Shown here: piece by piece, positions 1-36,761 of the stretch
Layout: each line of letters starts with the position of its first letter
How positions within the stretch are numbered: position 1 is the stretch's first letter
Source: Holdemania filiformis DSM 12042
GTDB lineage: Bacteria; Bacillota_I; Bacilli_A; Erysipelotrichales; Erysipelotrichaceae
Direction of reading: 5' to 3'
Length of the DNA stretch: 36,761 bases
Assembly: GCF_000157995.1 (NCBI RefSeq)
Contig: NZ_GG657552.1
Location: 1-36,761, forward strand
Notes under the pieces: model-generated
Seen by the model: the letters and a program-made list of their open reading frames with translations, nothing else
What the model was told of the DNA's origin: nothing
Databases searched by the model: none
Position numbers and translations under genes: made by a program

Positions 1-298
1 TAAGTTCGTGGAAGCATAAGTCATGGAAAAGCCTTATTAGGTATCAGACTATTTATCAAAATTGTTTACTGTTAATCAATATAAAAATCAAATGATATTG
101 ATGTCTGTAATTAAATTTTTAACTTTATATGTCCCACCACAGATTCATATATTTTATTTTTAATGATTTAGATAAGCCGTTAAAAATGCCTTTGTCAGAC
201 TGCTTTGTAATCATTTCCAATGATTAATAGGTTGCTTTGACCGAAAAATTTCGATACACTTTAAATAAAGCCAGGATCAATCCGAAGAGGCGCATAAA
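1..298. other. AT-rich intergenic region before the PRD regulator
   Basis: No convincing gene is visible. The stretch is AT-rich. It holds a perfect dyad at 208-226 and a possible weak promoter: TTGACC at 237-242 with TTTAAA near 260. The short palindrome CGAAAAATTTCG at 242-253 lies between these elements. The window edge may cut an upstream gene, but no reading frame supports one. Confidence 0.4.
208..226. promoter_or_regulatory. Perfect 8-bp inverted repeat, possible operator
   Basis: TAATCATT-TCC-AATGATTA is an exact dyad with a 3-nt centre, about 75 bp before the PRD regulator start. No T-run follows, so it is not a terminator. It could be an operator for the regulator gene; the binding protein is unknown. 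Confidence 0.35.
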
Positions 299-2278
299 AT
301 GAGAAATGAACGGATAATCTATTTGATTTTAAAAGAAGATAATTACATCACAGCAAAACAGATTTCTGAAATCATGGGACTCAGCCGAAAATTAATTGTT
401 CAATCCATACAGGAAATCAAAGATGAGCTTCCAGAATACGGCGCTCGGCTTGAAGTGAAAAAAGGGCGGGGATATCGTATCCAAATTCATGATAAAATGA
501 ATTTTGACGCTCATTTTCAAATCCCGTTGACTCAAAATATGATTAAAACGCAGACTTCAGACAGTCATTCTGAACGTGTTATTTTTCTTTGCCGCAAATT
601 ATTATCGCAGGAAAAGCCAATAACGATCAGCAGTCTGGCTGCGCAGATGTATCTGTCCAAGGGGGCGATTGAAGAGGATCTGAAGCAAGCGTATGAACTG
701 CTTGCCGACTATCAGCTGTCCGTGGAAGCCTGGCAGAATAAAGGGCTGATCGTCATCGGGGAAGAAAAAAATAAACGGCTTGCGATCACCGATTTGATCG
801 GAGTCTACTATAATTTTTATCTGTTAAAAGAGGTCGATCCGGATTATTGGCGATGGATTGCCTGTGAAAATGATGAAGCATCAAAAATCAGACATCTTAT
901 TTACGATGTTTTGCAAAGCTGTCATATTCGGATTAAAGACATCAATGTCCAGAGAATTACAGCTTATCTGATTGTGATGCGTCATCGCTGTGCGGCCTGG
1001 TATCCACTATATTTAACTGACGAAGAGAAAGCGGAAATGCAGGAGTGGCCTGAAATTCAATATGTTCAGCTGCTTTTTGATCACTTGATAATAGAAAATC
1101 CGGATTTCTGTGTCGATGAAGATGAAAGAGGGATCGTTGCTCAATTATTCCGCGTCAGTCAGGAAACCCCTGATGCATCTGGTTTTCTTTCTTCGCCAGA
1201 TTTATGTAAACGTGGGAATCAGGTTATCCAAGCAATAGAAAAAAGTTTGGTGAATCCCCGGATTCGCATGTTAGTCACAACCGGAACGCTGAGGGAAGCA
1301 TTGAAAAACTTGATATGCAAAGCGTTGTTCCGCATACAATGGAACTTGCCGGAAAACGGTCATTTCATCAATCAGATTACCGACATAGCCGTTCTGAATT
1401 CGCCGATCTGTTATTATGTCGCATGTAAGCTTGCCGCCCTCGTTCAAGAAGAAATCAATTATTCATTCAGTGTGGAAGAAATCACAAAACTGGTTCAGAT
1501 TATTTATCATGAATGCGAACAGATTGAAATCCCGCATCGGCAGTTAAAAATGCTTACACATTGTGAAAATGGTATGGATATGGCGGCACTGATGATTGAA
1601 AGATGGAAGCGGCTTTTTGGGGAGTTTATTGAAAGTAATCAGGCGGTAGAGCTTTATGAGGTTAGGGAATTAGCACGGAAGAATTATGACTGTATCTTAC
1701 TTCTGACTTTGGATTTTGCGTATAAAGAAACGATTCCGCCATTTTTCACAGCATTTATTCCCAATAAAGACGATATCAGCCAGTTTATTAACGATTACAT
1801 TTTACCTTGTTATGAGCTTGAATCTTATCTACCAGATCAAGAGAAGATCTCGTTTCACGAACACAGCGCGTTCAAAAGTGAAGCACAGTTTATTCACCAA
1901 CTCGCAAACAAAGTTTGTCCTCAAACTGGTCAGGGGAAACTTCTTGAGAAGCAGTTAAAGCAAGATTTTCTTTCTTCCTTTCTCGTTCTAAACGAAGAAG
2001 TCATCATATTGCTTGGCGATCAGGAAATCGTTAAAAAAGAAATTTTCCAAATTCACAGGTTTAAACATGCCATACGCTGGAAAGGCCGAACGGTAAAGAT
2101 GATTTGTTTTGCGGTTCTGGATCTGGACAATCCTGTTCGGATAAAAGTCCTTGAAATCCTATGTCGGAAACTTAGCGCAGGAAGAATTCTTTCCCGTTAT
2201 GAGTCAAAAAACAAAGCTCTGATCGAAGCCATGGTACAGGCGGTCAGAGCGGAATTGAAAATTAATTTAATCCGCTGA
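299..2278 (+). CDS. PRD-domain PTS-controlled transcriptional regulator (BglG/MtlR-like)
   Basis: The 659-residue protein has the layout of PTS-regulated activators. A winged-helix HTH lies at about residues 5-55 and a second, Mga-like HTH at about 95-150. Two PRD-like helical regions follow (about 195-290 and 300-405), then an EIIB-like segment (about 415-500) and a C-terminal EIIA type 2-like domain. I see no sigma-54 AAA+ domain, so it is not LevR-like. The canonical phospho-His motif of the EIIA domain is not obvious. The start ATG has AGAGG upstream. It lies directly before a mannose-family PTS operon in the same direction, so it probably activates that operon according to phosphorylation state. 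The family call is firm; the sugar sensed is not visible. Confidence 0.85.
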   Translation: MRNERIIYLILKEDNYITAKQISEIMGLSRKLIVQSIQEIKDELPEYGARLEVKKGRGYRIQIHDKMNFDAHFQIPLTQNMIKTQTSDSHSERVIFLCRKLLSQEKPITISSLAAQMYLSKGAIEEDLKQAYELLADYQLSVEAWQNKGLIVIGEEKNKRLAITDLIGVYYNFYLLKEVDPDYWRWIACENDEASKIRHLIYDVLQSCHIRIKDINVQRITAYLIVMRHRCAAWYPLYLTDEEKAEMQEWPEIQYVQLLFDHLIIENPDFCVDEDERGIVAQLFRVSQETPDASGFLSSPDLCKRGNQVIQAIEKSLVNPRIRMLVTTGTLREALKNLICKALFRIQWNLPENGHFINQITDIAVLNSPICYYVACKLAALVQEEINYSFSVEEITKLVQIIYHECEQIEIPHRQLKMLTHCENGMDMAALMIERWKRLFGEFIESNQAVELYEVRELARKNYDCILLLTLDFAYKETIPPFFTAFIPNKDDISQFINDYILPCYELESYLPDQEKISFHEHSAFKSEAQFIHQLANKVCPQTGQGKLLEKQLKQDFLSSFLVLNEEVIILLGDQEIVKKEIFQIHRFKHAIRWKGRTVKMICFAVLDLDNPVRIKVLEILCRKLSAGRILSRYESKNKALIEAMVQAVRAELKINLIR

Positions 2279-2295
2279 TTTTTCTCAGTGACGCC

Positions 2296-2325
2296 GAAAA
2301 GTACTCCTTTAAAGGGGTATTTTTC
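2296..2325 (+). terminator. Rho-independent terminator after PRD regulator
   Basis: The 12-bp stem 2296-2307/2314-2325 contains two G-U pairs and a TTTAAA loop. Its right arm contains the run of five T. It separates the regulator transcript from the PTS operon. Confidence 0.75.
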
Positions 2326-2330
2326 TTTGT

Positions 2331-2358
2331 TTCTTAAAAACAACAGAGTTCCTATAAT
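2331..2358 (+). promoter_or_regulatory. Promoter of PTS operon 1
   Basis: TATAAT at 2353-2358 is a perfect -10 box. TTCTTA at 2331-2336 could be a weak -35 with a 16-bp spacer, which fits a promoter needing the PRD activator. It lies just downstream of the terminator and 50 bp before EIIB. Confidence 0.55.
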
Positions 2359-2370
2359 AAAAGCATCTCA

Positions 2371-2384
2371 TGAAAGCGCTTAAA
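2371..2384. promoter_or_regulatory. cre-like catabolite repression site
   Basis: TGAAAGCGCTTAAA matches the CcpA consensus TGAAANCGNTTNCA over its first 11 bases. It lies just downstream of the -10 box, near the predicted transcription start, where bound CcpA would block transcription. The identification is by consensus only. Confidence 0.5.
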
Positions 2385-2407
2385 TTGGGAGATGGGAGGA
2401 AAAGAGA

Positions 2408-2914
2408 ATGATCACCCTTTTTCGAATCGACGAACGTTTGATTCATGGTCAGATTGCGATTAAATGGTCTAAGCATTACAACATCAACCGGATTGTGGTT
2501 GCTAACGATCAGGCTGCTTCAAGTCCGCTGATTCAGAATACGCTGCGGATGGCTGCACCGGATCAGGTGAAAACAGCTATTTTACCGGTCAGCAAGGCGA
2601 TTGCTTTGTTGAAGGATTCCCGCTGCGCGGAGTTAAGAATTCTGGTTTTAGTGGATTGCCCGCACGATGCCCGGCTGATCGTCAGCGAGCTGGAGGACAT
2701 TAAAATGATCAACGTCGGAAACTATGGCAGGATTGGGAAAGAAGAAGTGCTTCGTTCCCGCAGACGATATTCAAAGAATATTTACTGCAATGAACAAGAA
2801 GCTGCGGATTTTCAGTCCTTGATCGACACGGGCATTCCTTGTATCTACCAAACCGTACCGGAGGAAGCACCGGTGAATATTACACAGTGGTTTACGCATA
2901 AAGGGGGAATTTGA
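2408..2914 (+). CDS. PTS mannose/fructose/sorbose-family EIIB component
   Basis: This 168-residue cytoplasmic phosphocarrier takes phosphate from EIIA and passes it to the sugar carried by EIIC/EIID. The N-terminus FRIDERLIHGQI is the family signature; His13 within it is the phosphorylation site. Length and the fold-typical C-terminus match the family. A good ribosome site (GGGAGGAAAAGAGA) precedes the ATG. It is the first gene of a tight operon with EIIC starting 2 nt after its stop. Substrate cannot be read from the sequence; the downstream NagA-like enzyme suggests an amino sugar. Confidence 0.93.
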   Translation: MITLFRIDERLIHGQIAIKWSKHYNINRIVVANDQAASSPLIQNTLRMAAPDQVKTAILPVSKAIALLKDSRCAELRILVLVDCPHDARLIVSELEDIKMINVGNYGRIGKEEVLRSRRRYSKNIYCNEQEAADFQSLIDTGIPCIYQTVPEEAPVNITQWFTHKGGI

Positions 2915-2915
2915 A

Positions 2916-3707
2916 ATGCTGCAAAGTGCGTTAATCTGTACCTTCGTCTTCTGGCTGGCAGGAGCTATGGACTTCACCTGCTTTAGCTGGGCTTTGTTTA
3001 CGAGGCCGCTAATCTGCGGACCAATCACCGGATTGCTTTTAGGCGATTTGCGGACTGGAATCATCATGGGCGGCGCGATCGAAGGTATCTATATGGGCGT
3101 CAGCAATATCGGTGGCTCCACACCGGCGGATCCATGTCCGGCAACCATCATCGCTGTCGCTTACTCCATTTTGACCGGAAGCGATATTGCTACCGGCGTT
3201 ATGCTTTCGCTGCCGATCGGCACGCTTATGCAATCCTTTACCAATATCTTAACGCCATTTTATGCCTCATTATCCGTTTACTGGGAGAAGTTAGCGGCTT
3301 CGGGAAACACGAAAAAAATGGGACGTCAGGTTGTCTTGTTTGATTTATTCCTGCAGCGGATTGCTCAGATGCTTGTTCTGTTTCTCAGCATCGCTTATGG
3401 CATTGAAGGAATCCAAACTGTTTTCAATTCTCTGCCTGGCTGGGTGCTGAATGGATTTAATGCGGCCAGCGGAATGATGACGGCGGTCGGCTTTGCGATT
3501 TTGATGACCATGATCTGGTCGAAGGAAGTCGGCGGATTCTTCTTTGTTGGATTTGTCCTGGCCAAGTATTTGGGCTTGGGAACACTGCCGATCGCGATTT
3601 TATTGGCAGTCGTAGCCTTATGCGTCTTCTTTAACGAGAAGCGATTTATTGAAATCTCAGCCGTTTCTAAAAACGTCAAAGAGAGTCAAGAGGAGGATTT
3701 TTTCTAA
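2916..3707 (+). CDS. PTS mannose-family EIIC membrane component
   Basis: The 263-residue integral membrane protein forms the sugar channel together with EIID. Repeated hydrophobic segments and the Gly-rich block around residues 40-80 (GPITGLLLGDLRTG, GGAIEGIYMG) are typical of ManY/AgaC-like EIIC. The start is preceded by AAGGGGGAATTTGAA. It sits directly between EIIB and EIID with spacings of 0-2 nt, so the three are translated together. Sugar specificity is unknown. Confidence 0.92.
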   Translation: MLQSALICTFVFWLAGAMDFTCFSWALFTRPLICGPITGLLLGDLRTGIIMGGAIEGIYMGVSNIGGSTPADPCPATIIAVAYSILTGSDIATGVMLSLPIGTLMQSFTNILTPFYASLSVYWEKLAASGNTKKMGRQVVLFDLFLQRIAQMLVLFLSIAYGIEGIQTVFNSLPGWVLNGFNAASGMMTAVGFAILMTMIWSKEVGGFFFVGFVLAKYLGLGTLPIAILLAVVALCVFFNEKRFIEISAVSKNVKESQEEDFF

Positions 3708-4526
3708 ATGGCGAAAAATCAGATAACATCGGCGGAAAAGAAGATTTTAAATTCTATGTATTGGCGGTCGGGTTGCTGCTTTGCGACGTTTAACATGGTA
3801 AAGATGGAAGGCAATGCTTTTACCCTGACTATGGCGCCGGCAATTAATGAAATTTTTAAAGATGATGAGGAGGAACGCTGCCGGACGCTGCTGCGGCATA
3901 ATAATTTCTTTAATACGCATGCGGTTTTTCTGCCCTTCATCGCGGGATTATGCTTTGCGATGGAAAAAGAAAGAAAAGAAAAAGGGACTGTGGATGCTGA
4001 TACCATAGAAAGTATTAAAGTCGCGTTGATGGGCCCGGCTGCAGGGATCGGCGATGCCTTCTTCTTCAACTGCGTTCGTGTGATCGCCGCCGGCATTGGA
4101 ATCGGTCTGGCGGCCCAGGGAAATCTGCTTGGGTCAATAATCTTCGCGGTCATTTACGGGGGTTCTCAGCTGCTGCTGCGTTGGTATTTCCTGCATATTG
4201 GTTTTCATGCCGGTACAGATTTTATCAATTCTGTATTTGAAACCGGATTGATCAAGGCAGTTACTAAGGCGGCTTCCATTTTAGGTGTGGGCATGGTTGG
4301 CGCCATGGCGGCCCAGATGGTGAATGTTCCGCTGGCCTGGACGATTCAGGTCGGGGAAGCCTCGGTTGTGGTCAATGATGTAGTCAATTCAATTATGCCA
4401 GGTTTACTGTCGATCGTTCTGCTCTTTGTTCTGATGCATTTAATCCGAAAAGGCAAACGGCCGTCGATGTTAATTTTCAGCATTATGATCATTTCTCTAA
4501 TTCTGGCATTCCTTGGTATTTTCTGA
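3708..4526 (+). CDS. PTS mannose-family EIID membrane component
   Basis: The 272-residue protein has the EIID landmarks: an N-terminal soluble region (YWRSGCCFATFNMVKMEG), a middle segment with LMGPAAGIGDAFFFN, and hydrophobic C-terminal segments. With EIIC it makes the translocating pair. Its ATG follows the EIIC stop immediately, and AGAGGAGG at the end of eiiC serves as ribosome site. A paralogue lies on the minus strand at 35429-36274. Confidence 0.93.
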   Translation: MAKNQITSAEKKILNSMYWRSGCCFATFNMVKMEGNAFTLTMAPAINEIFKDDEEERCRTLLRHNNFFNTHAVFLPFIAGLCFAMEKERKEKGTVDADTIESIKVALMGPAAGIGDAFFFNCVRVIAAGIGIGLAAQGNLLGSIIFAVIYGGSQLLLRWYFLHIGFHAGTDFINSVFETGLIKAVTKAASILGVGMVGAMAAQMVNVPLAWTIQVGEASVVVNDVVNSIMPGLLSIVLLFVLMHLIRKGKRPSMLIFSIMIISLILAFLGIF

Positions 4527-4527
4527 T

Positions 4528-5160
4528 ATGCTGCGGCAGATCATCTGCCTGATCCTTGCCATCCCTTTTGCCGCGCTGGGTTCGTCGCTCATATTGAAAG
4601 CCGGAATCGGAGTCGGCGCCTGGGATGCGCTGAGCAAGTGCGCAGCGCAGCTGTGCGGAATCAAGATTGGCACACTCGGAATGATGACGAACAGTCTCTG
4701 CGTCATAGGCCAAATTCTGTTGTTAAAAAAAGCATTCAAGCCGCTGCAGCTGCTTCAGTTTGGAATGGCCTTTCTGCTCGGCAGTCTGGTCAACTTCTTC
4801 TACTATGATGTTCTAAGTCAGCTTGCCGTTCCGGCTTATAGTCTTTCGATTGTATTTCTGCTTATCGGCAATGGAATCAATGCTGCGGCAGTGGCCTTGA
4901 TTCTGAGCCTGAATATCGTGACTTTTCCGGTCGGCGGTCTGGTTCTGGCTGTTTCGCAAGTGACAAACTCTGCGTATGGGAAATGCCGACAAGGCTTAGA
5001 TGGAATCTGTATCTTGATAATTCTGATTCTTGTTTTCGGGTTTCATGGAGAAATGACGCTGCGGGAAGGCACGATTGTCAGCATGCTTATGTTTGGTCCG
5101 CTGGTGGATCGTTTCATGTCTTTGTTTCAAATTTATTTAAAGAAGGGAGCAAGAATTTGA
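4528..5160 (+). CDS. YczE/YitT-like multi-pass membrane protein
   Basis: A hydrophobic protein of about 210 residues with roughly five or six membrane segments. The N-terminal pattern LILKAGIGVGAWDALSKCAAQLCGIKIGTLGMMTN resembles the YczE/YyaS family, whose function is not established. I place the start at the ATG at 4528, one base after the EIID stop, rather than the TTG at 4513 that would overlap EIID. The 3' end overlaps the start of the next gene by 4 nt, so it is part of the PTS operon. A membrane protein of this family is not a standard PTS subunit; it could help export a product or assist the permease, but that is inference. Confidence 0.75.
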   Translation: MLRQIICLILAIPFAALGSSLILKAGIGVGAWDALSKCAAQLCGIKIGTLGMMTNSLCVIGQILLLKKAFKPLQLLQFGMAFLLGSLVNFFYYDVLSQLAVPAYSLSIVFLLIGNGINAAAVALILSLNIVTFPVGGLVLAVSQVTNSAYGKCRQGLDGICILIILILVFGFHGEMTLREGTIVSMLMFGPLVDRFMSLFQIYLKKGARI

Positions 5161-6272
5161 TTATTGTTCATGGCAAAGTTTTTATTGACGGCCAGTTTCA
5201 TGAAACCGACTTGAGAATCACCGGAAAGAAAATTTCGGAAATAGGTCCGCGGCTGCAAGATGAGGAAAAGATCGACGTGCAGGGGGCTCTGATCTTTCCT
5301 GGATTTATCGATACGCATATTCATGGAGCGGAACAGGTCAATTGCGGAGAAAGTGTGGCGGCAATGCGAAAGATCTGCGCGAAGCTGCCCCAATATGGGG
5401 TAACAAGCTTCACGCCGACACCGATCGCCGACGACATTGAAACGTCGCAAAAGGCAGTTGAGGTGATCCGGGAAGCAAAAGGTTCTTTTGGCAGCGATAT
5501 CTTAGGAATCTTTTTATACACCGGATATAAAAACCGCTCGATCGCTTATTACGCCCCGCCGACATTACCAACGCCGGAACACACCCGGGCGTTAGCCGGG
5601 CAGGATTTGTCACTGATTCTTTCTGTCCTGATCGCGCCTGAACTGGACGGTGGTTTGGAATGGATTGACTGGGCAGTAAAACAGGGAATGCTTCCGGTTA
5701 TCGGTTTTTCAGAGGGAAGCCCGGATATGATTCATCAAGCTGTTGCTCGCGGAGCCCGGCTGACTGATCATTTCCCAAATGGTTTCCCGGCAATTGATCA
5801 TCATTTCTCGCAAGGTGTCGTTCAATGCCTGCTGGAAGATGATTTGGCTATGCAGGTCAATTGTGATTGTATTCATGTCGCACCGGAATTTTTAAGAATG
5901 ATGATCCGGTGTAAAGGCTTAGATCATCTTGTTGCGGTTTCTGATAGTTCCTGCCTGCTGGGCTGCCCTGACGGCGAATACCGGATGGGGGATAAGCAAG
6001 TGTTTTTGAAGGACGGAGCGGTTCGGGATATTAACGGGAAATTAGTGACGGGAGCGCATTCTTTTGATGAAAATATGCGGACATTACTCAAAAAGGGTTT
6101 CACATTAGAAGAAATCGGGGCTTTGTGTACTGAAAATGCGGCCAAAGCTTTGAACTTATTGGATCGCGGGAAGATCGAAGTTGGCCGCAGAGCGGATTTG
6201 GTCGTTATGGATGAAGGACTGCATGTCCGAAAGACGATGATAGAGGGCGAGTGGTGTTATCAAAATGATTAA
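5157..6272 (+). CDS. Divergent N-acetylglucosamine-6-phosphate deacetylase-like amidohydrolase
   Basis: The 371-residue protein is NagA-like in length and layout: an N-terminal beta region, DTHIHG (H54, H56), GVTSFTPT near 81-88, and a C-terminal GKIEVGRRADLVVMD segment. I start it at TTG 5157, overlapping the upstream stop (TTGA) with GAAGGGAG before it; a longer start would run inside the membrane protein gene. Against the E. coli enzyme from memory, the metal-binding Glu is Tyr121 and the His of the GHS motif is Phe184. The third metal His (H205), the substrate His (H240) and the catalytic Asp (D263, VSD) remain. It may deacetylate an unusual amino-sugar phosphate or have a changed metal site. 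Specific function is uncertain. Confidence 0.75.
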   Translation: MIIVHGKVFIDGQFHETDLRITGKKISEIGPRLQDEEKIDVQGALIFPGFIDTHIHGAEQVNCGESVAAMRKICAKLPQYGVTSFTPTPIADDIETSQKAVEVIREAKGSFGSDILGIFLYTGYKNRSIAYYAPPTLPTPEHTRALAGQDLSLILSVLIAPELDGGLEWIDWAVKQGMLPVIGFSEGSPDMIHQAVARGARLTDHFPNGFPAIDHHFSQGVVQCLLEDDLAMQVNCDCIHVAPEFLRMMIRCKGLDHLVAVSDSSCLLGCPDGEYRMGDKQVFLKDGAVRDINGKLVTGAHSFDENMRTLLKKGFTLEEIGALCTENAAKALNLLDRGKIEVGRRADLVVMDEGLHVRKTMIEGEWCYQND

Positions 6273-6675
6273 GATTTTAATTGCCAGTCATGACCGGATG
6301 GCCAGCGGCATGAAAGCGTCAGCTGAATTTTTTACCGGCCCGTGTGATCGGCTGACGGCGATTGACGCGTATACCGATGAACAAGATTTCGAAAGGCAGA
6401 TTCGCGATTATTTAGCGAAGCAAAATGATGCAGATCAGATATTGTTTCTTTCCGATCTGTATGGTGGAAGCGTTAATCAGATTATGGCTCGCGTGATGAG
6501 CGAAGAAAAGAATATCCAGCTGATTTCGGGCTTTAACTTTCCACTGCTTTTGGAATTATTGGAGTGCAATGAAGCTCGTTTGAGCGAAGAACAATTAGAT
6601 TTTATGCTTGAACAAGCCAGGCAATCAATGCGCCGGGTTGTCTTGAAGGAATCGGAAGCTGAAGCATTCTTTTAA
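6265..6675 (+). CDS. PTS mannose-family EIIA component
   Basis: A 136-residue EIIA of the mannose family. It receives phosphate from HPr at His9 (ILIASHDRMASGM) and passes it to EIIB. The middle motif FLSDLYGGSVNQIMAR matches the family. Its ATG lies 8 nt inside the end of the amidohydrolase gene, so translation is coupled. It closes the operon, which ends at the terminator at 6724-6765. A paralogue is at 33739-34146. Confidence 0.92.
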   Translation: MIKILIASHDRMASGMKASAEFFTGPCDRLTAIDAYTDEQDFERQIRDYLAKQNDADQILFLSDLYGGSVNQIMARVMSEEKNIQLISGFNFPLLLELLECNEARLSEEQLDFMLEQARQSMRRVVLKESEAEAFF

Positions 6676-6723
6676 GGAACGGACAGGCAGGATTAATGGG
6701 TCGGAAGACTAATAGACTAAAAT

Positions 6724-6768
6724 AAGGAGGAGGTCATCCATCATTGGGGATCATTCTTCCTTTTTATA
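6724..6768 (+). terminator. Rho-independent terminator of PTS operon 1
   Basis: An imperfect stem pairs 6724-6739 with 6748-6762 (AAGGAGGAG with a CTTCTTCCTT-like arm, plus ATCC/GGAT) and is followed by a T-rich tract. It lies 50 nt after the EIIA stop. Confidence 0.65.
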
Positions 6769-6876
6769 TTATTGGGAGGAATTATGAAAGCAAATTGCAA
6801 AGGTTAGTTCTAAAAACATTTTCCAGATAACTCTTGTTTTGATGCTGGAATATCTCCCAGAAGCAGGTCAGGGTGT

Positions 6877-6905
6877 TTGACAAGCGCCCGGTTTAATAAT
6901 AAACT
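6877..6905 (+). promoter_or_regulatory. Probable hslO promoter
   Basis: TTGACA at 6877-6882 is a perfect -35. With a 17-bp spacer the -10 is TAAACT at 6900-6905. It lies 40 bp before the hslO start. The rest of the 6769-6944 gap holds only a seven-codon reading frame at 6784 with a good ribosome site, too short to call. Confidence 0.5.
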
Positions 6906-6944
6906 TAGGGTGCAAAAAAACAGGATAGAAAAGAGGTTTTTTCA

Positions 6945-7832
6945 ATGAAGGATACATTAATTCACGCTATTAGTGCGAACGGGCATATTCGGGTGCTGAC
7001 CTGCACCTCCACGCAGCTGGCGGAACAGGCGCGGAAGCAGCACAATTTGTGGCCGACCAGTGCAGCCGCTTTAGGCCGGGTGCTGACGATCACTGCGATT
7101 TTGGGCAGCATGTTAAAGACGGAAAAAGAAAAGGTGACCGTTCAGATCAACGGCGGCGGTCCTATCGGAACGATCATGGCCGACGGCTGGGCGAACGGCG
7201 ATGTGCGCGGATTTGTCGGCGATCCGGAAATTTATCTGAAATATAACGACACCGGCAAGTTGGCAGTCGGAACGGCGGTCGGCAAGGATGGCTATTTGAA
7301 GGTCATCAAGCGGATGAATATGAAGAACGACTTCACCGGTCAGGTTGCGCTGGTCAGCGGCGAGATCGGCGAGGACTTCGCATATTACTTTACAATTTCG
7401 GAACAGACGCCTTCCGCGGTATCGCTGGGCGTACTGGTTGATACGGATAACTCGGTGATGGCGTCGGGCGGAATTCTGATCCAGATGATGCCGGAGGCCA
7501 CGGAAGACGATATCAAGCTGGCGGAAGCCGTGGTCGCGAAGCTGCGTCCGGTTTCGGAGCTGGTGAAGGAAGGTCATGACGCCCGGGCACTAGCGGCGAT
7601 GTTGTTTGACGATCTGGAAATTCTCGAAGAAAAGCCGATCCAGTGGCATTGCGACTGCAGCAAGCAACGCTTCAAAGCGGCGCTGACAACGCTGGACCGC
7701 GCGGAGTTGGAAAAGATGCTGGAAGAAGACCACGGCTGCGAAGTGAAATGCGAATACTGCAACAATAAAGTTCAGTTTACCGAAGAGGATCTCCGCAGCA
7801 TCCTGGAGTTCAAAGCGGCATGTGGAAAATAA
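6945..7832 (+). CDS. hslO: Redox-regulated chaperone Hsp33
   Basis: The 295-residue cytoplasmic holdase protects unfolding proteins under oxidative stress. Its switch is the C-terminal zinc centre, visible as CDC near residue 236 and CEYC near residue 269; oxidation to disulfides activates the chaperone. The N-terminal domain ([15 protein letters not shown], then [13 protein letters not shown]) is typical. The last 13 nt overlap the dihydrouridine synthase gene, so the two are coupled, an arrangement I know from other Firmicutes. AGAGG precedes the start. Confidence 0.95.
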
Positions 7833-8821
7833 GAAATCTTGAAATTGCCAATCCGGTCGTCATCGCGCCGATGGCCGGAATTTCCAACGCGGCGTTCCGG
7901 ACGATCGCGCATGAATTCGGCGCGGGTCTGATCTATACGGAAATGATCAGCGATAAAGCGATCTGTTATTCCAATAAAAAGACGATGGAGATGACGCAGC
8001 TGGCTCCGGATGAGCATCCGATCGCGATGCAGCTGTTCGGTCATGAAGAGGCGTCGATGATTCAGGCGGCGCAGGTGCTGGATAAAACGGACTGCGATGT
8101 GATCGACATCAATATGGGATGTCCGGTACCGAAGGTTGTCAATTCCGGTTCCGGCAGCGCGATGATGAAGGATCCGGAAGCGACCTATCAGCTGGTGCGT
8201 AAAATTGTGGCAGTGGTGGAAAAGCCGGTGACAGCCAAGATCCGTCTGGGCTGGGACAGCTCGTCGATCAACGTGCTGGAAATGGCGCGGGGATTGGAAG
8301 CGGCCGGCGTCAGCGCACTGGCGGTTCATGGCCGGACGCGCAGTCAGCTGTATGAGGGCAAGGCTGATTGGAGCTGGATCAAAAAGGTCAAGGAAGCCGT
8401 TTCCATTCCCGTGATAGGCAACGGCGATCTGCGCAGTGTGGAAGACGCCATGGCGAGAATCCAGGAAACCCAAGTCGACGCGGTAATGATCGGCCGGGGC
8501 GTATTGGGCAATCCCTGGCTGATCCGTGATCTGGTCTGTGCGTTCTCTGGGGAAGGGTCTGCCGAACCTGTCAGCGATCATGAAAAATTTGAGATTGCGC
8601 TGGAACACGCCCGCCGGTTGTGCACTTTAAAAAGCGAACGGATTGGGATGAAAGAGATGCGCGGACACGCCTGCTGGTACATCCAGGGCATTCCCTACTC
8701 CAACCGGATGAAAGACAGGATCAATCAGATGACAACCTATGCTGAATTTGAGACAATGCTAAAGCTTTATGAGGAAGCGCTGATCAGCGGCAATTTTGAC
8801 AGGCTGTATCTGTCAGAGTAA
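7820..8821 (+). CDS. dusB: tRNA-dihydrouridine synthase (DusB-like)
   Basis: The 333-residue FMN enzyme reduces uridine to dihydrouridine in the tRNA D-loop using NADPH. The sequence shows the N-terminal barrel motif [16 protein letters not shown], the TEM segment, the catalytic-loop motif [19 protein letters not shown] with its active Cys, and the FMN phosphate site [20 protein letters not shown]. It starts inside hslO and ends before a strong terminator. The position beside hslO and lysS favours DusB, but the subfamily is not proven. Confidence 0.9.
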
Positions 8822-8828
8822 ATAAATC

Positions 8829-8874
8829 AAGAACAAAAGCCATTCCTGAAGTCAAGGAGTGGCTTTTGTTCTTT
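8829..8874 (+). terminator. Strong terminator after dusB
   Basis: An 18-bp stem with one G-U pair links 8829-8846 and 8856-8873, with a 9-nt loop. The arm contains AGAACAAAAGCC. A T-rich end closes it 8 nt after the stop. Confidence 0.85.
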
Positions 8875-8879
8875 CGAAA

Positions 8880-8908
8880 TTGACAAACGGAAAAGATTGT
8901 TATACTGT
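8880..8908 (+). promoter_or_regulatory. Promoter of the S41 lipoprotein operon
   Basis: TTGACA at 8880-8885 is a perfect -35. Possible -10 boxes are TATACT at 8901 (15-bp spacer) or TACTGT at 8903 (17-bp spacer). It lies directly after the dusB terminator and about 50 bp before the start. Confidence 0.6.
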
Positions 8909-8957
8909 ATTATTATAAATAGTACAGATCGCTTTGCGATCTTGGGGGATGATCGGA

Positions 8958-10421
8958 ATGGGAAAGAAATTGTTTGCGATATTGACAGCAGTCTTCATGC
9001 TTTGCGGGTGTGCAACGGAAATGGATGTGCCGCAGGGAGAAAAAGTTGTAGAACAATGCACGAAACCGGTAGAGCTGAGAGTCGCAGCTTTATCCGAAGT
9101 CTGGTCAACAGCGCAGTATTATTACGGATATTGGAACCAGATGCCGGAGGATTTTGACTGGGATGTGAAATATCAGGAATTCTTACCGCGGGTGATGAAT
9201 GCGGAAACGGATGATGAATATGTTGACGCCATGCGGGAATTTGTAGCTTTGCTTCATGATGGACATACCAGCTTTATTCCCGCATCAGAATATCAGCTGA
9301 ACAAAGCCTACCTGCCTTTTGACCTGGAAGATCTTGACGGCAGGCTGTTTCTCAAAGCTGCCAGCCGGGATTATGAAGTTCCTTTAGGCAGTGAACTCCT
9401 TGAAGTAGAAAATCAGCCAGCACTCGATTACATCCTGGAGAATTTTGAAAAGTATGTACCGGTGCTGACGGAACCAGCACATCGCAGTCAAACTGTAAGA
9501 GAGTTTTTAAAGGATGAGAAGGGTAAAAAAATTAACTTAAAATGGTTAACACCGCAAGGAGAAGTCTTAGATATTAAAACCGGTTATGAAACTTCAGGCT
9601 CCGTTTACTTAAATCAGTTGAAGACTTCAACGTACTCCGATAAGAAACTTCTGCTTAAATCAAGTCCTTATTTCATATATGAAGTCAATGAAGATGTTGT
9701 TTATGTGGAAATTTCTACTTTCTCAGGGCAAAGCTTTCATATTTATGAAGAACGAGTTGTCCCGATCTTAGATCAGTATCAAGGAGTTATATTTGATATA
9801 AGGAACAATGCAGGCGGAAATTTAACAAATGCTTTGATTATTTTACAGTCTTTTTCAGATGCTCCGATACCACATGGTTATTATAATCTGGGGACAGAAT
9901 TTCACTCCTCGTGGGTACCCTATGCGAATGAGGCGGATTCTGTTTTCTATTCCGGAAGTGATCTTAATCAAAGAGCGATGCGGATGATTGAACATGAATA
10001 CTATGGAGAAAACGCGGATGTTGAAACCATTTTAGACGAAATGGAAGGTGAACCTTATCCGATACTTACAAATTATAGTATGGATAAACCAGCTATAATC
10101 CTGACCTCACAATTTTCGGCTTCTACATCAGAAACGTTTGCGGCAACCGCAAAATTGCTTGATAATTTTACGCTGATGGGTTTGAAAACCTATGGAGCGA
10201 CAGGAAATAATTGCAGAGTATATCTATCGGATGGAAGTGCCTATTCTTTGTCTGTAGAACAAAGTTTTACACCAGATAAACAGCCGATCTGGAATCACGG
10301 CGTACAGCCGGACATTGAAATGTGGACAACGCCGGAAGATTTATTAAACGGTGAGGATACCGTTTTAAATGCCGCGATTGAAACACTGCAGCGTCAAATC
10401 AAGGAACGAACAGGAGAATGA
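8958..10421 (+). CDS. S41-family (tail-specific protease-like) lipoprotein
   Basis: A 487-residue exported lipoprotein: MGKKLFAILTAVFMLCGC carries a short hydrophobic signal and a lipobox ending at Cys18. The C-terminal half has the S41 fold signs GVIFDIRNNAGGN and AIILTSQFSASTSETFAATAK, where the Ser before the ETF segment is the likely nucleophile; a Lys follows in MGLKTYGATGN. No clear PDZ domain is seen. I choose the third in-frame Met (8958) because GGGGGATGATC gives proper spacing; starts at 8934 or 8949 add 8 or 3 residues. It ends just before the GntR regulator, so it shares the transcript. The substrate is unknown. Confidence 0.8.
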   Translation: MGKKLFAILTAVFMLCGCATEMDVPQGEKVVEQCTKPVELRVAALSEVWSTAQYYYGYWNQMPEDFDWDVKYQEFLPRVMNAETDDEYVDAMREFVALLHDGHTSFIPASEYQLNKAYLPFDLEDLDGRLFLKAASRDYEVPLGSELLEVENQPALDYILENFEKYVPVLTEPAHRSQTVREFLKDEKGKKINLKWLTPQGEVLDIKTGYETSGSVYLNQLKTSTYSDKKLLLKSSPYFIYEVNEDVVYVEISTFSGQSFHIYEERVVPILDQYQGVIFDIRNNAGGNLTNALIILQSFSDAPIPHGYYNLGTEFHSSWVPYANEADSVFYSGSDLNQRAMRMIEHEYYGENADVETILDEMEGEPYPILTNYSMDKPAIILTSQFSASTSETFAATAKLLDNFTLMGLKTYGATGNNCRVYLSDGSAYSLSVEQSFTPDKQPIWNHGVQPDIEMWTTPEDLLNGEDTVLNAAIETLQRQIKERTGE

Positions 10422-10422
10422 C

Positions 10423-10791
10423 ATGTTTACAATAGATCAGCACAGCCGTCAGCCGATATATGAACAGCTGAAGGAACAAATTATCCGGTATGTCAGTCTT
10501 GGGGTTCTGCAGCCGCAGGACCGGATGCCCTCGGTGCGGATTTTGGCGCGGGAGTTGGGGATCAATCCCAATACAGTGGTGAAAACCTATCAGGAGCTGG
10601 AAGACGAAGGCATTCTGGTCACAGAACCTAAAAAAGGTTTTTTTGTCAGCGATCAGAATGTGCATTCCATTTTATATCAGAGGCAAAAAGAAGAATTCCG
10701 CAAGGCGGTAATCCGTTGTCAGGAAATCGGAATCTCTGAGGATGACGCGCAGAAAATTGTCCGGGAAGTTTATGAAGGAAAGCAGGGGTAA
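10423..10791 (+). CDS. GntR-family regulator, YtrA subfamily
   Basis: A 122-residue one-component regulator. The winged helix spans about residues 10-75 (QPIYEQLKEQIIRYVSLGVLQ, then VRILARELGINPNTVVKTYQELEDEG). Only a short dimerising tail follows, the hallmark of the YtrA group. The start ATG lies 1 nt after the upstream stop; AGGAGAAT is the ribosome site. YtrA-type regulators usually repress the ABC transporter genes that follow them, and the ATPase gene starts 3 nt downstream here. Confidence 0.88.
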   Translation: MFTIDQHSRQPIYEQLKEQIIRYVSLGVLQPQDRMPSVRILARELGINPNTVVKTYQELEDEGILVTEPKKGFFVSDQNVHSILYQRQKEEFRKAVIRCQEIGISEDDAQKIVREVYEGKQG

Positions 10792-10794
10792 ACC

Positions 10795-11679
10795 ATGTTA
10801 AGGGTGGAAAATTGCCGGAAGGTGTACGATGAACAAACAGTATTGGAACATTGCAGCTTAGAATTGGCATCCGGTTCGATCCTGGGGCTGATCGGAATCA
10901 ACGGAGCGGGGAAATCCACGCTGCTGCACTGTATCAGCGGCGCGATTCCCGTCGATGAAGGAACAATTACATGGAAAGAACAGCCGGTGCTTGATCATTC
11001 TGAGGTGAAACAGAAGATTTTCCTGGTTCAGGATGAACCTGTTTTTGCGCAGACGGAAAATGCCCGGGAACTGATCGAATATCTTTCCTTATTTTATCCG
11101 GCCCTGGAATCGGAGTTATTCTACGATCTGTTAAGCCAGTTAAAGCTCAATCCGAAACAGCCTTTCTCTGCTTTCAGCAAGGGGATGAAACGGCAGGTTT
11201 TGATGGCGGCAGGGCTGGCTGCGCACCCGGAGCTGCTTTTGATCGACGAGGTGTTTGACGGCTTGGATCCATTTGCCCGACGGCTGCTTCAAGGCCAGCT
11301 GGCGGCGCAGACCGTTGAGGAAGGCATGGCCTCGATATTAACCTCGCACCGGCTGAGCGATCTGGAGAATTTTTGCGATGAATACGCACTGTTGGACGAG
11401 AAGCGGATTCTGCATCAGAACTCCATGTTTCAAACGCAGCAGGAGTTGGTTAAAGTCCATCTGGCGTTTGATCATCCGATCGATCCCGCGATGTTTCAGG
11501 ATTTTGAGGTGTTGAAGCTAGAAATTCATTCCCGGATGGCGCAGGCGATTCTGCGTGGAAAGCGGGAAGCGATGGAAGCGAAGCTGCGGAAGCAGAATCC
11601 GGTCATTCTTGAAATCTTTGATTGTACGCTGGAAGAAGTATTCCTGGCGCAGCTGGAAAAGCGGGAGGAACTGCAATGA
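10795..11679 (+). CDS. ABC transporter ATP-binding protein
   Basis: A 294-residue ATPase with Walker A GINGAGKST (about 35-43), a Q-loop (VQDEPVF), the signature FSKGMKRQ and Walker B LLLIDEVFDGLD. The signature departs from LSGGQ in the way typical of YtrB/bacitracin-type exporters. A C-terminal extension of about 80 residues follows the ATPase core. Its last 4 nt overlap the permease start (ATGA). With the YtrA regulator upstream it probably forms a stress- or antibiotic-responsive exporter; cargo is unknown. Confidence 0.92.
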   Translation: MLRVENCRKVYDEQTVLEHCSLELASGSILGLIGINGAGKSTLLHCISGAIPVDEGTITWKEQPVLDHSEVKQKIFLVQDEPVFAQTENARELIEYLSLFYPALESELFYDLLSQLKLNPKQPFSAFSKGMKRQVLMAAGLAAHPELLLIDEVFDGLDPFARRLLQGQLAAQTVEEGMASILTSHRLSDLENFCDEYALLDEKRILHQNSMFQTQQELVKVHLAFDHPIDPAMFQDFEVLKLEIHSRMAQAILRGKREAMEAKLRKQNPVILEIFDCTLEEVFLAQLEKREELQ

Positions 11680-13079
11680 TCCATAAGAAATTATTAACGT
11701 CCATGTTAAAGAAAGATTTTAAATTGTTTCTCTGCCTGCTGCTTCTGGATTTGTTGATCATGCCGTTCGTCTATGTCAATTTTCCAACGATGATGGACGA
11801 TGCCAGTCTTTTGTTTAACTTTTATTTTATCTATCTGCTGCTGCTCATCGTCATTCTGGTCCAGCGCCAGCTGGGCTTTACGATGAAGCGGGAGGAAAAA
11901 ATTCATGATTATCAACTGCCGCTGACGAAAAGAAGTTTGATTTTAACACGGTTGACGGCCGGGATTCTCATCTTCCTGATTCCTTATCTGATCGCCTGGC
12001 TGGTCATGGGTGTTCTCATGCTTGGCTGCTGCGCCACTGTGCTCTCAATCTGGAATGGAACGGTACAGCTGATTTTGGCGATGTTGATCTATCTTTGCTT
12101 TTGCGCCTGGGTATTTCTGCGCAGCCGCAAATCATTTCAGGCACTGCTGACGATCGCCGTCTGGACGCTGGCTCCGGTCTTTATCGTTTCGGCGTCTGTA
12201 GATATTATGCGGGGAACGGTCACATATCGTTATCAACTCAGAGAATTCTTTACGCTGCTGCATGATTTCGGATGTCTGCCGGGTTTGTTTACCCTTGCGG
12301 CAAAAGGGTTGATTTGCGACTCTACATTTCCTTCGCTAGGAAGCTGTCTGCTTGTTGACGGTGTTTATCTGGCTGCGGCGTTGCCTGCAGTCTATCAGGT
12401 AACCAAGAATTCAGCAGAAAACGAGCATAAAACGTTAATGCAAAGCGCGTTATTCAAACTGATGCCGCTTGCTTCCGCGGCTGGCGTGATGATTTGGGGA
12501 TCGTTGACGGCGGTCAGGCCGCAGCAATGTCTGCTTTCCGTGATTCTGGCAGCTGTCCTCTACTTGTTGATCCGTTTCCTTTCTTACTCGAAGATTCAGT
12601 TCAACAAAATGATGTTGCTGGTACTGACCGTTGAGTTTCTGGTGGTTCAGGGTATTTCCTGGTCATGGCGGGTCAGCGGCGGCTGGGGCATGACCCGGGA
12701 TACAACCGTTGAGGACGTTTTCTTTATCAATCAGTATAAAGGCATTGGCAAAGTCGGAAGCTATTATAAATATTTTAACGTGGAGAATACCGCGAGTTTA
12801 AGTAAGGAGGATAAAGAAATCCTGATCCAGGCTCAGGTGGAAACGGATAAGCGATATCGCCGCCAAGGATTGAAAGACGCGGTGGGTGCCATCCAAATGA
12901 GCTATCGCATGCATGACGATAAATACAGTTATTATCTTCCTTATTATGCGGATATTATGGAACCGATGATAGAACTGCTGGAAGAACAGGATGTTCCAAT
13001 CTTCACTTATCTTTATGTTGATTATCCGGGCTGGGAGAATGTCTTCTATTTACAAGATGTGAACATCAAGCTGTTTTAA
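11676..13079 (+). CDS. ABC transporter permease, YtrC-like
   Basis: A 467-residue membrane protein. The first two-thirds hold hydrophobic segments (about residues 17-35, 44-62, 93-130, 138-150, then more up to about 335). The last 120 residues are soluble and acidic (NQYKGIGKVGSYYKYFN to the C-terminus) and are predicted outside the membrane. The start ATG overlaps the ATPase stop by 4 nt. It is the partner of that ATPase by position. No terminator is obvious after it. Confidence 0.8.
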   Translation: MIHKKLLTSMLKKDFKLFLCLLLLDLLIMPFVYVNFPTMMDDASLLFNFYFIYLLLLIVILVQRQLGFTMKREEKIHDYQLPLTKRSLILTRLTAGILIFLIPYLIAWLVMGVLMLGCCATVLSIWNGTVQLILAMLIYLCFCAWVFLRSRKSFQALLTIAVWTLAPVFIVSASVDIMRGTVTYRYQLREFFTLLHDFGCLPGLFTLAAKGLICDSTFPSLGSCLLVDGVYLAAALPAVYQVTKNSAENEHKTLMQSALFKLMPLASAAGVMIWGSLTAVRPQQCLLSVILAAVLYLLIRFLSYSKIQFNKMMLLVLTVEFLVVQGISWSWRVSGGWGMTRDTTVEDVFFINQYKGIGKVGSYYKYFNVENTASLSKEDKEILIQAQVETDKRYRRQGLKDAVGAIQMSYRMHDDKYSYYLPYYADIMEPMIELLEEQDVPIFTYLYVDYPGWENVFYLQDVNIKLF

Positions 13080-13218
13080 TCTGGCTTGAGGTTATCCCCG
13101 TCAATTAAGCTGCGATCCAATGAAGAATAAGCTAAACGCAGATTCAATTCGCTCTGGTTTTCCTTCCGGGAAAATATGTAAAACGCGTTCATTAAGCCCT
13201 GAAATGACATTTGCCCCG
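13080..13218. other. Intergenic stretch before the lysS promoter
   Basis: No gene or strong terminator is seen. A small hairpin GGTTTTCC/GGGAAAAT lies at about 13156-13175. Confidence 0.3.
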
Positions 13219-13246
13219 TTGACAAACAATTTGAAAATGCTATAAT
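13219..13246 (+). promoter_or_regulatory. lysS promoter
   Basis: TTGACA at 13219-13224 and TATAAT at 13241-13246 are both perfect boxes, separated by 16 bp. Transcription would start near 13253, at the beginning of the T-box leader. Confidence 0.85.
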
Positions 13247-13254
13247 CTAAACGA

Positions 13255-15001
<1,747 letters not shown>

Positions 15002-15017
15002 GAAATAGAAACAGAAG

Positions 15018-15051
15018 AGGAATGGCTGATTCAAAGGCGATTCCTTTTTTT
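15018..15051 (+). terminator. Terminator after lysS
   Basis: AGGAAT at 15018-15023 pairs with ATTCCT at 15040-15045, with inner GGCT pairs across one mismatch, followed by seven T. Confidence 0.75.
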
Positions 15052-15181
15052 GTTGAGTTAAGGATGAAGCCAAACAGAAATTTCTGGTAGTCCATGTTTT
15101 TTCGAGGGAAACTCAGGTAATAAAAGAAACTGATAATTCACTCATGAATAATGGTAAAATGATAGGCGAGAGGTGAAGCCT

Positions 15182-15970
15182 ATGTTTAAAACCGGTCAGT
15201 TATCCCGGGCTTTTGAAATTGATCGAACAAGCTTGAACCATTATGTCCGCACCGGTCTGCTCAATCCGGAAATGCTGGACAATCAATATCATACCTACTC
15301 GTTTCAGGATTTCGTCGCGCTTTCCTATATCCGGCATTACCGCGGTCTCGGCTTTTCCATGAACGAGATCAAAGCGCTGACACGACAGAAGGACAATGAG
15401 GAAAAGCTCCAATATTGCCAGAATGAAATGCGGACAATTGACGATCAGATCCGTCTGCTGCAGCTGAAGCAGCGCTTTCTGGAAAATTTTATGAACCTGC
15501 TTCGTTTCTATGAAAGCTATCGCGATCATCCGGTGCTGCTGATGACGGAGCCTTATTATTTTATCAAACGGGAAGCGCTGGAGGATCCAGTGCTGAAGGC
15601 GTTGTATAAGCAGCTGCCCAGCAATGAGTTCACGGCGGTTTGCGATCCGGATTTCAAAGTGACGCTGCGGCCACAGTCGGCGCAGGGACTGGTGCTGAAA
15701 GAAGCGTGGGTCAAAGAATTTCAGCTTCCACTACCGGAACAGGCTATTTTTTATCCGGCGGAACAGCGTTGCCTCTGCGCGTTTCGTGTCGGGGGAACGG
15801 AGTTTGAAATACAGCTGCAGGCGTCCTTGCAAAGTTTATATCAGACGATGGAAGAACAAGGCGTGCGGCTGCAGCGGGAGTTTGTCATTTATCTGTTGAT
15901 CAGTAAGTACAATCAGGCGGACGAATATTTCGACGTCTATGTTGATATTCCTCTGAAAATGCTTGACTGA
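15182..15970 (+). CDS. MerR-family transcriptional regulator with large effector domain
   Basis: A 262-residue regulator. The N-terminal winged helix (TGQLSRAFEIDRTSLNHYVRTGLLNPE, then YSFQDFVALSYIRHYRGLGFSMNEIK) is of MerR type; a coiled coil at about 75-115 follows and the rest is a GyrI-like-sized effector domain I cannot name. I start it at ATG 15182 with GAGAGGTG upstream; a GTG at 15173 would add three residues. Its stop overlaps the -35 box of the promoter for the next gene, whose dyad is probably its operator. It therefore likely senses a substrate of the downstream flavoenzyme. Confidence 0.82.
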   Translation: MFKTGQLSRAFEIDRTSLNHYVRTGLLNPEMLDNQYHTYSFQDFVALSYIRHYRGLGFSMNEIKALTRQKDNEEKLQYCQNEMRTIDDQIRLLQLKQRFLENFMNLLRFYESYRDHPVLLMTEPYYFIKREALEDPVLKALYKQLPSNEFTAVCDPDFKVTLRPQSAQGLVLKEAWVKEFQLPLPEQAIFYPAEQRCLCAFRVGGTEFEIQLQASLQSLYQTMEEQGVRLQREFVIYLLISKYNQADEYFDVYVDIPLKMLD

Positions 15971-15993
15971 TGAATCGTTCATCAGTTTATACT
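15963..15993 (+). promoter_or_regulatory. MerR-type promoter of the flavoprotein reductase gene
   Basis: TTGACT at 15963-15968 and TATACT at 15988-15993 are separated by 19 bp, the over-long spacing of MerR-activated promoters. The spacer holds the perfect dyad TGATGAA-TCG-TTCATCA (15968-15984). A further half site GATGAACGAT occurs at 16007-16016, inverted relative to 15974-15983. Confidence 0.75.
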
Positions 15994-16041
15994 TTTCTTG
16001 TGAATAGATGAACGATATCTGTTTTCAAGGAGGGAAAGAAT

Positions 16042-17550
16042 TTGAAAGAGTGTTCAAGAAGAAATTTCATCAAAGGCATGGCGGCGTCAGCGGCCACACT
16101 GGCTGTCGGCGGACTGTTAGCTGGATGCGCGACGAATGAAGCGCCGAAAGCTGAAAACCAAGGCGGCGGGGAACAGCGGACTTGGGATAAGGAAACTGAC
16201 GTTCTGATCTTAGGCGCCGGCGGCGCGGGTATGTGCGCAAGTTATGAAGCGACCCAGGCCGGCGCGAAAGCGCTGATTCTGGAAAAAGCGGAAAGCTTCG
16301 GCGGTACGTCGATCCGTTCCGGCGGGATTATCCAGGCTTCCGGCACCGCGGCTCAGAAAAAATTGACGAGCTATCAGGAGGATACGGCGGAAAAACATGC
16401 GCAGTATTATCTGGAAGAGGGCGAAAGCACGCTGGACGAGGAACTGGTTAAGGACATGACAGCTGGTTCGGCGGGCCATATCGAATGGCTGGAAAGTCTG
16501 GGGCTGGAATTCACCAACGTCACCGGTTCCGCTCATGTGCCGATGGCGGATGAGAGCAATTATGCCGACCGGATTCATGGAACAGCCGTCGGCGCTTCCG
16601 GGATGTTCACGGCGGTTCATGATGCGGCGGAGAAGAGCGGCGTTGAATTTATGTATAACACGGAAGCGACCCAGCTGATCGTTGAAAACGGCAAGGTCGT
16701 CGGCGCGGAAGCGATATCGGAAGGCAAAACCATCACGATCAAGGCGAATAAGGGCGTGATCATCGCGACATCCAGCATTGACCACAATCAGGAAATGAGC
16801 AAGGCGCTGAGTCCAAATCAGTATTATGACAATGCCAATTCGATCTGCGCGGCGGCGCCGACCAACACCGGCGACGGAATCCGGATGGCGGCGGCGATCG
16901 GCGGACAGCTGACGCATTTTGGCGGGGTGATCGACCTGACAGGCAAGACCAGTGCCGGCATTAACCGCCAGACGCCGCTGATGCCTTGTTTCTTCGTGAA
17001 TAAATACGGGCGTCGTTTCGCCTGCGAAGATACGACGTATGCTTTGACTTCGCGCGAACTGTGGCGGGAGATGACCAAGACGAATCATGCCTGCTACACC
17101 ATCTGCGGTCCGAATGCCGTTATGACCAAAGAAAAGCTGGATGAAATGGTCGCGTCCGGCAAAGCCTTTACGGGGGCGACGATGCAGGAACTGGCGGCGC
17201 AGATTGACGTCGACGGCGAAAATCTGCAGGCGACGCTGGATCAGTGGAACAAGGATATCACAGAATCCGGGAAGGATCGTCAGTTTGACCGTGCGACCGG
17301 ATTGGAAGTCATCGAAGGTCCGTATTACGCGTTTGAAGAAGGGTTCATGAACCTGGGCTCGATCGGCGGTCTGAAGATTACCCTGAACTGCGAAGTCGTC
17401 AACACCCAGGGCGAAGTGATTCCGGGGCTGTATGCCGCAGGCATGGCGTCCGCCGGCTGGGTGGGCCCGTTCTATCCGGGATCGGGAACCGCTTTATTGG
17501 GCGCGATTCACTGGGGCCGCAAAGCGGGCAAGGTAGTCAGCGCGCTGTAA
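16042..17550 (+). CDS. Exported Tat/lipobox FAD-dependent reductase (fumarate reductase/flavocytochrome c-like)
   Basis: The 502-residue protein starts at TTG 16042 with a strong AAGGAGGG site. It has a Tat motif (RRNFIKG, residues 6-12) and a lipobox ending at Cys29 (LLAGC), so it is predicted to be folded before export and held at the cell surface. The Rossmann motif LILGAGGAGMCAS begins at about residue 54, and the C-terminus GLYAAGMASAGWVGPFYPGSGTALLGAI is typical of the family. The segment GRRFACED fits the family's catalytic Arg region, but the His pair preceding the GG near the C-terminus of fumarate and urocanate reductases is replaced by NLGSIGG. No FMN-binding or haem domain is present, so an external electron donor is needed. 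Substrate is unknown. Confidence 0.85.
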   Translation: MKECSRRNFIKGMAASAATLAVGGLLAGCATNEAPKAENQGGGEQRTWDKETDVLILGAGGAGMCASYEATQAGAKALILEKAESFGGTSIRSGGIIQASGTAAQKKLTSYQEDTAEKHAQYYLEEGESTLDEELVKDMTAGSAGHIEWLESLGLEFTNVTGSAHVPMADESNYADRIHGTAVGASGMFTAVHDAAEKSGVEFMYNTEATQLIVENGKVVGAEAISEGKTITIKANKGVIIATSSIDHNQEMSKALSPNQYYDNANSICAAAPTNTGDGIRMAAAIGGQLTHFGGVIDLTGKTSAGINRQTPLMPCFFVNKYGRRFACEDTTYALTSRELWREMTKTNHACYTICGPNAVMTKEKLDEMVASGKAFTGATMQELAAQIDVDGENLQATLDQWNKDITESGKDRQFDRATGLEVIEGPYYAFEEGFMNLGSIGGLKITLNCEVVNTQGEVIPGLYAAGMASAGWVGPFYPGSGTALLGAIHWGRKAGKVVSAL

Positions 17551-17599
17551 AGCTGCGGGCTGAGAGCATTGATCAGCGAAAGTAAAATTTGATCTATTT

Positions 17600-17637
17600 A
17601 AAAACGACAGGATGCAGATAACGCCCTGTCGTTTTTA
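17600..17637 (+). terminator. Terminator between reductase and HxlR genes
   Basis: AAAACGACAGG at 17601-17611 pairs perfectly with CCTGTCGTTTT at 17625-17635. The A and T flanks let it work in both directions, for the reductase and for the convergent hxlR-type gene. Confidence 0.85.
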
Positions 17638-17701
17638 CGTCCAAAAATTGTGGCAAAGGTCAGATCGTGGGGAAATTCGCGGTGAAACCGTTAACCTTGA
17701 G

Positions 17702-18034
17702 CTAATGCTTCGCCTGATAATCCGAACCCCATGCCTGCATCGCGTCGAGCACCGGCTTTAAACTTGATCCCAGTTCAGTCAGCGCGTACTCCACCCGCGG
17801 CGGAACCTCGGCATACACGGTGCGCGTCAGTAAGCCGGAAGCTTCCATTTCTCTTAACTGCGCCGTCAGGACCTTCTGTGTCACCGTACCGATCGATTTC
17901 TTCAATTCCCCGAAGCGTTTCGCTCCGGGCAGTAAATCCCGCAGAATGAGAACCTTCCATTTGTTGCTGATAAGCGTCAGAGTGACTTCCACCGGACAGG
18001 CTGGCAGTCGCTTCTCCTGGATTACTTCGCTCAT
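17702..18034 (-). CDS. HxlR-family transcriptional regulator
   Basis: A 110-residue winged-helix regulator: CPVEVTLTLISNKWKVLILRDLLPGAKRFGELKKSIGTVTQKVLTAQLREMEASGLLTR is the family signature, with the usual Cys near the N-terminus (Cys12) that acts as a redox or electrophile sensor in some members. I start it at the Met with AAGGGAG upstream (18034); a longer frame to 18082 lacks support. It is divergent from the flavin-binding protein at 18183, so it probably represses that gene and itself through the shared region. Confidence 0.88.
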   Translation of the reverse strand: MSEVIQEKRLPACPVEVTLTLISNKWKVLILRDLLPGAKRFGELKKSIGTVTQKVLTAQLREMEASGLLTRTVYAEVPPRVEYALTELGSSLKPVLDAMQAWGSDYQAKH

Positions 18035-18075
18035 AATCTCCCTTCTTTCCTCATTAGTATCTTTTTGGAACCTAG

Positions 18076-18154
18076 AGCACAATTAAGTGCTTACTTTCGT
18101 TTTGATCCCTTTGATGCTATTCTAATCCTGACAAAGGACAAACACAAGTCCTTT
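18076..18154. promoter_or_regulatory. Divergent regulatory region with two inverted repeats
   Basis: Two dyads lie between the divergent genes: AGCAC-AATTAA-GTGCT at 18076-18091 and AAAGGAC-AACACAAA-type GTCCTTT at 18133-18154 (arms AAAGGAC and GTCCTTT). Either could be the HxlR operator. The second lies 30 bp before the flavin-protein start. Confidence 0.45.
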
Positions 18155-18182
18155 TGTGGAAAACCTGAAGGAGGAAAAGAAA

Positions 18183-18584
18183 ATGCAGGAAGTAATTCAG
18201 TTTTTAAACGAAAATCCGGTTCAATATCTGGCGACGGTTGGCCGCGATGGCAAGGCGAAGTGCCGTCCGTTCATGTTTGCCGGTGAAAAAGACGGCAAGC
18301 TGTGGTTCTGCACGAACAACACGAAGGAAGTCTATCAGGATATGCTGATGAATCCCAATGTTGAGCTCAGCGTAGCCAGTCCGGCTTATGCCTGGATTCG
18401 CCTTAATGGTAAAGTTGTTTTTGAGGATAACCGTGCCGTTAAGGAAATGTGCCTTGAAAATCCGATTGTCAAAGGGCAGTATCAGACGCCGGACAATCCG
18501 ATCTTCGTCGTCTTCTATCTGGCAAACGCGCACGCTGTGATCGCTGATTTCTCCGGTAATCCGCCACAGGCAACCACGCTGTAA
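18183..18584 (+). CDS. Pyridoxamine 5'-phosphate oxidase-like flavin-binding protein
   Basis: A 133-residue split-barrel protein. FLNENPVQYLATVGRDGKAKCRPFMF and KLWFCTNNTKEVYQDMLMNPNVELSV are typical of the FMN- or F420-binding split-barrel family, usually involved in reduction of small molecules. The start ATG follows AAGGAGGAAAAG. It is divergent from the HxlR regulator, a common pairing, and ends at a terminator. The reaction cannot be assigned. Confidence 0.85.
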   Translation: MQEVIQFLNENPVQYLATVGRDGKAKCRPFMFAGEKDGKLWFCTNNTKEVYQDMLMNPNVELSVASPAYAWIRLNGKVVFEDNRAVKEMCLENPIVKGQYQTPDNPIFVVFYLANAHAVIADFSGNPPQATTL

Positions 18585-18592
18585 CCGACAAA

Positions 18593-18622
18593 CCGGCAGA
18601 CCGTTGAGGTCGGCCGCTTTTT
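18593..18622 (+). terminator. Terminator after split-barrel flavin protein
   Basis: CCGGCAGACC pairs with GGTCGGCCG around a GTTGA loop, with one internal mismatch, followed by five T. Read-through into the next gene is possible because no clear promoter is seen before 18646. Confidence 0.65.
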
Positions 18623-18645
18623 AGCGGAGAAAGGGGGACAGAGTT

Positions 18646-19251
18646 ATGGAAAAGGAAGCTATTTTAAGAATCTTGCAGGAAGACATTCATTCGACTATCG
18701 CCGCGACCTTGGGAGAAGACGGACATCCGCAGACCCGGGCGATCGACATCATGTTGATCGAAGACGGGAAACCAATCTTTTTGACCGCGCGCGGCAAAGC
18801 GTTTTACGATCAGCTGATTACGCAGAAGTTTATCGCGCTGTCGGGGGTAAAGGCGGGGATTTCCGTATCGTTGCGAGGCCAAGTGCGGCCGGCGGATCCG
18901 GGATTGCTGGATCTGGCCTTTGAACGAAATCCTTATATGCAGAGGATTTATCCAGGAACAACCCGGCAGGCGTTGGTCATGTTTGAGCTTTATGAAGGGC
19001 AGGGTGAGATTTTCGATCTCAATCAGCGGCCGGTTTATCGCCAGCGCTTTACGATCGGCGAAGTCGAACCGGCAGGCATGCGGTATGGGATCACAGCGAA
19101 GTGCGACGGCTGCGGCGTTTGTTTGAGTGTTTGTCCGCAGCAGTGTATTGAGCTGACCGGCAAACAGGCGCACATCCGTCAGGAACATTGTCTGCATTGC
19201 GGGCAGTGCCAGCAGCATTGCCCTAAGCAGGCTGTGGTGCGCGAGCCATGA
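18646..19251 (+). CDS. Split-barrel flavin protein fused to a 2[4Fe-4S] ferredoxin domain
   Basis: A 201-residue fusion. Residues 1-130 are a pyridoxamine-phosphate-oxidase-like split barrel (ILQEDIHSTIAATLGEDGHPQTRAIDIMLI). Residues about 150-198 hold two CxxCxxCxxxCP clusters (CDGCGVCLSVCP and CLHCGQCQQHCP). The protein is probably a flavin reductase that takes electrons from its own clusters. The stop overlaps the macrodomain gene start by 4 nt (ATGA), tying it to the ADP-ribosylation genes downstream. The ribosome site is AAAGGGGGACAG. Substrate is unknown. Confidence 0.85.
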   Translation: MEKEAILRILQEDIHSTIAATLGEDGHPQTRAIDIMLIEDGKPIFLTARGKAFYDQLITQKFIALSGVKAGISVSLRGQVRPADPGLLDLAFERNPYMQRIYPGTTRQALVMFELYEGQGEIFDLNQRPVYRQRFTIGEVEPAGMRYGITAKCDGCGVCLSVCPQQCIELTGKQAHIRQEHCLHCGQCQQHCPKQAVVREP

Positions 19252-20033
19252 ATCAGCAGGAGCGCTGCGTCTGGCTGATCCGTCAGCTTCTGCGTGAACA
19301 GAGATGGGAAGATCAAATAGAAATTCCCGATCAATTTCCTCAGTGCCAACGCTTGCTGCGCGGCCTGATGAACGTCCGTCCACCCTGGCCGGCGGATCCG
19401 GAATGGCTGCGGATTCAGGACGATTATTTACAGACTGAACTGAATTCTTCTGTCATACCCGATGCAACCGAATTGCCTGAGCTGGAGCCGGGCATCAGTC
19501 TGTGGCAGGGCGATATCACCAAAATCAAGGCGGACGCGATCGTCAACGCCGCCAACAATGCACTGTTAGGCTGCTTTATTCCTAATCATGGCTGTATTGA
19601 CAACGCGATTCACTCGGCGGCCGGGATCCAGTTGCGACAGGCTTGCCAGACCTTGATGGAAAAACAAAAAATGCCGGAGCCAGTCGGCCAGGCTAAAATC
19701 ACGCCGGGCTTTAATCTGCCGGCTTCGTGGGTTTTGCATACTGTCGGTCCGCAAATTCAGGGTGTCCTGAAACCCCGGCATTGCGAGCAGCTGGCTTCCT
19801 GTTATACCGCGTGCTTGCAGAAAGCGGCTGATTTTCAGTTGAAAACGCTGGTCTTCTGCTGCATCTCGACAGGGGAGTATCACTTTCCTCCGCAGACGGC
19901 GGCGCCGATAGCGATTCGTACAGTCCGGACATTTCTGGCCCGCAGCGGCTATCCATTCAAGGTTATATTTAACGTATTCCGCGATCAGGATGCTCAGCTT
20001 TACCGCTCACTGCTGGGACACTCCGACGACTGA
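19248..20033 (+). CDS. Zinc-dependent macrodomain ADP-ribosyl hydrolase
   Basis: A 261-residue macrodomain protein of the type found beside SirTM genes. An N-terminal helical region (1-80) is followed by the macrodomain: LWQGDITKIKADAIVNAANN (85-104), then GCFIPNHGCIDNAIHSAAG, where C109, H114 and C116 are the likely zinc ligands of the Zn-macro group. Such enzymes remove ADP-ribose from acceptor proteins. It overlaps the ferredoxin fusion by 4 nt and precedes the sirtuin by 86 nt, so it is the probable reversing enzyme of that sirtuin. Confidence 0.92.
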   Translation: MNQQERCVWLIRQLLREQRWEDQIEIPDQFPQCQRLLRGLMNVRPPWPADPEWLRIQDDYLQTELNSSVIPDATELPELEPGISLWQGDITKIKADAIVNAANNALLGCFIPNHGCIDNAIHSAAGIQLRQACQTLMEKQKMPEPVGQAKITPGFNLPASWVLHTVGPQIQGVLKPRHCEQLASCYTACLQKAADFQLKTLVFCCISTGEYHFPPQTAAPIAIRTVRTFLARSGYPFKVIFNVFRDQDAQLYRSLLGHSDD

Positions 20034-20119
20034 TCCGTGATCTGGTTTGTTATGGGAAACCGGAATAGGTTGAAACAGAGTTCCTTTTATTCTATCAATC
20101 CGAAAGGCAGGAATTGACA

Positions 20120-20986
20120 ATGCAAGAGAAACAAGACAAGTCCCAGGAAGGGGCCATTGCGGCTTTGCGGAAAGCATTGAAGGAGGCGCAGGCCGTCGTG
20201 ATCGGCGCGGGGGCCGGCCTCTCCATCAGCGCCGGCTTCTCGATGTCTGGTCCGCGATTTTATGAACATTTCCAGGATTTCGCGGATGCGTATGGATTTC
20301 AAGATATGTATTCCGGCGGATTTTACCCATTTGATACGCTGGAGGAATACTGGGCCTATTGGAGCCGGTATATTGAGCTGAACCGGTACAGCCCTGCCCG
20401 CTATCCGGTGTATGAACGGCTGCTGGAACTCGTGCAGGGGAAGGATTATTTTGTGATCACGACCAATGTCGATCATCAGTTCCAGAGGGCGGGATTCGAT
20501 CATCACCGCTTGTTCTACATGCAGGGCGATTATGGACTGTGGCAATGCAGCGTGTCGTGTCACCAGAAAACCTATGACAATGAGGCGCTTGTGCATGAAA
20601 TGGTTCGGTCGCAAACCAATCTTCGGATCCCCTCGCGGCTGATTCCCCGCTGTCCCCGCTGCGGCAAACCGATGAGTATGAATCTGCGGATCGACGCCAC
20701 CTTTGTCGAGGATCCAGGCTGGCATGCGGCGGCTCGGCGCTATGGCGATTTTCTCCGGCGGCATGCGCACAAAAAAATATTGTTTTTGGAGCTGGGGGTG
20801 GGACTGAATACGCCGGGGATTATAAAATACCCTTTCTGGCAGAGGACGACGCAAAATCCCCAGGCCATGTATGCTTGCCTGAATCTTGGTGAAGTCTATG
20901 CGCCGGAAGAAATCGCGGAAAGATCAATCTGTCTGAGCGTGAACATTCGCGACTTCTATTTAACATCGTCTGATCTCAAATTTTAA
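20120..20986 (+). CDS. Class M sirtuin (SirTM) protein ADP-ribosyltransferase
   Basis: The 288-residue protein has the sirtuin Rossmann start VVIGAGAGLSISAGFSMSG (27-44), the NAD-binding TTNVD with N116, and a zinc finger C143/C147/C178/C181. The usual catalytic His is Gln135 (FYMQGDYG), as known for SirTM enzymes, which ADP-ribosylate proteins rather than deacetylate them. I start at ATG 20120 with GGCAGGA upstream; TTG 20114 would add two residues. In streptococci and staphylococci SirTM modifies a lipoylated GcvH-like protein encoded in the same operon; no such gene or lipoate ligase gene lies in this window. Its target here is unknown. Confidence 0.9.
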   Translation: MQEKQDKSQEGAIAALRKALKEAQAVVIGAGAGLSISAGFSMSGPRFYEHFQDFADAYGFQDMYSGGFYPFDTLEEYWAYWSRYIELNRYSPARYPVYERLLELVQGKDYFVITTNVDHQFQRAGFDHHRLFYMQGDYGLWQCSVSCHQKTYDNEALVHEMVRSQTNLRIPSRLIPRCPRCGKPMSMNLRIDATFVEDPGWHAAARRYGDFLRRHAHKKILFLELGVGLNTPGIIKYPFWQRTTQNPQAMYACLNLGEVYAPEEIAERSICLSVNIRDFYLTSSDLKF

Positions 20987-21016
20987 CGTTCAACAACCGC
21001 TGGAACCTCATGAATT

Positions 21017-21910
21017 TCAAGCAACCTGAAGCCTGTTATGTTCCTTCCGGTATTGCGTCGGACTTTGGTCAAAGCCTTTGCGGAAAGCCTCCGCGTAGTA
21101 GCTGGCGCTGCCAAAACCGACGGCCAGCGCGATCTCCGTTACGGACATGGCGGTGTTCCGCAGCAGCTCTAGGCTTTGATAAAGGCGGTATTGATTGACG
21201 TAGGCCATCGGCGTCTGATTCAGAAAGCGCATGAACAATTTGCAGCATTTACTTTGCCCGACCGCTCCGCTGGCGGCGATTTGAGCCAACGTTAACTTTT
21301 GGGCAAAGCGCAGATGAATGGTTCCGACCATGACTTTTAAACAACGCAGATCCGGATTTTCTACATCGGTTACAACCGCAGGAGGAAGGTTTTCCACCAG
21401 CAGCGCTCCGATCGCAGCCATCCTGGACAAGGCCTGAAGCGGGGCAGAATGGGTGTCAGCTCCGGCTTCAATCGCCAGAATATGATCACGGATTTCTTTC
21501 TGCCACGGAATTTCCGGCCGCAAAAAAACGAAGGGGGCCGCAGTGTTTTCGATCAGCGGATCAATAAGATTCCGTTTGAATGAAGGCAGCGGACAAAGCA
21601 GCTGCGGATGCAGAAGCAGACATAGGAACGTACATTCTGTCCGGTCGGGGGAAAATCCATAGTGCATCTGACGGGCGTTGACGATGAGCCCCTCACCGCT
21701 GTTTAACGTTAAAATCTCGCCGCTGACATTGTAGCTCATCGATCCCGAGTGCACGACAATGAACTCCAGATCCTCATGCCAATGATTCAGCGCGGTATAA
21801 TTGGGATAATCGGAGAGCCGGCCCGGACAATGATAAATCGGATAGGCCGGATCGTTGTAGCGGATTTTTTCCGATGCGTCAGCGTTAAGTTCTACTTGTG
21901 TTTTCATCAT
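21017..21910 (-). CDS. AraC-family transcriptional regulator
   Basis: A 297-residue regulator with an N-terminal cupin-like sensor (NHWHEDLEFIVVHSGSMSY, then LNSGEGLIVNARQMHYG) and a C-terminal double HTH (LTLAQIAASGAVGQSKCCKLF, then MSVTEIALAVGFGSASYYAEAFRKGFDQSPTQYR). Two ATG codons sit in tandem; GAGGTG fits the second one (21907) better. It is convergent with the sirtuin gene and divergent from the PHP phosphatase gene, which has a good -10 but poor -35 and may be its target. Confidence 0.88.
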   Translation of the reverse strand: MMKTQVELNADASEKIRYNDPAYPIYHCPGRLSDYPNYTALNHWHEDLEFIVVHSGSMSYNVSGEILTLNSGEGLIVNARQMHYGFSPDRTECTFLCLLLHPQLLCPLPSFKRNLIDPLIENTAAPFVFLRPEIPWQKEIRDHILAIEAGADTHSAPLQALSRMAAIGALLVENLPPAVVTDVENPDLRCLKVMVGTIHLRFAQKLTLAQIAASGAVGQSKCCKLFMRFLNQTPMAYVNQYRLYQSLELLRNTAMSVTEIALAVGFGSASYYAEAFRKGFDQSPTQYRKEHNRLQVA

Positions 21911-21973
21911 TCACCTCGCAGGATTGTTATAGAAATACGCAGGATAAGAATAGAAAAGATTAAAAATTCACTC

Positions 21974-21979
21974 TATAAT
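21974..21979 (+). promoter_or_regulatory. -10 box for the PHP phosphatase gene
   Basis: TATAAT is perfect, but no -35 box lies at 16-18 bp upstream. This suggests an activator-dependent promoter, perhaps using the divergent AraC protein. Confidence 0.4.
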
Positions 21980-22019
21980 TATGGATAGATTGGAGATATC
22001 AGTCAAGGAGGGGAACACG

Positions 22020-22850
22020 ATGTTTGCGGATTATCATGTCCATACCGAATTCAGCGACGATTCCGTTTATCCGATGGAAAGCGTCGTTCAGGATGCGATC
22101 CGGATGAAAATAGACGAGCTTTGCTTTACCGATCATGTCGATTATGGAATCAAGGAAGACTGGGACAGCGGCAAGCCGATTGTATATCGGGGGCAGGATC
22201 CGCTGGCGAATGTCGACACGCCGCGCTACATCCGCGAAATTGATCGGATGAAGCAGAAATACGGCGGCCAGATCACGCTCAAAATCGGGCTGGAGTTTGG
22301 CGTTCAGGTTCATACGATCGGTCAGTTTGAGGCCTTGTTCAAACGGTATTCCTGGGATTTTATTCTTCTTTCGATCCACCAGGTGGAAAATCAGGAACTC
22401 TGGACACAGGATTTCCAGCGTGGGAAATCACAGCAGGAATACAATGAACGCTACTATCAGGAATTGCTGGAGGTTGTTCAGAAATATAAGCATTACAGCG
22501 TACTGGGACATCTGGATTTGATCAAGCGCTACGATCCTGCGGGAATTTATCCGTTTGAGCGGGTCAGACCATGGATTGAGAAGATTTTGAAGGTGGTCGT
22601 CGCGGAGGGGAAGGGGATTGAAATCAATACGTCGGCGAAGCGCTACGGATTGACAGAAACAATGCCCTCCATCGAGATTTTGAAATGTTACCGGGAATGC
22701 GGCGGCCGGATCGTGACGATCGGCAGCGACAGTCACAAACCAGAGCATCTGGGAGCCGGGATCAGCGAAGCGAAGGAACTTCTGAAATCGCTGGGTTTTG
22801 ACAGCTACTGCACGTTTGATCAGATGCAGCCTGTCTTCCATGACCTGTAA
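22020..22850 (+). CDS. PHP-domain histidinol-phosphatase-like hydrolase (HisJ family)
   Basis: A 276-residue metal-dependent phosphoesterase. PHP motifs are all present in order: DYHVHTEFSDDS, FTDHVDYG, GLEFGVQ, LLSIHQVENQ, LGHLDLIKRY, and GSDSHKPEHLG. This set binds three metals in HisJ-type histidinol-phosphate phosphatases. AAGGAGGGG fits the start at 22020. No other histidine biosynthesis gene is nearby, so the true substrate may be another phosphate ester. A terminator follows at 22882. Confidence 0.85.
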   Translation: MFADYHVHTEFSDDSVYPMESVVQDAIRMKIDELCFTDHVDYGIKEDWDSGKPIVYRGQDPLANVDTPRYIREIDRMKQKYGGQITLKIGLEFGVQVHTIGQFEALFKRYSWDFILLSIHQVENQELWTQDFQRGKSQQEYNERYYQELLEVVQKYKHYSVLGHLDLIKRYDPAGIYPFERVRPWIEKILKVVVAEGKGIEINTSAKRYGLTETMPSIEILKCYRECGGRIVTIGSDSHKPEHLGAGISEAKELLKSLGFDSYCTFDQMQPVFHDL

Positions 22851-22881
22851 AGAATAAACGGTCATTCATAACGGATAAGAG

Positions 22882-22905
22882 AAGGTCGGTGAACCGGCCT
22901 TTTTG
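22882..22905 (+). terminator. Terminator after PHP phosphatase
   Basis: AAGGTCGG at 22882-22889 pairs with CCGGCCTT at 22894-22901 with one G-U pair, followed by T residues. Confidence 0.8.
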
Positions 22906-22964
22906 CGTCAGAACGGGCGAAAGTAGAAAAGTGGAATCAAAAGAGCTTGAATCTTATAGAGATC

Positions 22965-22979
22965 TGTTAGAAACTAACA
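22965..22979. promoter_or_regulatory. Perfect palindrome TGTTAG-AAA-CTAACA, possible operator
   Basis: The 6-bp arms match exactly. It lies 10 bp after a TATAGA (22955-22960) that could be a -10 box and 60 bp before the frameshifted gene. A repressor site is likely by position; the regulator is not identified. Confidence 0.4.
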
Positions 22980-23037
22980 TCAGGAAGATCGCGGAGTCCG
23001 GCGTGTATTCGCGGTCATTTTTAAAGGAGCGGAATCA

Positions 23038-25307
23038 ATGAAATTAGAATGGACGGAAACAGGAAAAATAAAAAGTTGTGTTTTTCATGAGGAAGCGGTG
23101 TCTTTTCGGCAGGATGACTACGGCGGTCCGGCCTGGCAATGCCGGTTAGGGGAAGAACTGCGCACGTCAACGACACCGCGTTATCGGGAAGGCTGGTTTA
23201 AGGAAGCCTTCTTCGGTGTGGAGCTGCGTTATCGTTTCCAGACGGAAGGGGATAGTCTGATCATCGAGGCGGAAGCGGAGAATCAAAGCTCGCAGACGAT
23301 GCCGCTGGATCAGCTGGGCTGCGCATCGGGCTGGACTGCGCCATGGAAAGCTATCCGCAATGGGACACGGTGTTCGTGCCGACGCTATTGCGGTGCGAGA
23401 AAACGTATTTCTGGGGTTTTCTGTCCAGTCCTTTAGGCCGGCGGCTTGGGATTTACAGTCCGGATCCGATCGCCAGCTGGCATCTCGACTACAACCGGTT
23501 TTTCGCGGATGGCGGACATCGGATCATGACGTTCTGTCTGGATTTTCTGCAAAGCGGGAAGCTGCCGGACCGGCATCCTCAATCCCAGCCGCTTAAGCCG
23601 TGGGAAACGCGCCGTTGGCGGATTGAAATCGCGGAGCTGGCTCCGGAACAAACCGTGCCATCGTGGCTGGCGGAAAAGGGCGTACCGGTTTTCGCGGGTG
23701 AGCGCTGGAGCGCGGAATGCAGGAGTCCGCTGGAATTTGAACTGTTGTCCCGGACCGAACCGACGCTGATGGCTGAAGGCCGGCCAGTGCCTTGTCTGCT
23801 GAAAAAGTCAGGCGTGTATACAGTGCGGCTGGAATCAGATCAGCCCCGTGAACTTCGTCTGACAGTCTCGAACGGGAAGCATCAGAGCGAAGCCTGGGTG
23901 CAGTTTATCCATCCGTGGCGGACGATCATGGAAGAAGCGGCGCGTCAGTCGCTGAGTCAGCCGCAGAAAATGGGAACTCATTGCGAAAGCTGGTATGGTT
24001 TGTTTACCGGCGCGGCGGCGATTCTCCATCATCTGGATTTTGACTGCGCGGCGTATCTTGAGAAGGTCCGCGAACTGGTGTCGCTGGGCTTTGACGTTGA
24101 ACAAGGCTGCCCGACCGTGCATCCCGGCCGAATTCAGAACACCGCCTGCATGATCGGTTTAATGGCGGATCTCGGCGCCGCGCTGCACAGTACGGAACCG
24201 CTGGAGCTGGGTGCGAAGCTGGCTGACTGGCTGATCGAACACAGTCAGCGGGAAGACGGTGCTTTCTGCAACGGCAAAGGAAAGCACTACACAAGTGTTA
24301 TTTATATTGCGAAAAGCCTGCTCGAGCTGGTTCTGGAAGAACGCCGGCAGCCGGAAGCTTCCTGGCATGCGCGCGCTCAGCGGCACTTTGAGGCGGCGAA
24401 GCGGGCAATTGATGAGCTGGCGCTGCATCGCGATAACATTGAAACCGAAGGCCAGGCCACGCTGGAGGATGGGATGCTGACATGCTCTGTCGCGCAGCTG
24501 ACGATGCTGGCGAAAATGCTGGAGCCGGAAGAACGCCGGCCGTATATCGAAGCGGCAGAATGCTTAGTCCGCAAGCACCGCTGTCTGGAACGGAGTGTCG
24601 TGGCGGACAGCCGCTGCAGCGGAACGACGCTGCGGTTCTGGGAGGCGCAGTACGACGTGCTGACAATGGGCAACATGATCAATTCTCCGCATGGCTGGAG
24701 CGCCTGGAAGGTGTACGGCATGATGGATCTGTATCTGCTGAGCGGCCGGCGCGAATATCTGATCGACGCGATGAATACGCTGATGAGCTGCATCAGTCTG
24801 CTGGATGTGGAAAACAAGACGCTGAACTGGGCGTTTGTGCCCGATCCGCACCGCGAGGTCATGACCTTCGTTCCGGATCCGGAAAACCCCGGCCGCGGAA
24901 AGTTTCAGGCCCGGACGATCGCGGAGGAGCGCGTCGGAATGATCAGCGGCTGGTATCATGCGCCCAAAGATACCGCGGTGTTCGGCTATCTCGGCAGCTG
25001 GCCGGACGTGACGACGGATCAGGGTGGCTGCTGCGACAACGATGTGCATGAGATTTTTAAATGCGTGGAGGAAGTCATATTAACCCGCGCTTATGTTCAT
25101 GAGGAGGACGGCCGGCGGGACGCGTTTCACTGCACGGTGGAAAACACGGCGAAGGGACTGACGATCCGGCCGCGGGAAACCTTAGTGGATCAGGTCCATG
25201 TCCGATTAACGCAGCCGATGAACGTCACGGTGGAGTTTGCCGGTGAGCGAGTGAACGCCCGGCTGCAAAACGGCTGGATCACCCGGACAGGAATCCGGGC
25301 CGAGTGA
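23038..25307 (+). pseudogene. Large soluble enzyme-like gene interrupted by one frameshift
   Basis: Two reading frames together look like one protein of about 756 residues. The first frame is good from MKLEWTETGKIKSC to about MPLDQLG; after that its sequence turns into low-quality residues before a stop at 23434. The second frame contains a clean continuation, GLRIGLDCAMESYPQWDT, before its first Met at 23343. Loss of one base within the GGG at 23316-23318 explains the break. The C-terminal part is rich in helices with Trp and Cys (GGCCDNDVHEIFKCVEE), suggestive of an alpha/alpha-barrel glycan-acting enzyme, but I do not recognise the family. It could be a real pseudogene or a sequence error. 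The 3' end overlaps by 4 nt a possible GTG start of the next gene. Confidence 0.7.
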
Positions 25308-25327
25308 AACGGCAGAGGAGAAAGACC

Positions 25328-26563
25328 ATGACGGGAAAATGGAAAATCGGGATCGCCGTCAGCGCCCTGTTGTTAAGCGGGTGCGCCAAAGCAAGTACAC
25401 TGCCGAAGAAGAACGAGCCGCTGACGCTGGTCGTCGCCACGGATCTGCATTATTTAGCGCCTGAGCTGCATGATCAGGGCGAACGCTTTCAACGTTTGAT
25501 TGAGCAAAGCGACGGCAAGCTGACGGAAGAGAGTGAAGCCCTCGTCGATCAGTTCGTTCAGGAAATGTTGCAGAAGAAACCGCAGGCTGTCCTGCTGAGC
25601 GGTGATCTGACTTTCAACGGCGAAAAGCTCAGCCATCAGCGGCTGGCGCAGAAGCTGCAGGGTCTGACAGAAGCCGGCATCGACGTGTGGGTGATTCCCG
25701 GCAATCATGATCTGAATAACCCTTCGGCTGCTTCCTTCAGTCAGGCTCAGGCCCGGCCCACCGAATCGGTCAGCGCTGCGGAGTTTGCCGCGATCTATCA
25801 GAATCTGACCCGTCATTCCGCAATCAGCTGCGATCCTCAATCGCTGAGCTGCCTTGTCCCGTTGGCGGAAGACGTTCAGCTGCTGCTGATCGACGCCAAT
25901 CGTCCGGAAGATCCGGGCGTTGTGAGCGAAGAAACGCAGCGTTGGATCGAGACACAGCTGGAAAAAGCGCAGGCTGATCAACAAACTGTACTCTCCCTCA
26001 GTCATCAGAACCTGGCTGATCACACAACGATGTTCTCCTCTGGATTTACCGCGCGGGGAGCCGAATCCGTCCGAGCGCTGCTCAGCACTTATGATGTGCG
26101 CGTGAATTTCAGCGGACACATGCATATTCAGCACATTCAGAAGCAGGACGGGCTCACGGATATCGCAACGTCCTCCTTGTCCGTTGCGCCGCTGCATTAC
26201 GGCGTGATTACGCTGGATGCGGACCGCACGCTGCATTATCAGACCGAATCACTGGCTGATCCTGACTTGCAAGGTCAGGCGAAGCTCTGTTTTGATCAGA
26301 CAACCCGGCGGCAAACACAAAGGGCGCTTGAGGCGCTGGAACTGAGTCCGCAGGAAAAGGCGGCGATGGTTGAGCTGGTGGTCACAATGAATGATGAAAT
26401 CTTTGCGGGAACGCTGGCGCAAAACGCGGAGCGGATCTTACAGGATCCCGCCTGGGGGTTATGGCAAAGCACAGGAAAAGACTTGTTTTTCGGTCAGTAT
26501 CTGGAGGCGATGCTCAGCGAAGCGACGCCGGATAATAATGAAATCACAATCGCGCTGCGGTGA
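25328..26563 (+). CDS. Metallophosphoesterase lipoprotein
   Basis: A 411-residue exported protein: MTGKWKIGIAVSALLLSGC has a short signal and lipobox. The calcineurin-like motifs are in order: VVATDLHYL, LLSGDLTFNGE, VIPGNHDLNN, LSHQN and FSGHMHIQH, which bind two metals. I prefer ATG 25328 with AGAGGAGAAAG; the GTG at 25304 would add eight residues and overlap the upstream stop. The 3' part (about 310-411) is helical and of unknown role. Substrate may be an extracellular nucleotide or other phosphodiester; nothing in context decides. Confidence 0.88.
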   Translation: MTGKWKIGIAVSALLLSGCAKASTLPKKNEPLTLVVATDLHYLAPELHDQGERFQRLIEQSDGKLTEESEALVDQFVQEMLQKKPQAVLLSGDLTFNGEKLSHQRLAQKLQGLTEAGIDVWVIPGNHDLNNPSAASFSQAQARPTESVSAAEFAAIYQNLTRHSAISCDPQSLSCLVPLAEDVQLLLIDANRPEDPGVVSEETQRWIETQLEKAQADQQTVLSLSHQNLADHTTMFSSGFTARGAESVRALLSTYDVRVNFSGHMHIQHIQKQDGLTDIATSSLSVAPLHYGVITLDADRTLHYQTESLADPDLQGQAKLCFDQTTRRQTQRALEALELSPQEKAAMVELVVTMNDEIFAGTLAQNAERILQDPAWGLWQSTGKDLFFGQYLEAMLSEATPDNNEITIALR

Positions 26564-26696
26564 ACCAAAAACCGGACAGCCTTCTTTCGGCAATATCCGA
26601 AACCGGGCACAGGCAGGCGGCTCAATTTTTCAGGAAGGAAGCCAATCGCTTTATCCGGTATGCGGAAAATGAATCGCAAACCAGAGAAGATAAGCA
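26564..26696. other. Gap between metallophosphoesterase and nitroreductase genes
   Basis: No convincing gene is seen. An 84-codon reading frame runs through it from GTG 26560 but overlaps the promoter and palindrome described next and has no ribosome site. Confidence 0.4.
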
Positions 26697-26726
26697 TTTT
26701 ACATTTGTAAAATCTGGAACTATACT
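26697..26726 (+). promoter_or_regulatory. Nitroreductase promoter with a TACAnnTGTA operator
   Basis: TTTACA (26698-26703) and TATACT (26721-26726) are separated by exactly 17 bp. The perfect palindrome TTTTACATTTGTAAAA (26697-26712) covers the -35. Its core TACAnnTGTA is the site of CopY/BlaI-family repressors. A leader of about 120 nt follows before the start codon. Confidence 0.65.
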
Positions 26727-26851
26727 GGAGATGAATCAGGATAAATCTGAGCGTCTTCGGTATTTTTTCATTTTGAATCAACTCGCAAAGCGATTCGACG
26801 GAGAAATCATAGAATAATACCGGAACGAACAGATGGAGGGAGGCATGAAAG

Positions 26852-27367
26852 ATGGAATTCACTCAAGTTGTTCAAAATCGTTACTCATGTAAGAAATTCG
26901 ACGGCCGGCCTGTGGAAAAAGCACAGCTGGAAGCAATCTTAGAAGCCGGAAGGCTGGCTCCGACAGCGAAGAATTTGCAGGAACAGAGAATTTACGTCAT
27001 CCAGTCCGAGGCTATACTGGAAAAACTGGATCAGGTCACGCCATGCCGGTATAACGCGTCCACGGTCATCGTGGTTGCCTTCGATAAGAATAACGTGTTT
27101 ACCTATCCGGGCGGACAGCGCGATTCCGGCGTCGAGGATGCGACGATCGTTGCGACGCACATGCTGCTGGCGGCGAAAAACGCGGGTGTCGACAGCTGCT
27201 GGGTCAATTACTTCAATCCAGAAGACATGGCCAGACTGTTGAATTTGCCGGAGAATGAAGAAGTGCTGATGGTTCTCGATCTGGGGTATGCGGCGGAAGG
27301 CTTTAAGGCATTGCCGGCGCACAGTCAGCGCAAGCCGCTTGCCGAGACCGTGACCTATTTGGAGTAA
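26852..27367 (+). CDS. Nitroreductase-family FMN oxidoreductase
   Basis: A 171-residue flavoprotein. The N-terminal RYSCKKFDGRPVEKAQLEAILEAGRLAPTAKNLQ is the nitroreductase signature with FMN-contacting RYS and the APTAKN segment; the middle DATIVATHMLLAAKNAGVDSCWV and C-terminal LDLGYAAEGF are typical. It reduces nitro compounds or quinones with NAD(P)H. GGAGGGAGG lies 8 nt before the start. A flavodoxin follows 15 nt downstream. A CopY-box-like operator at its promoter suggests metal or beta-lactam-type derepression; copper-induced nitroreductases with such boxes are known in lactococci. Confidence 0.9.
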   Translation: MEFTQVVQNRYSCKKFDGRPVEKAQLEAILEAGRLAPTAKNLQEQRIYVIQSEAILEKLDQVTPCRYNASTVIVVAFDKNNVFTYPGGQRDSGVEDATIVATHMLLAAKNAGVDSCWVNYFNPEDMARLLNLPENEEVLMVLDLGYAAEGFKALPAHSQRKPLAETVTYLE

Positions 27368-27382
27368 AAGGAGAATAATGGA

Positions 27383-27856
27383 ATGAGTAAAAAATTAGTC
27401 GCTTATTTTTCAGCCAGCGGAGTAACCGGGAAAGTCGCCAAAACCCTGGCTATCGCAATCAACGCCGATCTGTTTCAGATTGAGCCGGTTACGCCTTATA
27501 CCGATGCCGATTTAAATTGGAACGATCCGCAGTCCCGCAGTTCAGTGGAAATGCAGGATAAAACCTTCCGGCCTCAAGTGAAAAATAAGGTGGAAAAGAT
27601 GGAAGACTATGACACAATCTTCGTCGGATTTCCGATCTGGTGGTATGTCGCACCGACGATCATCAATACTTTTTTGGAACAATATGATCTGACCGGCAAA
27701 AAAGTGATTCCCTTTGCGACTTCCGGTTCCAGCGGGATGGGCAATACCAACGCGGAACTTCGATGCTCCTGTTCCGGCGCGGTTCTTTGCGAAGGCCGGC
27801 GCTTTGCTTCCTCAATTGGGGCTGATGCGCTGAAAGCCTGGGCTGATCCATTCTAA
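27383..27856 (+). CDS. Flavodoxin
   Basis: A 157-residue flavodoxin-like protein. The FMN phosphate loop KKLVAYFSASGVTGKVAKTLA, the segment YDTIFVGFPIWWYVAPTIINTFLE and IPFATSGSSGMGNTNAEL are the family's flavin contacts. It carries electrons, plausibly for the nitroreductase 15 nt upstream. AAGGAG precedes the ATG at 27383; an ATG-GAA-TGA minimal frame at 27378 overlaps that start, which could tune translation. A terminator follows. Confidence 0.9.
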   Translation: MSKKLVAYFSASGVTGKVAKTLAIAINADLFQIEPVTPYTDADLNWNDPQSRSSVEMQDKTFRPQVKNKVEKMEDYDTIFVGFPIWWYVAPTIINTFLEQYDLTGKKVIPFATSGSSGMGNTNAELRCSCSGAVLCEGRRFASSIGADALKAWADPF

Positions 27857-27868
27857 AATACTGCTGAA

Positions 27869-27897
27869 GCACCGTGGAGAACCGCGGTGTTTTTTTC
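27869..27897 (+). terminator. Terminator after flavodoxin
   Basis: CACCG at 27870-27874 pairs with CGGTG at 27885-27889, with further GG/CC pairing inside, followed by eight T. Confidence 0.75.
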
Positions 27898-27920
27898 ATA
27901 TCGAAACTAAAAAAATAAAT

Positions 27921-27984
27921 GTGATCTATTTATCTCAAAAAGATTGACTTTCAATATATGCGTGATATATTTGTCTCATAAAGA
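27921..27984 (+). promoter_or_regulatory. Promoter flanked by two direct repeats (DUF3796/XRE operon)
   Basis: TTGACT at 27944-27949 and TATATT at 27966-27971 have a 16-bp spacer. Two 23-nt repeats at 27921-27943 and 27962-27984 match at 20 of 23 positions. One lies directly upstream of the -35; the other covers the -10. They begin 41 bp apart, about four helical turns. They are good candidates for the site of the XRE regulator of this operon. Confidence 0.6.
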
Positions 27985-28012
27985 GAGAAATAAATCTCTT
28001 GGAGGTGCTCTG

Positions 28013-28657
28013 ATGAATCGAAAGTCAATGACACGTTGGCTGATCGCCGGAGGTCTGGTTCTGGCGGTAATGCTGGCATCCTGTGCTTACTCCGTTCTTT
28101 ACAATGAAAGCCGTTGGGTCGCACCGATGGACTTATCCACCTATCAGTTCCGGATTCAGGATCTGCCGATGCTGATCGCGGTGCCGCTGTTTGCCGTGTA
28201 TATTCTGGCACTGGGCTTCCGTTTGTTTCAAGCCGCAAGACGGCAGCGTCTGCAGGGACAGCCTGGCTACACCCGGCATCTGGATCCACGGATGGGACTG
28301 TTTGGTTTATTTGGATTTCTGGGCTTTCTTGGTTTTTGGACCTATACAACCCAGCGCGTGATCTTTCCGTTTTTCTTCTTCATCTTCTTCGGCTTTTTCG
28401 GTTTCTACTACGAAGGCAAGCTGTCTGATACGCTGGCGGATGAAATGTTTGAGGAACACCGTCTGAAAGCGCAGTTAAAAGCGTATAAGATCGGCATGAG
28501 CCTGATCTTCCTGATGCTGTGGCTGGTCGGCTTTGGTTTATTCAGTCAACAGCTGGACTATGTTGCGATCTATCTGACCATCGGAATTTCCCTGGCCTAT
28601 GCCGTTACGGTGTTCATGAGCGAATATCTGTTATATCGCTATGAACGTCAGGAGTAG
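28013..28657 (+). CDS. DUF3796-like membrane protein
   Basis: A 214-residue membrane protein with about five hydrophobic segments (about 9-28, 53-72, 103-125, 127-140, 165-200) and the aromatic-rich block [17 protein letters not shown]. It resembles DUF3796 proteins, which commonly come with a small XRE regulator as seen here. The Cys at residue 23 is in the first helix; the segment is weak as a lipobox. I start at ATG 28013 with GGAGGTG 5 nt upstream; a hairpin (AAGAGA/TCTCTT, 27981-28000) ends just before it. Function is unknown. Confidence 0.75.
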
Positions 28658-28661
28658 AACG

Positions 28662-28862
28662 ATGCCGGAATTTACCTGTCAGTTAAAACAATACCGCGTC
28701 GCCAAGGGCCTGACCCAGGAACAGCTGGCGGAGCTCGTCCATGTCCGCCGGGAAACGATCATGCGGCTGGAAAAAGCCCAGTACAACCCGTCGTTAAAGC
28801 TGGCGATTGATATCTCCCGCGTTGTTGATCAACCTATCGAAAAGCTTTTTATCTTCGATTAA
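28662..28862 (+). CDS. Small XRE-family HTH regulator
   Basis: A 66-residue protein that is almost only a Cro/CI-type [62 protein letters not shown]. It starts 4 nt after the membrane protein stop, so the two are co-transcribed. It is probably the operon's own regulator, acting at the direct repeats around 27921-27984. Confidence 0.88.
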
Positions 28863-28872
28863 GGGATTTCGC

Positions 28873-28903
28873 TTGACCCGGACGCCGCGTCCGGGCTTAT
28901 ACT
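28873..28903 (+). promoter_or_regulatory. MerR-type autoregulated promoter with 19-bp spacer and perfect dyad
   Basis: TTGACC (28873-28878) and TATACT (28898-28903) are separated by 19 bp. The perfect dyad CCCGGACG-CCG-CGTCCGGG (28877-28895) fills the spacer. This is the classic geometry of MerR-activated promoters, and the MerR gene begins 22 bp downstream. No T-run follows the dyad, so it is not a terminator. Confidence 0.8.
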
Positions 28904-28925
28904 CAGACTGCGAGGTGATGAAACG

Positions 28926-29825
28926 ATGCGGATTAACGAAGCGGCCGAACATCTGGGATTGAGCCAGCGGGCGCTGAAATACTATGAAAAGGAAGGGCTG
29001 CTGGAAGTCCGGCGGGATGAAAACGGCTACCGCAATTACAGTACGCAGGATTTAGAGCGGCTGAAAAAAATATCGCTGTACCGCAAGCTGGGGATTGCGA
29101 TCAAAGATATTGAAAGTCTGTTAAATACAGAAGATCCGGTACGGCTGCGGGAAATTCTGGCGCAGAAGCGAGATCAGCTGCAACAGGATCAGACACAGCT
29201 ACAATCATTGGAAAAATATTTGGACGACGGCAATCTCGATGAGGCGTTCCAGCAAATCGACTACGAAACGATCGGCCAGGCAATTCAGGATATGTTCCCG
29301 GGCTTTACCGGTTATTACTTTATGCATCACTTTATGCCGTATTTGCAGATGCGGATCACGAGCCCTGAGCAGCAGGCCGCATATCAGCGAATCCTGACGT
29401 TTTGGGATACGACGACGATTCAAGTCCCGCTGGTCATGCGGCTGATCAGCTATCTTCAATACAAGCTGAATCGTCTGAATTTATTTGATCAGACGGAAAC
29501 GATGGAAAAACGCATGCGGCAGATGATCGAAATGAGCGATCACGATTATGAAAAACTGAAAAAACAGGTGTTAAGCGGAGTGAAGATGAAGACAAGCTTC
29601 CCGATGAAATACCATCCGGCCTTCGTCAGCCAGCGTAAATTCATGAAACGGCTTCAGGATGCCGGATATAATGATATTTTTATTCCAAGCATGATCGCGC
29701 TATCGCCGGCTTACAAACGCTATCACGACGCGCTGACAGCGGTCAACCAGCGGCTGTGCGACGATCTGGGCCTGTATTACGATTCCAACTATGTGCTGAG
29801 GCTGAAGAAAAAAGACTTGGGTTAA
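28926..29825 (+). CDS. MerR-family regulator with large C-terminal domain
   Basis: A 299-residue regulator. The N-terminal HTH (MRINEAAEHLGLSQRALKYYEKEGLLEVRR, then LERLKKISLYRKLGIAIKDIESLL) is typical MerR; a coiled coil follows at about 80-105. The remaining 190 residues are rich in aromatic residues and form an unrecognised ligand domain, larger than that of metal-sensing members. GAGGTGATG is the ribosome site. It stands alone between its own promoter and two terminators, so it regulates itself and perhaps distant genes. Confidence 0.85.
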   Translation: MRINEAAEHLGLSQRALKYYEKEGLLEVRRDENGYRNYSTQDLERLKKISLYRKLGIAIKDIESLLNTEDPVRLREILAQKRDQLQQDQTQLQSLEKYLDDGNLDEAFQQIDYETIGQAIQDMFPGFTGYYFMHHFMPYLQMRITSPEQQAAYQRILTFWDTTTIQVPLVMRLISYLQYKLNRLNLFDQTETMEKRMRQMIEMSDHDYEKLKKQVLSGVKMKTSFPMKYHPAFVSQRKFMKRLQDAGYNDIFIPSMIALSPAYKRYHDALTAVNQRLCDDLGLYYDSNYVLRLKKKDLG

Positions 29826-29832
29826 GCATGAA

Positions 29833-29879
29833 GCCGGTGCGAAGCGCGGACAGATTTCGCTCAGTTGCACCGTTTTTTC
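29833..29879 (+). terminator. First terminator after the MerR gene
   Basis: CGGTGC at 29835-29840 pairs with GCACCG at 29867-29872 with an inner AGCG/CGCT pairing, followed by six T. Confidence 0.75.
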
Positions 29880-29919
29880 TGTGATATCGGGTTAAAAATA
29901 TAGGAATCTTTTCGCTCTT

Positions 29920-29943
29920 CCAGAGAAATTTCTCTGGTTTTTT
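29920..29943 (+). terminator. Second, perfect terminator
   Basis: The perfect palindrome CCAGAGAAATTTCTCTGG (29920-29937) is followed by six T. It insulates the next promoter. Confidence 0.85.
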
Positions 29944-29954
29944 CATTGGAATTC

Positions 29955-29995
29955 TAAAAAAAGCTTGACCTGGAGTCAACTACAGGTGTTAATGT
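29955..29995 (+). promoter_or_regulatory. NmlR/AdhR-type MerR operator-promoter of the DUF3842 operon
   Basis: TTGACC at 29965-29970, a 19-bp spacer and TAATGT at 29990-29995, with the dyad ACCTGGAGTCAACTACAGGT (29969-29988) in the spacer. This is the pattern of NmlR/AdhR-type MerR sites (AGAGT-ACTCT core). The 24 nt at 29955-29978 are identical to those at 31874-31897. Confidence 0.7.
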
Positions 29996-30023
29996 TATAG
30001 AGGACGGAAAGAGGGGATCCTGG

Positions 30024-30446
30024 ATGAAAAAAGACGCGCCGTTAGTTGTCGTGATCGACGGTCAGGGCGGCATGATCGGAAGGAAGCTCTGCGATCAGCT
30101 GCTTGAGGGTAAGCCGGATCTTTCGCTGTTAGCGCTGGGCACCAACAGCGCCGCCACCTCGGCGATGCTCAAAGGCAAAGCAAAGCAGGGCGCGACAGGG
30201 GAAAACCCGGTTCTCGTCGCAGCGCGGAGGGCCGCGGTGATTGCCGGTCCGGCGTCGATTGTCGTCGCGGATTCGATGCTCGGGGAAATCACGCCGAAGA
30301 TGGCGTCCGCGATTGGACAGAGCGAGGCGGAAAAGGTTCTGATTCCGCTGAACCGCTGCGGTATTCTGATCGCCGGGGTGCAGGACTGCCCGGTCGATGA
30401 GCTGATTGAAAAAGCGGCGGCGATGATCCTGAAGCTGATCGCCTGA
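30024..30446 (+). CDS. DUF3842 family protein
   Basis: A 140-residue protein with an N-terminal Rossmann-like start (PLVVVIDGQGGMIGRKLCDQLL) and LLALGTNSAATSAMLKGKA. I recognise it as DUF3842, a family of unknown function often found beside ECF-transporter S components, as here. The ATG follows GAGGGGATCC. It is the first gene after the MerR-type promoter. Residues such as N-S-A near 43 and GP-A-S-I near 75 could bind a nucleotide, but this is a guess. Confidence 0.8.
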   Translation: MKKDAPLVVVIDGQGGMIGRKLCDQLLEGKPDLSLLALGTNSAATSAMLKGKAKQGATGENPVLVAARRAAVIAGPASIVVADSMLGEITPKMASAIGQSEAEKVLIPLNRCGILIAGVQDCPVDELIEKAAAMILKLIA

Positions 30447-30453
30447 TTCCCGG

Positions 30454-30471
30454 TTCCGGCTGCAGCCGGAA
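30454..30471 (+). repeat. Perfect 18-nt hairpin in the DUF3842-ECF gap
   Basis: TTCCGGCTGCAGCCGGAA is fully self-complementary. There is no T-run after it, so it is more likely a processing or mRNA stability element than a terminator. The following 95 nt to the ECF gene show no recognisable riboswitch. Confidence 0.5.
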
Positions 30472-30566
30472 TCTTATGTCTTACCGGAAACAAAAAAGCG
30501 AATGCGGAAATCACGAAGGTTTCCAAGCGGCAGAGCACTGTTGTTTTTGAGTAGGAGCATACAAAG

Positions 30567-31082
30567 ATGAAAAACACGAAACACTTAATTATTACTGCCT
30601 TGTGTATGACCTTGGGCGTCGTTCTGCCGATGGCTTTCCACATGATTCCCAACGCCGGCAGCGTGATGCTGCCGATGCACATCCCGGTTCTGCTGTGCGG
30701 CTTAGTCTGCGGACCGATTCTCGGTTTGATCTGCGGGATTTTCACCCCGGTTTTATCGTCGCTGATCACGGGGATGCCGGGGCCGGCCTATCTGCCAAGC
30801 ATGATTTGTGAGCTGGCAGTGTACGGCTTGCTTGCCGGAGCGATGATCAAGCTGATCAAAACGGAAAAACCGCTGGTGAACCTGTACGCTTCGTTAATCA
30901 CAGCGATGATCGGCGGCCGGATTGTTTATGGCCTGATGAACGCTTTGATTTTCAGAGCCGGGGCGTATTCGATTCAGATGTGGATGACGGCTTCGTTCGT
31001 CACCGCGCTGCCGGGGATTATCCTGCAGCTGCTGCTTCTGCCGGCGGTCGTTTACGCACTACAGAAGGCGAAACTGGCGTGA
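30567..31082 (+). CDS. ECF transporter S component
   Basis: A 171-residue membrane protein with about five or six helices. ITALCMTLGVVLPMAFHMIP, LPMHIPVLLCGLVCGPILGLICG and PAYLPSMICELAVYGLLAGAMI fit substrate-binding S components of ECF vitamin transporters. The A-T ATPase modules and the T component are not in this window, so it would use shared ones. The substrate cannot be named. AGGAG precedes the ATG. Its stop overlaps the next gene's GTG start by 4 nt. Confidence 0.82.
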   Translation: MKNTKHLIITALCMTLGVVLPMAFHMIPNAGSVMLPMHIPVLLCGLVCGPILGLICGIFTPVLSSLITGMPGPAYLPSMICELAVYGLLAGAMIKLIKTEKPLVNLYASLITAMIGGRIVYGLMNALIFRAGAYSIQMWMTASFVTALPGIILQLLLLPAVVYALQKAKLA

Positions 31083-31591
31083 GCGAGCTGAACGAGATTC
31101 TGCTTTGGCATGTTGGACAGTACCCGGCGATGCAGCCGCAGGATGTCGTGAAGCTGATTTATCAGAACGAATTTGGCTGCGAGCATCTGATTGGGGATCC
31201 GGCGGGCATGCTGGAGTATTTAAAACGGGAGATCGCTGAAAACGCACAGCGGAAAGTCGAACGCCGTTGGGATGAGATCGGCAGCGGTCTGGTCCGGCTG
31301 CATCTGGCCGGGCTTAAGGAACAAGACGCGGAAGCGATCTTTGATGCAATGCGGCAGACGGCCGCTCAGCATTCAGGATCGGAGGACAGTTTTCAGTCGA
31401 AGCTGAAAGAAATGCGCCGGTTATGTCAGGAAGACAAGCTGCCGTTTGACGAACAAACGCTGGACGCCTGGCTGGCCGGTTATCCGGGCGGGCCGGTTCA
31501 TCATTCCGATCTGTTCCGGCATCAATATCACCCGGCCTATCGGGTTGTTTTGCGCAGTCTGGCCGCGGCCATGAGCGATCAAAATTCCTGA
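31079..31591 (+). CDS. Uncharacterised conserved-looking protein
   Basis: A 170-residue soluble protein beginning VSELNEILLWHVGQYPAMQPQDVVKLIYQNEFGCEHLIGD. I place its start at GTG 31079, in a GTGA overlap with the ECF stop; a longer frame from 30980 lies in the ECF gene. The central part is charged and helical and the C-terminus has GGPVHHSDLFRHQYHPAYRVV. The HLIGD and the His/Tyr-rich tail look like an active site, but I do not recognise the family. Position suggests it processes or senses the transported substrate. Confidence 0.65.
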   Translation: MSELNEILLWHVGQYPAMQPQDVVKLIYQNEFGCEHLIGDPAGMLEYLKREIAENAQRKVERRWDEIGSGLVRLHLAGLKEQDAEAIFDAMRQTAAQHSGSEDSFQSKLKEMRRLCQEDKLPFDEQTLDAWLAGYPGGPVHHSDLFRHQYHPAYRVVLRSLAAAMSDQNS

Positions 31592-31641
31592 ATACGATGT
31601 TCCGGAGAGTGAAGAAAAGTTAAAATTGAAAGCAGGAAAAG

Positions 31642-31687
31642 AAACTGAGAAACAACCGGCTGAAGCGTGGTGGTCTCAGTTTTTTTG
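31642..31687 (+). terminator. Terminator after the ECF operon
   Basis: AAACTGAGA at 31642-31650 pairs with TCTCAGTTT at 31674-31682, with an inner ACC/GGT, followed by T residues. Confidence 0.75.
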
Positions 31688-31873
31688 TATTTGTTAATCT
31701 ATATTGTAATTGGCTTCCTATTTTTTTGTAACTAAACGATCACTGATCATTTTCATCCGGGTTATAATTCAAATTATTATAATTACAATTATAATAAAGG
31801 GTTATGTTTGAAAGTGTTTAGAGGATTCTTTCCTTGTTTACCGTTATAGAAAATCACTTTTATAGGAAATCAA
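31688..31873. other. AT-rich region before the aldo/keto reductase promoter
   Basis: No gene is seen. It contains a perfect 24-nt palindrome at 31774-31797 and a near-repeat of TATAG(A/G)AAATC at 31846-31870. These look regulatory. Confidence 0.45.
31774..31797. promoter_or_regulatory. Perfect 24-nt AT-rich palindrome, Fur/PerR-box-like
   Basis: Arms TTATTATAATT and AATTATAATAA flank AC without a mismatch. The composition resembles Fur-family boxes such as TTATAATnATTATAA, but the half sites are 4 nt apart rather than 1, so the assignment is uncertain. It lies about 85 bp before the MerR-type promoter. Confidence 0.45.
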
Positions 31874-31914
31874 TAAAAAAAGCTTGACCTGGAGTCAGCT
31901 CTAAGGGTTACGAT
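31874..31914 (+). promoter_or_regulatory. NmlR/AdhR-type MerR operator-promoter of the aldo/keto reductase operon
   Basis: TTGACC (31884-31889), a 19-bp spacer and TACGAT (31909-31914), with the MerR-like dyad GGAGTCAGCTCTAAGG in the spacer. The first 24 nt are identical to the promoter at 29955. The small MerR regulator at 33171, in the same operon, is the likely ligand. Confidence 0.72.
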
Positions 31915-31955
31915 AGAGGAAGAAAAAAGGTAGTGGAAAACAGGAGGGCTGGAAG

Positions 31956-33104
31956 ATGATCTATCGAGCGTTGGGCAACACCGGTTTACAGGTCAGTGAA
32001 ATCGGACTGGGCTGCGAAGGATTTACGGAACAGGAAGGGATGGGAACCTATGCGTTAGTCGACGCGGCGGCGGATGCAGGAATCAATTATTTTGATCTGT
32101 ATTCGCCGGATCCTAATCTGCGTCTGCATTTAGGCAAAGCGCTGGCGGGCCGGCGCGATCAGTTTATTATCCAGGCCCATTTATGCTCGGTGTGGAAAGA
32201 CGGTCAGTATAAGCGCACGCGTATACTGGAAGAAGTCCAGGCCGGCTTTGAGGATTTGTTACATCAGCTGCATACCGATCATGTGGAAATCGGCATGATT
32301 CATTACGTGGATTCGCTGAAGGATTGGCAGGCGGTGGCGGAAGGGCCGGTGATGCGCTATGCGCAGCAGTTAAAGCAGGAAGGCCGGATTGGACACATCG
32401 GGTTGAGCAGTCATAATCCCCAGGTGGCGATTCAGGCGGTGGAAAGCGGTCTGATCGAGGTGTTGATGTTCAGTGTCAATCCATGCTATGACCTGCAGCC
32501 GGGCGACGAGGATCTGGAAAAGCTGTGGGCGGATGAAAGCTACGCCCAGCCGTTAGTCAATATGGATCCCCAACGGGAAGCCTTATATGAACTATGCCAG
32601 CGTCAAGGCGTCGGCATCACGGTCATGAAGCCATTTGGCGGTGGCGATCTGTTGGATGAGAAGCTGTCGCCGGCAGGCAAAGCGCTGACGCCGGTTCAAT
32701 GTCTGCATTACGCCTTAACCCGGCCAGGTGTCGCCACTGTCTTGCCAGGTGCGCATTCCGTTGGGGAGCTGCGCCAGAGCGTGGCTTATGAAACGGCGAG
32801 CGCAGCGGAGCGGGACTATGCTTCAGCGCTGGCTTCCTTCCCGAAGATCAGCTGGAAGGGACATTGCATGTATTGCGGTCACTGCGCGCCGTGTCCGATG
32901 GGCATTGATATCGCGACGGTGACGAAGTTCTTGAATCTGGTGAAGGCGCAGGGGGAAATGCCGGAGACGGTACGTGAACATTACGCGGTCTTGGAACATA
33001 CGGCTTCCGAGTGCGTCGGCTGCCATGCCTGTGAAAACCGCTGTCCGTTTGACGTGGAAGTCACTGAGAATATGCGGCAGGCGGTCAACGTGTTCGGTAA
33101 ATAA
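31956..33104 (+). CDS. Aldo/keto reductase with C-terminal ferredoxin-type clusters
   Basis: The 382-residue protein has an AKR barrel (YRALGNTGLQVSEIGLGC, then AGINYFDLYSPDP with D47 and the catalytic Tyr49) and a C-terminal ferredoxin region: CMYCGHCAPCPMGID and CVGCHACENRCPFDV, for two [4Fe-4S] clusters. The barrel position normally holding the catalytic Lys (usual IATK) reads IIQAH (residues 71-75), so the reaction may differ from NADPH-ketone reduction. Start has CAGGAGGGCTGG. It is followed by a MerR regulator, a common pair. Confidence 0.87.
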   Translation: MIYRALGNTGLQVSEIGLGCEGFTEQEGMGTYALVDAAADAGINYFDLYSPDPNLRLHLGKALAGRRDQFIIQAHLCSVWKDGQYKRTRILEEVQAGFEDLLHQLHTDHVEIGMIHYVDSLKDWQAVAEGPVMRYAQQLKQEGRIGHIGLSSHNPQVAIQAVESGLIEVLMFSVNPCYDLQPGDEDLEKLWADESYAQPLVNMDPQREALYELCQRQGVGITVMKPFGGGDLLDEKLSPAGKALTPVQCLHYALTRPGVATVLPGAHSVGELRQSVAYETASAAERDYASALASFPKISWKGHCMYCGHCAPCPMGIDIATVTKFLNLVKAQGEMPETVREHYAVLEHTASECVGCHACENRCPFDVEVTENMRQAVNVFGK

Positions 33105-33170
33105 GATTCGGGCTTTCATTATCAAAGAAAAGTTGGTTTTAAGCCGAAGAAAGAGGAAAGGAGATTCAAG

Positions 33171-33533
33171 ATGAACATTGCTGAAGTCAGTAAGAAATAT
33201 GATTTAACCCAGGATACGCTGCGTTATTATGAGCGCGTTGGCCTGCTCCCCCGGGTGAACCGCACGTCCAGCGGAATCCGGGATTATTCGGAGGAAGACT
33301 GCCACTGGGTAGAGTTTATTAAATGTATGCGGCAGGCGGGCCTTCCGATCGAGGCCTTGATCGAGTATGTCGCTTTATATCAGAAGGGCGATGAAACAAT
33401 CCAGGCCCGCAAACAGCTGTTAATCGAACAGCGGGAACAGCTGATCGAACGCATCCGCGAGATGAATGAAACATTGGAGCGGCTGAATTACAAAATCGAA
33501 GCTTATGAGCGCAACGCCGAATGCCGGCCCTAG
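33171..33533 (+). CDS. Small MerR-family regulator (NmlR/AdhR-like)
   Basis: A 120-residue regulator: MNIAEVSKKYDLTQDTLRYYERVGLLPRVNRTSSGIRDYSEEDCHWVEFIKCMRQAGLPIEALIEYVAL is typical of the short MerR group next to aldo/keto reductases and alcohol dehydrogenases, with a coiled-coil tail and Cys56 near the HTH as in aldehyde or thiol sensors. It lies 66 nt after the reductase, shares its transcript, and probably acts on the promoters at 29955 and 31874. AGGAGATTCAAG is the ribosome site. Confidence 0.87.
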   Translation: MNIAEVSKKYDLTQDTLRYYERVGLLPRVNRTSSGIRDYSEEDCHWVEFIKCMRQAGLPIEALIEYVALYQKGDETIQARKQLLIEQREQLIERIREMNETLERLNYKIEAYERNAECRP

Positions 33534-33570
33534 GCTTTAAGAGTAGAAAAATTATTTAAATGAAAAGAAT

Positions 33571-33623
33571 AAAAACCAGTGAAGCATTCAGATCAAGGAA
33601 TCTGAGGCCGCTGGTTTTCTTTT
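33571..33623 (+). terminator. Terminator of the aldo/keto reductase operon
   Basis: AAAACCAG at 33572-33579 pairs with CTGGTTTT at 33611-33618, with an inner CAGAT/ATCTG stem, followed by TCTTTT. Confidence 0.8.
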
Positions 33624-33702
33624 AGGTATAAAGTTGAACATGCAGCGCAGATTTAATCCTTAATGGATTGACGTGTTCTGCATCGGTTAATCTGAAGACA
33701 TC

Positions 33703-33732
33703 AAAAGCCGCAGTATGGACACCGCGGCTTTT
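33703..33732 (-). terminator. Terminator of the minus-strand PTS operon
   Basis: AAAAGCCGC at 33703-33711 pairs with GCGGCTTTT at 33724-33732. It lies 7 nt past the EIIA stop on the minus strand; the A flank gives a T-run in that direction. Confidence 0.75.
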
Positions 33733-33738
33733 CTCTTC

Positions 33739-34146
33739 TTATAATTCGAGTTTCTTTCTTAAATCCAACATGGTTTCCGGCGCCACTTCGCTGAGATGCG
33801 CCATAATGGAATTCAGATCGCCCTGGCTCAGCGAGCTCAAAGCTTCCATGACTAACGGCAGGTTGACGCCGGCGAAGCATTGAATTGGAATGTCGGAGAG
33901 TTCAGCCAGCGCCAGCGCGGTCATGTTGCACGGCGTGCCGGCGAACAGATCGACGAAAATCAAGACACCTTCACCCTCTTCAATTTCCCGGACTTTGGCG
34001 ACGATCCGGTCTTTTAATTCCATTGGATTATCCTGCGGATTCAGGCTCAGCGCCGCAATCTGTTCCGCCTGGGGGAAGAACATCCCGGCACTGATCTTCA
34101 GTGCTTCGGCCAGGGGCCCGTGGGTAACGATCAAAATTTGAATCAT
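33739..34146 (-). CDS. PTS mannose-family EIIA component
   Basis: A 135-residue EIIA. The start at 34146 has AAGGAG and gives MIQILIVTHGPLAEAL with the phospho-His at residue 9. The motif VLIFVDLFAGTPCNMTALA is diagnostic. It is the last gene of the operon with EIIC, EIID, NanE and a YcxB-like protein. A longer frame upstream overlaps the neighbour and is not supported. Confidence 0.92.
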   Translation of the reverse strand: MIQILIVTHGPLAEALKISAGMFFPQAEQIAALSLNPQDNPMELKDRIVAKVREIEEGEGVLIFVDLFAGTPCNMTALALAELSDIPIQCFAGVNLPLVMEALSSLSQGDLNSIMAHLSEVAPETMLDLRKKLEL

Positions 34147-34712
34147 GACGTTTTTCTCCTTTTCCTTGACGGATGTGTCATTCCGGGACCGGATGAACGC
34201 CCTGCGGCCGCCTGCTTTTGCCAGCGCAGCAGATCCTGACAAAACGTTCTAATCTCGTCGCCGCTGCCGATCACGCGGTTGGGCACGATGAACATTTGAT
34301 CCTGATGATGGAAAAACAATAACGTGTGTTTTAAGGGAACGATCGATTGAAGATCGGCGGCAGTCAATGACAGTTCGCCGATTTTAATCACTTCTCCAAA
34401 AGATGCGGTGACCGGCGTATAATGCACCTCTGGTAATTGTTGAAGCAGACTGCTGACCTGGTTATGCAGATAAATCGTCCACAGCCAGCCACTGACCTTG
34501 CCGATCCACAAGCCGCAAAGTCCGATCGCAGCCAACCAGGCGGCCGGCTGTCCATTCCAATGAAAATAGAAAACGGTAAACAAAGTCAAGGCCGGAACGC
34601 AGAGGAGAAGCGCCAGACGCCGCCGCTTGTTGCGCGGAAGCAGGGACGCCATGAACTGATAGGCTTCCGCCAGTTCCGCCGCTTCCAGTGTGAACGTCCA
34701 TTCCTTTTGCAT
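34143..34712 (-). CDS. YcxB-like membrane protein
   Basis: A 189-residue protein with two close hydrophobic segments (about residues 33-70) and a C-terminal soluble domain (TASFGEVIKIGELSLTAADLQSIVPLKHTLLFFHHQDQMFIVPNRVIG) that resembles YcxB proteins, which are of unknown function. The last 25 residues are basic (SRKRRK). It overlaps the EIIA start by 4 nt and follows NanE by 12 nt, so it is part of the sugar operon, which is unusual. The ribosome site is weak (ACGGAACGG), so expression may rely on coupling. Confidence 0.72.
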   Translation of the reverse strand: MQKEWTFTLEAAELAEAYQFMASLLPRNKRRRLALLLCVPALTLFTVFYFHWNGQPAAWLAAIGLCGLWIGKVSGWLWTIYLHNQVSSLLQQLPEVHYTPVTASFGEVIKIGELSLTAADLQSIVPLKHTLLFFHHQDQMFIVPNRVIGSGDEIRTFCQDLLRWQKQAAAGRSSGPGMTHPSRKRRKTS

Positions 34713-34724
34713 TTGGCCGTTCCG

Positions 34725-35429
34725 TTACTTGGCCAGCTGCTGCCGGTAATGGTTGAGAAACCGCTCGGTGATCAGATGTGGCCGGGTGATCGCCGTTCCG
34801 ATTGTGATCATATCCGCACCCGCTTCGACCACAGCGTCGATATCTTTTAATTCCCAGATCCGCCCCTCGGCGTTGACCGGCAAGGTGAAATCCTGTTTCA
34901 GCCGGCGTACTAGCTCGGTATCCGGACCTTCAATCGGATTGACCAGACCGGACAACGTCGTCGACAGGATATCGACACAGCCGCTTTCCGCGCAGAATCT
35001 GCACTCCTCATAGGTCGCGCAGTCAGCCATCACAGCTATATGCGGATAAGTCTCGTGGATCTCATGGAGCAGTGCTAGCAGCTCCGCTTTTCCCCGTTTG
35101 GTGGTGATCCGGGTGTCGAGCGCCAGGATATCCGCGCCCGCCTCCACAACCTCCCGCGCTTTTTCAAACGTTGGCGTAATAAAGACGTCATCCAGTTTTT
35201 TTTCGCCTTTCGGCATGACTTTGTTGATGCCGATGATGATCAGCTTCTCGCTGAGCGAGCGCGCCGCCCGAATGTCCTGCGGCCAGCAGCACCGCACCGC
35301 CTGAGCGCCGCCCAGCATGGCGCTCTGGACCATTTTTTTCATGGTTTCCGCACCGTACAGCGGAGTGTCCTCATAAGCCTGGCAGGAAACGATCAGCTGA
35401 CCCAGACAGGCTTGTACTTTGGGTTTCAT
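34725..35429 (-). CDS. nanE: N-acylmannosamine-6-phosphate 2-epimerase (NanE-like)
   Basis: The 234-residue TIM-barrel enzyme converts ManNAc-6-phosphate to GlcNAc-6-phosphate. Family motifs are LIVSCQAYEDTPLYGAETM, ADILALDTR, KRGKAELL, VMADCATYEE and ILSTTLSGL, in order, with the catalytic Lys in KRGK. The protein overlaps EIID by 1 nt on the same strand. In this operon it would act on sugar phosphate delivered by the PTS, which suggests ManNAc or a related amino sugar as transported substrate. Confidence 0.93.
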   Translation of the reverse strand: MKPKVQACLGQLIVSCQAYEDTPLYGAETMKKMVQSAMLGGAQAVRCCWPQDIRAARSLSEKLIIIGINKVMPKGEKKLDDVFITPTFEKAREVVEAGADILALDTRITTKRGKAELLALLHEIHETYPHIAVMADCATYEECRFCAESGCVDILSTTLSGLVNPIEGPDTELVRRLKQDFTLPVNAEGRIWELKDIDAVVEAGADMITIGTAITRPHLITERFLNHYRQQLAK

Positions 35430-36274
35430 CAGACCGTTAAAATTCCTGAGAAGTAACCGAGGATCGCGATGACCAGATACAACAGGATCATCTTCGTCGC
35501 GCTCCAGTTCTTCTTTGCCATCAGATAATATGTGCCTAACGCTGCCAGGAAAACCGGAAGTTTTGGCCAGACGCCGTTGATCAAGGATTGCAGATCGACG
35601 ATCACAACGCCGTCTTTAACATACTGGAAGCCCAGATTGATGTTCGCGTAAGCACAGGCGATACAGCCGACAACCATCAGACCCACGATGTTCAGTGCAC
35701 TGATGATATCATCCTTCAGATCATTGCCGAGAATCAATTCCGCCGCTTTGGCACCAAAGGCCACGCCGCGATTGAATAAGAACCAGGTCAGCGGCAGCAT
35801 AACCGCTAAGAAAGCGACGATGTAGAAGATCGCGCCGGTAATCTGACCATCCGCGCTTAAGCCGCAGGCAATCGCCAACAAAATCGGGATGAAGGTCCCA
35901 GGAAGCAAGGCATCGCCGATTCCTGCGAACGGTCCCATTAACGCGGATTTGATCGAAGTGATCAGGTCTTCTGGAATGTCCTCGCCGCGGGCTTTCTCCG
36001 CTTCCATGCCAAGGGTAATGCCTGGAATCAAGCAGCCGATAAACGGTTCGGTGTTGAAGAATGGTAAATGGCGGGCCATCAGCTCCTGCTGCTTCTGCGG
36101 ATCGTTCGGGTACAGATCCTCGCGGATATCGCCGAACATCTTAACCATCGCCGGCGCCTGCATGGTTTCCGGCTGATATAAGGATAAATTAAAGCACATC
36201 CAGTTGATATAACACTTGCGGATCAATTTCTTGGAAAGCACGGAAGCTTTCTTGGTTTCCGGTGTATTCGTCAT
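35429..36274 (-). CDS. PTS mannose-family EIID component
   Basis: A 281-residue EIID with the usual motifs: CYINWMCFNLSLYQPETMQAPAMVKMFG, ITSIKSALMGPFAGIGDALLPGT and hydrophobic C-terminal helices. It forms the permease with the EIIC partly visible upstream. Start overlaps the EIIC stop by 1 nt. It is a diverged paralogue of the EIID at 3708-4526. Confidence 0.93.
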   Translation of the reverse strand: MTNTPETKKASVLSKKLIRKCYINWMCFNLSLYQPETMQAPAMVKMFGDIREDLYPNDPQKQQELMARHLPFFNTEPFIGCLIPGITLGMEAEKARGEDIPEDLITSIKSALMGPFAGIGDALLPGTFIPILLAIACGLSADGQITGAIFYIVAFLAVMLPLTWFLFNRGVAFGAKAAELILGNDLKDDIISALNIVGLMVVGCIACAYANINLGFQYVKDGVVIVDLQSLINGVWPKLPVFLAALGTYYLMAKKNWSATKMILLYLVIAILGYFSGILTV

Positions 36275-36761
36275 CAGTTCTGCACTCCTTTCCGGCTGCG
36301 GTTAATCTTGAATTCATACAAGGCGAACAACAGCGCGAACACTAAGACCGTCAGCATATCAACGCCCAGAACGCCGACAAACGCGAAACCGACGGTGAAG
36401 AAAATCAGATCCGTTGGGTTCTTGACCAACAGCTTCATTAAGATCGCGAAGCCGATCAGCGGCATCGGGTTACCGAAAATTGTCATGATGTCGATCAGCC
36501 ACTGCGGCGAATTGGCGACAAGCATTTCAATGGCGCTCTGCCCCCAGTACAGGCAGATAAAGGTCGGAATGAAACGGAACAGGAACTTCACGATATTGCC
36601 CCAGACCGGAACCCAGGTTGCGGCTTCCAGCTTGCCTTGTTCAACCAGCTTCTTCTGATAGTTGACCGGCAGCAGCGTTGCGGCATAACATGGTGTGGCC
36701 ATGATCTGTCCGATCGCGGAGGCGGTAACGGCCAGTGCGACCGTCGTGCCGGAATCCAGAT
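36274..36761 (-). CDS. PTS mannose-family EIIC component (partial, cut by window edge)
   Basis: The 3' part of an EIIC gene on the minus strand. Reading continues upstream to the window edge without a stop: the first visible residues are LDSGTTVALAVTASAIGQIM, typical of the middle of an EIIC, so the Met at 36702 is internal. About 160 residues are visible, with hydrophobic segments near residues 60-75, 85-105 and 115-150. EIIB, if present, should lie outside the window. Confidence 0.9.
   Translation of the reverse strand, partial: LDSGTTVALAVTASAIGQIMATPCYAATLLPVNYQKKLVEQGKLEAATWVPVWGNIVKFLFRFIPTFICLYWGQSAIEMLVANSPQWLIDIMTIFGNPMPLIGFAILMKLLVKNPTDLIFFTVGFAFVGVLGVDMLTVLVFALLFALYEFKINRSRKGVQN

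What the first reader, a model, noticed from the sequence alone, without database searches (positions are those of the whole stretch)
29955..31914. Identical 24-nt MerR-type promoter blocks 1.9 kb apart define a small regulon
Seen: 29955-29978 and 31874-31897 are identical, both include TTGACC followed by 19-bp spacers and a MerR-like dyad. Known: NmlR/AdhR-type MerR proteins bind such AGAGT-ACTCT dyads in 19-bp spacers. Inference: the MerR at 33171 controls the aldo/keto reductase, itself, and the DUF3842-ECF-unknown operon, linking a transporter of unknown substrate to electrophile or aldehyde stress.
Basis: partly seen in the sequence, partly recalled or inferred. Interest (0 to 1): 0.72.

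Follow-up and report, generated by a model that had tools for sequence, protein, structure and literature searches.

The report
Stress-type MerR regulon in Holdemania
Two near-identical switchable promoters in a gut bacterium are almost certainly turned on by the small MerR regulator encoded next to them, and the same switch controls a third gene elsewhere in the genome, so several uncharacterised genes (an iron-sulfur reductase, a vitamin-type transporter part and three proteins of unknown function) belong to one small stress-type regulon.

Summary
In detail: an identical 24-mer lies at 29955-29978 and 31874-31897. Each copy is the -35 half of a MerR-type promoter with a 19-bp spacer and a TGGAGT-nn-ACT dyad. 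The regulator assignment is supported by comparative genomics, not only by resemblance. The dyad lies beside orthologues of the 33171 MerR in 73 of 79 loci across Bacillota (0 of 79 shuffled) and tracks that regulator between genomes (Fisher p about 6e-8). The own genome, a Holdemania, has exactly three copies; the reversed-pattern control gives 0 in 98 genomes. The third lies upstream of a DUF362 gene, which in a sister family shares one operon with the same MerR and an Fe-S aldo/keto reductase. In another Holdemania genome ECF, unknown gene, reductase and MerR form one operon behind one dyad. The main rival, the MerR at 28926 beside the first site, has its own different, conserved dyad at 28873. 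The sensor works like NmlR/AdhR (Cys52 conserved) but scores below the NmlR equivalog cut-off. Inducer and transported substrate are unknown. The kind of regulation is known; the regulon's content (DUF362, DUF3842, ECF-S, a protein without a PDB fold match) is new.

The parts
29965..29995 (+). MerR-type promoter/operator of the DUF3842-ECF-unknown operon, TTGACC-19 bp-TAATGT with dyad ACCTGGAGT-CA-ACTACAGGT
   Evidence: conserved in G003 and G002
31884..31914 (+). MerR-type promoter/operator of the aldo/keto reductase-MerR operon, TTGACC-19 bp-TACGAT
   Evidence: conserved in G003 and G002
29955..29978 (+). first copy of the identical 24-mer (A-tract, -35 box, left half-site)
31874..31897 (+). 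second copy of the identical 24-mer
33171..33533 (+). NmlR/AdhR-like MerR regulator, 120 aa, Cys44 and Cys52; proposed regulator of all three sites
   Evidence: Pfam MerR_1, NmlR NF041849 152.9 bits below cut-off 175, orthologue-site association
31956..33104 (+). aldo/keto reductase with C-terminal 4Fe-4S dicluster domain, 382 aa
   Evidence: PF00248 and Fer4_8
30024..30446 (+). DUF3842 protein, 140 aa, small Rossmann-like alpha/beta fold in the model
   Evidence: PF12953; model and fold search
30567..31082 (+). ECF transporter substrate-specific component, 171 aa, substrate unknown
   Evidence: PF12822
31079..31591 (+). unknown conserved protein, 170 aa, confident model without PDB fold match; start overlaps the end of the ECF gene by 4 bases
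29920..29943 (+). terminator-like hairpin with T run between the MerR299 gene and the DUF3842 operon
   Evidence: consensus match only
28873..28903 (+). separate, different MerR-type promoter of the MerR299 gene (dyad CCCGGACGC-C-GCGTCCGGG); not part of the regulon, serves as the contrast

Best explanation
The 33171 protein is an NmlR/AdhR-like MerR activator. A dimer sits on TTGAC-yTGGAGT-nn-ACTcyArG-nGTTA between a -35 and a -10 box 19 bp apart. When conserved Cys52 (perhaps with Cys44) is modified by a reactive electrophile or carbonyl, it distorts the DNA and lets RNA polymerase start. In this Holdemania it drives three promoters: DUF3842-ECF S component-unknown (29965), the Fe-S aldo/keto reductase with the regulator itself (31884), and a DUF362 gene on another contig. 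Shown by sequence: sites, their number, conservation, operon structure and co-occurrence with the regulator. Inferred: binding, activation by distortion, the Cys52 sensor and the carbonyl/electrophile signal. Unknown: the inducer and the ECF substrate. The confidence is for the regulator and its three promoters; for the electrophile signal alone it is about 0.6.
For: Exactly three sites in the own genome, 0 in the reversed control over 98 genomes. Site beside the MerR orthologue in 73 of 79 loci across Bacillota, 0 of 79 shuffled. Genomes with an orthologue of at least 50% identity have sites in 14 of 16, others in 5 of 44, p 6e-8. Synteny with both sites kept in G003 and G002; one site in front of ECF-unknown-AKR-MerR in G001; site in front of ECF-unknown beside the MerR in G009. 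Site-MerR-DUF362-AKR operon in the sister family. DUF362 sites track the MerR: 11 of 12 against 2 of 18. The G199 site in front of unknown-ECF was seen first and its MerR at 60% identity found afterwards. Cys52 in 80 of 80 close orthologues, the residue AdhR and NmlR need (PMC4776306).
Against: No binding or expression data. The 31884 dyad is asymmetric and the -10 box of 29965 is weak. Score for NmlR is below its cut-off. The Cys52 count is partly biased because one search peptide contained it. Site and MerR do not always go together: G089 has the MerR but no site at its DUF362 gene, and G096 and G099 have a site but only 38-39% relatives. Genomes are related, so p values are too small.
Confidence: 0.87

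Rival explanations
1. The 299-aa MerR at 28926, directly upstream, controls the 29965 promoter, and the 33171 MerR controls only 31884.
For: It is the nearest regulator gene to site 29965, on the same strand, and is kept there in G003 and G002.
Against: It has its own perfect dyad CCCGGACGC-C-GCGTCCGGG at 28873, kept in G003 and nearly so in G002, with a different half-site. The G001 and G009 ECF-unknown operons carry the TGGAGT site next to the 33171 orthologue with no MerR299 gene nearby. The same 24-mer at 31884 needs one reader.
Confidence: 0.05
2. Same regulator and sites, but the signal is a metal ion, as for CueR, ZntR or CadR, rather than an electrophile.
For: Dyad and spacer are of the general MerR kind, and CueR and ZntR models also match (63 and 54 bits).
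Against: NmlR scores 152.9 bits. The conserved cysteines are 44 and 52; no C-terminal cysteine is conserved in 80 close orthologues. Target genes are reductases, not metal exporters.
Confidence: 0.08
3. The 24-mer is a recent duplication without regulatory meaning.
For: 24 exactly identical bases, including the A-tract upstream of the -35 box.
Against: Both sites with their A-tracts are kept in G003 and G002. Independent sites of the same design occur in 28 of 98 genomes and beside most orthologues.
Confidence: 0.02

Closest known systems
NmlR (Neisseria, Haemophilus, Streptococcus) and AdhR=YraB (Bacillus subtilis) MerR regulators of carbonyl/thiol stress
   Same: Best family match (NF041849, 152.9 bits), Cys52 conserved, 19-bp-spacer dyad promoters, oxidoreductase targets
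   Different: Below the equivalog cut-off of 175; no adhC or estD beside it; targets are an Fe-S aldo/keto reductase, DUF362 and an ECF operon; extra conserved Cys44. In some other relatives (L045, L046) the neighbours are more AdhR-like, with an iron alcohol dehydrogenase
Listeria monocytogenes MerR regulator of PDB 3gp4
   Same: Closest solved structure, E 3e-33 over residues 1-114
   Different: Lacks the cysteine at the position of Cys52 (alignment); function not known to me
ECF transporter S components (PF12822)
   Same: Family membership; S component without ATPase or T-protein genes in its operon
   Different: Not FolT: 28.9 bits against a cut-off of 60. Substrate unknown; no riboswitch hint in the window or 17 related loci
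Nickel-pincer nucleotide (Lar) gene clusters of the sister family
   Same: DUF3842, and in L137/L138 also DUF362 and aldo/keto reductases, lie with larE, larB, larC; some have the dyad in front
   Different: Holdemania genomes lack larC

Membership tests
MerR family activators | N-terminal MerR winged helix and MerR DNA-binding region | tested here: met
   PF13411 66.7 bits, PF00376 50.9, PF09278 40.2, all above cut-off
MerR family activators | dyad within a 19-20-bp spacer between -35 and -10 | tested here: met
   19 bp at both window sites and at the DUF362 site
MerR family activators | activation by DNA distortion | not testable with these tools
   needs biochemistry
NmlR/AdhR clade | score over the NCBIfam NmlR equivalog cut-off | tested here: not met
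   152.9 bits against 175
NmlR/AdhR clade | conserved Cys52/54 | tested here: met
   80 of 80 close orthologues, with a partial search bias; also nearly all close orthologues of the independent set. Not exclusive: more distant relatives share it
NmlR/AdhR clade | adhC (or adhA) and estD or yraA type neighbours | tested here: not met
   window neighbours are AKR-FeS, DUF3842, ECF, unknown
NmlR/AdhR clade | response to carbonyl or thiol stress | not testable with these tools
   needs expression data
Nickel-pincer (Lar) gene cluster | larC in the genome | tested here: not met
   PF01969 absent from the own genome and three genus mates, present in 34 of 98 relatives

The most novel reading that the evidence does not exclude
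The regulon marks a so far undescribed functional module: DUF362, Fe-S aldo/keto reductase, DUF3842, an ECF S component and a protein with no known fold act together to import and reductively process one compound, and are induced by a reactive form of that compound. In the sister family the same pieces (DUF362-AKR-AKR-DUF3842) sit with larE-larB-larC, so DUF3842 may serve nickel-pincer or related 2-hydroxy/2-oxo acid chemistry there.
Probability: 0.35. Interest if true: 0.65.

Novelty: new member of a known kind. Interest (0 to 1): 0.45.

Why it matters
It gives a testable operator and regulator for a set of widespread genes without known function in gut bacteria (DUF362, DUF3842, an orphan ECF S component, a protein without PDB fold match). 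Knowing the inducer of this one regulator would point to what the transporter carries and what the Fe-S reductase acts on.

Tried and rejected
Riboswitch clue to the ECF substrate: none in the window or 17 related loci. Nickel-pincer (Lar) function for the Holdemania operon: larC absent from the genus. Solved-structure match for the ECF protein: none meaningful. Fold match for the unknown protein: none, best E 1.4. DUF3842 fold: only weak Rossmann-like matches without a clear function. Papers on DUF3842: none held; the AdhR primary paper is not held. The first loose pattern at 3 mismatches was no better than its reversed control; the tighter pattern replaced it. One Rfam call was over the size limit and one Pfam call failed on coordinates. 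Considered and rejected: MerR299 as common regulator, a duplication without function, a metal-sensing regulator (see rivals).

Full report
OBSERVATION. The 24-mer TAAAAAAAGCTTGACCTGGAGTCA is identical at 29955-29978 and 31874-31897. It covers an A-tract, the -35 box TTGACC and the left half-site. Both copies reach a -10 box after 19 bp: TAATGT at the first, TACGAT at the second. The first dyad is ACCTGGAGT-CA-ACTACAGGT (8 of 9 pairs); the second is less symmetric. The strict core occurs only twice in the 3.93-Mb genome. With the pattern TTGACNTGGAGTNNACTNNANGNGTTA at up to 2 mismatches the genome has exactly three sites; over 98 genomes 28 have sites and the reversed pattern gives none. Chance expectation is about 0.013 per genome. 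An earlier, looser pattern was not above its control.

ORGANISM. The closest named relatives are Holdemania sp. Marseille-P2844 (95% identical MerR; contig length equal to that of G003) and H. massiliensis AP2 (88%; contig length equal to that of G002), so the window is from a Holdemania species. Which species was not established.

ANATOMY. Site 29965 precedes DUF3842 (30024-30446), an ECF S component (30567-31082) and an unknown 170-aa protein (31079-31591). Site 31884 precedes an aldo/keto reductase with a C-terminal 4Fe-4S domain (31956-33104) and the MerR (33171-33533). A terminator-like hairpin with a T run at 29920-29943 separates the DUF3842 operon from the upstream MerR299 gene (consensus match only). 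An inverted pair AAACTGAGA/TCTCAGTTT at 31642-31682, read, lies between the unknown gene and site 31884. The MerR has no dyad of its own and follows the reductase after a short gap; in G001 the two genes overlap, so autoregulation through the reductase promoter is likely.

WHICH REGULATOR. (a) MerR299 at 28926 has its own dyad, CCCGGACGC-C-GCGTCCGGG, in a 19-bp spacer at 28873, kept in G003 and nearly so in G002. A third MerR in the window (15173) also has a distinct dyad beside it, at 15963. (b) The TGGAGT dyad follows orthologues of the 33171 protein: 73 of 79 loci from named genomes, 0 of 79 shuffled loci. (c) In 60 relatives, 14 of 16 genomes with an orthologue of at least 50% identity have sites, against 5 of 44 others (p 6e-8). 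Those five carry more distant relatives. (d) The next MerR in the own genome found by that search is only 32% identical, and no such dyad lies near it.

CONSERVATION. G003 and G002 keep the whole order MerR299-site-DUF3842-ECF-unknown-site-AKR-MerR. G001 has one site followed by ECF-unknown-AKR-MerR. G009 has two divergent sites, one in front of ECF-unknown and one in front of the transcript that carries the MerR. A distant genome, G199, has a site in front of unknown-ECF and was afterwards found to hold the MerR at 60% identity; G139, with DUF3842-ECF-unknown but no site, has no such MerR.

THIRD MEMBER. The third own-genome site lies 59 bp upstream of a DUF362 gene. All four Holdemania genomes have a site there. 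In sister-family genomes the order is site-MerR-DUF362-AKR (L048, L106-L108). Of 30 DUF362 relatives, 13 have a site at up to 5 mismatches 24-95 bp upstream. Its presence tracks the MerR: 11 of 12 against 2 of 18, or 6 of 7 against 0 of 14 with one genome per genus, p about 1e-4. DUF362 also lies near homologues of the ECF protein (L174, L177, L185, L188, L189), the unknown protein (L176) and the reductase (L188), so these genes probably work together.

MECHANISM. The best family match is NmlR (152.9 bits; cut-off 175), far ahead of CueR (63). Cys52 is the residue B. subtilis AdhR needs, and the counterpart of Cys54 in H. influenzae NmlR, for the formaldehyde response (PMC4776306). It is present in 80 of 80 close orthologues; Cys44 in 78. 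One search peptide contained Cys52, so this count is partly biased, but an independent set also keeps it in nearly all close orthologues. The likely mechanism is thiol modification, then DNA distortion and activation at a 19-bp-spacer promoter; the distortion step is general MerR knowledge (PMC5045206). Inducer, binding and induction are inferred.

LINK TO LAR GENES. In the sister family DUF3842 lies in larE-DUF3842-cbiMQO-larB-larC type operons, with a good dyad in front in L130 and weaker ones in L132 and L133, and in DUF362-AKR-AKR-DUF3842-larE-larB-larC in L137, partly also L138 (Pfam support for LarC, CbiM, AIRC-type LarB and PP-loop LarE). Holdemania lacks larC, so this does not explain the window operon, but it suggests that DUF3842 serves more than one transport or cofactor system.

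UNKNOWN PROTEIN. The model is confident (pLDDT 94.4) and has no PDB fold match (best E 1.4). Invariant residues are D22, K25, Q29, G33, E51, R73, H142, P152, Y154 and R155. A longer homologue has a C-terminal P-loop (AAA_18/kinase-like) domain.

VERDICT. The finding is real and the regulator assignment well supported. It is a new member of a known kind (an NmlR/AdhR-like MerR regulon) with unusual content. The aldehyde or electrophile signal is plausible but untested, and the transporter substrate is unknown.

Noticed in passing
window 31079-31591: Unknown 170-aa protein beside the ECF S component: confident AlphaFold model (pLDDT 94.4) without any PDB fold match; homologues lie beside ECF genes or behind smpB, and longer forms carry a P-loop kinase-like domain.
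   Followed up: partly
L130, L132, L133, L137, L138: DUF3842, otherwise uncharacterised, lies in nickel-pincer (larE/larB/larC) and CbiMQO operons in the sister family, some with the NmlR-like dyad in front; L137 also joins DUF362 and aldo/keto reductases to these genes.
   Followed up: partly
window 15173-17550: Another MerR gene (15173-15970) beside its own 19-bp-spacer dyad at 15963 (TGATGAATCGTTCATCA), in front of an FAD_binding_2 flavoprotein with a TAT signal (16042-17550).
   Followed up: partly
window 28873-29825: MerR299 (299 aa) with its own perfect G+C-rich dyad CCCGGACGC-C-GCGTCCGGG, conserved in the genus; the function of its large C-terminal region is unknown.
   Followed up: partly
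window 30450-30473: G+C-rich inverted repeat CCGGTTCCGGCTGCAGCCGGAATC between DUF3842 and the ECF gene; it could lower read-through inside the operon.
   Followed up: no
L045, L046: Orthologues of the MerR sit with iron alcohol dehydrogenase, flavodoxin-like and carboxymuconolactone decarboxylase-like genes, closer to the classical AdhR setting.
   Followed up: no
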